64,000 nt of DNA from Dermabacter hominis NBRC 106157 (GTDB taxonomy: Bacteria > Actinomycetota > Actinomycetes > Actinomycetales > Dermabacteraceae), in NCBI RefSeq assembly GCF_001570785.1, contig NZ_BCSI01000001.1, positions 124,001 through 188,000 on the forward strand, in the 5' to 3' direction. A model generated the notes under the pieces. It made no database searches and was not told the origin of the DNA. It worked only from the letters and a program-made list of their open reading frames with translations. The stretch's first letter is position 1. Each line of letters starts with the position of its first letter. This document shows, piece after piece, positions 1 to 64,000 of this stretch. The translations under genes were made by a program, and so were the position numbers.

Positions 1-809
1 TCGTGAGTGTCGCCGCTGACTTCGAGGCGGATCTCGCGGCTGCGGAAGCCGCGGCCTCCGAGTTCGAGGACGAGCAGGGTGGCCCCGAAGCCCCGAGTGG
101 TTCGCTCGTCGATCAGTTCCTCGAAAAGGTTTCACTGGTCGCCGACTCCGATCAGATCCCCGAGGGCGAGGATCAGTTCGTGACCCTCATGACCCTCCAT
201 ACCGCTAAGGGCCTCGAGTTCCCGATCGTGTTCCTCACGGGGATGGAAGACGGCACCTTCCCGCACCAGCGGACCCTCGCCGATCCGAAAGAACTCGAGG
301 AGGAGCGCCGCCTCGCCTACGTGGGGATTACCCGAGCGCGCGAGCGGCTGTTCATTACGCGTGCGAGCGTGCGCGCCGCGTGGGGCACGCCGCAGTTCTT
401 CCCCGCGTCCCGGTTCCTTGAGGAGATCCCCGAGGCCCTCGTGCACGTAGCGCGCGCAGGAAACGCGCGTGCGTACGCTGATTTCGGCGGTGGCGTTGGT
501 GGCGGCTTCGGCGGTTCCGACGGTTGGGGTACTTCGAGCAGGCGTGGCCCATCTGTCACCGGCGTAGGCGTCGGTGGCGGCCGCCGCGACGTGTCGAGGC
601 CGAGTTTCGGTTCAGGCAAGAAGGCGAAGACGGCGAGCGAAATCCCGAACCTCGAGGTTGGCGACCGCGTGACGCACGATAGCTTCGGCATGGGTACCGT
701 CGTCTCCGCGTCCGGGGCGGGGGAGAAGCTCCAGGTCGAGGTCCAGTTCCGGGAGCCGCACGGGAAAAAGCGCCTCCTGGTGCGCTACGCGCCAATCACG
801 AAGCTCTGA
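1..809 (+). CDS. pcrA: ATP-dependent DNA helicase PcrA/UvrD, C-terminal part (gene starts before the window)
   Basis: SF1A 3'-5' DNA helicase used in repair and replication-fork maintenance. Only the last ~268 residues are present; the frame is open to the left edge. Counting from the GTG at base 3, residues 62-80 (LMTLHTAKGLEFPIVFLTG) are the 2A-domain motif typical of UvrD/PcrA, and residues 104-116 (LAYVGITRARERL) are helicase motif VI with its arginine finger. A Gly-rich linker (about 155-200) leads to a C-terminal Tudor-like domain (about 217-268, starting NLEVGDRVTHDSFGMGTV), which in PcrA/UvrD binds RNA polymerase. Length and order are normal for actinobacterial PcrA. The internal GTG at base 3 is not a real start. 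Confidence 0.92.
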   Translation, partial: VSVAADFEADLAAAEAAASEFEDEQGGPEAPSGSLVDQFLEKVSLVADSDQIPEGEDQFVTLMTLHTAKGLEFPIVFLTGMEDGTFPHQRTLADPKELEEERRLAYVGITRARERLFITRASVRAAWGTPQFFPASRFLEEIPEALVHVARAGNARAYADFGGGVGGGFGGSDGWGTSSRRGPSVTGVGVGGGRRDVSRPSFGSGKKAKTASEIPNLEVGDRVTHDSFGMGTVVSASGAGEKLQVEVQFREPHGKKRLLVRYAPITKL

Positions 810-969
810 GCGAGAGCAGCCGGCGCGACCCGTCCGGGCATCCTTCTCTCAGGCGTGAGACGCAGTTTTTCTCGACCCTCATGAGTTTCGGGCTGTACGT
901 CTCGCACGCACGCGGTAGATTCGTAGCAGGTCCCATGCGCACATGGGCATCTCGCACTAAGGAGTGACA

Positions 970-2511
970 TTGCGAATCGGAATCCCGAGAGAAACACTCG
1001 AGGATCAGCCGCTCGTCGCCGCCACGCCCGACACCGTACGCAAGCTCCGGAAGCTTGGCTACGACGTCGCGGTTGAGCGCGGTGCTGGGGAGCGCGCCTC
1101 ATACCTCGATGCCGCCTACGCCGAAGCCGGCGCCGAGATCGTGGGGGAGGAGGTGTGGCAGTCCGATATCGTGACGACGCTCGATACGCCCCCGCGCGAG
1201 ATGCGCGAGAGGATGCTCGCTGGTGCCGTGCTCATTTCTCGCATGGCGCCGGGTCGTAACCCGGAGCTCATTGACGAACTGAAAGAACATCGACTCACGG
1301 CGCTCGCGATGGATGCGGTGCCGCGTATTTCGCGCGCGCAATCGATGGACGTGCTCAGTTCGATGGCGAACATCGCCGGCTATCGCGCGGTCATCGAGGC
1401 CGCGAGCAATTTTGGGCGTCTCTTCACGGGCCAGGTGACGGCAGCCGGCAAGGTGCCGCCCGCGAACGTGTACGTGATCGGGGCTGGCGTTGCGGGCCTC
1501 GCCGCTATTGGAACGGCGAATTCGATGGGCGCGATCGTGAAGGCTACCGATCTTCGCCCCGAGGCTGCCGAGCAGGTTGAGTCGATGGGAGCGGAATTCG
1601 TCCCGATCGAGGCGAAGACGGAGAAGTCTGAGGATGGCTACGCGAAGGAGATGACGGCGGACCAAGCGAAGGCGGCCGCGGAGCTCTATTCGCGGCAGTC
1701 GGCCGAGGCGGACATCGTCATTACGACCGCAAATATCCCGGGCCGCAAGGCGCCGGTGCTTCTCACCGCCGCTGATGTTCAGAACATGAAGCCCGGCTCG
1801 GTGATCGTGGATATGGCTGCCGCGAACGGCGGCAACTGTGAGTTGACGAGGCCTGGCGAGGTCTACCAGACCGAGAATGGCGTGACGATCGTGGGCCACA
1901 CCGACCTCGCGGGCCGGCTCCCCGGTCAGGCGAGCCAGCTGTACGGGCAGAACATCGTGAACCTCATGAAGCTCGTGACGCCTCAGAAGAATGGCGTGAT
2001 GATGCTCGATTTCGAGGACACGATCGTTCGTGGCATCACGGTAACGTTCGCGCACGATGGCCAGGCGGATGTGCTGTGGCCACCGCCTCCCGTGAAGGTG
2101 TCGGCGGCGCCTGCACCTGCAGCCGAAGCGGCACCGGCTCCCGCCGAAGCGCCCGAAGCGAAGAAGTCCCACGCGGGGACTATCGCGGCGATCATCGGTG
2201 GCATCCTCGGTGTGGCACTTGTGCTTGCGAGTCCCTTCCAGGTGGCGGAGCAGTACATGGTGCTCATGCTCGCGATCGTGGTGGGCTACTACGTGATCAC
2301 GTCGGTGACGCATTCGCTGCACACGCCGCTCATGAGCGAGACGAACGCGATTTCTGGGATCATTCTCGTGGGCGCGATTTTGCAGGTGGGCAGCGCGAAT
2401 ATTGCCGTGGCGATTCTGTCGTTCATTGCGATTGTCATCGCGAGCATCAACATTTTTGGCGGGTTTACGGTCACGCACCGCATGCTCTCCATGTTTTCGA
2501 GGGAGGGCTGA
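970..2511 (+). CDS. pntA: NAD(P) transhydrogenase subunit alpha
   Basis: Membrane proton-translocating transhydrogenase, alpha subunit; transfers hydride between NADH and NADP+ at the expense of the proton gradient. I choose the TTG at 970 rather than the in-frame GTG at 964: AAGGAG at 959-964 lies 5 bases before the TTG and overlaps the GTG, and the product then begins MRIGIPRE, as PntA proteins do. It has 513-514 residues, the full-length form. The NAD-binding dI domain has GAGVAG near residues 171-176. An Ala/Pro-rich linker (around 375-400) precedes about four membrane helices. pntB follows after 3 bases, so the two are one operon. Confidence 0.93.
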
Positions 2512-2514
2512 TCG

Positions 2515-3960
2515 ATGGACATGCAGCTGATTGATTGGACGTTGAGGCTCACGACCCTCGCGTACATTGCCGCGGCCATTCTTTTCATCCTCGCGCTCGT
2601 GGGGCTCAGCGCGCAAAAGAGCGCGAAGCGCGGCAACATCTTTGGTGCGGCCGGTATGGGCATTGCGCTTGTAGCCACGATCGCGCGTGCGCTCGCGAAC
2701 TCGCACGTGGATCCCGAGCATTTCAATGGCCCGATCGTCACGCTCATCTTGATCATTCTCGCGATGGGTATCGGTGCCGGCGTCGGCATCCCGCTCGCGA
2801 AGAAGGTGGAGATGACGGGCATGCCCGAGCTCATCGCCATGCTCCACTCGTTTGTGGGTCTTTCGGCGGTGCTGATCGGCTTCAATAGTTTCCTGCATCC
2901 GTATGGTATTTTGCCCGCGATGGAGACCTTCCATCTGGGCGAGGTGGCGCTCAGTATTTTCATCGGCGCCGTGACGTTCACGGGTTCGATCGTTGCCTAC
3001 CTCAAGCTTTCGGCGAAGATCAAAGGCGCGCCGCTCATGCTTCCGGGCCGCAACTGGATCAACCTCGGCGTCCTCGCTCTCTCGCTCGTTCTCACGATCG
3101 TGTTCATGGCGAGCGGCGGCGAGGGCTTCGCCGGCTGGGCCTCGATTCTCCTGCTCACGATCCTTGCGCTCTTCCTCGGCTTCCACCTGGTGGCGGCGAT
3201 CGGCGGTGGCGACATGCCCGTCGTCGTCTCGATGCTCAACAGTTACTCGGGCTGGGCGGCGGCGGCCGCGGGCTTTATGCTCGGCAACAACCTGCTCATC
3301 ATCACGGGCGCGCTCGTCGGCTCGTCGGGTGCGTACCTGAGCTACATCATGTGCAAGGCGATGAACCGCTCGTTCATTTCGGTGATCCTCGGCGGGTTTG
3401 GTTCCGACGGTGGCTCATCTACCGCCGAGCGTGATTACGGGCAGCACACCGAGATCACGCCTGAAGAGACGGCGGAGCTTCTCAAGGGTGCCTCGACGGT
3501 CATGATCACCCCCGGCTACGGCATGGCTGTGGCGCAGGCGCAGTACCCGGTTGCGGAGCTGACGAAGAAGCTCCGCGAGCATGGCGTGGACGTCACGTTC
3601 GGTATTCACCCGGTGGCGGGGCGTTTGCCCGGGCACATGAACGTGCTTCTCGCCGAGGCGAAAGTTCCCTACGACATCGTGCTGGAAATGGACGAGGTGA
3701 ATGACGACTTCGGCGACGTTGATGTCGTGCTCGTGATTGGCGCGAATGACACGGTGAATCCGATTGCCGAGGAGCCGGGCAGTCCGATCGCAGGCATGCC
3801 CGTGCTGAAGGTGTGGGACGCGAAGCGTGTCGTCGTGTTCAAGCGGTCGATGGGTGCCGGATACGCGGGCGTTCAGAACCCGCTGTTCTTCAACGAGAAC
3901 ACGGACATGCTGCTCGGCGACGCGAAGGCGTCAGTCGAGTCGATTACGAAGGCGCTCTAG
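2515..3960 (+). CDS. pntB: NAD(P) transhydrogenase subunit beta
   Basis: Partner of PntA: membrane domain dII plus the NADP(H)-binding dIII domain. The 481-residue product has about nine hydrophobic segments in the first ~270 residues, then a soluble dIII domain containing [12 protein letters not shown] (near residue 333), [18 protein letters not shown] and [12 protein letters not shown], all characteristic of PntB nucleotide binding. ATG at 2515 follows a GAGGGAGG ribosome site and starts 3 bases after the pntA stop, suggesting translational coupling. A strong hairpin terminator follows the gene. Length and motifs are normal. Confidence 0.95.
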
Positions 3961-3978
3961 CCTCTCTCGCTCAACCGA

Positions 3979-4022
3979 GGGCCCCGCGCGTACCCGTCCG
4001 TGGGTGGGCGCGGGGCCCTTCT
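3979..4022 (+). terminator. Intrinsic terminator after pntAB
   Basis: An 11-bp perfect GC-rich stem (3979-3989 with 4008-4018, GGGCCCCGCGC) and a short T-rich tail. It lies between the convergent pntB and the flavodoxin-like gene, so it may serve both directions, though the T tract is better on plus. Confidence 0.8.
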
Positions 4023-4058
4023 ATGCGGAGATCTAGTTCGCCGGGCCTCGGGCCGGAG

Positions 4059-4622
4059 TCAGGAGTCGAGGAGTGCTTTGAGCATTGGCTCGATGTTGTC
4101 GCGCTTCACGAAATCGGTGTCTGTGCCCCACGTGTCGAGCATTTCCTGGTCGTTCGCGTGGCGTTTGCTCGCGGGCGTCGCCTTCATGAAGGCGTGCACG
4201 CCCGTGAGGGCAGCCTTGTGGGCGAAAGACACCTTGGAGTGGGCGAGGCCGCCGCGCGCATGGAAGCGTTCGGTGCGCGCATACACGTCGCTCGGGAGGT
4301 TCGCGCGATGCACTTTATCGACCTCCTCGGTGCGGCTCGGGTCAGCCCAGGCAACGGAGAGTAGGGCGAGGCGGGCGCCTTTGAAAGCTTGTGCGGCGCT
4401 CACGAATGCCTTGACGTCGTGGAGCTTGCCCGCATAGTTGCCGCCCGCGTACACGACGAGGTCGGGTTCACCTCCGAGTGTCTCTGTTGCTGCTTCGACG
4501 GTGAATCCTTTGGTGGTGAGGGTGTGCACGTCCCAACCCGCATCCGTGAGGGCGCTCGCGATCATCTCGGCGTATCGGCCGGAGTGCCCGTAGATCGAGG
4601 CGTTGAGGATGAGGGCTTTCAT
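4059..4622 (-). CDS. Flavodoxin-like domain protein
   Basis: A 187-residue protein starting MKALILNASIYGHSGRYAEMIA, the pattern of flavodoxin-fold proteins: a beta strand followed by the S/T-x-G/S-x-T-type FMN phosphate loop, here modified. LVVYAGGNYAGKLHDVKAFV resembles the second flavin loop. The ATG at 4622 is preceded by AAGGAG at about 7 bases; longer readings upstream lack a ribosome site. It lies 83 bases downstream of the nitrite-reductase-like fusion on the same strand and may be co-transcribed, which would suit a redox partner, but that is inference. The flavodoxin_5/HemG-like group is the closest I can name; the function is not established. Confidence 0.7.
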   Translation of the reverse strand: MKALILNASIYGHSGRYAEMIASALTDAGWDVHTLTTKGFTVEAATETLGGEPDLVVYAGGNYAGKLHDVKAFVSAAQAFKGARLALLSVAWADPSRTEEVDKVHRANLPSDVYARTERFHARGGLAHSKVSFAHKAALTGVHAFMKATPASKRHANDQEMLDTWGTDTDFVKRDNIEPMLKALLDS

Positions 4623-4705
4623 GGGTGCTCCTTCGCGGTGGTGGTCGGTACTTCCAGCCTGCCACGCACCGCCGCGCACGGGCAGGGACCACCGGTGCGC
4701 GGCGC

Positions 4706-7684
4706 TCAGGCTGTCACGTTAATGAGCGCGAGCGCGCCGCGTTCGAGGTCGACGAACTGGTGATTGACGGCCTTATACGTGCCTTCTTCGTGAAACACCA
4801 TCTCGACGAAGCCTCCCTGGCAGCTGCCGAGGTCGAGAGCTTGTGCGCCGCCGCCGGTGGTGTTGTCGGGCCGCAGTAGATATTCGCCTTCCTTGAAGAC
4901 GGTGTCGAAAACGGTACCGACGACGTGGAAGGCAATTCCTCGGCTGGGCCCTGCGGCGAGTACCCAGATGCGCACGCGCTCGCCAACCTTTGCCTCGAGT
5001 GGCTCGTGCACGTACTGGTTCGCGTGTCCGTTGAGCACGGTGAAGTCGGGGCGTTCGGCGAAGATTTTTTCCGAAGAGATGGCGTGAACCGCGCAACCGT
5101 CGGGCCCCTGAACAGGGTTTCCATCCGCGCCGGTGCTGGCCCCCGGGGCGAGGTAGTGCTCGGATTGGACGAGCACGTACTCCCGGTCGGCCGGCGCGAG
5201 TCCCTGCGGCGGGACGATGAGGATTCCGTACATGCCGCCGGAGAGGTGCATCGTCATGGGCGCGGTCGAGCAGTGGTAGAGCCACGCGCCGGCGTAGTCG
5301 GTCGTGAAGGGGTAGGTGAGGCTCTCACCAGGCGCGATCGTGCGCATGTAGCGATTAGGCGCGACGGTGCCCGCGTGGAAGTCGATCGAATGGCCCATCT
5401 CGCCGCTGTTGGTGAGGGTTAATTCGATTTTTCCGCCAAGGGGGGAGGTGATCACGGGCCCCATCACCTCGCCGTTGTACACCATCGACTCCATCGCGAT
5501 GCCGGGCGCGATCTCGAGGTTTTCCTCGGTGACGGTGAAGGCGAGTTTTTGCGGCGTGCCAGGGGAGGGGGCGGCGGGCATCACCGGATCGCGCCGTGTG
5601 CGGGAGGAGCCGGGTGCGGCTTTGAGGTCGGCTTTGACCCGTGTGAGGGGAGCGTTGTGTGTTCCGACGGTTTCCGCGCCTTGTCCGCTCCCGTGAGAGT
5701 CGGTGGCCCCGGCCCCCGTGGGGGCGATGTTGAGGGTCATCCCCATCGCGCGGTGACCGACGATCGAGCACCAGCCTTCGACGGGTTCCGTGATGACGCC
5801 GGCCTCGAGCACGGCGGTGTCGCCTGGGTGGAGGCGCGCCGTGTGCGGGCCCGTGGCGAGAACGAGGTCGTGCGTGTTTGCGGGATCGACGTTGCGGACC
5901 TCGATTTCGAGTCGGTCACCCACGGGCACCTCGAGCGTGTTCGGAACGAAGCGCATGTCGGCATTCGCCTCGACCTTCACGCGGGTCGTGTGGCCCGTGG
6001 GAGCGATGCGTGTGCCCGCACCATCCGGGGACTTAGCGCTACCTGAAGAGGATCCGACGGCAGCCGCGCCCGCAAGGGTGCCGTCGAAAGCGCGCCCGAC
6101 CGCGGCGAGCGAGAACACCGTTCCCATGCCCGCGAGGGCGCTCGTCAGGTGGCGGCGGCCGAGTGTTGCCGGCTGCTCACGGCGAGCCTTTCCTTCACGC
6201 GCCAGAGCGGGAGTGGAGCTCATGCCGGAGGCAGTGGCAGCCGGGGCCGAGCCGCTCGTCGCCGACTGCTGCGGGTCTGCGGGAGCACCTATGCCGGGCA
6301 TTCCGAGCTGCGCCGAACGTTCGGTGAATTCGAGGCGCTCGCGAAGATTGACCTTGACCATGCGGAGCATGAGGACGGTGAACGACGCGAGTACGATAAA
6401 CGCCACCGCGGATACAAGAACGCGCGTGACCGAGCCGAACTGGCTCGGTGCGAACGTGCCGAACGTGAGGGCCCCAAAGAGCGCCTCGCCAATCGTGCCC
6501 GAGACGCTCGCGAACGCGAACATGCCAAGCGCGAGATTGAGGGTGACGACGCGGAATACGGCGCCGCGACTCATGACGGCGAGGCTCGCCTTGAGAGCGC
6601 GGGGACCGCCGCCCATCGACACCGGCAAGAGGTAGCTCATGGCTCCGAGCAGTACCTGGAGAAGGAAGCCCGCGATGAAGGGAACGCTCAGGTCGTGGAG
6701 GCGAGCCGCGGTGAGTGAGAAGTTGAGGGGCGAGGTGACCGGGGAGCCGTCGGAACTTCCGATCGACGCTGCCCACAGCACTGCGAGGGCGAGCGTTGAG
6801 CCGAGGAACCACACCGATCCAGCGCCGATCGAGAGCACGGGGAACAGGGGGAGTGGCTCGCGGCGCACCTGGCGGGCGGACTGCCGCGCGAGGGCGATGA
6901 GGAGTGCGCCGATGACGACTTGGCCGAGGATGTAGAGGGCGAGGCCCGCGAGCCCGACGAGGACGTTGTCGACAAGCGCACCGAGCATCGCGATGAGCGT
7001 GCCGATCACCATGACGACGAGGAAGCGCGAGGCGCGCATCGCCTTCGCCGGTTCGATTGTTGTGCGCAGCACCGTGGGCCACAGGGTGAGCAGCGTCGCC
7101 GAAACAGTGATGCCGACGAAACCGAGGATGTTGACGACCTGGTGCGCGAGTAGCACGCGCCCCTGCCATGGCTCACCGGGGGAGAAAGCGAGGACCGCGC
7201 CGAGGACCGCGCCGAAGGGGAGGAGGCACGCGGCCATGAGATAGGCCCGCACAACGAAGGCGAAACGAGGGGAGAGAGCGGCCTTAAGCTGCGCGCCGAG
7301 CGCGAAGGCATACCAGAGAATCATGGCGCTCACGCCGACGGCGCCGAGCACAGTGAGGAGCGGGAGAGCCGCGAGCATGCCCGCCATCGTGAGCACAATC
7401 GACGCCGTGAGGCCCCAAATGCGCCCCACTTGCGTCGGGCGGGATTCCTCGGCGAGGCGAGTCTTAAGGAGCGCCTCCGTGAAGTGCTGGCCCCAAATCA
7501 TGATCGAGGTCGTCACGAGCCCCAGCGTCACCATGTGCACGAGCAGCCACCGGAACTGCGGGATGAACGGGTGCGCGGCGACGGCGATCACGAGCGCGAT
7601 CATCCAATAGGAGACGGGCTTCGTGGCCTTCCTGTGCCAGCTGCGGCGGGTGAAGCCTTCGGGGCGATCATGTGGAGGGGTCAC
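4706..7684 (-). CDS. Membrane domain / cupredoxin / copper nitrite reductase (NirK-type) fusion
   Basis: About 992 residues from GTG 7684 (GAAGG six bases upstream); an ATG at 7711 is possible but has a poorer site. Residues ~1-445 hold about a dozen membrane helices with histidines (HMVTLG, GQHFTEALL, HQVVNILGF, HDLSVPF) suggesting haem or metal ligands. Residues ~570-653 form a blue-copper-like domain ending CSIVGHRAMGM (Cys, His, Met). Residues ~713-992 are a two-domain multicopper reductase: HSIDFH (~763-768) carries the NirK catalytic Asp and type-2 His; YHCSTAPMTMHLSGGM (~803) gives type-2 His plus type-1 Cys/His/Met; AFHVVG (~920) and VNHQFVDL (~970) supply the active-site and third type-2 His. 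NirK reduces nitrite to NO. The membrane module probably feeds electrons through the cupredoxin; a multicopper oxidase is the alternative. Confidence 0.85.
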   Translation of the reverse strand: MTPPHDRPEGFTRRSWHRKATKPVSYWMIALVIAVAAHPFIPQFRWLLVHMVTLGLVTTSIMIWGQHFTEALLKTRLAEESRPTQVGRIWGLTASIVLTMAGMLAALPLLTVLGAVGVSAMILWYAFALGAQLKAALSPRFAFVVRAYLMAACLLPFGAVLGAVLAFSPGEPWQGRVLLAHQVVNILGFVGITVSATLLTLWPTVLRTTIEPAKAMRASRFLVVMVIGTLIAMLGALVDNVLVGLAGLALYILGQVVIGALLIALARQSARQVRREPLPLFPVLSIGAGSVWFLGSTLALAVLWAASIGSSDGSPVTSPLNFSLTAARLHDLSVPFIAGFLLQVLLGAMSYLLPVSMGGGPRALKASLAVMSRGAVFRVVTLNLALGMFAFASVSGTIGEALFGALTFGTFAPSQFGSVTRVLVSAVAFIVLASFTVLMLRMVKVNLRERLEFTERSAQLGMPGIGAPADPQQSATSGSAPAATASGMSSTPALAREGKARREQPATLGRRHLTSALAGMGTVFSLAAVGRAFDGTLAGAAAVGSSSGSAKSPDGAGTRIAPTGHTTRVKVEANADMRFVPNTLEVPVGDRLEIEVRNVDPANTHDLVLATGPHTARLHPGDTAVLEAGVITEPVEGWCSIVGHRAMGMTLNIAPTGAGATDSHGSGQGAETVGTHNAPLTRVKADLKAAPGSSRTRRDPVMPAAPSPGTPQKLAFTVTEENLEIAPGIAMESMVYNGEVMGPVITSPLGGKIELTLTNSGEMGHSIDFHAGTVAPNRYMRTIAPGESLTYPFTTDYAGAWLYHCSTAPMTMHLSGGMYGILIVPPQGLAPADREYVLVQSEHYLAPGASTGADGNPVQGPDGCAVHAISSEKIFAERPDFTVLNGHANQYVHEPLEAKVGERVRIWVLAAGPSRGIAFHVVGTVFDTVFKEGEYLLRPDNTTGGGAQALDLGSCQGGFVEMVFHEEGTYKAVNHQFVDLERGALALINVTA

Positions 7685-7761
7685 GTGTGGCCTTCCGTGC
7701 AGGGGGTGCATCCGGGGCGCAAAGGCGCCCGGCCCATGCTATCGCCGAGTTTGCGCTCTGA

Positions 7762-8265
7762 TCAGGACTTAAATTTCTTGATCTTCGCACCTTCTGGGAG
7801 GTCTTCGCGGGCGATTCCCTCGGGGTCGTTCAGGTCGGTCTCTTCGTACGTGTCCTGCATGAGCGCGGCAATGATCCGCAAGAGCACGATCACCGCGAGG
7901 AGAATGAGCATCCACGTCACCGGGATAGGGATGATCCTCGAGAACACAAACCAGATCGCGCCGAGCGAGAGGGCGATGATGGACGTGTCGCGCAGGGCCG
8001 CGAGCAGGCGCTTCGTCATATTCGCGCGGCGATACCGGCGCCCCGCGACCTTCGCGGCCGCGCGCATCGTCTTTGCCGATTCGCTCGCCGAGTTCTTCGC
8101 GCTCTCGGCGCCACGGCGCACGTTTTCGGCCGCTTTCGCCTCCCAGACTTTCTGCGCTCCGCTCGCGTAGGCGCGGGCCTCCCGCTGCACGGCGCGCTTC
8201 GCGCCGGGAGCCTGCTTGCGCGCCGTGTTGCGAGCCGCCTTTGCGTAGGTCTTCCAACTGGCCAT
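7762..8265 (-). CDS. Hypothetical membrane protein with Ala/Lys/Arg-rich N-terminal helix
   Basis: 167 residues, not recognised. Residues 1-80 are Ala-, Arg- and Lys-rich and probably form a long charged amphipathic helix (MASWKTYAKAARNTARKQAP...). Two membrane segments follow (SIIALSLGAIWFVFSRIIPI and VTWMLILLAVIVLLRIIAAL), then a 35-residue acidic-to-basic tail ending KIKKFKS. Its ATG overlaps the stop of the upstream gene by one base (TAATG), so translation is likely coupled. With the neighbouring membrane protein it forms a two-gene unit divergent from sucCD. Confidence 0.8.
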   Translation of the reverse strand: MASWKTYAKAARNTARKQAPGAKRAVQREARAYASGAQKVWEAKAAENVRRGAESAKNSASESAKTMRAAAKVAGRRYRRANMTKRLLAALRDTSIIALSLGAIWFVFSRIIPIPVTWMLILLAVIVLLRIIAALMQDTYEETDLNDPEGIAREDLPEGAKIKKFKS

Positions 8266-8552
8266 TACTTCTCATCCCTCATGCGGATATCGCCATCGCG
8301 TCTGTCGCGCACATTCGCGCGGCCTTCGCGGATCGCGGCGCGCTCGCGGTCGCGACGCCATTCGTAGTAATAGGAAAGCCCCACGTTGAGCGCGAGCGTG
8401 AGCAGGATCGACAGCACGAGGCTCGCGAACTTCGCCTTGATCCCCATGAGTGAGAGGACCACGAAAAAGAGCGTCATGACCACGACGGAAAAGAAAAGGT
8501 GATCCATGATGCGCTGGCGGAGCGTTCTACGCTGGGGGCGGGGGCTCGTCAT
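8265..8552 (-). CDS. Small two-helix membrane protein
   Basis: 95 residues beginning MTSPRPQRRTLRQRIMDHLF. Two hydrophobic segments (LFFSVVVMTLFFVVLSLMG and ASLVLSILLTLALNVGLSYYY) are followed by a strongly charged tail rich in Arg and Asp. The general shape resembles DUF4229-type small actinobacterial membrane proteins, but I cannot assign it. The start at 8552 is supported by a TACGAT hexamer ending six bases before the ATG on the minus strand, predicting a leaderless mRNA. The stop overlaps the ATG of the next gene by one base. Confidence 0.75.
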   Translation of the reverse strand: MTSPRPQRRTLRQRIMDHLFFSVVVMTLFFVVLSLMGIKAKFASLVLSILLTLALNVGLSYYYEWRRDRERAAIREGRANVRDRRDGDIRMRDEK

Positions 8553-8558
8553 TGTTCC

Positions 8559-8564
8559 ATCGTA
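8559..8564 (-). promoter_or_regulatory. -10 element TACGAT of a leaderless promoter
   Basis: On the minus strand TACGAT ends 6 bases before the ATG at 8552, so transcription would start at or next to the start codon. No convincing -35 box was seen. Confidence 0.45.
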
Positions 8565-8672
8565 ACGGCCCCGGTATGGCGGGTGTGACGGGCGCGCGGG
8601 TGTCCGCTGTGCCGCTTGGCCGTGGCGATCCCCTAACCTGGAGTCACAATTGCCTGCCATGAAAGGACCCCC

Positions 8673-9842
8673 GTGGACCTTCTCGAACATCACGCGCGTG
8701 AGCTATTCGCCCGCCACGGCGTTCCCGTTCTCGACGGCCGTCTTGCGACTACCCCGCTGGAAGCGCGCACGGCCGCGGAGTCGCTCGACTCTCCCGTGCT
8801 GGTCGTGAAGGCCCAGGTCAAGGTCGGCGGTCGCGGAAAGGCCGGCGGCGTTCGGGTCGTTCACACCCCAGCGGAAGCCGAAGAAGCAGCCCGCGCGATC
8901 CTCGGTATGGACATCAAGGGGCACACGGTGCATTCCGTCCTGGTTACCGAGGGCGCCGAGATCGCCGAGGAACACTACTTCTCGATTCTTCTCGACCGCT
9001 CGGCGCACGGCCTCACGGCGCTGTGCTCGAAAGAGGGAGGCGTCGAGATCGAGCAACTCGCCAAAGACAAGCCCGAGGCGCTCGCGCGCCACGAAATCGA
9101 CCCGCTCGAGGGCCTCACGGCCAAAGCTTCGCGAGATCTTATCGAAGCTGCGGGCTTCGATGCCGAGCAGATCGGCGCCATCGCCCCGGTTCTCGAACGG
9201 CTGTGGGAGGTTTATCGCGACGAAGACGCGACCCTCGTTGAGGTCAACCCCCTCGTGACCACCACGGGGGGAGAGATCCTCGCCCTCGACGGCAAAGTGT
9301 CGATCGACGATAACTCGCTGTTCCGTCACGACGACCTTGCCGCCCTCGCCTCAACCGACAGCAAGGACCCCCTCGAGGAAGAGGCCCAGCGTCTCGGCCT
9401 CAATTACGTGAAGCTCGACGGCGAAGTCGGCGTTGTGGGCAACGGTGCGGGCCTCGTGATGTCGTCTCTCGACGTTGTCGCCTACGCGGGTCGCGACTTC
9501 GGTGGTGTCAACCCCGCGAACTTCCTCGATATCGGCGGTGGGGCCTCGGCGAGCGTCATGGCCGATGGGCTCGGGTTGGTACTCGCCGACCCTCAGGTGA
9601 AAAGCGTATTTATCAACGTGTTTGGCGGTATTACCGCGTGCGATCAAGTCGCCCTCGGCATCGTCGGCGCCCTCGAGAGAATCGGCGACCGCGCAGCGAA
9701 GCCGATTGTCGTGCGACTCGACGGCAATGCCGTGGAGGAGGGGCGCGAGGTTCTTCGCCGCGCGAAGCACCCGCTCGTGCACATCGCGGATTCAATGGAC
9801 GACGCCGCGAGGCAAGCCGCAGCGCTCGCCGCTGGAAAGTAG
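8673..9842 (+). CDS. sucC: Succinate--CoA ligase [ADP-forming] subunit beta
   Basis: TCA-cycle enzyme making ATP from succinyl-CoA; the beta subunit carries the ATP-grasp nucleotide domain and succinate site. 389 residues, normal length. N-terminal [19 protein letters not shown] and [15 protein letters not shown] are typical SucC sequences; GGVEIEQLA and VEVNPLV are the ATP-grasp and Mg2+ ligand regions; the C-terminal ligase domain includes [14 protein letters not shown] and NIFGG-type [17 protein letters not shown] start at 8673, with GAAAGGA at 8661-8667. sucD starts 7 bases after the stop, forming the usual operon. Confidence 0.96.
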
Positions 9843-9849
9843 GGCAATC

Positions 9850-10725
9850 ATGGCGATTTTTCTTGACGACAACTCCCGCATCATCGTGCAGGGCATCACC
9901 GGAAGCGAGGGTCTCAAGCACGCGCGCCGCATGAGCGCCGCGGGCGCCCAGATCGTGGGTGGGGTCAACCCGAAGAAAGCCGGGAGCGACGTGGACCTCG
10001 GCAACCGTCGGACCCCGGTTTTCGGCACGGTGGCCGAAGCGATGCGCGAAACCGGCGCGAATGTCTCCGTGGTTTTCGTGCCGCCCAGGTTTGCGAAGGG
10101 GGCCGTGATCGAAGCGATCGAGGCGGGTATGCCACTCGTCGTCGTCATCACGGAGGGCATCCCTGTTCTGGACACCGTCGAGTTTTATGCGCGCGCGCAG
10201 CGCAGTGGTCGCACGCGCATCATCGGGCCGAACTGCCCGGGGATCGTCTCGCCGGGTCTGTCCAATGCGGGGATCATCCCCGACCACATCACGGGCCCGG
10301 GCCCGATCGGGCTCGTCTCTAAATCCGGCACCCTCACGTACCAGATGATGCACGAACTCTCCGACATCGGCTTCACAACCGCGATCGGAATCGGCGGCGA
10401 CCCGGTCGTGGGCACGAGCCACATCGATGCCCTCGATGCTTTCGAAGCGGACCCCGCGACGGAGGTGATCGTCATGATCGGTGAAATCGGGGGAGACGCC
10501 GAGGAGCGCGCCGCCGAATTCATCCGCGCGAGGGTCACGAAACCCGTCGTCGGCTATATCGCTGGCTTCACCGCTCCCGAAGGCAAAACAATGGGGCACG
10601 CGGGCGCTATTGTGAGCGGCTCAAGCGGAACGGCGCGCGCGAAGAAGGCGGCGCTCGAGTCTGCGGGTGTGCGCGTGGGAACGAGCCCGAGTGAGGCCGC
10701 GAGGCTCGTACGAGAGGACCTCTAG
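9850..10725 (+). CDS. sucD: Succinate--CoA ligase [ADP-forming] subunit alpha
   Basis: Alpha subunit of succinyl-CoA synthetase, with the CoA-binding Rossmann domain and phosphohistidine. 291 residues from ATG 9850, preceded by an AAGTAGGG site overlapping the end of sucC; a longer open frame upstream lies inside suc[14 protein letters not shown] is the CoA phosphate loop, GPNCPG is conserved, and GHAGAIVSG places the active-site histidine at residue 250, matching His246 of the E. coli enzyme. The DUF6350 gene that commonly follows sucD in actinobacteria is not here; a DUF6350 gene occurs at the right end of the window instead. Confidence 0.96.
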
Positions 10726-10846
10726 CGGGCATCGCCTCCCGCCACGGATAGGCGAAGCTCGACGTCGCTCGCACGCGAGTCCTGCACCGCGTTCGCTGTC
10801 TCAAGATTGCGACAAGTTGCGCGCCCCACCACGCCGGCACACTCAG

Positions 10847-10852
10847 TAGTCT
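10847..10852 (+). promoter_or_regulatory. -10 element TAGTCT, leaderless
   Basis: TAGTCT ends 6 bases before ATG 10859 and no ribosome site is present, so the mRNA would begin near the start codon. Confidence 0.4.
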
Positions 10853-10858
10853 TTCCGC

Positions 10859-11278
10859 ATGAGTACACCAGGACCCACCAGGACAACGCCGAGCGAAGCC
10901 CCGCGCTTCAACCCCTCGATGCTTGGGGGCGCTTCGAATTGGGACTCCACGCCCGCGCGCACCTCTCGCAGCGGCGCTTTCCTCAAGTACCTCTTTGGCA
11001 CGGGGCTCGGTCTCGCAGCGCTCTCGCTCGTGCTGAGCTTTCTCGGTGTTGTCTGCGCCGTGTGCTCGTTCGTCGAACCGCTCGCGCGCATGGGCCTTGG
11101 AACACTGCCCCTCGCGGTTCTCGCTCTCGTGCTCGCGTTTGTGAGCGTTCGCCTTTCGCAGCGACTGGGCGGAAGCGCCCTCCTCTCGTTTGCCGCGATC
11201 GCCGCGTCATTCCCACTCGTGTTCTTCGGGCTGATCTCGTATTCGTTTCTGTTCACCATGCCGGTGGGGAAGGCCTGA
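10859..11278 (+). CDS. Hypothetical small membrane protein
   Basis: 139 residues, not recognised. A ~45-residue polar Ser/Thr/Pro N-terminus (MSTPGPTRTTPSEAPRFNPS...) is followed by three hydrophobic segments (GLGLAALSLVLSFLGVVCAVC, TLPLAVLALVLAFVSV, ALLSFAAIAASFPLVFFGLI). This resembles the C-terminal membrane module of the next gene product, so the two may be related DUF4190-like proteins with disordered cytoplasmic N-termini. No Shine-Dalgarno sequence; a TAGTCT hexamer six bases upstream suggests leaderless expression. Confidence 0.75.
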   Translation: MSTPGPTRTTPSEAPRFNPSMLGGASNWDSTPARTSRSGAFLKYLFGTGLGLAALSLVLSFLGVVCAVCSFVEPLARMGLGTLPLAVLALVLAFVSVRLSQRLGGSALLSFAAIAASFPLVFFGLISYSFLFTMPVGKA

Positions 11279-11333
11279 GATCCGACGGCACCCCGGCCCA
11301 CTCGTTGCCAAAGGTTTCTAAGGAAACCGCTTT

Positions 11334-11339
11334 TAGGAT
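11334..11339 (+). promoter_or_regulatory. -10 element TAGGAT, leaderless
   Basis: TAGGAT ends 6 bases (GGGGGC) before ATG 11346; the run of G is too close to the start to act as a typical ribosome site. Confidence 0.5.
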
Positions 11340-11345
11340 GGGGGC

Positions 11346-12923
11346 ATGAGTACTCCTTACGGCAACGATCCCGTCAACAACCCCCAGGGCTACCCAAAGC
11401 CCGAGAACCCCGAGAATCCGCCGAGCGTCGAGAACGCCCAGCAGGAGCAGTCATCGGCACCGAATTGGCAGGCGCAGGAAGCGCTCGCCCCTTCGCACGA
11501 CGAGTCCGCTGCTGCGACGCCCGAGGGCGGCGTTGTGCACGAGGTCGGCCCGTTCGCCTCGCAGAATGCTGAGGCTGAGGGAGATCGAAAGTCCCCCGAA
11601 GCTTCGCAGAATCCCGAAGCGACTCCGGACACAAGCGAAGACGTGCCGTCGTACGGCTCGACCTACCAGCCCGCCCACTACGGCAACGCCGCAGAAGCGG
11701 CTCCCGCGGCTCCGAGCTACGGTGCGTCCGCACAGAATGAGCAGGCGCAGCCGGAAAAGGTCGAGGCTGCTCAGGGTGAGCCGGCGGGCGTTGAGCCCGA
11801 ACAGCCGCGCGAAGAATCCACGCAGTTTGGTTCCTACGGCGCACCGTCGCACGGCGGTGAGTCGAGCGCCACCGAGCAGCACAGCGAGCAATCCACGCAG
11901 TTTGGCGCCTACGGCGCACCGGGCCACGAGGGCGCGGCGTCCCAGTCGCAGAGCTACGGCGGGGCCAGCTACGGCGCACCCAGCTATGGCGCGCCGAGCG
12001 AAGCGCCCAGCTACGGTTCGTCGCAGCAGAACCAGACTTATGGCGCCCCGAGTGGCGCGCCTGATAGCGGCTACTCGAATACGGACAGCAGCGCCGCGCA
12101 GTACGGCACGGCAGCATCCGCAGCGTCGGCAAACTCGGCAACCCCGGCAGCGTCGGCAACCTCGGCAGCTCCCGCGTACTCGGCTCCGTCGGCCCCTTCG
12201 GCGAACGAGCCGCAGCAGTTTGACTCGACCGCCGCGGGATCCGGGCAGGCGTCGGCCTTCCAGCAGCCCGGTGAAGCGCAGGGCTTCGGCGCCCAGACTT
12301 CAAGCGCCGTGAGCGAGGGGTACGGCAGTGAATCCGCACCCCAAGCGCAGAGCTATGGCCAGCAGAGCTACGGCAACGACTACAGCCAGCAGAGCTACGG
12401 CCAGCAGAACCAGCAGCCTAGCTACGCCCAGGGCTATGGCCAGCAGCAGGCCCCCGAGGGCGGCTACAGTGCGATGAACTCCGGCGATCACGGGGCAGCG
12501 CCGCAGGGCGGCTACAGCGCCCAGAACTCGAGCGCTAACCAGTTCCAGCCGAGCAACCCGGGTGTGCAAAGCGGTTACTCGGCACCGAGCGCAAATACCG
12601 GCTACCCGACCCCCGCGGGCTACAACCAGCAAGCACCCGCCACCGCAAGCGCACCGAAGAAGAGCGGCACTGTGCTCGCCATCATTGGTCTTGTGCTGGC
12701 CCTGATCGGTATCGGGCTCTCGTTCGTGCCGCTCATGTTCGTGTATGCCCTTGCGCTCCCGCTCGGCCTCGTGGGGCTCGTGCTCGGTGCTTGGGGCGCC
12801 ACACGCGGCTTCAAGGGCGGTAGTGGCAAGGCGCTCGGCATCATCACGTCGGTGCTCTCGGTTATCACGATCATCATCGGCATCGTGTCCATCATCATTG
12901 GCCTCATCGCGATGCTGGGGTAG
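11346..12923 (+). CDS. Low-complexity Tyr/Gly/Gln/Ser-rich protein with C-terminal DUF4190-like membrane domain
   Basis: 525 residues. Residues 1-100 are acidic and Gln/Glu/Pro/Ala-rich. Residues ~100-430 are low-complexity, with many Tyr-Gly units in forms such as SYGAPSYGAP, PSYGSSQQNQTYGAPSG, QSYGQQSYGNDYSQQSYG and GGYSAQNSS, plus an Ala/Ser/Thr stretch (~255-290). The last ~90 residues carry three hydrophobic segments (VLAIIGLVLALIGIGLSF, YALALPLGLVGLVLGAWGA, GIITSVLSVITIIIGIVSIIIGLIAML), the pattern of DUF4190-type anchors. It probably sits in the membrane with the repeat tail in the cytoplasm. Tyr spacing resembles prion-like domains of FUS/EWS proteins. Function is unknown. Confidence 0.85.
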   Translation: MSTPYGNDPVNNPQGYPKPENPENPPSVENAQQEQSSAPNWQAQEALAPSHDESAAATPEGGVVHEVGPFASQNAEAEGDRKSPEASQNPEATPDTSEDVPSYGSTYQPAHYGNAAEAAPAAPSYGASAQNEQAQPEKVEAAQGEPAGVEPEQPREESTQFGSYGAPSHGGESSATEQHSEQSTQFGAYGAPGHEGAASQSQSYGGASYGAPSYGAPSEAPSYGSSQQNQTYGAPSGAPDSGYSNTDSSAAQYGTAASAASANSATPAASATSAAPAYSAPSAPSANEPQQFDSTAAGSGQASAFQQPGEAQGFGAQTSSAVSEGYGSESAPQAQSYGQQSYGNDYSQQSYGQQNQQPSYAQGYGQQQAPEGGYSAMNSGDHGAAPQGGYSAQNSSANQFQPSNPGVQSGYSAPSANTGYPTPAGYNQQAPATASAPKKSGTVLAIIGLVLALIGIGLSFVPLMFVYALALPLGLVGLVLGAWGATRGFKGGSGKALGIITSVLSVITIIIGIVSIIIGLIAMLG

Positions 12924-12988
12924 CGCGCCACTGCTCGATGCGATTTCGCCTCGTGCCATCTCCTTCGAGGAGCGTGGTGCGGGGCGAT

Positions 12989-13018
12989 TTCTTTATTCGC
13001 ACCTTCTTTATTCGCACC
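12989..13018 (+). repeat. Two perfect tandem copies of a 15-bp unit
   Basis: TTCTTTATTCGCACC occurs at 12989-13003 and again at 13004-13018, directly upstream of the 13060 promoter. It is AT-rich compared with its surroundings. Confidence 0.85.
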
Positions 13019-13059
13019 GGGAGGTGTGACCTGTCATACCTATATGGCCGGCCGGCGTC

Positions 13060-13065
13060 TATGAT
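13060..13065 (+). promoter_or_regulatory. -10 element TATGAT, leaderless
   Basis: A near-consensus TATGAT ends 6 bases before ATG 13072. No clear -35 at normal spacing; the 15-bp tandem repeat lies ~40 bases further upstream. Confidence 0.55.
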
Positions 13066-13071
13066 GGCCGC

Positions 13072-13431
13072 ATGAGCGCACCGTTCCTCGGTCCCGGAAT
13101 GAACCAGCCGCAACCCACGCCCGCACCTCTTCAGACCGGAACGCCCGGCACTCCCGTCGATGCGGGCCAGGTTCAGGCCACCGCGAAGAGCAACGGGAGC
13201 GATACGAACGCGAGGCAATTTTGGCTCACGAGCAGCGCACAGCAGGGGGCACGGGCCCACGAGGTGATCGTGAAAGGTCAGCTCGCAGCCGCAGTCTTGA
13301 AGCAGGGAGAGACAGCATCGGGTCTCGTGTGCTTCCCCGATGAACTCACGGGGGACGGCGAAAAGATACTCACCTTTACCGACGAGGATGACGATGGCGT
13401 GGAGCATAACGTGCAGTGGCGTATGCAGTGA
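13072..13431 (+). CDS. Hypothetical protein with Pro/Gln-rich N-terminus
   Basis: 119 residues, not recognised. The first ~45 are Pro/Gln/Thr/Gly-rich and probably disordered; residues ~46-119 look like a small beta-rich domain (ARQFWLTSSAQQGARAHEVI, GETASGLVCFPDELTGDGEKIL, acidic DEDDDGVEH near the end). There is no signal peptide or membrane segment. It has its own TATGAT promoter and lies in a run of small envelope-type genes. A single cysteine is present. Confidence 0.7.
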   Translation: MSAPFLGPGMNQPQPTPAPLQTGTPGTPVDAGQVQATAKSNGSDTNARQFWLTSSAQQGARAHEVIVKGQLAAAVLKQGETASGLVCFPDELTGDGEKILTFTDEDDDGVEHNVQWRMQ

Positions 13432-13484
13432 ATGGCACAGCGGACGAATCCCATTGAAACTTGAGACCAGGTGATGTCGTGACC

Positions 13485-13784
13485 ATGCACGCTCCCGCCC
13501 CTTCGCGCTCCACGGTCCTTTCGCCCGCTCTTGCCGTTGGCGCTCTATTCCTCGCGAGTGTGGGCGGCGCACTCGGGCTCCTCAAGGGGGCGATTGTCAT
13601 AGGCATCGGCATCGGTCTCGCAGTGGCGGGGCTCGCCCTAGCCGCGTGGGTTCTCGCGCGCGCAGTCCGGGACGGGGATACCGCCGGCATGTTCGTCGGT
13701 TCCGTTGCGGCGATTGCGGCGTTTTTTGCCTCGACGGCAGGAGTGCTCACGCTACTCGCGAGGATCGTGGCACACGACGTGTAG
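13485..13784 (+). CDS. Hypothetical small membrane protein
   Basis: 99 residues from ATG 13485, starting MHAPAPSRSTVLSPALAVGA. Three hydrophobic segments cover most of the sequence. AGGTGAT at 13469-13475 is a plausible ribosome site for this ATG; in-frame GTG (13479) and TTG (13461) upstream are alternatives. No family is recognised. It ends 165 bases before the DtxR gene; the gap contains an inverted pair of the TCCGACG motif and a short repeated CCCCATATTT. Confidence 0.6.
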   Translation: MHAPAPSRSTVLSPALAVGALFLASVGGALGLLKGAIVIGIGIGLAVAGLALAAWVLARAVRDGDTAGMFVGSVAAIAAFFASTAGVLTLLARIVAHDV

Positions 13785-13838
13785 TGCGAGGCGCTTTGTG
13801 CGTCTCGGTCGAGGCGGGGGAGCGCAAGCAATGTGGGG

Positions 13839-13868
13839 TCCGACGCTTGCCGGGCTGCCGTCGGAACC
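13839..13868 (+). repeat. Inverted pair of the TCCGACG motif (hairpin)
   Basis: TCCGACG at 13839-13845 and CGTCGGA within 13859-13866 face each other across a short GC-rich centre, forming a stem. Nearly the same sequence occurs at 53964-53992. The right arm contains a full copy of the dispersed motif CCGTCGGAAC. Confidence 0.7.
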
Positions 13869-13949
13869 TCACTTATAGAATCGAGCAGCGCCCCCATATT
13901 TAGCGCCCCATATTTTCTGCGCCCCGTGCGCCCCACTCGAAGGAGCATC

Positions 13950-14678
13950 GTGACTGACCTGATCGATACGACAGAGATGTACTTGAAAACGGTGTTCGAG
14001 CTGCTCGAACTCGGGATTACGCCGATGCGGGCGCGGATCGCGGAGCGACTGCATCAGTCTGGACCCACCGTTTCGCAGACGGTTGCGCGCATGGAGCGCG
14101 ATGGCTTGCTCTTCCTTGACGATGAGCGCGTCATTCACTTGAGTATCGAGGGAGAGCGGATTGCCACGGGCGTGATGCGCAAGCATCGCCTCGCCGAGCG
14201 CCACCTCATCGACGTCATCGGCCTCGAGTACTCGAAAGTGCACGAAGAGGCGTGCCGCTGGGAGCACGTGATGAGCCTCGACGTTGAGCGTAAGATCGCG
14301 TCGCTCCTCACCCCTCCGTATCGCGATCCCTACGGAAATCCGATCCCGGGCCTCGCCGAACTCGAGTGCGGCCTTGAAGATATCCACCCCGGTGTAGCCG
14401 AGGGGGTCAACGGCTCGGGAGTTCGGCAAAGTGCGGGTCAAAGACTCGTGGATTGTGACCTGAGCGCAGGGCCGTGCACTGTGCGGGTTGCGTCGATTGG
14501 GGAGGTCATTCAGTCGGACGTGTCATTCCTGGCGGATCTCGAGGCCCACGGGGTCGTTCCCGGTGCTGACGTGCGCGTTTATGCCGACGCGGATGCGATC
14601 GTTCTCGAGACCGAGGGCGGCGAACCGATCTCGCTTACTCCTTCCGATGCGGGCCACATCGGGGTCGATCCAGTGTGA
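13950..14678 (+). CDS. dtxR: DtxR/IdeR-family metal-dependent transcriptional repressor
   Basis: Iron-activated (possibly manganese-activated) DNA-binding regulator of metal and siderophore genes. GTG at 13950 with AAGGAG at 13940-13945 gives 242 residues; the frame extends upstream without a start site of similar quality. The N-terminal winged helix (VDTTEMYL-like IDTTEMYLKTVFELL, RARIAERLHQSGPTVSQTVARMERDGLL) is almost the textbook DtxR sequence. Metal-site residues are visible: Met10, the dimerisation-domain HRLAERHL, and Cys/Glu/His of EEACRWEHVM. GNPIPGL follows, then a longer linker and a C-terminal SH3-like (FeoA-type) domain (VASIGEVIQSDVSFLADLEAHGVVPGADV). Targets are not known from the window apart from one weak box-like site at 15841. 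Confidence 0.93.
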   Translation: MTDLIDTTEMYLKTVFELLELGITPMRARIAERLHQSGPTVSQTVARMERDGLLFLDDERVIHLSIEGERIATGVMRKHRLAERHLIDVIGLEYSKVHEEACRWEHVMSLDVERKIASLLTPPYRDPYGNPIPGLAELECGLEDIHPGVAEGVNGSGVRQSAGQRLVDCDLSAGPCTVRVASIGEVIQSDVSFLADLEAHGVVPGADVRVYADADAIVLETEGGEPISLTPSDAGHIGVDPV

Positions 14679-14720
14679 CCTGATTCCGTCTAGGTAAAGG
14701 ACTGTCAAAGACTTGGAACA

Positions 14721-14757
14721 GCCTCCGTCAGATCCCACTGACGGAGGCGTTTTGTTT
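14721..14757 (+). terminator. Intrinsic terminator after dtxR
   Basis: An 11-bp perfect stem (14721-14731 with 14738-14748), 6-base loop, then GTTTTGTTT. Confidence 0.88.
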
Positions 14758-14795
14758 CGTAGAGTCGTACTCGGTTGTGGAAGAGCCGCGCCCTA

Positions 14796-14847
14796 GCTCC
14801 TGGATTTTCATACCTGCTCCGGGAAGCTCGAACTCTTAGGCAGGAGC
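14796..14847 (+). promoter_or_regulatory. Leader with two mutually exclusive hairpins before the NlpC/P60 gene
   Basis: GCTCCTG (14796-14802) can pair with CAGGAGC (14841-14847), while CCTGC (14813-14817) can pair with GCAGG (14840-14844); the two pairings compete for the same bases just upstream of the ribosome-site region. I do not see the conserved core of the c-di-AMP (ydaO) riboswitch that often precedes such hydrolases. Regulation is only a suggestion. Confidence 0.3.
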
Positions 14848-14862
14848 CGCAAGGTCGAGAAC

Positions 14863-15768
14863 ATGGAAGGTCCCCACGTGTCGAATCGTTTCGCGAACAC
14901 CCATCGCCGCCAGATGCGCCCCGTTACCCCCGTGGCGCGCGCTACCCGTGGCACCGCTGGCGTTGCTTTCGCTGCGACCTTCGTGCTCACCGGCTCCACC
15001 GGCGCACTCGCTGATGGCACGACTCAGGCCGATGCCGCTGCCGAGTCGACGAATGTCATCGCCCCCGTCACCGCCCCGGCCGTGGCCATCCCCGTCGCTC
15101 AGAAGCACGACGACTCAGCTTTCGGTGTGTTCGCCGCTTCGGCCGCGACCCTCAAGCCCAAGGCTCCCGTGGTTGAGGTTGAAGAGCCCGAGGCTCTTAA
15201 TGACCGCGACGAAGACGAATCCGACAACCGCGAAGAGGATTCGCGCGAGACCGAAGAGAATTCGCGCGAGACCAGCGAGACCGAAGAGCATAGCTCGGAC
15301 CGCCGCGAAGAGCGCGCAAACGACGAGTCGGAGGACACCGACAACTCCGAGGACACCTCCGATCGCAAGAAGCGCGAAAAGAAGAGCGAGGAGCGCGACA
15401 ACGAGACCGAAGAAGCCCCGAGCTCGTCGGCTGCTACTGGTTCGATCTTCTCGACTGCTAAGCGAGGCATCGGCGTTCGCTACGTGTTCGGTGGCAGCTC
15501 GCCCTCGGGCTGGGATTGCTCCGGCTTCACGTCGTGGGTGTACCGCCAGCACGGTATCCACCTCCCGCACAGCGCGGGCGCCCAGGCACGTATGGGCAAG
15601 CGCATCTCCCGCTCTGAGGCTCGCCCCGGCGATCTCGCCTACTACCCCGGCCACGTCGGCATCTACGCCGGCAACGGCATGATCCTCGACGCGGGCAACA
15701 GCGCAAAGAACACGAGCATCCGCAAGCTCTGGAACGCGAACTGGTCCTTCTACCGCATCGCTGACTGA
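14863..15768 (+). CDS. Secreted NlpC/P60 peptidoglycan endopeptidase
   Basis: Cell-wall hydrolase cleaving peptide stems of peptidoglycan. 301 residues from ATG 14863; a GTG at 14878 is an alternative start. A basic N-terminus and hydrophobic segment (GVAFAATFVLTGSTGALAD) form a signal peptide. Residues ~105-190 are a very charged Glu/Asp/Arg/Asn-rich linker with repeated short units (SRETEENSRETSETEE). The catalytic domain (~195-301) has Cys219 in GWDCSGFTSWVY, His264 in YYPGHVGIYAG and a downstream polar residue, as in NlpC/P60 (RipA-like) enzymes. The ARPGDLAYY motif is also typical. A good terminator follows. The charged linker is unusually long and may bind wall polymers. Confidence 0.9.
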   Translation: MEGPHVSNRFANTHRRQMRPVTPVARATRGTAGVAFAATFVLTGSTGALADGTTQADAAAESTNVIAPVTAPAVAIPVAQKHDDSAFGVFAASAATLKPKAPVVEVEEPEALNDRDEDESDNREEDSRETEENSRETSETEEHSSDRREERANDESEDTDNSEDTSDRKKREKKSEERDNETEEAPSSSAATGSIFSTAKRGIGVRYVFGGSSPSGWDCSGFTSWVYRQHGIHLPHSAGAQARMGKRISRSEARPGDLAYYPGHVGIYAGNGMILDAGNSAKNTSIRKLWNANWSFYRIAD

Positions 15769-15784
15769 TCACGACTTTGAGAAC

Positions 15785-15820
15785 GCCACCCCGGATCGTG
15801 CCGGGGTGGCGTTTCCTTTT
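15785..15820 (+). terminator. Intrinsic terminator after the NlpC/P60 gene
   Basis: A 10-bp perfect stem (15785-15794 with 15801-15810), 6-base loop, then GTTTCCTTTT. Confidence 0.87.
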
Positions 15821-15840
15821 AAGAGGTATGGCCGGTTCGG

Positions 15841-15846
15841 TAAGGT
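15841..15846 (+). promoter_or_regulatory. -10 element TAAGGT, leaderless
   Basis: TAAGGT ends 6 bases before ATG 15853. The segment TAAGGTGAGCCTA also matches the left half and centre of the DtxR box consensus; the right half does not match. Confidence 0.4.
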
Positions 15847-15852
15847 GAGCCT

Positions 15853-16734
15853 ATGACTATCGTGCGTGAAATCGGGGCCGTGCTCCTGGTGCTTGTCTCG
15901 TTCGTGGCAACAACCGTGAGCGTGCCCGCCGCGTGGGTGCGCGACCGCATCGTGAACCGCGAGGGCTTCTTGACGCTCACGAGCCCCCTCGCGCGCGACC
16001 TCGACCTGCAAAAGACTCTCGCGAATGAGGCGATGAACCAGGTCGGTGCGGGGCTCCCCATCCCCGAGAGCCTACGGGCAGGGGTGCAGGACATGCTCTT
16101 GTCCCAAGTCGGTGCGGTCACAGGCACCGAGGCCTACGGGACGATGTGGTCGGGAACGATGGGGGACATCCACGACCAGCTCACGAGCGGCGCCACGACC
16201 GTGACGGTGCACGCCGATCTCACGCCAATCTGGGATGCGCTCCTCGCGCCCGTGAAATCAATTCTCCCGTTCGACATCCCCGATGTCGGACCGACCGTCG
16301 TCAACCTCGGTACGTTCGATGCCGGCTGGTTTGAGATTCTTGAGGCCATCGCCGTAAACGCAACCCTCCTTACCGTCGTCGGTATTGCTGCGGGCATCGG
16401 CGCGCTTCTCGTGTCGAGCGTTCGGCTGCGCACGCTCATGCTCCTGGGCGTCGCCGTACTGGTGACGGCCCTGACTTGGATCGGCGTGCTCTACGGCCAC
16501 GCGCTGTGGGTGCCCGAGACTCTGACCGATTCGACCGTTGCCGGGCCGGTGGTCCAGCGCGTTCTCGACGTTGCTGCCCACGACGTTTTCGTTCCGGCGG
16601 TCCTGTGCGCTCTCGCGGGTCTCGGCCTCATCATCGCTGCCGTCACAGGCATGTCGATCGTTGCGGCGCGACGGTCGGCCGCGCAGCGCCAGGCGATTCC
16701 CGCGACACAGGGCGGATATCCCGAGCGCTGGTAG
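15853..16734 (+). CDS. Hypothetical integral membrane protein
   Basis: 293 residues, not recognised. One N-terminal membrane segment (IGAVLLVLVSFVATTVSVPAA) is followed by an extracellular-looking region (~30-165) with helices reminiscent of a coiled sensor (LQKTLANEAMNQVGAGLPI, YGTMWSGTMGDIHDQL), then three more membrane segments (ATLLTVVGIAAGIGALLV, TLMLLGVAVLVTALTWIGV, VPAVLCALAGLGLIIAAV) and a short polar tail. The layout resembles other actinobacterial membrane proteins of unknown role. It is probably leaderless. Confidence 0.75.
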   Translation: MTIVREIGAVLLVLVSFVATTVSVPAAWVRDRIVNREGFLTLTSPLARDLDLQKTLANEAMNQVGAGLPIPESLRAGVQDMLLSQVGAVTGTEAYGTMWSGTMGDIHDQLTSGATTVTVHADLTPIWDALLAPVKSILPFDIPDVGPTVVNLGTFDAGWFEILEAIAVNATLLTVVGIAAGIGALLVSSVRLRTLMLLGVAVLVTALTWIGVLYGHALWVPETLTDSTVAGPVVQRVLDVAAHDVFVPAVLCALAGLGLIIAAVTGMSIVAARRSAAQRQAIPATQGGYPERW

Positions 16735-16888
16735 CCTCGCCCGCATTCGGGGCTTCTTGCTGCCACGAGCGGTTGATAGTGCGCTGACCTACTGGAAACG
16801 GCGTGAGGTCGGCGCGAATCTTAATTGTCGATGAACAGGTTCCGACATTTCGATGCTTGTCTTGCCGAAAACTCCCGGCATTGATTTA

Positions 16889-16905
16889 TTTAAAGCGGCT
16901 TTAAA
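16889..16905 (+). promoter_or_regulatory. 17-bp palindrome, probable ROK-regulator operator
   Basis: TTTAAAGC-G-GCTTTAAA is a perfect palindrome with an 8-bp arm, inside the only AT-rich patch of the 218-bp gap before the ROK gene. TTGATT at 16881-16886 could be the -35, so a repressor bound here would block the promoter. Confidence 0.5.
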
Positions 16906-16952
16906 AACTACTGGCCCGAACGCGGCAGTCGCTGAGGTGGGGAGGTTCGCAC

Positions 16953-18164
16953 ATGGCGCGCACGCGAAATGTGAGTGCAGCATCGCGCTCGGTTCAACCC
17001 GAACTGCGCGCAACCGGTCTTCACGTTTCCCCCGAAGAACAGTGCCTCCTCCTGCTGCGCGACCACCGCTCGCTCACGGCAAGCGCTATCGCGAGCCGCA
17101 CCGATCTTTCGCGGCCCACGATTGACGCTGCTCTGCGTTCTCTTGAGACGGCAAAAATCGTAACCTCGGATCTACGTCCCACAGGAAAAGCCGGTCGACC
17201 AGGGCGAACATACACCTTCGTTCCTAGCGACAGGATGGTGGGCGTCGATATTGGTGAGCACGCGATCAGGGCGATCGCCACCGATCGCGCGGGCCGCATT
17301 CTTGCGCGCTACGAGGCGGATCGCGTGCGCGAACCCTCGCGCGACACGTTCCTGCGAGACCTCGACGACGTGGTTCGGATCGTGGGCGAAGGCGCCTCGA
17401 TCGCGGGGGTTGGCCTCGCAGTTCCGGGTATCGTCAAAGCGCAGAAGGTCAAGCTTTCGCGTGTTCTGCCGTACCTTAATGATTGGGATTTTCATCGCGA
17501 AATTGAATCCCTCATAAACGTGCCGCTTTTTGTGAGTAACGACGTCAAGGCTGCAGCGCTCGGCGAGGCCCGCCTCGGGGCCGGCACGGTCGACTCATCC
17601 CAGGTGACGGTGTGGCTCGGGCGCCGCGTCTCGAGCGCGGTCACCTTCAATGGCGAGCTCTTCGAAGGCGCCAACGGCGTCGCCGGCGAAATGACGACAG
17701 CCGTCGGAACTCAATGGACCCCCGGATCGGTATGCGGTGACTGGCAGTGGCCATCTGGCAGAAGCCCCCTCCAGACCGCCGAGCGGGCCCACGCGGGGGA
17801 TGCCGAATGCCTCGCGAGCCTGCACGACTATCTCAAAGCACTCGCCGACCCCCTTTCGCGCCTCGTCGCGATCCTCGACCCGGAGGTTCTCGTTCTCGCG
17901 GGCGCGCTGAGCGAGACATCCGCACCGCTCGCGGATTTCCTCGCCCCCTACCTGAAGGAACGCCTCACCGTCCCCTTCCTGCCGCGGATCAGGCGCTCGG
18001 CACACGGGCGCTATTCGACAGCCGTCGGAGCCCTCTACACCGCGTTCACGAACCCGAGCGCACCCGCGCTCGCACACTGGCAACTGCCCGCCCCCACGAC
18101 CCTGACCGAAAACGACCCCGCAACCGAGCGGGCTGACCACCCGAGCCACGCGCTCGCCAGCTGA
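16953..18164 (+). CDS. ROK-family transcriptional regulator
   Basis: Sugar-responsive repressor probably controlling the downstream ABC operon. 403 residues; ATG 16953 has GGGAGG seven bases upstream. An N-terminal winged helix (LLLLRDHRSLTASAIASRTDLSRPTIDAALRSLETAKIV) precedes a ROK domain beginning MVGVDIGEHAIRAIATD. NDVKAAALGEARLGAG corresponds to the ROK NDxNxxAxGE motif. The usual GxxGEIGH signature is replaced by GVAGEMTTAVG and the cysteine-rich zinc site (CxCGxxGC) is absent, so it is unlikely to be a sugar kinase. The gene ends 36 bases before the substrate-binding protein gene, same strand. Confidence 0.88.
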   Translation: MARTRNVSAASRSVQPELRATGLHVSPEEQCLLLLRDHRSLTASAIASRTDLSRPTIDAALRSLETAKIVTSDLRPTGKAGRPGRTYTFVPSDRMVGVDIGEHAIRAIATDRAGRILARYEADRVREPSRDTFLRDLDDVVRIVGEGASIAGVGLAVPGIVKAQKVKLSRVLPYLNDWDFHREIESLINVPLFVSNDVKAAALGEARLGAGTVDSSQVTVWLGRRVSSAVTFNGELFEGANGVAGEMTTAVGTQWTPGSVCGDWQWPSGRSPLQTAERAHAGDAECLASLHDYLKALADPLSRLVAILDPEVLVLAGALSETSAPLADFLAPYLKERLTVPFLPRIRRSAHGRYSTAVGALYTAFTNPSAPALAHWQLPAPTTLTENDPATERADHPSHALAS

Positions 18165-18200
18165 CCCCTACCCCTATACCCGCTATCCAAGGAGCACACC

Positions 18201-19526
18201 ATGTCTAAATCCACCATCGCCCGCCGTTCCCTCCTCGCCGCGGGTGGCGCTGCGTTCGCAGCCGCCGCCGCTGGCTGTGGCGGTTCCGGCACCGGAGGCA
18301 CTTCGAGTAAGGGCACGAAGAACGAAATCGGCGACGACCCCGCAAAGATCGAGGGCAGCATTTCCTACGCCTTTTGGGACGTTAACCAGCAGGAAATGCT
18401 GGAGGAAATGATCAAGGCGTTCAACGAGAAGTACCCGAACGTGAAGGTTAGCCTCCAGATGACCCCGTGGAAGGAATACTTCGGGAAGCTGCGCACTCAG
18501 GTGTCCTCGAAAGCTCTTCCCGACGTGTTCTGGATGACGGGCCCGCACTTCCGCTCCTACGCCGAGAACGGCCAGCTCGCCTCGCTCAAGGGGCTCCAGG
18601 ATGCGGGTCTGTTCGATCCGAAGAACTACCCGGAAGCGCTCGCCAACATGTACAGCGTCGACGGTGAGCCTTTCGCCGCGCCGAAAGACTTCGACACCGT
18701 CGCCATCTGGTACAACAAGAAGCTCTTTGATCAGGCCGGCGTCGCCTACCCCGACGAGACCTGGACGCTCGACACCTACAAGGAGAAGGCCGTCGAACTC
18801 GGCGAGAAGCTGCCCGACGGTGTGTGGGGGTGCGCGGAGGTGTTCTCGCGCACCGCGTCTTACTACCACTCGATCGCCATTACGGGCGGCTATGTGATCT
18901 CCGACGACAAGAAGAAGTCGGGGTACGACGATCCCAAGACCATTGAAGGCGTGAAGTTCTGGCGCGATCTCATCGAGATCGGCGCATCCCCCGACCTTGA
19001 CTACCTAGCCGAGAACTCCGCCTACGCCATGTTCGAGAGCGGTAAATGCGCGATGCAGTGGTCGGGCAACTGGCGCGTGCCGGCCATGCTCAAGGCCTCG
19101 ACCAAGGACGACGTGACCGTCGCGACGCTGCCCGGTGGCGATATCCCGAAGACCGTCGTGCACGGCATCGGCAACTGCATCTCCGCATTCACCAAGAACA
19201 TGCCGGCGGCTCAGGCTCTCGTTGCCTTCCTCGCCGGTGAAGAGGCCGCAAAGATCAGCGCCGAATCCGGCGCGGCGAACCCCGCCCTCAACGGCACTCA
19301 GGATGGCTACGTCGACGCTCACCCGGAGCTCAACCTCCAGGTGTTTATCGACCAGGCCGAGAAGAACGGCGTGGCGTTCCCCATTTCAAAGAGCTGCCCG
19401 GACTGGCAGGAGCTCGAAGGGGAGTACCTCACGAAGGTCTTCACCGGTGAACTCACTGCCGAGGAAGGCTGCACCGAGCTCGCGAAGGCCATGAACGAGG
19501 TGCTCGCGAAGGAGAAGGGCGAGTGA
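18201..19526 (+). CDS. Sugar ABC transporter substrate-binding lipoprotein
   Basis: Family 1 extracellular solute-binding protein that delivers sugar to a CUT1-type importer. 441 residues. The N-terminus has a twin-arginine-like start (R8 R9 in IARRSLLAAGG) and a lipobox ending at Cys26 (AAAGC), so it is an anchored lipoprotein, possibly exported by Tat. YAFWDVNQQEMLEEMIKAFNEKYPNV and WMTGPHFRSYAENGQLASL are typical family-1 segments; aromatic residues FWDVN, WTLDTYKE and WSGNWRVP probably line the sugar site. AAGGAG lies before ATG 18201. It overlaps the permease gene by 4 bases (GTGA). Confidence 0.93.
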   Translation: MSKSTIARRSLLAAGGAAFAAAAAGCGGSGTGGTSSKGTKNEIGDDPAKIEGSISYAFWDVNQQEMLEEMIKAFNEKYPNVKVSLQMTPWKEYFGKLRTQVSSKALPDVFWMTGPHFRSYAENGQLASLKGLQDAGLFDPKNYPEALANMYSVDGEPFAAPKDFDTVAIWYNKKLFDQAGVAYPDETWTLDTYKEKAVELGEKLPDGVWGCAEVFSRTASYYHSIAITGGYVISDDKKKSGYDDPKTIEGVKFWRDLIEIGASPDLDYLAENSAYAMFESGKCAMQWSGNWRVPAMLKASTKDDVTVATLPGGDIPKTVVHGIGNCISAFTKNMPAAQALVAFLAGEEAAKISAESGAANPALNGTQDGYVDAHPELNLQVFIDQAEKNGVAFPISKSCPDWQELEGEYLTKVFTGELTAEEGCTELAKAMNEVLAKEKGE

Positions 19527-20494
19527 GCTCGCTCGACGTTTCGAACGCTGCCGCTGGCGCCGCCTCTGAAGAGATTCATGAGGCGGGCCAGCAGGCCCCG
19601 CGGAAGAAGAAACGCCGCGGAAGCATGAGCGACGGCATCTGGCCGTGGCTCTTCATCGCCCCGACCGTGATCGGCATTGGCCTCATGTATTTCGTGCCGA
19701 TGATCATGAGCTTCGGCATGTCGCTCACGTCGTGGTCAACCTTCGAGCCCGCCCACTTCGTGGGGCTCGACAACTTCAAACGCCTCGCCGAGGATCCGCA
19801 ACTACCGCGTGCGTTCCTCAACACGGTGATCTACACGGTCATCATTCTGCTCGCGATTCCGATCTCCGTTCTTTTCGCGGCGCTGCTCGAGCGCCCGGGC
19901 CTCAAGGGTGCCGGGATCTACCGAGCCCTGTTCTTCCTGCCGTACATCGCGATGCCCACAGCGATCTCGATGGTGTGGCGCATGATTTTCCACAGCGAAG
20001 CCGGCATCGTGAACGTCATCTTGCGCTTCTTCGGTATCGAAGGCCCTCGGTGGATCACAACCGAATGGGTCGCCCTCATCGTCGTCGCGATTGTGGGGCT
20101 CTGGATGAGCATCGGTTTCAAGATCATCGTGCTCGGTGCGGGTCTGAAAACGATTCCGCCCGAAGTGTACGAGGCGGCGCAGCTCGATGGCGCGGGAACG
20201 TGGCGTCAGTTCTTCTCGATCACGATTCCACTGCTGACTCCGAGCATCTTCTTCCTCACGGTCACGAGCATCATCGGCGGCTTCCAGCTCTTCGACCTCA
20301 TCTTCGCGGTTCTTGGCGACGCCAACCCCGTCACGAAGAAGACGCTCTCGCTCGTGTACCTGTTCTACCGCGCGGCGTTCCCGGGCGACGATAAGGGCTA
20401 CGCCTCCGCGATCGCCCTGCTCATCCTCGTGATCGTCGGCATTCTCACGATCGTCCAGTTCCGGGTCCAGAAGAAGTGGGTGAACTATGACTGA
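19523..20494 (+). CDS. Sugar ABC transporter permease (MalF/UgpA type)
   Basis: First membrane subunit of the importer. 323 residues with a basic N-terminal tail (APRKKKRRGSMSD) and six membrane helices. The cytoplasmic EAA loop that docks the ATPase is visible as EVYEAAQLDGAGTWRQFFSITIPLLTP. GTG at 19523 overlaps the previous stop by 4 bases. No ATP-binding subunit is present in the locus, so a shared MsiK-type ATPase encoded elsewhere probably powers it, as in other actinobacteria. Confidence 0.93.
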   Translation: MSSLDVSNAAAGAASEEIHEAGQQAPRKKKRRGSMSDGIWPWLFIAPTVIGIGLMYFVPMIMSFGMSLTSWSTFEPAHFVGLDNFKRLAEDPQLPRAFLNTVIYTVIILLAIPISVLFAALLERPGLKGAGIYRALFFLPYIAMPTAISMVWRMIFHSEAGIVNVILRFFGIEGPRWITTEWVALIVVAIVGLWMSIGFKIIVLGAGLKTIPPEVYEAAQLDGAGTWRQFFSITIPLLTPSIFFLTVTSIIGGFQLFDLIFAVLGDANPVTKKTLSLVYLFYRAAFPGDDKGYASAIALLILVIVGILTIVQFRVQKKWVNYD

Positions 20495-21386
20495 TTCCCT
20501 CGCTCCCGATCTTCCCTTCGACGACACCAAGGCGAAGAAAAAGAAGAAGCAAAAGCGCAGCAAAGGCCTGCACGGGCACACGTGGGACGCGCACCTGATC
20601 CTCGCGATCGGCGCCCTCACGATGCTGTTCCCGTTCCTGTGGCAGATCAAGCTCGCGCTCAGCACCCGCGCCGAAGTCGTCGAAATCCCGATGAACCTCT
20701 GGCCCGAGAAACTCCGGTGGGAGAACTTCGCGCGTGTCTTCGAGTTCGTGCCGTTCACCGAGCAGATGACCGTCACCGTCAGTTACGCGATCTTGAGGGT
20801 CCTTGCGGAACTCGTGACGTGTTCACTCGCCGGATACGCGTTCGCGCGGATGCGCTTTCGTGGCCGCAAGGTCATCTTCTTCCTTCTGCTCACGGTGCTC
20901 ATGGTTCCCGGGCAAATCTTCCTCATCCCGCAGTACCAAATGGTCGACGCGGCAGGGCTTCTCGATAACTTCTTCGCGATCCTTGCCCCGGGCCTCGTGA
21001 GTGCATTCGGCGTGTTCTTCATGATGCAGTACTTCCGTCGCATCCCCGAGGAACTCGTCGACGCCGCGAAGCTCGATGGCTGCAACCCGTGGCAAATGTT
21101 CTGGAAGATCATGCTTCCGCTCGCGCGACCGGCGCTGTTCTCCTTCGGCGTGATCACGCTCCTGTCGGCCTGGAACAGCCTCCTGTGGCCGCTCGTCGTT
21201 ATCAACTCGACCGAGAAATACCCGGTGGCAGTAGGCCTCGCGATGCTCCAGGGCGACCACCTGGTGGGGCCCGACTACCCGATGATTATGGCGGCGAGCC
21301 TCATGGCCATGGCCCCGGTGTTCCTCGCATTCGCCATCATGCAAAAGAAGGTCATTGAAGGCTTTGCCCTCTCGAGCTTCCGCTAA
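20487..21386 (+). CDS. Sugar ABC transporter permease (MalG/UgpE type)
   Basis: Second membrane subunit. 299 residues, with a Lys-rich N-terminal tail (DDTKAKKKKKQKRSKGLHG) and six helices. The EAA motif is EELVDAAKLDGCNPWQMFWKIMLPLARPALF. The ATG at 20487 lies 8 bases inside the end of the previous gene, so translation is coupled. The C-terminus (MQKKVIEGFALSSFR) is the usual CUT1 ending. Confidence 0.93.
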   Translation: MTDSLAPDLPFDDTKAKKKKKQKRSKGLHGHTWDAHLILAIGALTMLFPFLWQIKLALSTRAEVVEIPMNLWPEKLRWENFARVFEFVPFTEQMTVTVSYAILRVLAELVTCSLAGYAFARMRFRGRKVIFFLLLTVLMVPGQIFLIPQYQMVDAAGLLDNFFAILAPGLVSAFGVFFMMQYFRRIPEELVDAAKLDGCNPWQMFWKIMLPLARPALFSFGVITLLSAWNSLLWPLVVINSTEKYPVAVGLAMLQGDHLVGPDYPMIMAASLMAMAPVFLAFAIMQKKVIEGFALSSFR

Positions 21387-21422
21387 AACCTTCGGTTCAG
21401 TGTCACCTGAAAGAATGAACGA

Positions 21423-22427
21423 ATGATCCTCCAATCTGAGCCGCGCCCGCGCGTGGGCATCGTGGGCACGGGCGGCATTTCCCGTTCCCACGCCCGCGGC
21501 TGGCGGGCCCTCGACGCAGACATCCACGTGTTCAGCAACCAGGGAGCGGAAGACTTCGCCGCCCAGTTTGCGCCCGTCACGATCCACGACTCGTTCGAGA
21601 GTCTCCTCGGGGCGGTCGACGTCATTGACGTGTGTACCCCGACCCCTTCGCATCCCGAGTACGTGCACGCCGCGCTCGATCACGGCACGCACGTGCTGTG
21701 CGAGAAGCCGCTCGCCCTCTCATCGGGTGAGGCTGCGCGCATGGCGGAGCACGCTCGCGAGGCAGGCCTGCTTCTTTTCCCCGCACACGTCGTGCGGTTC
21801 TTCCCCCAATACGAGGCGCTTCGCCGTGCTGTTGATGCTGGCCGCCTCGGTGAACTCGCCGTGCTTCGCTTCGAGCGCTCCGGTTCGATGCCCGTGCAGC
21901 CCTGGTTCGCCGACGAATCCGTCAGCGGCGGCATCATCATGGACCAGATGATCCACGACATCGACCAGGCGCTGTGGCTCGCGGGCGAAGTGACGAGCGT
22001 CTTCGCCACGCAGAACATCTCGAGCGGTGATCAGAGCGTGCGCGCCGCTCACGTGATCCTCACCCACGCAAACGGCGCACTCACGTTCTGCCGCGGCCTG
22101 TGGGGTGCGAAAGGCACCGTCTTCCACTACTCCTTCGACGTCGCGGGAAGCAGCGGCAAACTCACGTACGACTCCGCAAAAAACACCGGGATCGAATTCG
22201 ACGCGGTCGCCTCGTCGAGCGAAAGCAAGAGCTACCTGCCGAGCGTCGCCGGGATGCGCGATCCCTACGGGGCCGAGATCGAGGATTTCTGGAACTGCGT
22301 GAAGCAGGCGAGCGTCGGAAACCCCGGGCCCACCCCGCGCGTGAACGGTTCCGACGCCACCCGCGCCATCGCCGTAGCCGAGGCCGCCCGCGAATCCATC
22401 CGTACCGGCGAAAGGATCGTGCTGTGA
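21423..22427 (+). CDS. Gfo/Idh/MocA-family oxidoreductase
   Basis: NAD(P)-dependent dehydrogenase acting on a sugar, inositol or sugar acid. 334 residues. Rossmann motif VGIVGTGGISRSHA, the family's EKP motif in VLCEKPLAL, and a DxxxH catalytic region in IIMDQMIHDIDQALW are present. ATG 21423 has only a weak purine-rich site (GAAAGAATGAACGA). The gene begins 36 bases after the second permease and overlaps the next dehydrogenase by 4 bases, so imported substrate is probably oxidised or epimerised by the pair. Confidence 0.9.
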   Translation: MILQSEPRPRVGIVGTGGISRSHARGWRALDADIHVFSNQGAEDFAAQFAPVTIHDSFESLLGAVDVIDVCTPTPSHPEYVHAALDHGTHVLCEKPLALSSGEAARMAEHAREAGLLLFPAHVVRFFPQYEALRRAVDAGRLGELAVLRFERSGSMPVQPWFADESVSGGIIMDQMIHDIDQALWLAGEVTSVFATQNISSGDQSVRAAHVILTHANGALTFCRGLWGAKGTVFHYSFDVAGSSGKLTYDSAKNTGIEFDAVASSSESKSYLPSVAGMRDPYGAEIEDFWNCVKQASVGNPGPTPRVNGSDATRAIAVAEAARESIRTGERIVL

Positions 22428-23428
22428 ACGCGACCGACCCCACCCTTGCGGGCCGCGCCCTCCGCGTGGCCGTGCTGAGCGCCGCCCACGTCCACGCTGC
22501 CTCCTACGTGCGCTTGCTGGAAAGCCGCGCCGATACCGAGGTGGTCCTCGCGGATCCGGACGGCTTCGGCGATGTTTCCGCCGAGCGCACCGTCGCGACG
22601 ATCGACGAGGCATGGACGGCGTTCGACGGCGAGGCTCCCGACGCCGTCGTCGTCTGCAGCGACAATGCCGGCCACAAAGCTCTCGTGCTCGAGGCCGCGC
22701 GTCGTGGCATCCACGTTTTGTGCGAGAAGCCGCTTGCGACAACCGTTGAGGACGCCGAGGCGATGGTGTCGGCGTGCACGGAAGCCGGCGTTGTGCTCAT
22801 GACCGCTTTCCCCGTGCATTTTTCGCCCCAGGTTGCCGCGCTGCGCCAGGCCGTCAAAAACGGCAGCCTCGGCGAGATCATCGCGCTCGCGGGCGCCAAC
22901 AACGGCAAGCTTCCCGCAGGCCGCGATTGGTTCACCGACCCGGAAGCTGCCGGTGGCGGGGCCCTCGTCGACCACGTGGTTCACCTCGCCGAAATTCTCG
23001 ATTCGCTCTTCGGTGAACCCGAGACGGTCCACGCGGTTGTGAATGGCGTGCTGTACGGCCACACGAACGACGGCGATGCCGAGACCGGCGGTCTCGTGAC
23101 GCTTCGCTACGCGAACGGGTTAACCGCGACGATCGACTGCTCGTGGTCGCAGCCCGCCGAGGCCCCTACGTGGGGTGGCCTCAAGCTCCATGTTGCCGGT
23201 ACTGGTGGCCAGCTCGCGATTGACGCTTTCTCGCAGCGCGTCGAGGGCCCAGGCCAGTGGCACCCGTTTGGGCTCAACCTCGATGCGCTCCTTCTTGATG
23301 CCTTCCTTGAGGCCGTGCGCAGCGGCGAGGCACAAGAGCCGTCGGGCGCCGTTGGTGCGCGCACAGTGCGGGTCGTGAACGCTGCGCAGGAGTCGGTGCG
23401 CACGGGAAGGCCGGTGCCACTGCGCTGA
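22424..23428 (+). CDS. Gfo/Idh/MocA-family oxidoreductase (second)
   Basis: Second dehydrogenase of the locus, 334 residues from GTG 22424, which overlaps the previous stop (GTGA). Motifs: RVAVLSAAHVHAASYVRLL (a Rossmann loop lacking the usual GxGxxG glycines), HVLCEKPLATT (EKP), and GGGALVDHVVHLAEILDSLFGE (catalytic Asp/His region). The altered nucleotide loop sets it apart from its neighbour, and the two may act in sequence. A bidirectional terminator follows. Confidence 0.88.
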   Translation: MNATDPTLAGRALRVAVLSAAHVHAASYVRLLESRADTEVVLADPDGFGDVSAERTVATIDEAWTAFDGEAPDAVVVCSDNAGHKALVLEAARRGIHVLCEKPLATTVEDAEAMVSACTEAGVVLMTAFPVHFSPQVAALRQAVKNGSLGEIIALAGANNGKLPAGRDWFTDPEAAGGGALVDHVVHLAEILDSLFGEPETVHAVVNGVLYGHTNDGDAETGGLVTLRYANGLTATIDCSWSQPAEAPTWGGLKLHVAGTGGQLAIDAFSQRVEGPGQWHPFGLNLDALLLDAFLEAVRSGEAQEPSGAVGARTVRVVNAAQESVRTGRPVPLR

Positions 23429-23493
23429 ACCGCAGTGAGGGAAAATTGAGGGCAGTAGCGCACCCGCCGCGTACCCCATAACCGAATACGACG

Positions 23494-23527
23494 AAGCCCA
23501 GGCCTTATGACCTGGGCTTTCGTTGTG
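23494..23527 (+). terminator. Intrinsic terminator between the sugar operon and the tRNA (bidirectional)
   Basis: A 9-bp stem (AAGCCCAGG 23494-23502 with CCTGGGCTT 23511-23519) followed on plus by TCGTTGT. It lies just past the 3' end of the minus-strand tRNA, so it could terminate both. Confidence 0.75.
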
Positions 23528-23598
23528 CCCCCGAGACGATTCGAACGTCCGACACCCGCTTTAGGAGAGCGGTGCTCTATCCCCTGAGCTACGAGGGC
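23526..23598 (-). tRNA. tRNA-Arg (anticodon CCT)
   Basis: Reading the minus strand, a 7-bp acceptor stem (GCCCTCG with CGGGGGC, one G-T pair) closes a 73-base cloverleaf. The D arm is AGCTCAGGGGATAGAGC, the anticodon loop CTCCTAA gives anticodon CCT, and the T arm is GTTCGAATC-like. No CCA is encoded. It reads the AGG codon, rare in this high-GC genome. Confidence 0.93.
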
Positions 23599-23726
23599 AA
23601 TCGAAAGTCGCATGCTGCGCGCTTTCGAGCCCTTCCACTCTAGCGGCGATCGCCGCAGCCTCAAAGTTCCAAGCGGTGCGCGGAAGCGGATGTCACGCGA
23701 AGCGGCGCGGGTGGGAGGATGGAGAC

Positions 23727-24413
23727 ATGGAAGCTTTCGAGGTGACAGGTGCGGCCATCGTGCTTGCCGGCGGCCGTGGTTCGCGCATGGGCGGCGTCGA
23801 TAAACCCACTCTCGAGGTGGAGGAGCGTTCCATGCGCGCGAGCGCGCTGTTGGCGGCGCGTTCGGCGCTCGGCGAGGGTGCGCCTCTCGTCCTCGTGGGG
23901 GAGCGGGGAACGGACGTGCAGAGCATCGGTGCGGTGTGCGTGCGGGAGGACCCGCCCTTCTCCGGCCCTGTTGCGGGTCTCGCGCGTGGACTGGCTGAGC
24001 TGGAGCGGCTTGGGAGCACTGATGAGGTGGTGCTTGTGCTCGGCGGAGACATGCCATGGCTCGAGCCGCGCGTGCTCGGCGCTCTCGTATATGAGTGCGC
24101 GGAAGCACCCCGAAAGGTTGCGGGTGCCGTGGATGCGGGCGGGCGTCGGCAATTCCTGTGCGCCGCGTGGCCGCGCGCGGTGCTTGCGCGCGCTCTTTCG
24201 CACGTTGCGGGGGAGGGCGGCTCTCTCGTTGGGGCGAGCGCGAAATCCCTCTATCGCGCTCTCGGCGAGCTTACGCCCGAGCCCGTTCAGTCGGCGTGGC
24301 TTGACGTTGGTACGCTTGCAGGCGCGAGCGGAGTAGCGCCGGAGCTAGTGGCCCGCTCGTTGAGCGATATTGATTCACCCGAGCAGCTCGAGCAAGCCCG
24401 CTCGCGCCGCTGA
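23727..24413 (+). CDS. mobA: Molybdenum cofactor guanylyltransferase-like NTP transferase
   Basis: Probably joins GMP to molybdopterin for Mo-bis-MGD enzymes. 228 residues from ATG 23727. The signature loop is AIVLAGGRGSRMGGVDKPTLEV, with the catalytic Lys in GVDKPT. Further MobA features are DPPFSGPVAGLARGL (guanine site) and VLVLGGDMPWLEP (metal-binding Asp). No other molybdenum genes are in the window, so the related CofC or sugar nucleotidyltransferases remain possible. A GAGGAT hexamer ends 6 bases before the ATG. Confidence 0.8.
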   Translation: MEAFEVTGAAIVLAGGRGSRMGGVDKPTLEVEERSMRASALLAARSALGEGAPLVLVGERGTDVQSIGAVCVREDPPFSGPVAGLARGLAELERLGSTDEVVLVLGGDMPWLEPRVLGALVYECAEAPRKVAGAVDAGGRRQFLCAAWPRAVLARALSHVAGEGGSLVGASAKSLYRALGELTPEPVQSAWLDVGTLAGASGVAPELVARSLSDIDSPEQLEQARSRR

Positions 24414-24439
24414 TTGCCGGTGTTTGCGAAAGGACTTTC

Positions 24440-25126
24440 ATGCACGCGCTATCACGCCCTGCTTCCCGCTTTTTTACCCTCGTGTGTGCGGCCCTTGCCG
24501 CGATGATGATTCTCGCGGCGCCCGCACTCGCGCACGATCGACTCGTGGGTTCGACGCCGGCGGATGGCGCCGAGATCCTCCAGGGGGAGGTCCGCACCAT
24601 TACGCTCGAGTTTTCCGCGGAGCCGCTTAAGCTTGGGAACGAGGTGCGCGCGAAGGATTCCGCCGGAACGGTTCTGTTTGAGGGAGAGCCCCAGGTCGAT
24701 GGACACGAGGTCCGTGTCGAGCTCGACCAGCTCCCAGCTCCCGGCGACATGACCCTTGAATGGCGCGTCGTGAGTTCCGACGGCCACCCGATTTCGGGCA
24801 CGCTCACCTACACCGTCAAGGAGGATCCGAGCAGGCCGTCCGAGGAGGCGGCAAGCTCCGCCACGGAAGAGAGCGCGGGCGAAGGGGCCGACGGTGGCTC
24901 GGCGTCCGGTGACTCCGGTAAGAGCGGCGATGCGGCCGGTAAGGGCGACAAGAACGACAAGGCGAGCGCGGAGGCCACTGCGACGTCGATCGAAACACCC
25001 GACAAGGTCGTCACCGATGAGAAGAAGTCGTTCAACTGGGCGCTGTGGCTCCCGGTGATCGTCGCGGCGGTGCTCGCGATCGGTGCGGCCTTCTGGCTCT
25101 TGAGCAAGAAGGACGACGAGGACTAA
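24440..25126 (+). CDS. CopC-domain copper-binding secreted protein
   Basis: Periplasmic-type copper chaperone domain anchored to the membrane. 228 residues. The signal peptide is cleaved after Ala31 (PALA-HDR), giving a mature N-terminal His, the copper ligand of CopC. LVGSTPADGAEILQGE, ITLEFSAEPL and EWRVVSSDGHPISGTLTYTV (the Asp/His copper-site region) identify the CopC fold. An acidic Ser/Glu/Lys-rich spacer (~130-195) leads to one C-terminal membrane helix (WLPVIVAAVLAIGAAFWLL) and a charged KKDDED end. A GAAAGGA site precedes the ATG. It could serve the copper nitrite reductase fusion or copper resistance. Confidence 0.9.
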   Translation: MHALSRPASRFFTLVCAALAAMMILAAPALAHDRLVGSTPADGAEILQGEVRTITLEFSAEPLKLGNEVRAKDSAGTVLFEGEPQVDGHEVRVELDQLPAPGDMTLEWRVVSSDGHPISGTLTYTVKEDPSRPSEEAASSATEESAGEGADGGSASGDSGKSGDAAGKGDKNDKASAEATATSIETPDKVVTDEKKSFNWALWLPVIVAAVLAIGAAFWLLSKKDDED

Positions 25127-25140
25127 CCCACTCACACCTG

Positions 25141-25208
25141 GATTGCATAGGGGTTGTGGGGGTAATGGCGCGGTAAATCCGCGGGGTTCCGCCGAAACCC
25201 CCATAACT
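25141..25208 (+). repeat. Palindromic repeat element, right arm cut short
   Basis: Left arm 25141-25163 (GATTGCATAGGGGTTGTGGGGGT) matches the left arm at 57641; the right arm AACCCCCATAACT (25196-25208) stops where the IS end begins. A small inner stem CGCGG/CCGCG lies between. Related elements: 28920, 57641 and 57877. Confidence 0.75.
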
Positions 25209-25384
25209 GGCTCTTCGCGATTTGTGGTGAATGATCCTGCTGGGGCGGGTATTCACGCTACGGTTCTTGCGGCGCTGGTCAGCAGGATGCGCATCCGGTA
25301 GTTCTCTGGGTTGCGGAATCCGCGGCCGGTGCGTTTGATGTTCTTGGTGCCGGTGTTCGCGGCCTCGAACGCAGCGCTGCTCTA
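25209..25384 (-). pseudogene. ISL3-type transposase, 3'-terminal remnant with IS end
   Basis: The minus strand encodes ~43 codons of a transposase C-terminus with stop at 25253-25255. It contains AAFEAANTGTKNIKRTGRG and RNPENYRMRILLTSAART, the ending of ISL3/IS1557-type DDE transposases. The terminal sequence GGCTCTTCGCGATTTGTGG at 25209 resembles ISL3-family inverted repeats. Upstream coding sequence is missing. Bases 25209-25310 recur, with a few changes, at 28400-28501 in the same orientation. Confidence 0.75.
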
Positions 25385-26071
25385 ATACGACGAGTGCAAG
25401 TCCAATCCGAACGAGTTGTTAAGACGAGTTCAGAGGAACTCGTTCGTGGAAAATCATGGGCTTGAACCTCACGAATCAGTGAGCGAGTTCTGTTGCGAAT
25501 TAATGCCCTGTGAGGAAGGTTTTGCGAATGATGAGGCTTCAACTTCCTAACGGGCTTCGGGCTCGGACCCCCTCGGTAAGTGGAGTCAGCCGTGATAGCT
25601 TAGTCGAGGGCCGTTCGGACATTGCCCGGAGGCGCCGGGTGTAGCTTTAGCTGGGGGATCGGTAGTCGTGTCGGTCACCGAAGTTTATGGCAAGTTCGCG
25701 CCTGGAGGCTATGACTCCTGAAGCTTGGTCCGGTATGTCTTTTAAGAGCGGGACAGGCACGAACGTTGACATAGATCAATGTTCATTCGAAGTGGCGGAG
25801 GTTGAGGAGTTGCCCGACGAGCAGAAGCAACCCCTGTTGCTTAGCCCTGAGTTGGTTGTTCCTGCATTGGGCCTAGAGGCTGCTGGGCCGTCACGTTTGA
25901 CAGTTGAGGATTACCGACACACCGATCCCTCACGGGATCGCTCGAGATGTCAATCAATGGTCAGGAATGGTGCTTGGACACGAGATCGTGGCGCAGGCTA
26001 TCTGGGAAGTCTCTGACGAATTTATATTGACTGGATCTGAACCACTATTGTGACTATCTGAGGAGTTTCTC
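25385..26071. other. Low-GC stretch without a convincing gene, upstream of galE
   Basis: About 690 bases with irregular codon structure. One plus-strand open frame (25687-26016, 109 codons, start MASSRLEAMTPEAWSGMSF) looks like no family I know; it lacks a ribosome site and has atypical composition, so I treat it as doubtful. The sequence may be degraded remains of transferred DNA. The last ~50 bases hold a plausible galE promoter (TTGACT near 26028) and a GAGGAG ribosome site. Confidence 0.4.
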
Positions 26072-27085
26072 ATGAATCACCCTGCAAAAGTACTCATTTC
26101 AGGGGGAGCTGGCTACATCGGAAGCACGGTTGCTTCTAGGCTACGGGACGAAGGTTTCGAGGTAGTAGTTCTGGACAACCTCATCACCGGTCGACGTGAG
26201 TTCGTTGAAGGCCTGACGTTCTATGAGGGGGATATCGCCGATCGTGCCCTACTAGACCGGATCTATGAGGAGCATCCTGACATCGCAGTCGTGCTTCATT
26301 TTGCAGCACTGATAGTGGTTCCCGATTCGGTTGCGGACCCGCTGGGTTACTACGAAGCGAACATCAGCAAGTCCCTGGCGTTCGTGCGCGGATTGATTGC
26401 GAACGGCTGTTCGCAGCTTGTGTTCAGTAGTTCGGCGTCAATCTACGCTGTGAGCGAGGACTTTTCGGTAGACGAGAGCTCAGAACTGGCCCCTACGAGC
26501 CCATACGCTAGAAGCAAGGCGATGTTTGAGGTAATGCTTCAAGACATCGCTGCGGCGAGCGACCTCAACGTGCTGTCGTTGCGTTACTTCAATCCCATTG
26601 GCTCTGACCCTAAGTTTAGAACCGGGCTTCAAATAGCTTCACCCTCGCACGCCCTCGGCAAGTTGATTGAAGCACACCGAGGCGATACTGAATTCCAAAT
26701 CACGGGCACTGATTATCCCACTCGTGACGGTTCGGGAATTAGGGATTATGTCAATGTTTGGGATCTCGCAGAAGCGCATGTTGCTGCAGTCAGGGAGGGT
26801 GCAAAAATCGCAGCCGACTCCGCCTATCAAGTTATCAACTTGGGCACAGGTGAAGGAACTACCGTTCGTGAGCTAGTCGCCGCGTTCGAGAGTGTGGTCG
26901 GGAAGAGTGTGCGTGCCGTTGAAGCTCCGCGCCGTCCTGGCGACAGCGCTGGGGCGTTTACTCGTTCCAGGAAGGCAGCGGAGCTCTTGAACTGGACCGC
27001 ATCGACATCTCTTGAGGACGGTATTGCGAGTACCCTGGAGTGGTTCGAGCGCCGGAAGCTCATACTCCCCGATTTGGCAGACTGA
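26072..27085 (+). CDS. galE: UDP-glucose 4-epimerase
   Basis: SDR-family enzyme interconverting UDP-glucose and UDP-galactose (or the N-acetyl forms), feeding surface-polymer synthesis. 337 residues. The NAD loop is ISGGAGYIGSTVASRL; FSSSASIYA and SPYARSKAMFE give the Ser and YxxxK catalytic residues; FNPIGSDP and RDGSGIRDYVNVWDLAEAH are typical GalE segments. GAGGAG precedes ATG 26072. Codon choice is less GC-biased than in surrounding genes. It lies between two IS remnants and is followed after 15 bases by an MFS exporter, so it is probably acquired DNA. Confidence 0.92.
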   Translation: MNHPAKVLISGGAGYIGSTVASRLRDEGFEVVVLDNLITGRREFVEGLTFYEGDIADRALLDRIYEEHPDIAVVLHFAALIVVPDSVADPLGYYEANISKSLAFVRGLIANGCSQLVFSSSASIYAVSEDFSVDESSELAPTSPYARSKAMFEVMLQDIAAASDLNVLSLRYFNPIGSDPKFRTGLQIASPSHALGKLIEAHRGDTEFQITGTDYPTRDGSGIRDYVNVWDLAEAHVAAVREGAKIAADSAYQVINLGTGEGTTVRELVAAFESVVGKSVRAVEAPRRPGDSAGAFTRSRKAAELLNWTASTSLEDGIASTLEWFERRKLILPDLAD

Positions 27086-27100
27086 GTAGCTCATTCTGAC

Positions 27101-28312
27101 GTGAAGCCTAAGCGAGGGCACGAGAGATCAGAGTGGAGAGAGCTCGCAGCTAATGGTTCGTTCCAGAGGTATTGGTTCGGCGCGACGATGGGGGCGCTCG
27201 GATTCGCGATGCTCGGGCTACCTCTGGAATTGTATGCCTTAGATTCTACGGGTAGCGCGCAGAGCGCGGCGGCTATTGTCTCATGCATCGCGGTTTCACA
27301 GCTTGTCTGTGCTCCTCTAGCCGGGTGGCTTGCGGATCTATTTCCGCGCAAGCAAGTCTTACTTGCTAGTGAGATTGGCAGGGCATGCGTTTGTTTTGTG
27401 GTTGTCGTTATTGTTGCAGCTTCTGGTCCGCTGTGGTCACTCTATTTGTGCTGCGTTGTATTTGGCATTGTGCAATCTGCCGGGGCCCCGGCAAGAGCCG
27501 TAATGCTTCGCGACCTTGTAAGCGAGCGGACTCTTTTTAACGCGCTGCGCCAGGACGAGATCCGCTTGAACATCGCCAGGATTGGCGCCCCGCCGCTCGG
27601 TGGCGCGCTTTACGCTCTCGGTGAGGGTTGGGTGTTTGTAGCTTGCCTGGTCGGCTTCATAACGTCTGCTTTGGCAATTTCGTCGATTCGTGTCGCCGAG
27701 CCTAGGCGCCTGCCTGGGTGTGAAGCAGCAGGGGATAGCGAGTCAATTTGGGGTATGGTGCGGAACGCTTCCGGTGTTCTGTTAGGGGTTACCTGCATTG
27801 CGGCATCGTCCGCTTCTGCTGGGACACTGGTTGTGGTGACGCTTAGAGCGGCCGGCGGAGGTAGCGCTCAAGTTGGTTCTGTGTTGGCATGTGAGGCGGT
27901 GGGTGGGATTGTGGGGGCACTGGTTCTCCGAAAAGCTATCGTTTCTCGGCTTAGTGTGTGCGTTGGTGTGTCACTGGCTGCGGTGCTCGTTTGTTGTGTG
28001 CTGTTCGGTGTTGTGCAGAGCTGGTGGGCGGCGGCCCTCCTTCTCATAGTGTCGGGGCTTGCAAGCGCAATCACTGGTATAGCGCTCGATTCCGCTTTGT
28101 TCAGTAAGGTTGGGGGTGCCGTCCGTGGCCGGGCGATTTCTTCGACGTTTGTGCTTATCGGATTAGGCGGTGTGTCCGGCAGGCTGGCAATGGGCACGAG
28201 TCTAGATCATTTTGCGACGCCAGTCGCTGTCGCTCTAGTCGCTGGCGGGATCGGGACTATTGGTGTGTTGTCGCTGCTTCTGGGTGTGTTGGTCCGTTCT
28301 GAAGTGGCATGA
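27101..28312 (+). CDS. MFS transporter (EntS/MFS_3-like exporter)
   Basis: 403 residues, about 12 membrane helices. It has the motif-A-like loop GWLADLFPRKQVLLASEIGR between helices 2 and 3 and the segment GAPARAVMLRDLVSERTLFNA with ALRQDEIRLNIARIGAPPLGG, typical of MFS_3 exporters related to EntS and macrolide efflux proteins. Starts at GTG 27101. GC is low and cysteine is frequent compared with the window average, like galE. The substrate is unknown; a small molecule or siderophore is likely. Confidence 0.85.
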   Translation: MKPKRGHERSEWRELAANGSFQRYWFGATMGALGFAMLGLPLELYALDSTGSAQSAAAIVSCIAVSQLVCAPLAGWLADLFPRKQVLLASEIGRACVCFVVVVIVAASGPLWSLYLCCVVFGIVQSAGAPARAVMLRDLVSERTLFNALRQDEIRLNIARIGAPPLGGALYALGEGWVFVACLVGFITSALAISSIRVAEPRRLPGCEAAGDSESIWGMVRNASGVLLGVTCIAASSASAGTLVVVTLRAAGGGSAQVGSVLACEAVGGIVGALVLRKAIVSRLSVCVGVSLAAVLVCCVLFGVVQSWWAAALLLIVSGLASAITGIALDSALFSKVGGAVRGRAISSTFVLIGLGGVSGRLAMGTSLDHFATPVAVALVAGGIGTIGVLSLLLGVLVRSEVA

Positions 28313-28399
28313 TTGTCTATTCACGAGGTTTGAGGGCTGTTTAAGACGAGGGGATCGAGTGAGCGCAACCTGGACCGGACGTGAGATGACCATTGATCC

Positions 28400-28867
28400 G
28401 GCTTTTCGCGGTTTGTGGTGAATGATCCTGCTGGGGCGGGTATTCACGCTACGGTTCTTGCGGCGCTGGTCAGCAGGATACGCATCCGGTAGTTCTCTGG
28501 GGTGAGGGACCTGCACGGTGGCCTCGGCGAACGTGCGCCTGCCGCAGGCCGACTCCAAGCAAAACCAACGCTGCCTGGCTCACACCACCTCCACCGCCCC
28601 GGCCACGGGCACGTCCCGGATCCTCTGCATCCGGCGGGAGTGGGCCTCCGTCGCCAGCACCCCGCTGACCGGACAGCCCGGCGGGACGCTCGAGGTGCCC
28701 ACCACCCGGCGGCCTCCGTCAGGCAGATCGATGGCGTCGATGACGCGGTAGTTGGGCAGATTGAAGATCGTGCTCGCAGCATCGCGCTGCGAACCTTTAT
28801 TCTTGTGCACGGGCTCGTGGTCCTCCGGGATGTGGATGTCTTGACAACACCCATCACAGCAGGGCAA
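28400..28867 (-). pseudogene. ISL3-type transposase remnant with internal deletion, stop and frameshift
   Basis: Reading minus, ~90 codons of the N-terminal part are visible (FNLPNYRVIDAIDLPDGG, RRVVGTSSVPPGCPVSGVL, RMQRIRDVPVAGAVEVV), then a TGA where Trp is expected, then RQRWFCLESACGRRTFAEAT. This is the zinc-finger region of ISL3 transposases. At about 28501 it jumps, out of frame, to the last ~18 codons (PENYRMRILLTSAART) and the IS end at 28400. Most of the catalytic domain is deleted. Confidence 0.75.
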
Positions 28868-28919
28868 CGAGCCGTTCTACGTCAGCGACGCGACGCTCCC
28901 CTTCACCACGAACCTTGAA

Positions 28920-28943
28920 AACCCCCACAACCTCTATGGAATT
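28920..28943 (-). repeat. Single arm of the dispersed palindromic repeat
   Basis: AACCCCCACAACCTCTATGGAATT matches the right arms at 57687 and 57877. No left arm is adjacent; the IS-bounded island lies on that side. Confidence 0.7.
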
Positions 28944-28946
28944 GAA

Positions 28947-28982
28947 GAAGGGGCGTTTCCCGGAATCGGGAAACGCCCCTTC
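28947..28982 (-). terminator. Strong hairpin terminator after the MT0933-like gene
   Basis: A 16-bp perfect stem (28947-28962 with 28967-28982) with a GAAT loop. It lies 39 bases past the stop of the minus-strand gene; on the plus strand no gene ends close by. Confidence 0.75.
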
Positions 28983-29021
28983 AGTGCTAACGCCGTGGCG
29001 CTAGCGACGAGTCAATGGTGA

Positions 29022-29237
29022 TCAGCCGTGGAACTTGTCGAAAGCGTCCTTGCCCTTGTCGGCACCGTCAGCAATCTTGTCGCCGAGCTGGTCGGGAGCG
29101 ATATCCTGAGCCTTCTCGCTCGCCTTGTCAATCGCGCCGTCAACCTGAGCGTCGTGCTCCTTGGCGAAATCCTTGACCTTGTCTTCGTTCTGTTCGAACG
29201 CGCCCTTGGCCTTGTTCAGTGCGTCATCGAATCCCAT
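29022..29237 (-). CDS. MT0933-like antitoxin-family small protein
   Basis: 71 residues: MGFDDALNKAKGAFEQNEDK start, then a Lys/Asp/Ala-rich heptad-like sequence (FAKEHDAQVDGAIDKASEKA) and a GDKIADGADKGKDAFDKF end. It matches the general pattern of the actinobacterial MT0933 (Rv0909) antitoxin family: short, amphipathic, repeated DKA/DKV units. GGAAAGGA precedes ATG 29237. No toxin gene flanks it, and many members of this family are orphans with no proven toxin partner, so a stress or chaperone-like role is equally possible. Confidence 0.7.
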   Translation of the reverse strand: MGFDDALNKAKGAFEQNEDKVKDFAKEHDAQVDGAIDKASEKAQDIAPDQLGDKIADGADKGKDAFDKFHG

Positions 29238-29419
29238 GTCAAGTCCTTTCCTAGAGTCTCAACTGCGTGAGCCTCCCGTGTGGAAGCTACGACGAAAACG
29301 CTAGGGAACAAACCTGGAGGGTTCGTGAACGTCGTCAGAGAAGAGTGCGCGAGGGTAAAAATGCGGTAAGGAGCGGCGCGCCACATGCCCGCCTCAGCGG
29401 CTCAGGGGCTCGGCTCGGA

Positions 29420-29425
29420 TACCGT
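29420..29425 (+). promoter_or_regulatory. -10 element TACCGT, leaderless
   Basis: TACCGT ends 6 bases before GTG 29432 and supports that start over the ATG 165 bases upstream. Confidence 0.4.
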
Positions 29426-29431
29426 GGGAAG

Positions 29432-32400
29432 GTGAGTTGGTTTGGACGTTCAAAACGCGCGAAATCTCAGGGCAGTAAGAAGGCCGAGGATGACGCGCTG
29501 ACTTCACGCGCGCGCGAAAGTCACGCGTGGGTGGGGCGATCGGCGAGCGCCGAGGGCGCCCGGGATGCTAGCGAGACCGAAAACGCAAAAAATGACGGCG
29601 GCTCGCATGCGGCCGAGGAGCACACGCTCGAGATTCGTGACCCGCATGAGACGCGCGAAGAGATGCACGAGTACACCGAAAGCAGTGTCGAGGATACCGG
29701 CGCGCACGTGTTCACCCCCGCGGCGTTCGACGACGATGATGACGTCACCGACCTGCAGGGTGCCCTCTCGCGCGTGCTCGTGACGGAAGCCAGCCGCGAG
29801 GAGCGGATCGAGGAATCGCTCGCGACGTGGCGCACGGCTCTCGCGTCACTCGCCGGCGACCAAGACTTCCTCACGGACATGCGCTCGGGTGCGTTTCTCG
29901 ACCTCACGAACTCGCATCCGCAGGGGCTCGCCCACCTATTCGCGAGCCGCGGCTCCACACGACTCTCCTCGCTCGTGCGCGAGGAAGCTTCCCTCGAGCG
30001 TGCGCGCGAAGCCGCGTTCCAGATCCGCGAGAGTGCCCTCGCCCACGCCGAAAACCGCGGTCTCACGACGTGCCATCTCGCGATCGGTGAGGCAACGTGG
30101 GTGGATCTTTCGGGCGAGCAGGTGCACGCGCCGCTCCTTTTGCGTCCGCTCAATTTGCACGTGCGTGGCGGCGCCCGCGAGGGCATCGACATTGACCTTG
30201 ACGCCGCTGTCGACCTCAACCCCCTCGTGCTGAGGGCCCTTCGCGACGAAGGCGTCCTCATCGACGCCCGCGCGCTACTCGAACTTACCGACTCTCACCA
30301 CGGTTTCGATCCGCAGCCGGTCCTCGACGCGTTCCGCTCACTCGGGGAACCGCTTCCCGGTTTCCGCATCTCTCACGCTCTTGTCGTTGGCAACCTCGTG
30401 GATACCTCGGGCCCCATGCTCGAAGACTTCGATGTTCCGGCCGAGGACCTCGCGGACCTGCCGATCATCGGCGCGCTCGCGGGTGACGAAGAATCGCGCG
30501 ATGAACTCGCAGTTGAGCCTTCTTCAGAAGAGGAGGTGCCCGAGTCGGTCGCGAGCGCCGATGCCGATGCGCGCCTCATTGCCGAGAACCTCCAGGGGCG
30601 CCCCGCGCTCGTGGTTCACGGCGCGCCAGGTCGCCCTCTCGCGCCCACCGTCGTGGCGTTCGCGGCTGAACAGATCGCCGCCGGCAAACGCGTGCTTCTC
30701 GTGTCTCAAAGCTCGAGTCGACTCGCCGAGCTTCAGTCAGAGATCGAGGCCGCGGGCCTCGAGGACATCCTCCTCAGCCTCGTCCCCGACCCGCATCTTC
30801 AGCGCGAGGCGAGCCGCTCGATGCTGCTCTCGCTCGCGAAAGCAAGCTCGTTCGTGCCGCCCGTCAGTCTCGCTGAGCCCGAAGGGCTGGCAGAGGCGCG
30901 CGACGTGCTCACGGGGCACGTGGAGGCGATGCACCGCGTGCAGGAACCGTGGGGTGTGAGCGCCCACGAAGCGATCAATGAACTGGCCGATCTTGCACGC
31001 CGCCGCCCCGCGCCGCGCACGGGCGTGCGACTGACGTCGAACGTCGCCGTGGCGATCCTCAAGGATCGCGAACGGTACGAGCGGCTCATGCGCGAGGCAG
31101 TCGAATCGGGCGCGCTCGGCATGGTTCCCGAGGACACCCCGTGGTACGGGGCCTCGATCACGAGTGAGCACCAGGCCAAGCGTGCACTCGAACTCGTGAC
31201 CGAGCTCGATGAGGCCTCACTTCCGCAGCTCATAGAGTACGCCGAGGCTCTCGGCGCGCCGTGCAACCTTGAAAAAGCCCGCAGCTTCGCGGAGCTTCGG
31301 CACACGGTGCGCGTTCTCGATGCCATGCGCTCCCTCTTCCGCCACGTGCGCCCGGAGCTTTTCAACGAGAAAATCGACATGCTTCTCGCAGCGGTTTCCG
31401 ACAAAACCTACCGCGAGGAACACGGGGCGGTCATGGGCTTTGGCGAGCGTCGCCGCTGGAAGAAGCTCGCAAAATCGATGCTGCAACCGTCGGAAAACAC
31501 GGAGAACTTGCGCGCGCACCTCCTGGCCGCTCAGGACATCCACCGCCAGTGGGAAGCGATCGCGACCGACGCGGGCCTCACCCCGGTTGTGCCGAAGACG
31601 CTCGGTGAAGTTGAGGCGCTCGTGGGTAGCACGCAAAAGAGCCTCGATGAACTGCAGGTTCTTCTCGCGGGCACCGAGCAGGGCACCGATTTCGACAACA
31701 CCGAACTTGGCGCGCTTCACGAACGCATGAAAGAGCTCCACGCGCGAAGTGAGGTGCTCGATGTTCTCCCTCGCCGCACGAAGGTCATGCGTGAGCTTGA
31801 ATTCGAGGGATTCGCGGCGCTCCTTCGCGATATTCGCGGCCCGGAAGTCACAAGTGACCTCGCCGTCGCCGAGCTCAACCTCGCGTGGTGGGTGAGCGTG
31901 CTCGAGTTCATCGCGCGGGCTGAACCGACCCTTTCGCAGTACGACGGCACGAAGCTTTCCCAGGTGGCCGAGCGCTATCGCCGCCTCGACGTGCACAATC
32001 TCAACGCCGGTCGCTTCCGGGTTCGCAAGCGCGTGGACGAGCTGCTCGTGGAAACCATGAAGCGTTTCCCGGAAACGTCGCGCAGCGCGATCATTGAGCT
32101 CAATACTCCGGGAACGATGAGCGTGCGCGACACCGCCGGGAAGTATCAGGACATCATGTTCCGTGCGCGGCCACTGTGGCTCGCTTCGCCGTTCATGGTG
32201 CCGCAAATGATTCCCGCCGGACGCCACTTCGATCTCGTCATTCTCGCCGATGCCGCGCGTCTTCCCACGGCCGCGGCGATCCCGGCACTGTCGCGAGCGC
32301 GCCAGGCTGTGATCGTCGGTGACCCGTTCGACTTCGTTGATGGCGACGATGTTCGCGCCCACCACTCGGGCATGGCCCGCCTCCTTGACGAAGCGAGTGA

Positions 32401-33922
32401 AGTCGCGCCGGTGCTGCGGCTCGTGCGCGACACGCATCCTGCGACCGGGGGCGTGCGACGCTTCGTCGAGAATCGCGCGAAGGCGCTCGATGCGGGATGG
32501 GGTGCGCTGCTCGCGCCGCCGAGCCCCGAGCACATCGACGAGGACACCTTCATCTACGTCCCGGATGGCAGGGGCCCCGTGCGCCAGGGCGCGGAATTTG
32601 TGGAGTCGACCGACGCCGAGCTTCGCCGCGTCACCGACCTCGTGATCTACCACGCGCGCCACAACCCCGAGCGCTCTCTCGCGGTCCTGACCCTCACACC
32701 CACGCATGCCAAGGCCGTCCAGGACTCGGTCATGCGGTCCGTGAGTCGCCTGCCCGATCTGCACGACTTCTTCAACCCCGAGCGCGAGGAATTCTTCACG
32801 GTCGTGCCCGCGCAGGCGGCAACAGCGATCGTGCGCGACGACGTCATCGTGTCACTCGGCTTCGGTCTCACCCCCCACGATCGCCTCTTGCATCGCTTCG
32901 GCCCGCTGTCGACGGACGCTGGCCGCAGGGCCCTCCTCACGGTTTTGACCCGTGCCCGCTTCCATACGAGCGTCGTAAGCGCCGTGCGCAGCAGCGATCT
33001 CGAGGTGGATAGGCTTCGCACGGAGGGTGCGCGTGACCTGCGGCTTTTGCTTGAATTCCTCGAGGCTGGATTCTCGCAAAGCGTGCTTGATCACGAGGAT
33101 GCGGCGGAGCTCGAGGAGCCGTCGGAACCTGCCGAGCAGAACGAGAGTGCCGACGCTAACCCCGCCGAAACCGAACCCTCGGAACCGGTCGACGCCGGCG
33201 AGGACACCGAGGGCGACGAGCCTGATGCCGAAGGCGAACCCGGAACTGCGGTCGAGGGCGAGGCTACCGACGATAATGCTCCTGAGCATCCCGCCGAACC
33301 GGACATCCCCGATAGCTCCGAAGCACTCGTCGCTGACCTCGCCGATCGTCTGTGGCGCGCCGGTTACACGGTCGAACTTGATTACGGCCTGTCAAGCGAA
33401 CGCGTCGAACTTGCGATCGCCCACCCTGAGCTTCCCGGGCGCTATCTCGTCGCCGTTGCGACAGACGGCCCGCGCTACCGCGAAATCACGGACCAGCGTG
33501 AACGCGACCGCTTGAGCGCAGAGCGTCTTGAAGCGGCGGGATGGACCGTTGAGCGCGTCTGGTCGTGGGCCCTGTTCATCGACCCCGAGGGTGAAGCAGA
33601 ACGCGTGATCAAGAGCGTCGAGCGCGCCTACCACGACTACCTCGAGCAGCAGGACATCAAGATCGGGCGGGGCGCTGCCCGCCATCGCTTGCCGAAGCCG
33701 AAGATCCCGGCCGGTCACCCGTTGAGCTTCTACGGACCGGACGACTTCGATCAGGTCGTCGCCTACATCTGCTCGGACGGTCAGGCTCGATTCTCCGAGC
33801 AACTTGCCACGGAGGTGCGCGAGTTTCTGGCGTTTACCGAGCGCAGCGTCCTGCTCGACGTGTCAGTTTCAGCCGCGATCCGTCGCTACCTCGCGAAACA
33901 AAGCGAGGGAGAGGCTCGGTGA
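29432..33922 (+). CDS. Large helicase/nuclease-like protein (DUF4011-type) with degenerate catalytic motifs
   Basis: 1496 residues from GTG 29432; a 55-codon upstream extension is unlike protein. Layout: charged N-terminus (1-110); DUF4011-like domain (~110-320, WRTALASLAGDQDFLTDMRS, PLLLRPLNLHVRGGA); SF1 helicase core (~390-1190); acidic Glu/Pro linker (~1218-1300); C-terminal Vsr/MTES_1575-type nuclease fold (~1310-1400, ELDYGLSSERVELAIAHP, RERDRLSAERLEAAGW, ERVWSW). The P-loop reads HGAPGRPLAPT (~399) without GK(S/T), Walker B reads VILADAARLP (~934) instead of DEAS, and the nuclease IExDG reads AVATDG (~1340). It is probably a non-catalytic scaffold or a diverged family; I infer no activity. 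A 59-codon gene overlaps its stop. Confidence 0.8.
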   Translation: MSWFGRSKRAKSQGSKKAEDDALTSRARESHAWVGRSASAEGARDASETENAKNDGGSHAAEEHTLEIRDPHETREEMHEYTESSVEDTGAHVFTPAAFDDDDDVTDLQGALSRVLVTEASREERIEESLATWRTALASLAGDQDFLTDMRSGAFLDLTNSHPQGLAHLFASRGSTRLSSLVREEASLERAREAAFQIRESALAHAENRGLTTCHLAIGEATWVDLSGEQVHAPLLLRPLNLHVRGGAREGIDIDLDAAVDLNPLVLRALRDEGVLIDARALLELTDSHHGFDPQPVLDAFRSLGEPLPGFRISHALVVGNLVDTSGPMLEDFDVPAEDLADLPIIGALAGDEESRDELAVEPSSEEEVPESVASADADARLIAENLQGRPALVVHGAPGRPLAPTVVAFAAEQIAAGKRVLLVSQSSSRLAELQSEIEAAGLEDILLSLVPDPHLQREASRSMLLSLAKASSFVPPVSLAEPEGLAEARDVLTGHVEAMHRVQEPWGVSAHEAINELADLARRRPAPRTGVRLTSNVAVAILKDRERYERLMREAVESGALGMVPEDTPWYGASITSEHQAKRALELVTELDEASLPQLIEYAEALGAPCNLEKARSFAELRHTVRVLDAMRSLFRHVRPELFNEKIDMLLAAVSDKTYREEHGAVMGFGERRRWKKLAKSMLQPSENTENLRAHLLAAQDIHRQWEAIATDAGLTPVVPKTLGEVEALVGSTQKSLDELQVLLAGTEQGTDFDNTELGALHERMKELHARSEVLDVLPRRTKVMRELEFEGFAALLRDIRGPEVTSDLAVAELNLAWWVSVLEFIARAEPTLSQYDGTKLSQVAERYRRLDVHNLNAGRFRVRKRVDELLVETMKRFPETSRSAIIELNTPGTMSVRDTAGKYQDIMFRARPLWLASPFMVPQMIPAGRHFDLVILADAARLPTAAAIPALSRARQAVIVGDPFDFVDGDDVRAHHSGMARLLDEASEVAPVLRLVRDTHPATGGVRRFVENRAKALDAGWGALLAPPSPEHIDEDTFIYVPDGRGPVRQGAEFVESTDAELRRVTDLVIYHARHNPERSLAVLTLTPTHAKAVQDSVMRSVSRLPDLHDFFNPEREEFFTVVPAQAATAIVRDDVIVSLGFGLTPHDRLLHRFGPLSTDAGRRALLTVLTRARFHTSVVSAVRSSDLEVDRLRTEGARDLRLLLEFLEAGFSQSVLDHEDAAELEEPSEPAEQNESADANPAETEPSEPVDAGEDTEGDEPDAEGEPGTAVEGEATDDNAPEHPAEPDIPDSSEALVADLADRLWRAGYTVELDYGLSSERVELAIAHPELPGRYLVAVATDGPRYREITDQRERDRLSAERLEAAGWTVERVWSWALFIDPEGEAERVIKSVERAYHDYLEQQDIKIGRGAARHRLPKPKIPAGHPLSFYGPDDFDQVVAYICSDGQARFSEQLATEVREFLAFTERSVLLDVSVSAAIRRYLAKQSEGEAR

Positions 33923-34098
33923 GCGAGAAAAAGGCTCGCAGCAGGCTCGTCGTTTCCTCCATCACGGGAAAGCCCATGGAGGTCGAGCCAGCGAAGGACC
34001 GCGTGATCCCGAAGCGGGCACCGGCCGATCGCGGCGACGACTCAAACGACGAGCGGCTCATGCGGGACGTGCCGCCGCATTGGGGCCGCACACGATAG
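33919..34098 (+). CDS. Small basic protein coupled to the helicase-like gene
   Basis: 59 residues starting MSEKKARSRLVVSSITGKPM and ending with the acidic-to-aromatic segment DERLMRDVPPHWGRTR. GTG 33919 overlaps the preceding stop by 4 bases (GTGA), strong evidence for coupled translation. No hydrophobic segment; likely soluble. The D(D/E)RLxxDxPPH-type ending is, from memory, found in other short actinobacterial proteins, but I know of no function. It is easily missed because of its length. Confidence 0.7.
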   Translation: MSEKKARSRLVVSSITGKPMEVEPAKDRVIPKRAPADRGDDSNDERLMRDVPPHWGRTR

Positions 34099-34113
34099 CG
34101 AAGGATGCGTGCA

Positions 34114-34953
34114 ATGGCGAACCTTACTGACCTCACCGTCACCGTGATCGGCGCCGGCAACATGGGCGGCGCGGTCGCGCGTGCCATCCGCAAGGCCGGC
34201 GTCGGCGCCGAGAAACTCGTTCTTCTCAACTCGAGTGCGACGTCCACGCAAGAGGCCGCGCAGGAGATCGGCGCCACGAGTGCGTTTGAGCGCTTCGGGT
34301 CCGACGACACGCTCGCCGCCGCCGTTGCCGAATCCGACGTGATCGTGCTCGGCTTTAAGCCGTACCACCTCGACGACATGGCCCCCGCGATTGCCCCGCA
34401 CGTGCGGAAGGACGCGCTCATTGTGTCGCTGCTCGCCGGAGCGAGTCTCGCAACGCTCGGCGATGCTTTCGACGGGCACACGGCGCTTGTGCGAGCGATG
34501 CCGAACACGCCCATCGCGGTAGGTCGCGGCGTCGTGGGACTCATGCCGGGCGACCACGCGAGCGAGGCTGAGCGCGCGCTTGCGCACGCCCTCTTCGCGC
34601 AGTCCGCGACCGTCGTCGACATTCCCGAGCATCAGGTTCACGGCGTGATTGGCGCTGCCGGGAGCGCAAGCGCGTACTTCTTCCTCATCGTCGAGGCGAT
34701 GATCGACGAAGCCGTCGCCCAAGGCTTCACGAGGGCCGTTGCCACGGACCTCGTTGTGGGCACCATGCTTGGAAGCGCAACCCTCCTGCACGAGACCGGT
34801 GAAACCCCCACGAGTGCGCGCTACGCCGTGACCTCGCCGGGCGGTGCGACCGCGCAGGCCATCGCCGCACTCGAAGAAGGCGGGATCCGTGCGCTCATGG
34901 CACGCGGCATGAGAGCGGCCGCACAGGCGTCGCGGAAAATGGAAGAGCGCTAG
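34114..34953 (+). CDS. proC: Pyrroline-5-carboxylate reductase
   Basis: Last step of proline synthesis, NAD(P)H-dependent. 279 residues from ATG 34114, with AAGGA at 34101-34105; an ATG at 34105 overlaps that site and is less likely. The Rossmann loop is VTVIGAGNMGGAVARAI; VRAMPNTPIAVGRGVVGLMPG and SARYAVTSPGGATAQAIAAL are the standard ProC segments, the latter being the family signature. Length is normal (E. coli ProC is 269). It lies 15 bases after the small coupled gene and is convergent with trkA. Confidence 0.94.
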   Translation: MANLTDLTVTVIGAGNMGGAVARAIRKAGVGAEKLVLLNSSATSTQEAAQEIGATSAFERFGSDDTLAAAVAESDVIVLGFKPYHLDDMAPAIAPHVRKDALIVSLLAGASLATLGDAFDGHTALVRAMPNTPIAVGRGVVGLMPGDHASEAERALAHALFAQSATVVDIPEHQVHGVIGAAGSASAYFFLIVEAMIDEAVAQGFTRAVATDLVVGTMLGSATLLHETGETPTSARYAVTSPGGATAQAIAALEEGGIRALMARGMRAAAQASRKMEER

Positions 34954-34994
34954 GGGCAAGGCAAGCGTCGGAACCCTTTACCCGGAAACCCGCG

Positions 34995-35663
34995 CTACGG
35001 GCGGTTAGAGAAACGCTCGATCAGCTCGGTGTGGCCGGAAACGATGAGCGTGTCGTGCGAGGAGACGACTGTTTCGGGCTCAGCGTAGGTGAAGTCGCGG
35101 CCCGGAGACTTCACGCCAACGACCGTGACACCGTACTTCGTGCGAATGTCTGATTCGCCAAGGGAAAACCCCTGGATTTCGCGCGGTGGATGCATCTTCA
35201 CGATCGCCCACCCGTCGTCGAACTCGATGTAGTCGAGGAGGCGCCCGTTGACGAGGTGCGCGACCCGCTGGCCCGCGTCCTTCTCGGGGAACACGACGTG
35301 GTGCGCGCCGATGCGCTCGAGGATCTTGCCGTGGGCAACCGAGATGGCCTTCGCCCAGATGACGGGTCCCGCGAGGTCCACGAGATTCGCGGTGATGAGC
35401 ACGCTCGCTTCAATCGACGTGCCGACGCCAACGACGGCGACGTCAAAGCTGGACGCGCCAACCTGGTTGAGCGCTTCAATATTGGTGGCATCTGCCTCGA
35501 CCACGTGGGTCAGCTTGCCCGAGTAATCCTGGACGAGATCAGCGCGTTTATCGATCGCGAGCACGTTCGTGCCGAGCGATTCAAGGTTGAGGGCCATCGA
35601 CGCCCCGAAACGACCGAGGCCGACGATCAGGACGCTGCGGCCGAAGGAGCGGGAGTTTGCCAT
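34995..35663 (-). CDS. trkA: Trk/Ktr potassium uptake regulatory subunit
   Basis: Cytoplasmic NAD/ATP-binding gating ring of a K+ transporter. 222 residues from ATG 35663: an N-terminal RCK domain (VLIVGLGRFGASMALNLESLG with GxGxxG, then an acidic AIDKR) and a C-terminal TrkA_C domain (~140-222, GFSLGESDIRTKYGVTVVGV). Size fits KtrA rather than the double-length TrkA of E. coli. The pore gene lies 19 bases upstream on the same strand. A TAGGCT hexamer inside that gap ends 7 bases before the ATG, so trkA may also have its own leaderless promoter. Confidence 0.92.
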   Translation of the reverse strand: MANSRSFGRSVLIVGLGRFGASMALNLESLGTNVLAIDKRADLVQDYSGKLTHVVEADATNIEALNQVGASSFDVAVVGVGTSIEASVLITANLVDLAGPVIWAKAISVAHGKILERIGAHHVVFPEKDAGQRVAHLVNGRLLDYIEFDDGWAIVKMHPPREIQGFSLGESDIRTKYGVTVVGVKSPGRDFTYAEPETVVSSHDTLIVSGHTELIERFSNRP

Positions 35664-35670
35664 GTGTTCC

Positions 35671-35676
35671 AGCCTA
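35671..35676 (-). promoter_or_regulatory. -10 element TAGGCT between the pore gene and trkA
   Basis: On minus, TAGGCT ends 7 bases before ATG 35663 within the 19-base gap, giving a possible internal promoter for trkA alone. Confidence 0.35.
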
Positions 35677-35682
35677 CCGGAC

Positions 35683-37089
35683 TCAGCCGACGACGGGCCG
35701 TTCTTCGGGCAGGTGAATGACTCTCCGGCGGCTGCGCAGAGCGAGCGCCGCACCAAGGGTCATCGGGCCGATACGCCCCACGTACATGCACACGATGATG
35801 ACGTACTTCGCGGCAAGGCTGAGATCGCTCGTGATCCCCGTCGAGAGCCCAACCGTGCCGTACGCGCTCAGGACCTCGAACAGGACGCGATCGAGCGGGT
35901 AATCCGTCAGGCGCAGCAACGTCCACGTCGCGATCGCAACGAACAGCACGCTGATCACGAGAACGGCAATCGCCTGCCGAATCGTGTCGTACGGGATGCT
36001 GCGGCCGAAAATCTCAATGTCGCGGTCGCCCCGTGCTTCCGCGATGATCGAGAGCACGAGCAGGGCGAACGTCGTGACCTTGATGCCGCCACCCGTCGAC
36101 CCTGAGCCGCCGCCGATGAACATGAGCAGATCCATGATGAGCCACGTGTCGGTGTTCATCGCGCCGATATCGAGAGTGGAGAAGCCGCCGGAGCGGGTCA
36201 TGACGCTCGCGAATGTTGACGACAGCAGCTTCGTGTCGAAGCCGTGGCCGCCAAGGGTGGCGGGGTTGTCCCATTCGGAAAGCAGAACCCCGACGGTGCC
36301 CGCGACCAGCAGGATGCTCGAGGTCCAAATCGTCAGCTTCGCATGGAGACTCCAGTGCTCGGGCGTGCGCCAGTTTTGTACGAGCACGAGGATGACCGGG
36401 AAGCCGAGCGCGCCCACGAACACGGACGTGGCGATCGGGATCGAAAACCACGGATCCGCCATGTAGCGCGAAATGCCGCCAACTTCCGGGATGAACCCCG
36501 CGTTATTGAAAGCCGAGATCGCGTAGAAGATCGAATTGAAGAGGGCGTACTTGAGGCTTGTTTCGTGGCGCAAGAGGAAGGGGACGAGGGCGATAAACGT
36601 CGCGACTTCGAACCCCGTCGAGGTGATGACGATCGTGCGCAAAACCCCGCCGACCTCGCTGAGTTTGGCGGCCTTGGTTTCGCGGGCCGTCACGATTCGC
36701 TGAGCGAGACCCATGTGCCGCATCACGCTCAAGCCAAGGAGCGAAGCGAGAGTCAAAACACCGAGGCCGCCCACTTTGATCGCTGCCATGAGTACGACGA
36801 GCCCGAAGGTTGACCAGTGGGTTTGCGTGGGCACGGTGACGAGGCCGGTGACGCACATGGCGCTCACGGCGGTGAAGAGGGCGTCAGCAAAGCGCGTGCG
36901 CTGACCGGACACGCTCGAAATGGGCAGTTCCAGGATGATCGTGAACAGCAGGATCATCGCTGTGAACACGAAAAGTGCGAGGCGTGCGGGGGAGGTGCGG
37001 GCCGCTTCGCGCACGAGGCGAGAAATGAAAGAGGCGATCGCGTTGAGGCGGCGCCGTGGCTTTTGGCGGGGGATGGGGGGTGCTCCCAC
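35683..37089 (-). CDS. trkH: TrkH/KtrB-family potassium transporter
   Basis: Membrane pore of the K+ uptake system. GTG 37089 with AAAGGAGG five bases upstream gives 468 residues; the much longer open frame upstream is non-coding. Four M1-P-M2 repeats are visible, each with its filter glycine: TAVSAMCVTGLV, ISAFNNAGFIPE, MTRSGGFSTLDI and SAYGTVGLSTGI. A basic N-terminus (RQKPRRRLN) precedes helix 1 and the protein ends ALRSRRRVIHLPEERPVVG. Size fits KtrB-type proteins. It forms an operon with trkA, and diverges from the GTPase genes. Confidence 0.92.
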   Translation of the reverse strand: MGAPPIPRQKPRRRLNAIASFISRLVREAARTSPARLALFVFTAMILLFTIILELPISSVSGQRTRFADALFTAVSAMCVTGLVTVPTQTHWSTFGLVVLMAAIKVGGLGVLTLASLLGLSVMRHMGLAQRIVTARETKAAKLSEVGGVLRTIVITSTGFEVATFIALVPFLLRHETSLKYALFNSIFYAISAFNNAGFIPEVGGISRYMADPWFSIPIATSVFVGALGFPVILVLVQNWRTPEHWSLHAKLTIWTSSILLVAGTVGVLLSEWDNPATLGGHGFDTKLLSSTFASVMTRSGGFSTLDIGAMNTDTWLIMDLLMFIGGGSGSTGGGIKVTTFALLVLSIIAEARGDRDIEIFGRSIPYDTIRQAIAVLVISVLFVAIATWTLLRLTDYPLDRVLFEVLSAYGTVGLSTGITSDLSLAAKYVIIVCMYVGRIGPMTLGAALALRSRRRVIHLPEERPVVG

Positions 37090-37222
37090 GGAGCCTCCTT
37101 TCGGCGCGAAAAGTGGGGCCGTGTTTACTCTATTCCCTTTCGAGGCGCGGGGCATGTTTGTGGGGGACCGGTGGGCCGCTCGGGTCCGACGGTTGTCGCG
37201 CTCCATTGCAGGCCCAGTTCGG

Positions 37223-37228
37223 TAGGCT
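37223..37228 (+). promoter_or_regulatory. -10 element TAGGCT, leaderless
   Basis: TAGGCT ends 6 bases before ATG 37235; no ribosome site is present. Confidence 0.5.
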
Positions 37229-37234
37229 TGTGCC

Positions 37235-39013
37235 ATGGATGCACGTGCCGATTCCCCCCTTCTGTCGCCGCTCGCGCGACGCGCGCGCGAGGCGAGTCTC
37301 CCTTTTGACATCGCCGGCGCGGCTGAGGCGCGCGAAAAGGCAGGGCATATTGCGCAGCAGATTGAGGACCACCTGGCGCCGAGGCTCGCCTCTCTCGAGG
37401 CGCCGCTTCTCGCGGTGGTGGGCGGCTCGACCGGCTCCGGTAAGTCGACGCTCGTCAATGCCCTCGTGGGGGAGAACATTTCGCGCGCGGGGGCTTTGCG
37501 GCCGACGACGCGCCAACCGGTTCTCGTGCACAACCCCTCTGATGCGCAGTGGTTCGAAGGGGACCGAATCCTGCCCTCGCTTCCTCGCGTGCACATGAGT
37601 GCGTCAAGCCCCGAAGCGCGCGAACGCGGAGCTGGATTCGGCACGGCCCTTCACCTGGTCGAAAGCGAGCGCGTGCCCCAGGGGATCGCACTTTTGGACG
37701 CGCCCGATATCGATTCGGTCAGCCGCGAAAACCGCGAGCTCGCCGGCCAGCTACTGCGCGCGGCAGATCTCTGGATTTTCGTCACAACCGCGCACCGGTA
37801 CGCGGATGCGGTGCCGTGGCTCGCCCTCGCGCAAGCCGCGGAGCGCGAGGTGACCGTGGTCGTCATCATGAATCGCATCCCGCACAAGGACGGGGTTGCC
37901 GAAGATTTGACGTCGCACCTGGGGGCGATGCTCGCGGAGCGGGGCGTTATGACGGAGCGACTGCTTGCGATCCACGAGCAGGAGCTCGGCGAGGGGGAGA
38001 TCCTCGAAACGGATGAGGTGCGCGAGCTTTCGGCGTGGCTGGGGGCGCTCGCACGCGACAAGGAGGCGCGCAGCGCGATCGCGCGGCGCACCCTGCGCGG
38101 GGCGCTCGTGGCGACAGCGCAATCGCTCGACGAACTCGGCGAAGCGGTCGCCGCGCAGGAAGACGAACGGGATCGGCTTGCGGCGCTCGCGCGCGCCGAA
38201 TTCGATGCTGCGAAGGATTCGATCGCGAACCTTACTCGCGACGGTGCGCTGCTGCGCGGTGAAGTTCTCGCGCGCTGGCAGGACGTCGTTGGTACGGGTG
38301 AATTTTTCAAGGGCGTACAGGGGTGGGTGTCGCGCACGCGCGACCGCATCACCGCTGCTCTTACGGGACGCACGCGCCCGGTGGTCGCAGCTGAGAACGC
38401 GATTGAGACGGGCCTCGTGACCGTCGTCATCGACCAGGTCGCCAACGCTCGCTCGCGTACCGTGCGTGCGTGGAACTCGCATGCGGCAGGCGCGTCCCTG
38501 TTGCAATCGAGCCCCGGCCTTGCCGTCACGCTTATGCAGGTGCCCGAAGGCTTCCGCCGCACCGTTGAGGATCAGGTACGGGCGTGGCAAAAGGACGTCC
38601 TTGACCTCGTCGAATCAGAGGGTTCAGATCGCCGTACGCAGGCACGAGTGCTGTCCCTCGGCGTGAACGTCGTGGGCATCGCGCTCATGGTCGTGGTGTT
38701 CGCCTCCACCGCCTTCATGCCGACTGGCCTCGAGGTAGGCGCGGGAACGGCGACGGCGCTCGTGGGGCAGAAACTTCTTGAATCGATCTTTGGCGATGAG
38801 GCCGTGAGGCGGCTCGCGAAGAAAGCGCGCGGAATGCTCGATTCGCGCATCGGCAACGTCGTGGATACGCAAGCAACAGCCTTCGCCACGGCACTCGCTG
38901 CGCACCCCATCGTGACTGCATCGAGCGCGATTCACAGCGATGCCGAGACCGTGCGTCAACTCATCGAGAACCTGGGTGGCCCCTCCGCTGCTCCCCGAAG
39001 GGGTGGGCAATAG
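37235..39013 (+). CDS. Dynamin-like membrane-associated GTPase, first of a pair
   Basis: 592 residues. G1/P-loop VVGGSTGSGKSTLVNALVG (~62-80), a switch-I threonine region ALRPTTRQPVLV, G3-like LLDAPDIDSV, and G4-like VIMNRIPHKD. The long helical middle (~260-460, EAVAAQEDERDRLAALARAEF) may form a dynamin-type stalk. Two hydrophobic stretches near 480-520 (VVGIALMVVVFASTAFMPTG, VGAGTATALVGQKLLESIF) suggest membrane insertion. Leaderless start. The next gene encodes a second GTPase and overlaps by one base, a pairing known for bacterial dynamin-like proteins. The role is unknown; membrane remodelling or cell division is plausible. Confidence 0.82.
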   Translation: MDARADSPLLSPLARRAREASLPFDIAGAAEAREKAGHIAQQIEDHLAPRLASLEAPLLAVVGGSTGSGKSTLVNALVGENISRAGALRPTTRQPVLVHNPSDAQWFEGDRILPSLPRVHMSASSPEARERGAGFGTALHLVESERVPQGIALLDAPDIDSVSRENRELAGQLLRAADLWIFVTTAHRYADAVPWLALAQAAEREVTVVVIMNRIPHKDGVAEDLTSHLGAMLAERGVMTERLLAIHEQELGEGEILETDEVRELSAWLGALARDKEARSAIARRTLRGALVATAQSLDELGEAVAAQEDERDRLAALARAEFDAAKDSIANLTRDGALLRGEVLARWQDVVGTGEFFKGVQGWVSRTRDRITAALTGRTRPVVAAENAIETGLVTVVIDQVANARSRTVRAWNSHAAGASLLQSSPGLAVTLMQVPEGFRRTVEDQVRAWQKDVLDLVESEGSDRRTQARVLSLGVNVVGIALMVVVFASTAFMPTGLEVGAGTATALVGQKLLESIFGDEAVRRLAKKARGMLDSRIGNVVDTQATAFATALAAHPIVTASSAIHSDAETVRQLIENLGGPSAAPRRGGQ

Positions 39014-40707
39014 TGAGCACTCGATCCGTCACGAGGGCCCGCGGCCGTCTCGACGCTGCCGTGGAGGCCCTGAGCGGCGCGGTTGCGGAGGCGGAGCCGC
39101 TCCTCGACGATGCGACGCTCGAGGGCGCGCGTGCCGCGTGTGCGCGGCTCACGGAGCGTCTCGAACATTCGAGCGAGCACACCGTGATCGGGCTCTTCGG
39201 GGCAACGGGATCGGGGAAATCCTCGCTCGTGAATGCGATCGTCGGTGAGGACATCGCGCGCGTTGCGCACAGGCGCCCCACGACCTCGAAAGCTCTCGCG
39301 ATCCTCCCCGAGTCTGCGGATGAACACGTGGACGGCTCAGCGGCTTCACTCCTTGACTGGCTCGAGATTCGCGAGCGGCACACGGTGGGCCGCGGATCTC
39401 TCCCGCAGGGAGCCATCCTCGTGGACCTTCCCGACTTCGATTCTGTCGAGAGCGCTAATCGCGAGATTGCCGAGCGTCTCGCCGGCACTGTCGATGTGCT
39501 CGTCTGGGTCACGGATCCGGAAAAGTATGCGGACGCCGTGCTGCACACGGAGTTCATTAGCCGCTTTGCGCGCCACGATGCGGTCACGATCGTCGTCGTG
39601 AACCAGGCCGATCGCCTGACGAAGGCCGACGGTGCGGCGGTGCGCTCCTCGATGAAGGCACTGCTTGCCGAGGACGGTCTCGCGAAAACAGAGGTATGCC
39701 TCGTGAGTGCCGTCGATGGCACCGGGCTCCCTCACTTGCGAGCTCAGATCGCCACCGTTGTCGAGTCGAAGCGCGCTGTTCTCGAGCGTCTGCTCGCGGA
39801 CGCTCGCGCCGTGGGGGAGACCATCGCGCGTGCGACCGGGGTGACCGTTTCGCGTAAGTCCGTTGAAATTCCTCAGCTCACGCGAGAAGTACCAACCGTC
39901 GAGCTCGACCGACTCGAAGATGCCTGCGTAACCGCGGCCCAGGTGGACAAAATCTCTGAAGCAGTTGCGCAAAGCTACCGCACGCGCGCGGGTCGCCATA
40001 CCGGCTGGCCGGCGCTGCGGTGGATTGGCGCGTTTAAGGTTGACCCGCTCGAGCGCATGCGCGTCGGGCGGGGAAGTAACAAGCACCGCAAGGGAGATTC
40101 GGACGACGAATTCGTCGCACGATCCTCACTTTCGATCGATGCTCCCGGCGCACGCGCCCGGATGAATCGCGCGGTCGACGAATTCGCGCTGTCTCTTGCC
40201 GGTCAGGCACCGAATCCGTGGCCGGGTCGTCTCGCGGACGCTCTCGAAGAGGAGAAAGACGCCCTTCCCGACGAGGTCGACTATGCCCTCACCCATACAG
40301 ACTTTCGCGGCGCTGAAAAGTCGTGGACGTGGCTCCCGCTCAACATCGTGCAGTGGCTCTCGTTCCTAATGGCAATAGCGGGGCTCTTGTGGCTTCTCGC
40401 CCTTGCTGGCTTCGACTTCCTCCAAGTGCCGAAACCGCCCATGCCAATACTTGAGGGGCTGTGGGTTCCCGTGCCCGTACCGACGGCGATGATTATTGCG
40501 GGGCTTGGGCTCGGAATCGTGTTGGGTGCCCTTGCCGCGGTTCTTAATTCTTTCGTTGCGGCTTCCCGGAAGCGGCGGGCTCGCCGCGCGTTGCGGTCCT
40601 CGCTTCGTGACGCAGCAGAGCGCACAGTCGTTGCGCGTGCCCAGGGGGAGCTTGATCGGGCGGCGCGTCTTGAGGCTGCCCTTGTCACACTCGTGGCGTC
40701 GGCTTGA
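39013..40707 (+). CDS. Dynamin-like membrane-associated GTPase, second of a pair
   Basis: 564 residues from GTG 39013, overlapping the previous stop by one base. P-loop GLFGATGSGKSSLVNAIVG (~60-78), switch-I HRRPTTSKAL, G3 LVDLPDFDSV, G4 VVVNQADRLT, and a G5-like VCLVSAVDG. Two hydrophobic segments near the C-terminus (WLSFLMAIAGLLWLLALAGF, AMIIAGLGLGIVLGALAAVL) form a likely hairpin anchor. It has lower similarity to gene one than a recent duplicate would, so the two probably work as a heteromeric pair. Confidence 0.82.
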   Translation: MSTRSVTRARGRLDAAVEALSGAVAEAEPLLDDATLEGARAACARLTERLEHSSEHTVIGLFGATGSGKSSLVNAIVGEDIARVAHRRPTTSKALAILPESADEHVDGSAASLLDWLEIRERHTVGRGSLPQGAILVDLPDFDSVESANREIAERLAGTVDVLVWVTDPEKYADAVLHTEFISRFARHDAVTIVVVNQADRLTKADGAAVRSSMKALLAEDGLAKTEVCLVSAVDGTGLPHLRAQIATVVESKRAVLERLLADARAVGETIARATGVTVSRKSVEIPQLTREVPTVELDRLEDACVTAAQVDKISEAVAQSYRTRAGRHTGWPALRWIGAFKVDPLERMRVGRGSNKHRKGDSDDEFVARSSLSIDAPGARARMNRAVDEFALSLAGQAPNPWPGRLADALEEEKDALPDEVDYALTHTDFRGAEKSWTWLPLNIVQWLSFLMAIAGLLWLLALAGFDFLQVPKPPMPILEGLWVPVPVPTAMIIAGLGLGIVLGALAAVLNSFVAASRKRRARRALRSSLRDAAERTVVARAQGELDRAARLEAALVTLVASA

Positions 40708-40746
40708 AACGTGCGCGTGAAGCCCCTCACGCTTCGCCAATGACCT

Positions 40747-40775
40747 TTGAGCGCGTTGGGGTGCAGCGCTAAAAT
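40747..40775 (+). promoter_or_regulatory. Promoter of the bS22 gene
   Basis: TTGAGC (40747-40752), a 17-base spacer and TAAAAT (40770-40775). It is the best sigma-A-type promoter in the window. It implies a leader of about 120 bases, with GTGGCCG (40794-40800) able to pair with CGGCCAC (40846-40852). Confidence 0.65.
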
Positions 40776-40904
40776 AGATCATTGTCTGTGTTTGTGGCCG
40801 CTGCCCCGCGAGAGGGTGGCCGCCCCGGCTGCGCTCGGCGCGTGCCGGCCACTGACACCTGGGCGGTGCCGCCGCCACCACGTACTGTAAGAAAAGAGGC
40901 AATC

Positions 40905-41003
40905 ATGGGTTCCGTGATCAAGAAGCGTCGCAAGCGCATGTCGAAGAAGAAGCACCGCAAGCTTCTCCGCAAGACCCGCCACCAGCGCCGCAACAAGAAG
41001 TAA
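40905..41003 (+). CDS. 30S ribosomal protein bS22 (AURKAIP1/COX24-domain protein)
   Basis: 32 residues, starting MGSVIKKRRKRMSKKKHRKL and ending RKTRHQRRNKK. Nearly half the residues are Lys or Arg. This is the conserved very small actinobacterial protein found at the mycobacterial 30S subunit (bS22). ATG 40905 has AAGAGG six bases upstream. It has its own strong promoter and a strong terminator, fitting high expression. Too short for many gene finders. Confidence 0.92.
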   Translation: MGSVIKKRRKRMSKKKHRKLLRKTRHQRRNKK

Positions 41004-41031
41004 GGCGCAGCGGGCCGAAGCCCGCTCGTGC

Positions 41032-41076
41032 AGAAGGCCGCCGCCACTCCATCCGGAGGGCGGCGGCCTTCTTTGT
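41032..41076 (+). terminator. Intrinsic terminator after bS22
   Basis: A 14-bp perfect stem (41032-41045 with 41059-41072, AGAAGGCCGCCGCC) followed by TTGTG. Confidence 0.85.
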
Positions 41077-41322
41077 GATTCATTCCAGGCTATGGCCCCT
41101 GTTTCAACTCTCGCTCCCGGGTTTTTAGTGCCCCCGGATTCTAAGCGGTGAAAACCGCCTCATGGCGCGCCCAAACGTAACTTTTACGCCGTTTTTCACC
41201 ACTTTCGGAAAGGGAGGGGGAGGGGGTGAATGAGTGGTAAGGCAAGGGCCCCTCCATATGAGGAGGGGCCCTAGTGCCTGAACTGGGAGTTACTGGGCGG
41301 TGATGCCGCACCCAGCCCTACG
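41077..41322. other. Non-coding gap with inverted repeats and a minus-strand terminator
   Basis: No gene seen. It contains GCGGT-GAAA-ACCGC (around 41143-41156), a looser pair GGTGAAAA ... TTTTTCACC, and a purine-rich run (AAAGGGAGGGGGAGGGGG near 41210). At 41245-41272 an 11-bp perfect stem (AGGGCCCCTCC with GGAGGGGCCCT) probably terminates the minus-strand glutaredoxin/YceI operon. Confidence 0.6.
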
Positions 41323-41664
41323 CTAGCCGCGGCGGAAAATGCGCGCCGCCGCGCTGAGGAGTGGGTGCGGACGCCTCAGGCCGCGTACGAGGGCAGCTTT
41401 GAGCTCCTCTTCGTTCACGCGATAGACGGCGACAACTTTGCCGTCGACAGCGACAACGGGAATCTCGATCGACCACCGGCGGGCGAGCTCGTCATTAGCC
41501 TCAATGTTGATGCGCTCGACCTCTTCGCCTGTGAGCGCGGCGACGCGCGAGACTACCTCGGCGGCCTCCTCGCACAGGTGACAGCCGGGCCTTTCGAGCA
41601 GCACAATGCGCGCGCCGCTCGAGGAGACGAGGCCGGGTTCGGTGGGTGTCTCTGGTGGTGTCAT
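41323..41664 (-). CDS. Glutaredoxin-family (DUF836-like) thiol protein
   Basis: 113 residues from ATG 41664. A thioredoxin-fold pattern: RIVLLERPGCHLCEEAAEVV with a CxxC redox pair, a cis-Pro in SIEIPVVAVDGKVVAVYRV, and a C-terminal helix. This matches the DUF836 glutaredoxin-like family common in actinobacteria. The ATG overlaps the yceI stop by 4 bases (ATGA), so it is the second gene of that operon. The substrate is unknown. Confidence 0.85.
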   Translation of the reverse strand: MTPPETPTEPGLVSSSGARIVLLERPGCHLCEEAAEVVSRVAALTGEEVERINIEANDELARRWSIEIPVVAVDGKVVAVYRVNEEELKAALVRGLRRPHPLLSAAARIFRRG

Positions 41665-42203
41665 GCTGCCGCGGGCGCCGTGAACTCGACGTCGATCGTG
41701 ATCGTGACCGTGTCGCCCACGAGAACCCCGCCGGCTTCGAGGGCCGCATTCCACGTGAGACCAAACTCCTTGCGGGAGATCTTGGTCGTGGCCGAGAAGC
41801 CCGCGCGGTAGCTGCCGAAGGGGTCGGTTGCGGCGCCTTCGTAGTCGACGTCGAGTTCGACCTCCTTGGTGACATCTTTGATCGAGAGATCACCCTTGAG
41901 GGTCGTGCCGTCGAAGGCCGTCGAGGTGAACGCCATGGCCGTGAACTGTTCGGCGTCGAAGAAGTCGGCGCTCTTGAGGTGGTTGTCGCGATCCTCGTTC
42001 CCGGTCGTGAGGGAGGAAATCTGGATTTCGGCATCGACACGCGAGTCCTCGAGCTTCTCGCCGATGATCATGCGGCCGGAAACGTCGGTGAACTGCCCGT
42101 GAGTTTTGGAAATGCCGGCGTGGCGAACAGTGAAGGCGACGGTGGTGTGTGAGGCATCGAGGGTCCAGGTTCCCTGCGTGAGGCCTTCGGGAAGTGCGGT
42201 CAT
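41661..42203 (-). CDS. YceI-family lipid/isoprenoid-binding protein
   Basis: 180 residues forming the YceI lipocalin-like beta barrel, known to bind polyisoprenoids. Segments: GTWTLDASHTTVAFTVRHAG (strand 1 with HS/HT-F-V-RH motif), GQFTDVSGRMIIGE, SADFFDAEQFTAMAFTST, LKGDLSIKDVTKEVELDVDY, ARKEFGLTWNAALEAGGVLVGD-like ending. No signal peptide, so it is cytoplasmic. ATG 42203 has AAAGGAG upstream. A MarR gene diverges from it, and OHP/oxidant-responsive MarR control of yceI genes is common. Confidence 0.92.
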   Translation of the reverse strand: MTALPEGLTQGTWTLDASHTTVAFTVRHAGISKTHGQFTDVSGRMIIGEKLEDSRVDAEIQISSLTTGNEDRDNHLKSADFFDAEQFTAMAFTSTAFDGTTLKGDLSIKDVTKEVELDVDYEGAATDPFGSYRAGFSATTKISRKEFGLTWNAALEAGGVLVGDTVTITIDVEFTAPAAA

Positions 42204-42262
42204 GGGGTTCTCCTTTTATGTTGTGGGTCGGGGAGGGAATGTGCCACGACCCCAGAAGTTGT

Positions 42263-42275
42263 AATCTAAATGATT
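42263..42275. promoter_or_regulatory. Possible MarR operator between yceI and marR
   Basis: AATC-TAAAT-GATT is an inverted repeat in an AT-rich patch. TTGACA on the minus strand (42291-42296) is a consensus -35 for yceI, so the palindrome falls over the promoter's core. Confidence 0.35.
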
Positions 42276-42431
42276 TTGGTTGTGTGGTGTTGTCAACCCT
42301 TGCGACCCGCCCTCGCGGCCGCTCAGGAGGTGAGGCGGGGGACACCCTTTCGTGCACCCGAGTCCCTATACGCGCATAATAGGAGGCGTTTTCATGCACT
42401 ATCCGAGAGTATTGAGCGAAAGGGGCCGTAG

Positions 42432-42944
42432 GTGGCGAACGAGGACGTCGGGCTGGAGGTCCCATGGCTCGATCTCGAGGAACAAAAGGCATGGCGCACC
42501 TACCTTTTCACGACCACGCGCCTCAAGGATCGCCTCTCGCAGACCCTCGAGCAGGATCCACGAATCGACCTTTCGCTCCCCGAGTACGAGATTCTCGTGC
42601 GGCTGAGCGAGAGCGAAAATGATTGCGTGCGCATGTCGGATCTCGCCCAGCAGGTCGTCCACTCGCGCTCTCGGCTCACGCACACGGTGGCGCGCATGGA
42701 AAAGCGCGGTCTGGTGGTGCGGGAGCGTTCGACGTCCGACGGTCGCGGACGCGTCGCCGTTTTGACGGCCGCGGGCCGCGAGCTGCTCGAGCATGCTGCG
42801 CCGGTGCATGTGAGAAGCGTGCGTGAATTTCTTCTGGAGCCGCTGGGCAGGGAAGATTTTCTCGAGCTCGCCCGCATCCTCGATAAGCTCGTCGATGATG
42901 AAGACCGCGAGTGCATCGAGTTTTCCGCCGACGAGCGGGACTAG
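42432..42944 (+). CDS. MarR-family transcriptional regulator
   Basis: 170 residues, starting at GTG 42432. Dimerisation helices (WLDLEEQKAWRTYLFTTTRLKDRLSQTLEQD) flank a winged helix: YEILVRLSESENDCVRMSDLAQQVVHSRSRLTHTVARMEKRGLVVRERSTSDGRG, including the conserved wing Asp-Gly-Arg. No clear ligand cysteines of the OhrR type are seen. It diverges from the yceI operon with a shared 228-bp region and probably controls both. A ribosome site is weak (AAAGGGGCC). Confidence 0.87.
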   Translation: MANEDVGLEVPWLDLEEQKAWRTYLFTTTRLKDRLSQTLEQDPRIDLSLPEYEILVRLSESENDCVRMSDLAQQVVHSRSRLTHTVARMEKRGLVVRERSTSDGRGRVAVLTAAGRELLEHAAPVHVRSVREFLLEPLGREDFLELARILDKLVDDEDRECIEFSADERD

Positions 42945-43012
42945 CGGCTAGGCTGGACTGCCAAGGCTTTGTGGCCGCTTCGTGACCACTCTTTCCATCT
43001 TCGAGAGGGCTT

Positions 43013-43660
43013 ATGACTGAGACGATCGTTCACCTGGTTCGGCACGGTGAAGTGTACAACCCGGGAAAGATCCTCTACGGGCGCCTGCCCGGCTATCGCC
43101 TTTCGGAGCGCGGCGAACAGATGGCCCGCCTTACGGGCGCGGCTCTTGCGGAGCGTAATATCGCGAAGGTGGTGGCATCTCCACTTTTGCGCGCGCAGCA
43201 AACGGCAAAGCCGATCGCTGAACCGCACGGGCTCGAGATTGAGACTGACGAACGCCTCACGGAGGCCCTCAATCATTTTGAGGGCCACAGGATCGGCCAC
43301 GGCGAAGCGAGCTTCACCAATCCGGAGAACTGGAAGTACTTCGTGAACCCGTTTCGCCCGAGTTGGGGCGAGCGATACCGCGACCAGGTGGATCGCGTTA
43401 TGGCGGCGGTGCGCGATGCTCGACACGCCGCCGAGGGGCACGAGGCAGTGCTCGTGCTGCACCAACTGCCAATTTGGCTCACGCGCCGCGCCGCTGAGCA
43501 CAAGCCGATGCTGCACGACCCGCGCAAGCGTGAGTGCGGCCTCGCATCCGTGACGTCTCTCGTGTTCAACGGGGAGCACCTTGATCACGTCGAGTATGCC
43601 GAGCCTGCCGCCGCGCTCTACGAGGGCGCGGTCGATGCCACGGGAGGGAAGCTCACATGA
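43013..43660 (+). CDS. Histidine phosphatase (phosphoglycerate mutase-like) family protein
   Basis: 215 residues. The catalytic motif RHGE sits at residues 10-13 (VHLVRHGEVYNPGKILYG), followed by LSERGEQMARLTG and VASPLLRAQQTAKPIAE with the second phosphate Arg; VLVLHQLPIWLTRR corresponds to the second catalytic His region. First gene of the cytochrome c maturation operon, overlapping the thioredoxin gene by 4 bases (ATGA). This phosphatase frequently precedes resA/ccdA/resB/ccsB in actinobacteria; its substrate is unknown. Confidence 0.9.
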   Translation: MTETIVHLVRHGEVYNPGKILYGRLPGYRLSERGEQMARLTGAALAERNIAKVVASPLLRAQQTAKPIAEPHGLEIETDERLTEALNHFEGHRIGHGEASFTNPENWKYFVNPFRPSWGERYRDQVDRVMAAVRDARHAAEGHEAVLVLHQLPIWLTRRAAEHKPMLHDPRKRECGLASVTSLVFNGEHLDHVEYAEPAAALYEGAVDATGGKLT

Positions 43661-44235
43661 GGAACGTATCTTTCACGCGTCGTGCGGCGCTGGCTCTGCC
43701 CTTGGGGATCGTGGGCCTCGCGGGTTGCGCGAGCACGGATACCTCCGCGCGCTACGACACCGGCTACGTTGAAGGCTCGGGCGTGAGCACCGAAATCGCG
43801 GTCGACAAGCGGGGTGATGCCTACGACTTCTCGGGCGAGACATTTAGTGGCGAGACCTTCACGCTGAGTGAGAAGCGCGGCGCCCCGGTCGTGCTCAACG
43901 TGTGGTACGCCTCGTGTGCACCATGCCGCAAGGAGGCTCCCGACCTCGTCAAACTCCACGACACCTACGCGAGCAAAGGCGTGACGTTCGTCGGCGTGAA
44001 CGTGCGAGACGAAGCCGGTCCCGCCCAGGCGTTTGAGCAAAAGTTTTCGATTCCCTACCCGTCGATCCCCGACCGGGACGGCACCATCATGTATGCGCTT
44101 CGCGGGCAGATCTCCCCGAACGCCGTGCCCTCCACCCTCGTGTTTGACGCGAAGGGGAGGGTTGCCGCGCGTATCTCCGGCCTCGCCGACCCCTCAATCC
44201 TTGGCGCGATGATCGATCGGGTCCTCTCCGAATGA
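43657..44235 (+). CDS. TlpA/ResA-like thiol-disulfide lipoprotein
   Basis: Extracytoplasmic thioredoxin that reduces apocytochrome c haem-site cysteines. 192 residues. A signal peptide with R8 R9 and lipobox LAGC (Cys24) anchors it to the membrane. The thioredoxin domain has WYASCAPCRKEAPDLV (CxxC) and NVRDEAGPAQAFEQKFSI; PNAVPSTLVFDAKGRV carries the cis-Pro. It overlaps ccdA by 4 bases, its likely electron donor. Confidence 0.93.
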   Translation: MRNVSFTRRAALALPLGIVGLAGCASTDTSARYDTGYVEGSGVSTEIAVDKRGDAYDFSGETFSGETFTLSEKRGAPVVLNVWYASCAPCRKEAPDLVKLHDTYASKGVTFVGVNVRDEAGPAQAFEQKFSIPYPSIPDRDGTIMYALRGQISPNAVPSTLVFDAKGRVAARISGLADPSILGAMIDRVLSE

Positions 44236-44990
44236 CCGAAATCCAGCACGTGTTCGCGAGCACTGTTCTCGACGGTTCGCTTCTTCTCGCCGCTGCCGTG
44301 AGCGCGCTCGCGGGGATCGTGGCATTCCTGTCGCCGTGCGTATTCCCGGTCGTTCCCGGATACCTCGCCTACGTCTCCGGCTTGGCCGGCCAGAGGGAAG
44401 AGACGAATAATCGCACCGGCCGCCTCGCCCTCGGAGCTCTATTGTTTGTGCTCGGTTTTACCGCGATCTTCATGGTCATGGGCGGTTTCGTGGGGGCCAT
44501 TGGGTACAGCCTCAGCGCACACACCACGTGGATCAACCGCATTGCAGGCGTCCTCGTGATTCTTATGGGGCTCCTGTTCATCGGCCTCTTTCCGCGTCTG
44601 AGCGGGGAGGTGCGTGTGAAGAAACGGCCCGATGCTGGACTGTGGGGCGCCCCCCTCATGGGCATCATCTTCGGTTTTGGTTGGACGCCGTGCATCGGCC
44701 CCACGTTCGCGGCCGTGAGCACCCTCGCCCTTGACGGCGGGAGCGCGAGTCGCGGCGCAATCCTCGCGTTCGCCTATTCGCTCGGTCTCGGGCTCCCGTT
44801 TCTCGCGTTCGCCCTTCTCTTTGACCGCGCACTGACGTGGTCGGCGTGGCTCAAGAATCATCGTCGGTCCGTCACCGTGGTCGGCGGTGCGCTGCTCATC
44901 GTGATCGGCACGCTGCTTCTCACGGGGCAGTGGAGCGCCTGGATGGCGCAGCTTGCCACGTGGACCGGCTCGTTTACGACCGTCATATGA
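44232..44990 (+). CDS. ccdA: Cytochrome c biogenesis protein CcdA
   Basis: Membrane electron carrier passing reducing power from cytoplasmic thioredoxin to the TlpA-like protein. 252 residues and six helices. Redox cysteines lie in AFLSPCVFPVVPGYLAYVSG and FGFGWTPCIGPTFAAVST. ATGA overlaps occur at both ends, so translation is coupled through the operon. Confidence 0.94.
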   Translation: MTEIQHVFASTVLDGSLLLAAAVSALAGIVAFLSPCVFPVVPGYLAYVSGLAGQREETNNRTGRLALGALLFVLGFTAIFMVMGGFVGAIGYSLSAHTTWINRIAGVLVILMGLLFIGLFPRLSGEVRVKKRPDAGLWGAPLMGIIFGFGWTPCIGPTFAAVSTLALDGGSASRGAILAFAYSLGLGLPFLAFALLFDRALTWSAWLKNHRRSVTVVGGALLIVIGTLLLTGQWSAWMAQLATWTGSFTTVI

Positions 44991-46648
44991 CCGGCCCGAA
45001 TCAGACGAAGGGAGAAGCCGCGGTGAAAGCCCAGCAAGCGTCGGACACCCCCAACCCCACCCCCGCTGACGAGCCCACCCTGCCGCGTCTCGGACTGCGC
45101 GGAAGCTTGCGCTTCATTTGGCGCCAGCTCACGAGTATGAACACGGCGCTCGTGCTGCTTCTTCTGCTCGCGGTCGCGGCTGTGCCCGGGTCGCTTTTGC
45201 CGCAGCGCTCCGTGAATCCCGCGCAAACGGATCAGTTCTTGGCCGAGAACGGCTGGTGGGGTGAGCTTCTTGACTGGGCAGGATTCTTCGACGTCTTTAC
45301 GTCGCCGTGGTTTAGCGCGATTTACCTTCTGCTGTTTATCTCCCTCGTGGGCTGTGTGCTCCCGCGCTGTGTGACATACGCGCGCCAGGTTGTCGCGCAG
45401 CCGCCCCGCACGCCGCGCCGGCTTACGCGCTTCACTGGTTACACGAGACGTCCTGTTGAGGCAGCCACGGCGCAGGAGATCCAGGATCGCGCCAGTAGGC
45501 GCCTCAAGCGGACCGGCTATCGCGTGCGGCACCTCGAGGAGGAAACGGGTGCGCTCAGCGTGAGCGCCGAGCGCGGGTATTTGCGCGAAGCCGGCAATCT
45601 CGTGTTTCACCTCGCGCTCCTCGGCGTCCTCATTGGCGTGGGGCTCGGCTATCTCACGTCATATCGCGGGCAAATCACCGTCGTCGAGGGGGAGGGGTTT
45701 GCGAACTCTCTGACCGGCTACGACACGTTTGAGTCGGGCGCGTGGTTCAATCCCGACGATCTTCCGCCGTTCCGCTTCACGCTCGACGAGTTTCGCGCGG
45801 AGTTCTCGACCGATACTTCGAATCCGAAGGCCTTTGGGCTGCCCACGAAGTTCGAGGCGGACCTCACCGTTGAGGCACCGGGCCGCGAAACATTCCGCAA
45901 GCGCGTGCGCGTGAATGAGCCCCTCGAGGTCGATGGTGCGAGCGCGTTTCTTCTCGGCAATGGCTACGCCCCCATCCTCACCGTGCGTGACCCTGAGGGG
46001 AACGTCGTCGCGGATGGGCCCGTTCGTGCGGTCTCGAACGACAAAAACTACACCGGCCAGATCGTGCTGAAGATGCCCGATGCGTCCCCGAAGCAAATGG
46101 CGCTCGTGGGGATTTTCGCGCCGACGGCCGTCGTCGATGAGCGCGGCCCCCACTCGACATACGCGGGCCTCGTGGATCCGAAGCTCTTCCTCACGGCGCA
46201 CACCGGTGATCTGGGCCTCGATACCGGCGTGCCCACCAACGCCTACCAGATCGACGTCTCCACGCTTGACCAAGTGACCCAAGCCGATGGGAAACCCCTG
46301 CTCATGAGTCTTTCGCCCGGGGAAAGCTACGACCTTCCCGATGGCTCGAGCATCGAATTTCGCGGCGTCAAGCGCTATGCTGCTTTCGACGTGAAGCATG
46401 ACCCCTGGCAGGGTTTCACGCTTGCGATGGCGCTCACCGCGGCCGCTGGCCTCATGCTTTCGCTCTTCATCCCGCGCCGCCGCCTGTGGGTGCGCGCGAT
46501 CCCCGCGGGCGAAGGCGTAGAGATCGAGGTTGCTGGCCTCGCGCGAAGCGAAGACTTCGCCCTCGCGAGCGACGTGGCCCGCCTCGCCGACCACCTCGCG
46601 CCTGCCTCCCCCTCCGCCGTTCCTCGAGGAAAAGGACCCCGTCAGTGA
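44987..46648 (+). CDS. resB: Cytochrome c biogenesis protein ResB (Ccs1)
   Basis: Half of the system II cytochrome c synthetase that carries haem across the membrane and attaches it. 553 residues from ATG 44987. Three N-terminal helices (MNTALVLLLLLAVAAVPGS, WFSAIYLLLFISLVGCVLP, LVFHLALLGVLIGVGLGYL), a large extracytoplasmic domain (~220-490) and a last helix (GFTLAMALTAAAGLMLSLFIP) fit ResB. The N-terminal ~40 residues are a polar Pro/Thr-rich tail. Overlaps ccsB by 4 bases. Confidence 0.93.
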   Translation: MTGPNQTKGEAAVKAQQASDTPNPTPADEPTLPRLGLRGSLRFIWRQLTSMNTALVLLLLLAVAAVPGSLLPQRSVNPAQTDQFLAENGWWGELLDWAGFFDVFTSPWFSAIYLLLFISLVGCVLPRCVTYARQVVAQPPRTPRRLTRFTGYTRRPVEAATAQEIQDRASRRLKRTGYRVRHLEEETGALSVSAERGYLREAGNLVFHLALLGVLIGVGLGYLTSYRGQITVVEGEGFANSLTGYDTFESGAWFNPDDLPPFRFTLDEFRAEFSTDTSNPKAFGLPTKFEADLTVEAPGRETFRKRVRVNEPLEVDGASAFLLGNGYAPILTVRDPEGNVVADGPVRAVSNDKNYTGQIVLKMPDASPKQMALVGIFAPTAVVDERGPHSTYAGLVDPKLFLTAHTGDLGLDTGVPTNAYQIDVSTLDQVTQADGKPLLMSLSPGESYDLPDGSSIEFRGVKRYAAFDVKHDPWQGFTLAMALTAAAGLMLSLFIPRRRLWVRAIPAGEGVEIEVAGLARSEDFALASDVARLADHLAPASPSAVPRGKGPRQ

Positions 46649-47691
46649 ATTTTCAGCAGCTCGCCGCGGCATCGGATTTCTTCATCCTGCTCGCGATGGT
46701 CGTGTACATGATGGCGTTCGTCGCCTTTGCCATCGATCTCGCGAAAGCGGTTCGGGTGCGCTCGGATGTGCGCCTCGCGAAGAAAACGCGCGAGCGTGAG
46801 CTCGCCACCGTCGGCACGCCTGCGCGCCCCGATTTCGCCGGCTCGGTCGCTGCCGCAGATCTCGATGTTTCTGAGGGCGCCGACGATGCCGAGGCCGAAC
46901 TCGCGCCTGGGCGCGGAATGAACCCGCTGACCTTCGCCCTGGGGGCTGCGGCGATCGCGACCGCCTTCCAGCTCCTCGGGGTTATTGCGCGCGGTATCGC
47001 GACCCAGCGAGTGCCGTGGGGCAACATGTACGAGTTCTCGATGACCGGGGCGGCCGTCATCATGGCGATGTTTTTGCTGCTCGCGCACCGAGTGCGGGAC
47101 ATGCGCAGGCTCGGGCTCTTTGTGCTCACGCCCGTCCTTTTCATCATGGTCATCGCGTACACGTCGTGGTATTTGCCGGCCGCACACCTCACGCCGAGCC
47201 TCCAGAATTCGCCGTGGCTCGTGATCCACGTGATCGTGGCGATCCTCTCGATGGCCCTGTTCTCCCTGTCCGCCGTTGTCGCGCTGCTGCAGCTGCTCCA
47301 GCATTCGCGTGAGAGCCGCCTCGAAGCGGGGAATGAGGCGAGCTCGTCGCTTCTCGAGCGGGTGCTCGAGCGGGTTCCCAACGCCAAGCGCCTCGAGCAA
47401 GTTGCATTTCAAACGACGGCCGTGGGCTTTGTGCTGTGGACGTTCACGCTGATCTTCGGTGCTATTTGGGCGAATTATGCGTGGGGGCGCTACTGGAACT
47501 GGGATCCGAAGGAAACGTGGACGTTCGTCATTTGGATCGTGTACGCCGTGTACCTCCACGCGCGCGCGACGATAGGTTTCCGAGGAAAAATCGCCGCGTA
47601 CTTCTGCATCGCCGGTTTCGTGTGCGTGATCTTCAATTACACGATCGTCAACACGGTCATCAACGGCTTGCATTCGTACTCGGGCCTGTAA
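46645..47691 (+). CDS. ccsB: Cytochrome c synthetase subunit CcsB (ResC)
   Basis: Haem-handling partner of ResB. 348 residues from GTG 46645, overlapping the resB stop. About eight helices. The haem-binding tryptophan-rich WWD-type motif is WGRYWNWDPKETWTFVIWIV, preceded by WGNMYEFSMTGA, and haem-ligand histidines occur in LVIHVIVAIL and YLHARAT. An acidic cytoplasmic loop (~60-90) separates helix 1 from the rest. The gene ends directly before the kinase-like gene (stop TAA then ATG). Confidence 0.94.
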   Translation: MNFQQLAAASDFFILLAMVVYMMAFVAFAIDLAKAVRVRSDVRLAKKTRERELATVGTPARPDFAGSVAAADLDVSEGADDAEAELAPGRGMNPLTFALGAAAIATAFQLLGVIARGIATQRVPWGNMYEFSMTGAAVIMAMFLLLAHRVRDMRRLGLFVLTPVLFIMVIAYTSWYLPAAHLTPSLQNSPWLVIHVIVAILSMALFSLSAVVALLQLLQHSRESRLEAGNEASSSLLERVLERVPNAKRLEQVAFQTTAVGFVLWTFTLIFGAIWANYAWGRYWNWDPKETWTFVIWIVYAVYLHARATIGFRGKIAAYFCIAGFVCVIFNYTIVNTVINGLHSYSGL

Positions 47692-48513
47692 ATGTCGGTG
47701 CGTGAGCGCGACGTCTTCCGCAAACCTGGGACCGCGCGTGCGATCCAGTGGGAACGCGCGGGTCTCGAGTGGCTTGAGGAGGCCGCGCCGAGCGGTGGTG
47801 CTCGGGTGGTCGGGATCGTAGGGTCCGACGCCTCCCAGCTGTGCCTCGAACGCATTTCGCACGTGGCGCCTAGCGCGCGTGCGGCGCGCGACTTTGGCGC
47901 GGCACTCGCCGTGACGCATGGCGCTGGTTGCGGCCGCGCGAGTGAAAGTGGCGAGCGGAGTTTCGGGCTCGGGCCGATCGATGCCGAAGGCCGCGCGTGG
48001 CGGGGAGACGGTCTCCAGGGGCCCGCGGGCGAGCAGCTTGCGCTTCCCCTCGCGCAGGAAGGCGAGTACCTTTCGTGGGGCGCGATGTTCGCGAATGCGC
48101 GGGTCGACCCGCTCGTGCGCGCGTCGGGGGATCTGTTCGACGCGGAGCAGCGCAAAGTTTTCGGGTGTCTCATGTCGAGGCTGTGCGCCGGCGATTTTGA
48201 CGACGACGAGCCTCCCGCACGTGTCCACGGTGATCTGTGGGCGGGTAACGTGCTTTTTGATTCCGAGGGGGCAGTGTTGATTGATCCCGCGGCGTATTCC
48301 GGCCACCGTCTGGATGACCTCGCGGCCCTTCACCTGTTTGGAGCCCCGCATCTCGCCCACGTGGTCGAAGGCTACGAAGCAGCGCATCCACTCGCGCATG
48401 AGTGGCAAGACGTTCTCGCTCTCCATTCGCTGCATCTTGTCCTCCTGCACGCCGCACTTTTTGGCGGCGGGTACGCCGGCGAGGCGCTCACGATCGCGCG
48501 GCGCTACGCCTAG
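47692..48513 (+). CDS. Fructosamine kinase-family protein
   Basis: 273 residues of the aminoglycoside-phosphotransferase-like fold that phosphorylates Amadori products (ketosamines). Catalytic loop ARVHGDLWAGNVLFD and metal Asp in VLIDPAAYSGHRLDDLAAL are the family's hallmark sequences; the N-lobe (~1-90) is poorly conserved. The start abuts the ccsB stop, so it is transcribed with that operon. Its likely job is repair of glycated protein or sugar amines; the substrate is not certain. Confidence 0.87.
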   Translation: MSVRERDVFRKPGTARAIQWERAGLEWLEEAAPSGGARVVGIVGSDASQLCLERISHVAPSARAARDFGAALAVTHGAGCGRASESGERSFGLGPIDAEGRAWRGDGLQGPAGEQLALPLAQEGEYLSWGAMFANARVDPLVRASGDLFDAEQRKVFGCLMSRLCAGDFDDDEPPARVHGDLWAGNVLFDSEGAVLIDPAAYSGHRLDDLAALHLFGAPHLAHVVEGYEAAHPLAHEWQDVLALHSLHLVLLHAALFGGGYAGEALTIARRYA

Positions 48514-48557
48514 GATTAATACCCGTCAGGGAACAACTCTTGGTTCGGAGGAACCCC

Positions 48558-49352
48558 GTGATCACCACCGCTGTAATTCTCGCCCGCGGCCTCGGCACGC
48601 GCATGCGCGCTCAGGGCGAAAGCTCGAGCTTGAGTGCCGAGCAAGCCGCCGCCGCAAGCCTCGGCTACAAGGCGCTCATGCCGATCGGCGCGCATCGCCT
48701 CATCGACTATTCGCTCAACGCGCTTGCGGATGCGGGAATCACGCGGGCCGTCGTCGTTGTCGCGCCCGAACACGAGGCGTTCAGCGCTCACGTCCGCGAG
48801 CTCGCGCCGAACCGCCTGCACATTGACTTTGCGGTCCAGGACGAGCCGCTCGGCACGGCGAACGCTCTCGCGAGCGCTGCGAGCGTCGTGGGGGAGGAGT
48901 CGATGCTCATGGTCAACGGCGATAACCTCTACCCGCGCGAAGCCCTCGAGGCGATGACGAAGGTGTCGGGGAGCGCAATCGCGGGCTTTGACCGGGCGTC
49001 GCTCATTGACAACAGCAACATTCCCGCCGAGAGAATCGCCTCGTTCGCGCTCATCAGGCACGAGGACAACCGCCTGACCGGCATGATCGAGAAGCCGTCC
49101 CAGTCCGAGCGTGCCGAGTTTGGCGAGAGCGCACCGGTGTCGATGAACCTTTTCGCGTTCGAGCCGTCCATCTTTGAGGCATGCCGAAGCATCGCGCCGT
49201 CGGCCCGCGGCGAGTACGAGATCGTCGATGCCGTCATGGCGCTCGAAAGCGTGCAGGTCGTGCCGGTGTCGGGCGGTGTTCTCGACCTCTCGCGCCGCGA
49301 TGATATCGCTGATGTTCAGGCGCGCCTCTCCCACGTGGACGTGCGCCTGTGA
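48558..49352 (+). CDS. Sugar-1-phosphate nucleotidyltransferase-like protein
   Basis: 264 residues from GTG 48558 (GGAGGAAC upstream). N-terminal VILARGLGTRMRAQGESSS is a variant of the G-x-G-T-R-x nucleotide loop, followed by ASLGYKALMPIGAHRLIDYS (KP/KA-type substrate loop), DEPLGTANALASAA and LMVNGDNLYP with the metal-binding Asp. This is the glucose-1-phosphate thymidylyl/uridylyl fold. It overlaps the following GHMP kinase by 4 bases, so the two should act in sequence: sugar to sugar-1-P to NDP-sugar. Confidence 0.82.
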   Translation: MITTAVILARGLGTRMRAQGESSSLSAEQAAAASLGYKALMPIGAHRLIDYSLNALADAGITRAVVVVAPEHEAFSAHVRELAPNRLHIDFAVQDEPLGTANALASAASVVGEESMLMVNGDNLYPREALEAMTKVSGSAIAGFDRASLIDNSNIPAERIASFALIRHEDNRLTGMIEKPSQSERAEFGESAPVSMNLFAFEPSIFEACRSIAPSARGEYEIVDAVMALESVQVVPVSGGVLDLSRRDDIADVQARLSHVDVRL

Positions 49353-50578
49353 CCGGGTGGCGGGTTCCGGGCCGCATCGAAGTCCTCGGAAAACACACTG
49401 ACTACGCGGGCGGCCAGGTGCTCGTATCGGCGGTGGGCCGGGCCGTGACGGTGCGCGGGCGGAACAAGCCCGACGCTTCCTCGACATTCACCATCCGCAC
49501 GTCGCTCAGTAGCGAGCCGGCCGAACTCGCCCCGGCGCGCGACCCGAAGTTGCCGAACGGCCACTGGGCCCACTACGTGCAAACGGCGGTCAATCGCCTC
49601 ACGTCGAACTTCGGTCCGCTTGCTCCGGCTGAACTCACCATTGACTCGGATCTGCCACCCGCCTCGGGGATGAGCAGTTCGTCCGCGGTCCTCACGGCGG
49701 TGGCGCTCACTCTCGCGGACCTCAACGACCTTCCCGCGCGTGAAGAGTGGGTGCGGAACATCGACAATCGCGTGGATCTCGCGGGCTACGCCGCCTCCAT
49801 CGAAAACGGGAAGCGGTTCAAAGACCTTGCGGGTCTCACAGGTGTGGGCACGTCGGGCGGGTCGCTCGATCACACCGGGATGCTCGCGACGCAGCCGGGC
49901 TCGCTCAGCCACGTGGTATTTGATCCGCCGACGGTTCTCGGCACCTCGTCGCTTCCTGAAGATCTGGTGTTCGTCATCGCCGTGAGCGGAGTCCTCGCCG
50001 AGAAGACGGGTGCGGCGCGCGAGGCGTACAACCGTGGGCCCGCAGCGCTCGGGGCGGTGCTCGAAGCCTGGAACGAGCAGCAGGGACGCGATGATTCATC
50101 GCTTCACCGCGTCGTGCGGGAACTAACCGGGAATAGTGATCCCTCATTGCCCGTGGATCGCTCCTCGCGCGAGCTCGATCCGCTCAGGCGCGTCGCTCCC
50201 GAGGGGTATGCGAGCCAGAGGCTCGAGCAGTTCATCGAGGAGTCCGAGGTACTCGTGCCCGAGGCTGCCGCAGCCCTCAATCGAGGGGATATCGACGCGT
50301 TTTCGTCGATCGTGTTGCGCTCGCAGGACCTTGCGGAACGAAAGCTCGGCAACCAGATTCCCGAAACCGTCGAGCTTGCTCGCTCGGCCCGCGCGCTCGG
50401 GGCGCGTGCCGCCTCCGCGTTCGGTGCAGGCTTTGGCGGGAGCGTGTGGGCGCTCGTTTCTCGCGCGGATGCCGCGGCGTTTGCGCGCCAGTGGAAGCGC
50501 GACTACGAGGCGATGTACCCGCAGCACGCTGCGACAACCCTCGTGTCCGAGCCCGGAGCGCCGGCAAACCGCCTCTAG
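49349..50578 (+). CDS. GHMP sugar kinase (galactokinase-like)
   Basis: 409 residues. N-terminal GWRVPGRIEVLGKHTDYAGGQVLV is the galactokinase signature in a divergent form (usual GEHTDY is GKHTDY); LPPASGMSSSSAVLTAVALTLA is the ATP-binding GHMP motif; and FGAGFGGSVWALVSRAD is motif 3. GTG 49349 overlaps the preceding stop. No galT is nearby and galE lies 23 kb away, so a sugar other than galactose is possible. Confidence 0.82.
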   Translation: MTGWRVPGRIEVLGKHTDYAGGQVLVSAVGRAVTVRGRNKPDASSTFTIRTSLSSEPAELAPARDPKLPNGHWAHYVQTAVNRLTSNFGPLAPAELTIDSDLPPASGMSSSSAVLTAVALTLADLNDLPAREEWVRNIDNRVDLAGYAASIENGKRFKDLAGLTGVGTSGGSLDHTGMLATQPGSLSHVVFDPPTVLGTSSLPEDLVFVIAVSGVLAEKTGAAREAYNRGPAALGAVLEAWNEQQGRDDSSLHRVVRELTGNSDPSLPVDRSSRELDPLRRVAPEGYASQRLEQFIEESEVLVPEAAAALNRGDIDAFSSIVLRSQDLAERKLGNQIPETVELARSARALGARAASAFGAGFGGSVWALVSRADAAAFARQWKRDYEAMYPQHAATTLVSEPGAPANRL

Positions 50579-50643
50579 CCCAGACGGGCGAACTCGATGC
50601 CGTGCGCGGGCAGGGCACCTAGCGCCAGCGGCGGGAAGTGGCC

Positions 50644-51183
50644 TTAGCGGCGCGCGCCATCGTCGTCGGGGCCTTCAAGGTCACCCGTTGGCTTGTCTTC
50701 GGGGCGCTCATAGTCGCGCACCGTGTAATCGCGCGGCCCCTTGGCAGGGGTGATTCTCGAATCGTCCTTTGGCGCGGGTGTGCGCCCAGCCGCCGGACGC
50801 GGCTTGTTCGATGCTGCGGAACTCCCGGAGGCGCCCTCTTCGCGTTTCTTGCGGCGCATCTCCTCCTGAATGTGCTCGCGGCGGCGTGCGCGGTTTTCCT
50901 GGTCGAGCTTCGCGAGGAAAGCCGGGTCGTCATCCGGGGCCAGCGGGCGCTGAGGTGCACGCGAGCGGGGCGCGCGAGCAGCGTTCGACTGTGAACCTCG
51001 GTCTTTTCCTGCGAGAAGCCACAGGAACGCCCCAAGGAAAGGGACGAACACGATCACGAGGAGCCACCCGAGCTTCGGCAGCCCCTTAGAGCGCGACTCG
51101 GGAGTGTTCGCGACATCCGCGAGGGCATACACCGTGAGGGCAACGTAGGCGAGAACCAAGATCAAGCGAGGCATGCTCGCCAT
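50644..51183 (-). CDS. PLDc_N-domain membrane protein
   Basis: 179 residues (a start nine bases downstream at 51174 is also possible). Two membrane segments (MPRLILVLAYVALTVYALADV and PKLGWLLVIVFVPFLGAFLWLLAG) form the phospholipase D nuclease N-terminal (PLDc_N) unit common in actinobacteria; no HKD catalytic motif is present. The remaining ~115 residues are charged, Arg/Lys/Pro-rich and probably disordered. It diverges from the DUF4229 gene and sits beside menA, an arrangement seen in other actinobacteria. Confidence 0.83.
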   Translation of the reverse strand: MASMPRLILVLAYVALTVYALADVANTPESRSKGLPKLGWLLVIVFVPFLGAFLWLLAGKDRGSQSNAARAPRSRAPQRPLAPDDDPAFLAKLDQENRARRREHIQEEMRRKKREEGASGSSAASNKPRPAAGRTPAPKDDSRITPAKGPRDYTVRDYERPEDKPTGDLEGPDDDGARR

Positions 51184-51198
51184 TCTTTCACGACGAGG

Positions 51199-51204
51199 GA
51201 TAAT
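51199..51204 (+). promoter_or_regulatory. -10 element GATAAT, leaderless
   Basis: GATAAT ends 7 bases before ATG 51212. The GGAGG just before the ATG is only 2 bases away, too close for a normal ribosome site. Confidence 0.4.
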
Positions 51205-51211
51205 GGAGGTA

Positions 51212-51496
51212 ATGCGAAATTACGTTCTCTACTCGGTCATCCGCCTCGCCCTCTTTGCCGGGGTGTGGGCACTCTTGTACTTCCTCATGCCCGGCGTGCA
51301 TTGGCTCTTCACGGGAACGCTCGCCGCGGTCATCGCGATGCTGATCTCGATCCTTGCGCTCGGGAAACTGCGCCAGGGGGTGGCCTCGAACCTCGAGCAC
51401 TCCGTCGAAGAGCGACGAGAGAAAAAGCGGGGTCACAAATCTGACGCCGAGCTCGACGCGGAGGCAGAGGACCGCCTCATCGACCTCGGCGAGTAG
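51212..51496 (+). CDS. DUF4229 family membrane protein
   Basis: 94 residues, starting MRNYVLYSVIRLALFAGVWA. Two membrane helices (VIRLALFAGVWALLYFLM and FTGTLAAVIAMLISILALG) and a charged tail (VEERREKKRGHKSDAELDAEAEDRL). Sequence start, size and the position between PLDc_N and menA genes fit DUF4229. Upstream ATG 51203 is an alternative start. Function is unknown. It converges with menA. Confidence 0.82.
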   Translation: MRNYVLYSVIRLALFAGVWALLYFLMPGVHWLFTGTLAAVIAMLISILALGKLRQGVASNLEHSVEERREKKRGHKSDAELDAEAEDRLIDLGE

Positions 51497-51505
51497 CCCC
51501 TGCTC

Positions 51506-52405
51506 TTAGAGGAGCGCCGAACTCAGGGCGAACCCCGCGAGCATGAGGAGCGAGGCCACGAGTTCAAGCTTGCCCGTCGCCGCGAGCACGGGAATTAACT
51601 CTCGGCCCGAAGCGCGCTGCTCAATCACGCGCCGGATGGGCGCCATCGCAAGGGGCAGTGCGAGGAACGTGAGCGCCACGAGTGGGGTGTGCGGAACCAC
51701 GGGAATCAGCAAAAGGAACGGCACGAGGATCATCGCCGCATACAGCAGGCGCGTGGCACCGTCGCCGAGCCGGACAGCAAGTGTGCGCTTGCCGGAGACG
51801 CGATCGGAGGGGATATCGCGCAGGTTGTTCGTGAGCATGACCGCGCAGGCCCACAGGCCAACGCCGCTCGCAACCAGCAGGTCGTCGAGCCCAGTGCGCC
51901 CCGACAGGAGATAGCTCGTTCCCATGACCGCAACGAGCCCGAAGAACACGAACACCATGACCTCGCCGAGGCCCATGTAGCCGTAGGGGTGCTTCCCGCC
52001 CGTGTAATACCACGCCGCGAGAATGCACACGATCCCAACCAGAATCATCCACCACGCGCCCGCGAGGATCACGAGCGTCAGGCCCGCGAGGGCCCCCACT
52101 CCAAATGACGCGAAAGCCGCGCGCTTCACGGCTATGGGCCGCGCCGCCCCCGAACCGGTCAGCCGGAACGGGCCGACGCGGTCATCGTCGGTGCCGCGGA
52201 CACCGTCGGAATAATCATTCGCGTAATTGACGCCCACCTGCAGGGCTAGAGCGAGCACGAGCGCGAGCAGGGCCCGCCCGACGGTGACACTGCCCTGGTA
52301 GCCCCCGTGCATGAGGGCGAGGCCCGTGCCGGCCGCGACCGGGGCGATGGCGGCGGGAAGCGTGCGGGGTCGGGCCCCCTCGATCCATTGCGCTGCACTT
52401 GCCAT
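51506..52405 (-). CDS. menA: 1,4-dihydroxy-2-naphthoate polyprenyltransferase
   Basis: Membrane enzyme attaching the prenyl tail to DHNA to make demethylmenaquinone. 299 residues, about eight to nine helices. The first Asp-rich motif is NYANDYSDGVRGTDDDRVGP, with a second acidic loop at RDIPSDRVSGKRTL. ATG 52405 directly follows the menE stop (TAA then ATG), so menE and menA are coupled. Confidence 0.94.
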   Translation of the reverse strand: MASAAQWIEGARPRTLPAAIAPVAAGTGLALMHGGYQGSVTVGRALLALVLALALQVGVNYANDYSDGVRGTDDDRVGPFRLTGSGAARPIAVKRAAFASFGVGALAGLTLVILAGAWWMILVGIVCILAAWYYTGGKHPYGYMGLGEVMVFVFFGLVAVMGTSYLLSGRTGLDDLLVASGVGLWACAVMLTNNLRDIPSDRVSGKRTLAVRLGDGATRLLYAAMILVPFLLLIPVVPHTPLVALTFLALPLAMAPIRRVIEQRASGRELIPVLAATGKLELVASLLMLAGFALSSALL

Positions 52406-53935
52406 TTACTCGTTGTCCTCTTCGTCGGGCCCGCCGAATTCGAGCTCGTGGTGCCCGTCGGTGCTGAATCGTGTGCCGAGGCTCTTTGCGTACTCGAAAG
52501 CCTCGATGTTGAGCAGCGCCTCGTGTGCGAGCTCAGCGGCGGCTTTGCGATCCACCTTTCCGCTGTCGAGGCGGGGGAGGGAGCCCGTCGTCAGGACACT
52601 GCGGGGAATTTCGTGCCGCGCGAAACCGGCATCGGTAAGGGCAGTCGCGACCGTCAGCTGCGCCTGGAGATCCGCCGTCCACGTTTGTGTGGGTATCGCT
52701 CCCTCAACCTTTGGAACGGTGAGGGCCACCGCCATCTGGCCCCACTCCTTCGACTCGACGGGAACGACGAGAACTTCGCGAAACTCGCCCGTGCCCTCGA
52801 GCACGCGCTCAAGGGCCTGGGGAACGATTTTGCGCCCGCCCGAGATGATGACGTCATCCGCACGCCCAAGGATGGTGAGGCGCGTGAGACCGGTGGCCTT
52901 GTCGCGGGTGAGACGTGCGAGGTCACTCGTGCGCAAGAGGCGCGTTGCGGCGAGCTCGGGTGTCGAAAAGAAGCGGCGGCGCGAATCGGCATCGTTGCCG
53001 TCGACATTCGTGAACGCACCTGTCTCGTAGATGTATCCGAGCGCGATCGACGGCCCCGTAATCATGAGCTGATCCTCATCGTTGACCTTGAGTTCGACAC
53101 CCTGGAGGGGGAGACCGTTGTAGACGCAGCCACCGGCGGTCTCACTCGAGCCGTAGGTCGTGACGATCCGCGCGCCGAGCTCTCGCGCGCGATCGAGGAG
53201 CTCAGGGGCAGTCGCGGCGCCGCCCACGAGGACCATCTCGAAACGGGAGAAGGCGCGCGATACAGCGGCATCACCTGCTTCGGCCGCGCTCACGATTCGT
53301 TCGAGCTGCGTGGGAACGAAGGAGGTGTAAAGTGGCAGGTCAGCGAGGGCCTGATCGCTACGGACACGTGCGTCCCAGCGCTCCATTGCACCCGTCAGCA
53401 CCGTCGCATCGAAATGGCCCGAAAGGTCCACGAGCGGCGCGAGTGCGCCAGGAAGCCCGTCGTGATCGTCGAGTCCCAGAAGTGTGCTTGCCACGCTCGC
53501 CCGAGCGATGACCTGCACGCCCGCGATGTGCGTGGGGGGAAGAAACAGCATCCAGGCACCGTGCGAGCCGAGCTCGTAGGCGGTCGCGTGAATCGAGGCC
53601 TTGAGGCTCTGGATCGAGTGCGCGACAGACTTCGGCGTCCCGGTGGAACCGGAGGTCGGCACCACGAGGGCGATCTCGCGCGGATCGGGCTCACGTACCC
53701 CCGCGTCTGAACGCGCACACGTACAGCCCGCGCACGCGTTTTCGCGCGGTTTCGCGCATTCGAGCGGGCCGATCAGCTCAGGTCGCTCATGGGCGCCGAG
53801 CCAGAGGCGAGCGGTACCAGCGAGGGCCTCGCCGATGCCGCGCGCGTACTGAGCTTGCGAGCACACGGTCCCATCGAACGGGCCGGGCGTTAGCCACGGA
53901 AGCGACTCGCGGTCGGGGGTATGTGAGGTGCTCAC
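52406..53935 (-). CDS. menE: o-Succinylbenzoate--CoA ligase (AMP-forming)
   Basis: ANL-superfamily enzyme activating o-succinylbenzoate. 509 residues from GTG 53935 with AAAGGAG upstream. ATP loop ALVVPTSGSTGTPKSVAHS, adenylate motif ITTYGSSETAGGCVYN and TILGRADDVIISGGRKIVPQ with the hinge are clear. A late Lys (DSGKVDRKAAAEL) is the conserved catalytic lysine. The N-terminus is longer than E. coli MenE but usual for actinobacteria. Followed immediately by menA; menB lies upstream across a 57-base gap holding a palindrome. Confidence 0.92.
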   Translation of the reverse strand: MSTSHTPDRESLPWLTPGPFDGTVCSQAQYARGIGEALAGTARLWLGAHERPELIGPLECAKPRENACAGCTCARSDAGVREPDPREIALVVPTSGSTGTPKSVAHSIQSLKASIHATAYELGSHGAWMLFLPPTHIAGVQVIARASVASTLLGLDDHDGLPGALAPLVDLSGHFDATVLTGAMERWDARVRSDQALADLPLYTSFVPTQLERIVSAAEAGDAAVSRAFSRFEMVLVGGAATAPELLDRARELGARIVTTYGSSETAGGCVYNGLPLQGVELKVNDEDQLMITGPSIALGYIYETGAFTNVDGNDADSRRRFFSTPELAATRLLRTSDLARLTRDKATGLTRLTILGRADDVIISGGRKIVPQALERVLEGTGEFREVLVVPVESKEWGQMAVALTVPKVEGAIPTQTWTADLQAQLTVATALTDAGFARHEIPRSVLTTGSLPRLDSGKVDRKAAAELAHEALLNIEAFEYAKSLGTRFSTDGHHELEFGGPDEEDNE

Positions 53936-53963
53936 GCGTGCTCCTTTCGGTGAAGAATGTCGA

Positions 53964-53992
53964 TCCGACGCTTGCCGGCAACCGTCGGAACC
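53964..53992 (-). repeat. Inverted pair of the TCCGACG motif between menB and menE
   Basis: A near-perfect 24-base palindrome (CCGACG-C-TTGCC-GGCAA-C-CGTCGG) directly after the menB stop. It is almost identical to 13839-13868. It may act as an attenuator or terminator between menB and menE. Confidence 0.75.
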
Positions 53993-54973
53993 CTAGCCCT
54001 GTGGGTGGGGGAAGGCCGACCAATCCGGTTCGCGCTTTTCGAGAAACGCATCGCGCCCTTCGACCGCTTCGTCGGTCATGTAGGCGAGGCGTGTGGCCTC
54101 GCCCGCGAAAACCTGCTGGCCCATGAGGCCGTCGTCGGCGAGGTTGAAGGCGAACTTGAGCATGCGAATTGCCTGCGGGGACTTCGTGCCGATCACGTGG
54201 GCCATGCGCAGGGCCTCGTTTTCGAGTTCCTCGTGGGGCACGACGTGATTGACGGCCCCCCAGTTGTAGGCATCCTCCGCCGAGTACTCCTCGGCGAGGA
54301 AAAAGATTTCGCGCGCGCGCTTTTGCCCGACCTGCTTCGCGAGGTACGCGCTCCCGTAGCCGCCGTCGAAGCTGCCCACATTCGCGTCAGTCTGCTTGAA
54401 GCGCGCGTGCTCCCTACTTGCGATCGAGAGGTCGGCGACGACGTGCAGAGAGTGACCACCGCCGGCGGCCCAGCCGTTGACCGCGGCGATCACGACCTTG
54501 CCCATCGTGCGGATGAGACGCTGAACCTCGAGGATGTGGAGGCGGCCTGCGCTTTCCGGGCGGATCGATTCGGCCGTGTCGCCGTCGGCATACCGGTACC
54601 CGCTGCGCGAGCGGATCCGCTGGTCCCCGCCCGAGCAGAACGCCCACACGCCGTCCTTGGGGGCGGGGCCGTTACCCGTAAGAATGATGACGCCCACGCT
54701 CGGGTCGAGTCGTGCGTGATCGAACGCGCGGTACAGCTCGTCGACCGTGTGCGGGCGAAAGGCATTGCGCACCTCGGGCCGGTCAAACGCGATGCGTACG
54801 GCGTTGAGATCCCGGCACTGTTCCTCGCCGCGCTCATCGCGCGTGCGCTCGACTGCGCGATGGTAGGTGATGTCCGTGAACGGTGCGGAGCCAAGTTCGG
54901 CCGCGCCGATGTCACGCCAACGATTGGGGTCGAACGTCGCGGATACGGGGGTGGGAAGTGGCGCTGCAGTCAT
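53993..54973 (-). CDS. menB: 1,4-dihydroxy-2-naphthoyl-CoA synthase
   Basis: Crotonase-fold enzyme that closes the naphthoquinone ring. 326 residues from ATG 54973; longer than E. coli MenB (285) because of N-terminal and linker insertions. Segments: TRDERGEEQCRDLNAVRIAF, FCSGGDQRIRSRSGY (oxyanion glycine), VNGWAAGGGHSLHVVADLSI, and DANVGSFDGGYGSAYLAKQVGQKRA, which contains the catalytic Asp. A TAAACT hexamer ends 7 bases before the ATG, so the mRNA is probably leaderless. Divergent from phosphoketolase. Confidence 0.95.
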   Translation of the reverse strand: MTAAPLPTPVSATFDPNRWRDIGAAELGSAPFTDITYHRAVERTRDERGEEQCRDLNAVRIAFDRPEVRNAFRPHTVDELYRAFDHARLDPSVGVIILTGNGPAPKDGVWAFCSGGDQRIRSRSGYRYADGDTAESIRPESAGRLHILEVQRLIRTMGKVVIAAVNGWAAGGGHSLHVVADLSIASREHARFKQTDANVGSFDGGYGSAYLAKQVGQKRAREIFFLAEEYSAEDAYNWGAVNHVVPHEELENEALRMAHVIGTKSPQAIRMLKFAFNLADDGLMGQQVFAGEATRLAYMTDEAVEGRDAFLEKREPDWSAFPHPQG

Positions 54974-54980
54974 GATGTCA

Positions 54981-54986
54981 AGTTTA
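54981..54986 (-). promoter_or_regulatory. -10 element TAAACT, leaderless
   Basis: On minus, TAAACT ends 7 bases before ATG 54973 of menB, with no ribosome site. Confidence 0.45.
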
Positions 54987-55152
54987 AAGCTTCGTGTGAA
55001 AAGCACGCCGTCTCAGGCCCGAAACCACCCAAGCGCTCATGAAAAATGAGGCGTAGACTACATTAAGCAATCGGCATTGGCGCATGAGTGGCGCTGCCGC
55101 CCTGCGTCGTGTCGCCCCACTAGTGCAAGTCCCGTAGAGGGCAGGGAGAGAC

Positions 55153-57615
55153 ATGAGCTCCGCACACGAATGGCCGAACGAGCCATCCCATCCACTCACC
55201 TCCGAAGAAGCCCATCAGCTCAATTCGTGGTGGCGCGCCGCGAACTATCTTTCGGTGGGCCAGATCTACCTCATGAACAACCCGCTTTTGCGGAAGCCAC
55301 TTTCGCGCGATGACGTGAAGCCGCGCCTGCTTGGCCACTGGGGTACTACCCCAGGGCTCACGTTCCTGTACGCGCACGCGAACCGCGCGATCAAGCAGCG
55401 CGGCCTCAACGCGTTTTACGTGACGGGCCCAGGCCACGGCGGCCCGGGCCTCGTTGCCGCGAGCTACCTCGAAGGCACCTACACCGAGACCTACCCCGCG
55501 ATCACGAAGGACGAACGCGGCCTCACGAAGCTGTTCACGCAGTTCTCGTTCCCCGGCGGCATCCCCTCGCACGTCGCCCCCGAAACCCCCGGCTCGATTC
55601 ACGAGGGCGGCGAGCTCGGCTACGCGCTCTCGCACGCGTACGGTGCGGTGCTCGACAACCCCGATCAGATCGCTTTCACGGTCGTGGGCGACGGCGAAGC
55701 CGAGACGGGTCCGCTCGCGACGAGCTGGCACTCGAACAAGTTCCTCAACCCGAAGAACGATGGCGTTGTGCTGCCGATTCTCCACCTCAATGGGTACAAG
55801 ATCGCGAATCCCACCGTTCTTGCGCGCATCAGCGAGGATGAGCTTCGCTCGCTCATGGTCGGTTACGGTCACACCCCTCTGTTCTTCGAAGGTGGCTTCG
55901 ACGACGAGCCGATCGAAGAGACGCACAAGCGTTTCGCGGCGGTACTCGACGAGGCGCTCGACATGATTGCCGACATTAAAAAGCGCGCCGCCGAGGGTGA
56001 CATCGAGCGTCCCATGTGGCCGATGATCGTGTTCCGCACGCCGAAGGGCTGGACCGGCCCGAAGGAAATCGACGGCAAGAAGACAGAGGGCTCGTGGCGC
56101 AGCCACCAGGTGCCGCTCGCGAGCGCACGCGACACCGATCAGCACCTGAACGACCTGCGCGAATGGCTCGAGTCCTACAAGATCGAGGAGCTCGTCGACG
56201 AGGACGGCGCGTTCATCGACGAGGTCGTCGATGCTGCGCCGGCGGGGCTTAAGCGCATGAGCGCCAACCCGATTACGAACGGCGGCGAGGTCCTCCACGA
56301 CCTCGTGCTCCCCGACTTCCGTGAGTACGGCGTCGACGTTCCCCACCACGGCGGAACGAATTCCGAGGCCACTCGCGTTCTTGGCACGTGGCTGCGCGAC
56401 GTCGTCAAGAACAACATGCATAACTTCCGCGTGTTCGGCCCCGATGAAACTGCCTCGAACCGCCTCCAGGCGATCTACGAAGTCTCGGGAAAGCAGTGGA
56501 ATGGCGAGTTCGAAGACCACGACGCCGCCGAGAATCTCGCGCAAGAGGGCCGCGTCATGGAGATGCTCTCCGAGCACCAGATGCAGGGCTGGCTCGAGGG
56601 CTACCTGCTGACGGGCCGCCACGGCCTTTTCTCGAGCTACGAGGCGTTTATTCACATCGTCGATTCGATGGTGAACCAGCACGCCAAGTGGCTCAAGGTC
56701 ACGAATGAGATCGAGTGGCGCCGCCCCATCGCCTCGCTCAACTACCTCCTGAGCTCGCACGTGTGGCGCCAGGACCACAACGGCTTCAGCCACCAGGATC
56801 CGGGCTTCATCGATCACGTGGTGAACAAGAAGAGCGAAGTTGTGCGCGTATACCTTCCGCCGGACGCCAACACGCTGCTGTCGACCTACGATCACTGCTT
56901 GCGTTCGCGCCAGTACATCAACGTGGTCGTCGCCGGCAAGCAGCCGAACCCGAACTGGCTCACGATGGACGAGGCGATCGTGCACTGCACGCGCGGCATC
57001 GGCATTTGGGAGTGGGCAGGAACCGAGGTCGACGGCGAAGGCGTGGACGTTGTGCTCGGCTGCGCCGGCGATATCCCGACGATCGAGACCCTCGCGGCGG
57101 CGAAGATTCTCCGCGAGGAGATCCCCGAGCTGCGCGTGCGCGTTGTGAACGTCGTGGACCTCATGCGCCTCCAGCATGAGCGTGAGCACCCGCACGGTCT
57201 TTCCGAGAAGGACTTCGACGGCCTCTTCGGCAAGGACATTCCGGTGGTGTTCGCCTACCACGGCTACCCGTGGCTTATTCACCGTCTCGCGTACCGCCAC
57301 GACCCGAACGCGCGCATTCACGTGCGCGGGTACAAGGAAGAGGGCACGACGACGACGCCGTTCGACATGCTCATGCGTAACGACATCGATCGTTTCCACC
57401 TCGTCATGGACGTGATCGACCACGTCGATTCGCTCGGTACGCAGTACGCGGGACTGCGCCAGCGCATGTCTGACGAGCGCATTCGCGCCCGGCAGTACGC
57501 GTTCACGCACGGCGCCGACATTCCCGAGGTCGCGAACTGGGTGTGGGACGATGAGCAGCACGATGCGGCTATCGCGAGCGAGGCCGTGAACGTGACGGGC
57601 GGCGACAACGAGTAG
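55153..57615 (+). CDS. xfp: Xylulose-5-phosphate/fructose-6-phosphate phosphoketolase
   Basis: TPP enzyme cleaving xylulose-5-P or fructose-6-P with phosphate to acetyl-phosphate. 820 residues, full length for the family. Motifs: [60 protein letters not shown], the TPP pyrophosphate site [20 protein letters not shown], and [22 protein letters not shown] precedes ATG 55153. It lies among menaquinone genes but is transcribed on its own; with pntAB it points to a flexible central metabolism. A repeat hairpin follows and may terminate it. Confidence 0.96.
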
Positions 57616-57640
57616 CCCCCGCCACCTCCCCTTTCCTGAA

Positions 57641-57708
57641 TTGCATAGAGGTTGTGGGGGTTTGCGAGGGGCGAGACCTCGCGGATAACCCCCACAACCC
57701 TTATGTAA
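57641..57708 (+). repeat. Palindromic repeat element, intact copy
   Basis: Outer arms 57641-57662 (TTGCATAGAGGTTGTGGGGG..) and 57687-57708 are inverted with about three mismatches; inner arms GCGAGG (57664-57669) and CCTCGC (57677-57682) give a second stem. It lies 25 bases after the phosphoketolase stop and can form a long hairpin. Related arms: 25141, 28920, 57877. Confidence 0.8.
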
Positions 57709-57748
57709 TCCGGGTGGCCCGCACTTGCGTCCACTCAGCCCCTCCTCC

Positions 57749-57843
57749 CAGCCCTTTGTCCACCCGTCCGCCCTTTATCCCCCGCTAGCCCTTGTCCTCC
57801 CGCTGGCCATGTCCACCGGCTAGCCCTTCTCCTCCCGCTGGCC
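57749..57843 (+). repeat. Imperfect tandem repeat, C-rich
   Basis: GCTAGCCCTTGTCCTCCCGC... occurs at 57784-57808 and, with one change, at 57819-57843 (period 35). A more diverged unit precedes at about 57750. Confidence 0.7.
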
Positions 57844-57876
57844 CTAGCCCACCCGACCGCGCGAACGGAACCACCA

Positions 57877-57903
57877 TTACCCCCACAACTCCTATGCAAT
57901 TCG
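57877..57903 (-). repeat. Single arm of the dispersed palindromic repeat, overlapping the menC start codon
   Basis: TTACCCCCACAACTCCTATG followed by CAATTCG; it matches the right arm at 57687. The ATG of menC (57894) is inside the repeat. Confidence 0.7.
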
Positions 57904-58871
57904 AAGGACAGATCGAGCGCATCGAGATCGTGCGCATCCCCATGCGCACGCGCTTTCGCGGCATCGACGTGCGGGAGGCGGCTCTCTTGCGCGGCCCCGC
58001 AGGCTGGGGCGAGTTCTCGCCGTTTCTCGAATACGGCCCCGAGGAGGCCTCGGCCTGGCTCGCCGCCGCTCTCGAGCAGGCCACCCTTCCCTTCCCGGAG
58101 CCCTTGCGCCCCCGCATTCCCATCAACGCGACGATCCCCGTCGTGAGCCCGGAGCGCGCGTACGCACTTGCCCGGTCGTTCGGCGCCGCCACCGCGAAAG
58201 TGAAGGTGTCCGACGCTAGCTGCGCCCACAGCGATGATCTGGCGCGAGTCGCGGCCGTGCGGGAAGCCCTGGGTGATGAGGCCAGAATTCGGGTGGATGC
58301 GAACGCCTCGTGGGAGGTGAGTGAGGCGATCGAGAAGATCCGCGAACTCGATCGCGCAGCCGGCGGTCTCGAATACGTCGAGCAACCGTGCGCGAGCGTC
58401 CGCGAGCTTGCCGAGGTGAGGCGCGACGTGCGCGTGAAGATCGCCGCGGACGAATCGGTGCGCAAAGCCGACGATCCCCTCGCGGTAGCGCGCGCGAAGG
58501 CCGCCGACATCCTTGTCATGAAGGCGCAGCCGCTCGGGGGAGTGCGGCGCGCCCTTGCGCTTGCGGAGCAAGCGGGACTGCCGGTTGTGGTGTCGAGCGC
58601 GCTCGAAACGTCGGTCGGCCTCAGCGCTGGTCTCGCGTTCGCGGCGGCTCTTCCTGAGCTCGAGCATGCGTGCGGGCTTGGCACGGCGAGGCTCCTCGAG
58701 GGGGACGTGTGCGAGCGCCCGCTCGTGAGTGATGACGGCACGCTTCCCGCGGGGCGCATCGACGTGAGCGAGGAATTCATTGAGAAGTACCGCGCGAGTG
58801 AGAGTCGCGCGCGCGAATGGCATGTGCGCATTTCCCAGGCAGCCGAGGTGCTCGAGGCGCGCACGCGGTAG
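57894..58871 (+). CDS. menC: o-Succinylbenzoate synthase
   Basis: Enolase-superfamily dehydratase making o-succinylbenzoate from SHCHC. 325 residues from ATG 57894 (MQFEGQIERIEIVRIPMRTR). Catalytic lysine motif AKVKVSD, metal ligands in RVDANASW (Asp), EYVEQPCASV (Glu) and IAADESV (Asp), and the second lysine in LVMKAQPLGG are all in place. No ribosome site precedes the ATG and the codon lies in a repeat arm; the frame stays open for 34 more codons of Pro-rich, non-protein-like sequence, so the true start is uncertain. menD follows after 17 bases. Confidence 0.9.
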   Translation: MQFEGQIERIEIVRIPMRTRFRGIDVREAALLRGPAGWGEFSPFLEYGPEEASAWLAAALEQATLPFPEPLRPRIPINATIPVVSPERAYALARSFGAATAKVKVSDASCAHSDDLARVAAVREALGDEARIRVDANASWEVSEAIEKIRELDRAAGGLEYVEQPCASVRELAEVRRDVRVKIAADESVRKADDPLAVARAKAADILVMKAQPLGGVRRALALAEQAGLPVVVSSALETSVGLSAGLAFAAALPELEHACGLGTARLLEGDVCERPLVSDDGTLPAGRIDVSEEFIEKYRASESRAREWHVRISQAAEVLEARTR

Positions 58872-58876
58872 CCCGG

Positions 58877-58882
58877 TAGGCT
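58877..58882 (+). promoter_or_regulatory. -10 element TAGGCT before menD, leaderless
   Basis: TAGGCT ends 6 bases before ATG 58889, inside the 17-base menC-menD gap. Confidence 0.4.
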
Positions 58883-58888
58883 GGGGAC

Positions 58889-60553
58889 ATGCATATTTCC
58901 GCCCCGCCTCGTGCCGGTTCGGGCGCGCTTGAGGCCGCACACGCCTTTCTTTCCTCCCTCATCGCGTGCGGGCTTCGCCACCTCGTGCTTGCCCCCGGAT
59001 CGCGCTCGGCTCCGCTCGCCTATGCAGCCAGTGCCCTCGCCGAGCGCACAAGCACGGCATTCGAGGTGCACGTGCGCCACGATGAGCGATCCGCGGCGTT
59101 TACGGCCCTCGGGCTTAGTCGAGCTGGTGAGCTGGCCGCCGTCGGAACGACGAGCGGAACCGCGACCGCACACCTGCTTGCCGCCGCCATGGAAGCCCAC
59201 CACAGCGGTATACCCCTCGTGCTGCTCACGGCCGACCGACCGGCCGAGCTACGTGGGACCGGGGCGAACCAAACGACGTACCAGGCGGGGCTTTTTTCGC
59301 CGTTCACCGTGCTCAACATCGACCTTCCCGCGCCCGGTGCCCACGAGGCGAGCCACACCGATGTTCGGCTCGCGGTGGACACGGCGGCGCGCGCGGCCCA
59401 CGCCGCCCTCGAATCTCCAGGGCCCGTGCACCTCAACCTCGGTTTTCGCGATCCGCTCGCGGCGACGTGGGCGACAGCCGAGCGTGCCGAGGACGTGCTC
59501 CGCATTCCCGAGCACGCTGCTTCGGCGGACCGCGCCGGTGTTCCCCTCCGCGATCTGCCCGCCCGCACCGTCGTCGTCGCCGGCGACGGGTATGACTCCG
59601 GGCGCCGAGCTGCCGCGCTCGCCACACACCTAGGCCTGCCGCTTTTCGCCGAACCGAGCAGCAATGCACGCACGCGCGCAGACGTCCTCGTACCCATGTA
59701 CCCGGAGGCGATCGCGCACGTCATGGGCACGGAAGCCCACGAGCTTCGACCGAGAACTGTCATCGTCGTGGGCCACCCCACGCTTTCTCGGCCCGTGATG
59801 CGGCAACTTCTCGGCGCGAGCGACATCGAGGTCATCCTCGAAAGCAGCCGCCTTGAATGGCCCGATGCGCCCCGCAACGCCACGCGCATCATTCCCCTGA
59901 TCGACGTCGAAACCTCGAGCCTCGCCGAGGAACAGCCGAGTTACCTCGACGCGTGGAAGGAACTCGGCAGAGAACTCGACGCACGCGGCCGTGAGCGCCT
60001 CGCGCCGCAAGCCGTGGCCGCGCTCGCGGTATGGGAGGCTTGCGCGCAGGACCGCGCCCCACTCGTGCTCGGCGCAAGTTCCCTCATCCGCGATCTCGAA
60101 CAGCACGCGGGATCGAACAATGCGCGCGTGTATGCCAATCGCGGTCTCGCGGGAATCGACGGCACCGTGTCGATGGCGAGCGGCATTGCCCTCGCCGAAC
60201 GAAATCGCACGCGCGTCCTCCTCGGCGATGTGAGCGCGATTCACGATCTCACGGGTTTTGTCATCGGCCCCACCGAGCGCGAGCCTGAACTCGACATTGT
60301 GATCGTGGACGACAATGGCGGGCGCATCTTCTCGGGCCTTGAGCATCAGGGGGCGCTTAGCTCGGTTCTCGAGCGGTTTTTCACGACGCCTCATGGGGTT
60401 GATTTGGCTTCGGCGATCGAGGGGCTCGGCGTTCAGGTTGAGCGGTGTGCTCCCGGTGAACTCTCAGGGCGCCTGTCGACCGCCTCACACAACGCTCGCC
60501 GCCGGGTGTTTTTTGTGGATATCGGAAGCGAACGTTCAGGAAACGGGGTTTAG
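58889..60553 (+). CDS. menD: 2-Succinyl-5-enolpyruvyl-6-hydroxy-3-cyclohexene-1-carboxylate synthase
   Basis: TPP enzyme joining isochorismate and 2-oxoglutarate early in menaquinone synthesis. 554 residues. LAPGSRSAPLAYA and VRHDERSAAFTALGLSRA are MenD N-terminal motifs, with a TSGTATAHLLAAAMEAHHS region; the TPP/Mg2+ site is LLGDVSAIHDLTGF ... IVDDNGGRIFSGLEHQG. The segment TADRPAELRGTGANQTTYQ is typical too. Probably transcribed with menC and also from its own leaderless promoter. Confidence 0.95.
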   Translation: MHISAPPRAGSGALEAAHAFLSSLIACGLRHLVLAPGSRSAPLAYAASALAERTSTAFEVHVRHDERSAAFTALGLSRAGELAAVGTTSGTATAHLLAAAMEAHHSGIPLVLLTADRPAELRGTGANQTTYQAGLFSPFTVLNIDLPAPGAHEASHTDVRLAVDTAARAAHAALESPGPVHLNLGFRDPLAATWATAERAEDVLRIPEHAASADRAGVPLRDLPARTVVVAGDGYDSGRRAAALATHLGLPLFAEPSSNARTRADVLVPMYPEAIAHVMGTEAHELRPRTVIVVGHPTLSRPVMRQLLGASDIEVILESSRLEWPDAPRNATRIIPLIDVETSSLAEEQPSYLDAWKELGRELDARGRERLAPQAVAALAVWEACAQDRAPLVLGASSLIRDLEQHAGSNNARVYANRGLAGIDGTVSMASGIALAERNRTRVLLGDVSAIHDLTGFVIGPTEREPELDIVIVDDNGGRIFSGLEHQGALSSVLERFFTTPHGVDLASAIEGLGVQVERCAPGELSGRLSTASHNARRRVFFVDIGSERSGNGV

Positions 60554-60562
60554 ATCACGCCT

Positions 60563-61687
60563 ATGAAGAAATCACCGTCGTGGCTCGCGACCGCCACCCT
60601 CGTCATCGTTGGCATGCTCCTCTCATCGATCTTCACGATCGGTGCGACAACCGGCCTCGGTCTCATGTTCTGGGGAGCGCCCGGTGAGGCCTCGCGCAGC
60701 AAGGCGCAGTCGGGGACCCCGGCTGAAAGGGTCGGCCACGGTGGTGACGTTGTCGAGGACTCGTGGGTCGATACCGCCCGCGTTATCGCGCCGAGCACGG
60801 TTTCGATTCGCGTTGATACCGGCAACGGCGGTTCCGAAGGCACGGGCATTGTGTACAACGGCAAGGGCACGATCGTGACGAATGCGCACGTGGTCGCGGG
60901 CGCGATCCTCATTAACGTGACAACCTCCGATGGGCGGACGTTCGATGCGACCCTCATCGGTTCGGATGAAAGCACCGACATCGCACTCGTTCGCCTCTCC
61001 AACCCGCCGAAGGACCTCACCCCGGCGACGTTCGCGGATTCCTCCGCCCTTACGGTGGGGCAGGATGTCATGGCGATGGGCACGCCTCTCGGTCTCGCGA
61101 ACACGGCGACGACCGGCATCGTTTCGGCGCTCAACCGCCCCGTTGTTACGCGCCCGGAGCGCAGCGAAAACCAAGACCCCTCGACCGCGTCGTACACGTC
61201 AGCGATCCAGACCGATGCCTCGGTGAACCCCGGTAACTCGGGCGGCCCGCTCGTCAACCGCGCCGGCGAGGTGATCGGCATTAACTCTTCGATCGCGTCG
61301 AACGCGTCGAAGAGCGAGGGAGCGGGCAGTATTGGTCTCGGGTTCGCGATCCCCTCAAACACCGTGAAGCTCATCGCGGAACAGCTTGCGAAAGGTGGCA
61401 AGGCTAAGCACGCATTCCTCGGTGTGCGCATCAAGGACGGCGAAGCCAACACGGGGTCAGCCGTGGTTCAGGGCGCCCACGTCGTCGAGGTGACTGCGGA
61501 TAGCGCCGCGGCCAAGGCCGGAATCGCCAATGCGGATCTCGTGACCAAGGTCGACGACGTTCAGATCGGCTCCTCGTCGGCGCTGACCGCGTACGTGCGC
61601 AGTCTCGAGGTGGGCAGCACCCACACGTTTACCGTGCTGCGCGATGGGAAAGAGCGGACCGTCGATATCACGCTTCAGGGGAGCTAA
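60563..61687 (+). CDS. HtrA/DegP-type trypsin-like serine protease with PDZ domain
   Basis: Membrane-anchored quality-control protease. 374 residues: one N-terminal membrane segment (~8-36), linker, protease domain (~65-275) and PDZ domain (~280-372, AFLGVRIKDGEA, AAAKAGIANADLVTKVDDVQIG). The catalytic triad is His109 (VTNAHVV), Asp139 (STDIALVRL) and Ser226 (GNSGGPLVN). It starts 9 bases after menD, same strand, so it may be read through. Its end overlaps the convergent menF by 20 bases. Confidence 0.95.
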   Translation: MKKSPSWLATATLVIVGMLLSSIFTIGATTGLGLMFWGAPGEASRSKAQSGTPAERVGHGGDVVEDSWVDTARVIAPSTVSIRVDTGNGGSEGTGIVYNGKGTIVTNAHVVAGAILINVTTSDGRTFDATLIGSDESTDIALVRLSNPPKDLTPATFADSSALTVGQDVMAMGTPLGLANTATTGIVSALNRPVVTRPERSENQDPSTASYTSAIQTDASVNPGNSGGPLVNRAGEVIGINSSIASNASKSEGAGSIGLGFAIPSNTVKLIAEQLAKGGKAKHAFLGVRIKDGEANTGSAVVQGAHVVEVTADSAAAKAGIANADLVTKVDDVQIGSSSALTAYVRSLEVGSTHTFTVLRDGKERTVDITLQGS

Positions 61688-62990
61688 GCGCCTCGAGGGC
61701 GCGCACGATCGGGCGGGTTTTGGCGAGCGCTTCTGCGTGCTCCGTGAGCGGATCGGAGTCGCTCACGAGCCCGCCGCCGGCTTGCACCGTGAGCGTAGTG
61801 GCGCCCACGTGGGCCATGCGCAGGGCGATGGCAAGCTCGCCGTCGCCGTCCGCGCCGATCCACCCGACGGGGGAGGCGTAGCCGGCGCGGTCAACGCGCT
61901 CGAGGCGCGCGATGACTTCGTTCGCGACCGAAAGTGGTGTGCCCGAGACGGCTGCGGACGGGTGTAGCGCCCCCGCGATCTCGAGAATCCCGAGGCCCTC
62001 GGGCGCGACGCCCCGAATGTCGGTCGCCAGGTGCTCGATTCCGGGCACATGCAGCACAAAGGGGCCTTCCGACGACGCCAGGCGCACGCCGAGCCTTTCG
62101 AGCGGTTCGCGCACCGAGCGTGCTGCGAAATCGTGTTCGGAGCGCTCTTTGGGGTCGTGGAGGAACGCCTCTCGCTCCTCGGCGCTCAGTTCCTCGTCCC
62201 CGCTCACGGGCCGCGATCCCGCGAGAACGCGCGAGAACACGGTCGAGCCCTCTGTGCGCACGAGCATCTCGGGGGAGGCGCCCACAATGTCGTCGAGTGC
62301 GAATGTCCACGCGGTGGGGTAGCGGCGGCTGAGATGGGCGGCGAGCGCTGGCACGAGGCTTGTCGCCTCGAGTGCGCCGAGGTCGATCTCGAATCGCTCC
62401 GAAAGCACGATCTTTTCGGCCACGCCGTCGTCAATCTCCTGGACGGCTTCTTTGACGAGCCCGCGGTAGGCCTCGCCCGAATGCGCGGGTCGCATTGCGC
62501 GCGGGGCAACCGTCGGGGACTTTCCGGCCTGAAAAAACGCGAGGACCTGCTCGGCTGAGGTGGGGGAGGTTCCGACGGCTGTTTCGTTTTCGGTGCTCAC
62601 GGTCGTGAGGAAGACGCATCCGTCGACGGAGCCGAGCAGGTAGCGGGGAATCACGAGGCGTGAGGGGCGCGAGGATCCGGGGGAGTAGGAGAATGACGCG
62701 AAGGCCACGAGGCCGCTCCCGCGGAGATTGGCGAGGTCTTCTACCTCGGCATTGTCGCTCACGGCGCGAAACGCACGCGCGAGTGCATCGAAACGGTCGG
62801 CACCAGTGGCCTCGAGCCTTGCGGCCTCACCGATTCCGATGAGGCCCCCCGATCCGTGGAGCCATAGCGCGCTTGGGTCCTCGGGAATGCGCTCGGCGAT
62901 GGTGACGGGGCTGTCAAGCTGGACCGATCGCACAGAAAAACGTGGGGGATCTACCGGGGGATGGGCGTCAGGGGCTAATAAGATGGGCAT
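61668..62990 (-). CDS. menF: Isochorismate synthase
   Basis: Chorismate-binding enzyme starting menaquinone synthesis. 440 residues from ATG 62990 (MPILLAPDAHPPVDPPR); the open frame extends upstream but a TAATGT -10 hexamer seven bases before this ATG fixes the start. The chorismate-utilising core is clear: KIVLSERFEIDLG, FALDDIVGASPEML, VFSRVLAGSRP, LHPSAAVSGTPLSVA and GWIGADGDGELAIALRMAHV. The N-terminal ~170 residues are variable, as in MenF/DhbC. An isochorismate synthase of siderophore synthesis is the alternative, but the men neighbourhood favours MenF. Confidence 0.93.
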   Translation of the reverse strand: MPILLAPDAHPPVDPPRFSVRSVQLDSPVTIAERIPEDPSALWLHGSGGLIGIGEAARLEATGADRFDALARAFRAVSDNAEVEDLANLRGSGLVAFASFSYSPGSSRPSRLVIPRYLLGSVDGCVFLTTVSTENETAVGTSPTSAEQVLAFFQAGKSPTVAPRAMRPAHSGEAYRGLVKEAVQEIDDGVAEKIVLSERFEIDLGALEATSLVPALAAHLSRRYPTAWTFALDDIVGASPEMLVRTEGSTVFSRVLAGSRPVSGDEELSAEEREAFLHDPKERSEHDFAARSVREPLERLGVRLASSEGPFVLHVPGIEHLATDIRGVAPEGLGILEIAGALHPSAAVSGTPLSVANEVIARLERVDRAGYASPVGWIGADGDGELAIALRMAHVGATTLTVQAGGGLVSDSDPLTEHAEALAKTRPIVRALEALSSPEA

Positions 62991-62997
62991 GATGTCC

Positions 62998-63003
62998 ACA
63001 TTA
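62998..63003 (-). promoter_or_regulatory. -10 element TAATGT, leaderless
   Basis: On minus, TAATGT ends 7 bases before ATG 62990 of menF; no ribosome site. Confidence 0.45.
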
Positions 63004-63065
63004 TTGCGCACCGTTTGTTTTGCTCTCGCACCTACCGCGGTTTCTACGACCAGCCAGGGGCCGCG

Positions 63066-64000
63066 ATGAGGCGAAACGACGCGACCCCAATCTTCCTCGG
63101 AGTCACGGCCGCCGCAATCGCTTTTACGATCAACCTTTCGATCGTTGCCGTCCCGGTGCTCGTTGCGCATGGCTTCAACACCCTTACTCAGGCGAGCACG
63201 CTCGATGCCGTGATTGTGTCGCTGTGCCTCGTGGTGCTCGGGCACGGCGGCGCGCTGTCGCTTAAGGATGTGGGGATCGATGGCACGGTGGTGCTCCCGC
63301 CGCTTGGGTTGACGCTCGTGTTCGCGCTCGTGTGTGGCGCGGCGATGTTGCGCACTGGTCGCTCATTGACACTCACGGAGACCTCGGGAGCTCTCAAACG
63401 CGGTGCGCTCACGGCGCTCGGGCTGATCCTTGCGGGCTTTGGAATTTCGTACGCGCTTATGGCGACAGTTGCCTCTCTGCTTGCCCGCACTCCGGGCGTT
63501 CAGCCCGTGACGGTGAGCGCTGCCGTGAGTGCACTCGCGCTTTCGGTGATCGCCGGTGCTGCCGGCCTCATGGCGTCGCTCGTGCGGCGCAAGAGCGGCA
63601 CGGCGCCGCGCGTGGGACTGCTCGCGCTCGTGCCGGAGAAGTACGCAGCGGCGCTGCGCTCGATCGGCGTGCTTGTACTTGGGCTTTTCGGCGGCGCGAC
63701 AGTTGCCCTAACGGTGTGGATGGTGATTCGCCGTGACGCGATTATTCATCTTCATCGGGGCCTCGAACCGGATTTTTTTGGCACGGTTGCGCTCGTGCTT
63801 GCGGCCCTTGCCTTCTTCCCCACCATGCTCGTGTGGATGGTGGCGTTCGTGAGCGCGGGGACGGTAACGCTCGGCCCTCACACGCACACGTCGTTTGAGG
63901 GATCGCTGACGGGGGTACTGCCCGCGTTTCCGATTCTCGGCGCGGTCCCTGAGCCGGGCCACTTTTCGCCGTGGGTGTGGGCCTTTCTTCTGATACCGAT
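63066..64000 (+). CDS. DUF6350 family membrane protein, N-terminal part (runs off the window)
   Basis: 311 codons are present from ATG 63066 (MRRNDATPIFLGVTAAAIAF). About eight hydrophobic segments. The segment VAFVSAGTVTLGPHTHTSFE followed by LTGVLPAFPILGAVPEPG matches the conserved core of DUF6350, an actinobacterial membrane protein usually placed before purN/purH. Function is unknown. The minus-strand menF diverges from it. The frame is open to the right edge; in other actinobacteria DUF6350 proteins have around 400 or more residues. Confidence 0.85.
   Translation, partial: MRRNDATPIFLGVTAAAIAFTINLSIVAVPVLVAHGFNTLTQASTLDAVIVSLCLVVLGHGGALSLKDVGIDGTVVLPPLGLTLVFALVCGAAMLRTGRSLTLTETSGALKRGALTALGLILAGFGISYALMATVASLLARTPGVQPVTVSAAVSALALSVIAGAAGLMASLVRRKSGTAPRVGLLALVPEKYAAALRSIGVLVLGLFGGATVALTVWMVIRRDAIIHLHRGLEPDFFGTVALVLAALAFFPTMLVWMVAFVSAGTVTLGPHTHTSFEGSLTGVLPAFPILGAVPEPGHFSPWVWAFLLIP

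Follow-up and report, generated by a model that had tools for sequence, protein, structure and literature searches.

The window analysed here, a 64,000-nucleotide stretch of the Dermabacter hominis NBRC 106157 genome, carries a gene for a 1496-residue protein with the outline of a helicase joined to a nuclease, in which several catalytic motifs are altered. Our question was what so large a protein could do once its motor residues had gone, and whether its close relatives had lost them too.

A helicase-nuclease architecture in one long frame

The frame is uninterrupted. An alternative GTG upstream, at 29267, would add 55 residues; two near relatives, L003 and L031, likewise have their longest frame starting at the position equivalent to 29432. 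A search of the organism's own genome found a single copy. Reading from the N-terminus, a variable acidic tail precedes the DUF4011 region and the SF1 helicase body, and an acidic linker then leads to a Vsr-like nuclease of the MTES_1575 type and a C-terminal extension (Table 1). A 515-residue frame lies antisense within the gene (31217–32764, minus strand) and was regarded as a shadow frame such as high-GC coding sequence produces. The only RNA gene detected in the window is a tRNA-Arg (CCT) at 23525–23598 on the minus strand.

Table 1. Features of the gene and its product; motif readings give the window protein against intact orthologues.
Feature	Position	Strand	Basis
Giant pseudohelicase-nuclease gene P0001	29432..33922	+	open frame, 1496 aa; domain and genome searches
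N-terminal acidic, poorly conserved tail (res 1-118)	29432..29785	+	dN/dS 0.22-0.38 in genus; mean conservation 0.31 in family
DUF4011 region (res 119-380)	29786..30571	+	Pfam PF13195 res 182-255; dN/dS 0.03-0.05 in genus
Degenerate Walker A / motif I, GAPGRPLAPT vs GPPGTGKSQT (res 397-406; K403→L)	30620..30649	+	alignment
Degenerate motif Ia, VSQSSSRLAEL vs VAEKRAAIDAV (res 424-438)	30701..30745	+	alignment
Degenerate Walker B / motif II, VILADAARLP vs VIFDEASQIP (res 934-945)	32231..32266	+	alignment
Motif III, GDPFDF vs GDERQL, GD kept, QL lost (res 960-972)	32309..32347	+	alignment
Motif IV, RDTHP vs WHYRS (res 996-1014)	32417..32473	+	alignment
Motif V, ATAIVRD vs VQGDERD (res 1125-1140)	32804..32851	+	alignment
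Motif VI, LTRAR vs ITRAR, TRAR kept (res 1166-1178)	32927..32965	+	alignment
Acidic variable linker (res 1216-1296)	33077..33319	+	dN/dS 0.27-0.41 in genus
MTES_1575 Vsr-like nuclease, E1343→A, D1326→E, D1345 kept	33335..33613	+	Pfam PF18741 E 9e-19; alignment
C-terminal extension (res 1401-1496)	33632..33919	+	strongly conserved in family; mostly unaligned in intact clade; nuclease + extension dN/dS 0.02-0.03 in genus

Profile searches gave DUF4011 (PF13195) narrowly above its gathering cut-off (23.6 vs. 22.2 bits) and MTES_1575 (PF18741) at 67.8 vs. 38.2 bits, bearing out the kinship with DUF4011 proteins that a first-pass annotation had proposed. AAA_11 and AAA_12, for which that annotation had also suggested a search, do not match the protein in Pfam at E≤1; these models match 7 and 4 of 29 homologues, respectively. 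Profile A1, built from 29 homologues, matches parts of both lobes in the SMUBP-2, DNA2, UPF1/NAM7 and SEN1 structures, which supports descent from UPF1-like helicases. With homology in both lobes, and with orthologues that have all the motifs, the protein is an SF1 helicase by descent; by sequence comparison it is homologous to UPF1/SMUBP-2-like SF1 helicases and carries DUF4011 along with an MTES_1575 nuclease in its C-terminal part. The set that marks a catalytic SF1 helicase (Walker A GK[ST], Walker B DE and motifs III–V) is not found in it.

The catalytic motifs are degenerate

Thirteen intact orthologues served as the motif reference. The alignment confirms the P-loop without a lysine and the altered Walker B that had been noticed earlier: the first is seen where the intact orthologues read GPPGTGKSQT, and at the second, residues 937–942 read ILADAA against FDEAS, with D939 replaced by A and E940 by D (the motif II stretch is DLVILADAARLP in the window protein and DVVIFDEASQIP in the intact orthologues). 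The altered motifs Ia, III, IV and V had been overlooked. An intact lysine and DE pair elsewhere in the protein was looked for as well: GK[ST] occurs nowhere in the 1496 residues, and the two DEAS strings (593–596 and 986–989) neither align to Walker B nor belong to the family consensus. Of the MTES_1575 catalytic acidic set (D ... ExD), the protein has E1326 and A1343 at the first two positions and retains D1345, reading VAVATDG against VAVESDG in the intact orthologues. The alignment demonstrates the loss of the residues for ATP binding and hydrolysis.

Intact and dead orthologues

A first full table, of 115 rows, shows the P-loop lysine in 11 of 12 intact-group rows and in all four long paralogues, and in none of the 99 rows of the dead clade, where the site holds any of a dozen other residues (S, V, A, R, T, G, P, L and Q among them). 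The 115-row tree and table drop a duplicate (G002x) and four fragments (G216, G050, G184 and G048), whose P-loops all lack K. With five more genera of family f17 added, and with the four fragments included in the count, the lysine is found in only 14 of 120 aligned orthologues; the altered P-loop is no peculiarity of the window protein. Within f17, genera g22, g38, g55, g61, g64 and g79 read GK[ST], and genera g31, g45, g73 and g86 read GTGV, GVDA, GTGA and GTGA at the same site. The Walker B E, the motif V Q and the motif III Q are also mostly lost in the dead clade, which keeps the motif III D (95/99), a motif VI arginine (92/99) and D1345 (97/99). Outside the order, family f38 (L106, L107, L110–L114) has the gene near mscL with the P-loop K replaced by R, the same exchange as in Deinococcus PriA according to the accessible part of PMC4504706.

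Could nucleotide still be used through an unconventional site, the motor being altered rather than dead? The TRAR of motif VI, the GD of motif III and the acidic residue at 940 are kept, as such a site might require. But the window protein retains neither the lysine nor the serine/threonine nor the last glycine of GxGK[ST], the replacements of the lysine across the dead clade are diverse, and a single K to R exchange abolishes the ATPase of E. coli PriA (accessible part of PMC4504706). We consider an altered motor very improbable.

Among the sites invariant in the 13 intact sequences, 29 of 44 inside the motif windows have been lost by a majority of dead rows, vs. 23 of 126 elsewhere. These windows correspond to the established motifs of SF1 helicases but were drawn up once the lost sites had been inspected. 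Positions conserved in 90% or more of dead rows are spread throughout the helicase and nuclease parts, and a basic or aromatic residue occupies many of them (R533, R661, R673, R804, W571, W707, H1092). This pattern argues against a scaffold or regulatory protein that has nothing to do with nucleic acid, a reading to which we give little credence even though the acidic tail and linker would suit it and nucleic-acid binding by the protein is itself putative.

The nuclease glutamate had likewise been reported missing. A1343 upholds this for the window protein, and the wider alignment narrows it: among 35 aligned rows of the window's family the site is A in 4, D in 25 and E in 4, two rows being unreadable owing to broken frames, and A is found in all four rows of the window's genus, to which, as aligned, this loss is limited within the family. 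The first acidic position is E or D in 33 of the 35. The nuclease might then be the working part, guided in most relatives by an ATP-independent helicase-like module and present in the window's genus in a modified or inactive version. The D or E kept at the glutamate site in 29 of 35 family rows would fit this, as would the strong constraint on the nuclease and C-terminus, the most constrained part of the gene in the genus (dN/dS 0.02). We nevertheless think it unlikely, given the alanine throughout the window's genus and, in the dead clade, P at the first acidic site in 35 of 99 rows and L at the glutamate site in 25 of 99; with such residues across large parts of the clade, cutting is not the shared function. 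Cutting is probably gone in the window's genus, and it may persist in other genera of the family, where D or E remains. In L008 (G010) and L023 (G028) the frame is broken before the nuclease, which lies in another frame, through either sequencing error or a true split.

The dead protein is under purifying selection

Decay would require a dN/dS near 1. Nei-Gojobori values for the window gene against congener G001, which are rough because dS is about 0.9, are 0.075 overall, 0.040 for DUF4011, 0.043 for the helicase body and 0.022 for the nuclease plus C-terminus, so that the folded domains of the dead protein fall between 0.02 and 0.05; the tail and linker give 0.27–0.38. Five neighbouring genes have values of 0.05–0.12, and two more neighbours gave no hit. 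Purifying selection acts on the dead core much as it does on the genes around it, in agreement with the selection that had been read earlier from the long intact frame.

A core gene at a fixed locus

A match at E≤1e-10 was found in 58 of 58 genomes (relatives and the own genome). In an order-wide sample 242 of 248 genomes match at E≤1e-20, including 231 of 233 good ones, and in a class-wide sample 33 of 197 match, namely 16 of the same order, 15 of family f38 and two more; these are match counts, not fractions of the order or of f38, and since they do not separate orthologues from paralogues, some may be paralogues. The gene is kept in genomes as small as 0.8, 0.9 and 1.1 Mb, a hint of essentiality. 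In L092 (G085), L094 (G203) and L087 (G225), from genomes of 0.8–1.1 Mb, a dead orthologue of 1200–1255 residues adjoins mscL. Bifidobacteriaceae are, we presume, one family of the order. The main text of a Bifidobacterium breve essential-gene paper (PMC5514069), in its accessible part, makes no mention of the helicase, mscL or DUF4011.

Outside the window's family, mscL adjoins the gene in 13 of 14 loci with the lysine and in 44 of 70 without it; in 13 of the 27 loci with no mscL match, the downstream sequence covered extends for no more than about 1 kb. Where mscL adjoins, it is downstream and convergent in 55 of 57 loci, with a median gap of 312 bases. Intact and dead forms thus share the locus and are positional orthologues, the dead form not being a separately acquired paralogue. 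The window's family has the gene at another site, beside proC, and mscL was not seen in seven of its loci, 20 kb each. Downstream of the window gene lie proC, trkA, trkH and then two dynamin-like genes, an order largely common to the family. The latter two are adjacent GTPase genes (Pfam Dynamin_N; 37235–40704, plus strand), and most of the family loci compared have the pair, likewise ordered, next to trkA/trkH.

Across the order as a whole this is a core gene, usually found at a single locus and not in a defence island, a correction to the first-pass annotation. An old anti-phage gene of the PDC-S37, Hhe or ProA kind, now decaying or retained as a passive phage sensor, would explain the library matches: the PADLOC PDC-S37 profile matches the protein at E 6e-101 (a match without a stated cut-off) and 29 of 29 members scanned, the Hhe profile matches 27 of the 29, and the NCBIfam ProA and Hhe models match as well. 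Their scores are, however, far under the equivalog cut-offs (ProA, NF058533, 306.7 vs. 1500 bits; Hhe, NF042953, 159.2 vs. 2000 bits), the neighbours are proC, trkA, trkH and the dynamin pair, or mscL elsewhere, and near-universal presence under purifying selection is unlike mobile defence genes or pseudogenes. We judge this origin improbable.

The motor was probably lost more than once

A gene tree of 38 rows was computed under a mixture model with the motif columns removed, the rows having been picked from about 120 after a first tree. Dead f17 rows appear in two places among intact rows, inside starred branches, and labelling the rows as K or not K gives five changes. The AU test rejects both a single dead clade (p-AU 0.0157) and a grouping of the four dead f17 rows (p-AU 0.0226), p-values that do not apply to groups named beforehand, since the groups were picked after the first tree. 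An rpoB tree, in which two rogue rows (G060 and G240, probably in the wrong frame) were left in and ignored and several deep branches have low support, likewise interleaves intact and dead forms within f17. Branches are longer in the dead clade than in the intact one, indicating faster evolution. The best reading of these trees is that the ATPase was discarded repeatedly while the protein body stayed. We infer loss rather than regain because an intact motor is not easily rebuilt; in f5 and f17, an intact gene from elsewhere may instead have replaced a dead gene in place.

A binding platform as the proposed function

Near-universal retention despite the lost motor residues suggests a binding platform rather than an engine. 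This fits the structural or nucleic-acid-binding relative of DUF4011 proteins that the first-pass annotation had suggested. Upon the demonstrated homology, motif loss, retention, selection, fixed locus and repeated loss we place a reading by analogy, which we hold to be somewhat more probable than its negation: the protein would be a core-genome pseudohelicase, an ATP-free nucleic-acid-binding platform in service of another protein, with a dispensable motor in its intact relatives. Together with the helical insert and the DUF4011 region, the two RecA-like lobes would stay folded as a clamp, which would bind single-stranded or branched nucleic acid without ATP and present it to a second protein, the part played by RecC in RecBCD and by Deinococcus PriA for DnaB. 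In the window's genus the nuclease domain, too, would be a binding or docking module only, and intact relatives in some genera would do the same job with a motor added.

Structure prediction gave low confidence (two sequences each; pLDDT 33 for residues 110–1230 and 43 for residues 1290–1496), so the case for a kept fold comes from sequence; the nuclease prediction has an alpha-beta-beta-beta-alpha-beta order, too uncertain at that pLDDT to count. Searching the own genome at E≤1 revealed no homologous active subunit or paralogue; a homologous pair of the RecBC kind is therefore unavailable, and the partner would be of another kind. RecC itself (TIGR01450) has no match in the own genome. RecC co-occurrence was also considered and set aside: RecC scores above the cut-off in 9 of 35 genomes, intact and dead alike, and there is thus no link.

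More tentatively, with odds we put a little below even, the order may possess one machine that dropped ATP hydrolysis several times independently at one locus while its 1200–1700-residue body was kept. The selected, possibly essential function of the DUF4011 lineage would then be binding, never unwinding or cutting, and many "defence helicase" calls in the order would be a housekeeping pseudohelicase.

Comparison with known systems

The protein is best read as a pseudohelicase derived from a DUF4011 helicase-nuclease, unusual in its size, its near-universal presence in an order and its repeated loss of the motor. Intact, half-eroded and dead forms of a single large helicase-nuclease share a locus within one bacterial order, a natural series in which a non-motor role of such proteins is directly testable. 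The series also carries a warning: domain or PADLOC matches, such as those of PDC-S37 to every member scanned, can flag a catalytically dead core gene as a defence system. Literature searches on DUF4011, MTES_1575, Hhe, ProA, PDC-S37, UPF1-like inactive bacterial helicases, actinobacterial PriA and pseudohelicases listed no paper whose title or abstract describes this lineage, and PMC3710099, in its accessible part, describes only a distant MTES_1575 protein. A core DUF4011 gene flanking cDHS1 in Pseudomonas aeruginosa is likewise large and present in every isolate (accessible part of PMC10250203), but it belongs to another phylum and locus, and the likeness concerns gene size and presence.

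Hhe, ProA and PDC-S37 are the best library matches and have the same order of DUF4011, SF1 helicase and MTES_1575. Compared with Hhe and ProA, the window protein has a dead motor and far lower scores than their cut-offs demand, and it sits at a core locus instead of in a defence island. UPF1, SMUBP-2 (IGHMBP2) and DNA2 are matched by profile A1 in both lobes, and they differ in the Walker A lysine, the Walker B DE and motifs III–V, which are altered in the window protein. RecC of RecBCD is a large dead helicase with a dead nuclease fold that binds DNA, and it belongs to another SF1 subfamily. PriA belongs to another helicase superfamily. According to the accessible part of PMC4504706, Deinococcus radiodurans PriA is a bacterial helicase that has lost its Walker residues lineage-wide and binds DNA without ATPase activity, as we propose for the window protein, with the difference that its partner, DnaB, is known.
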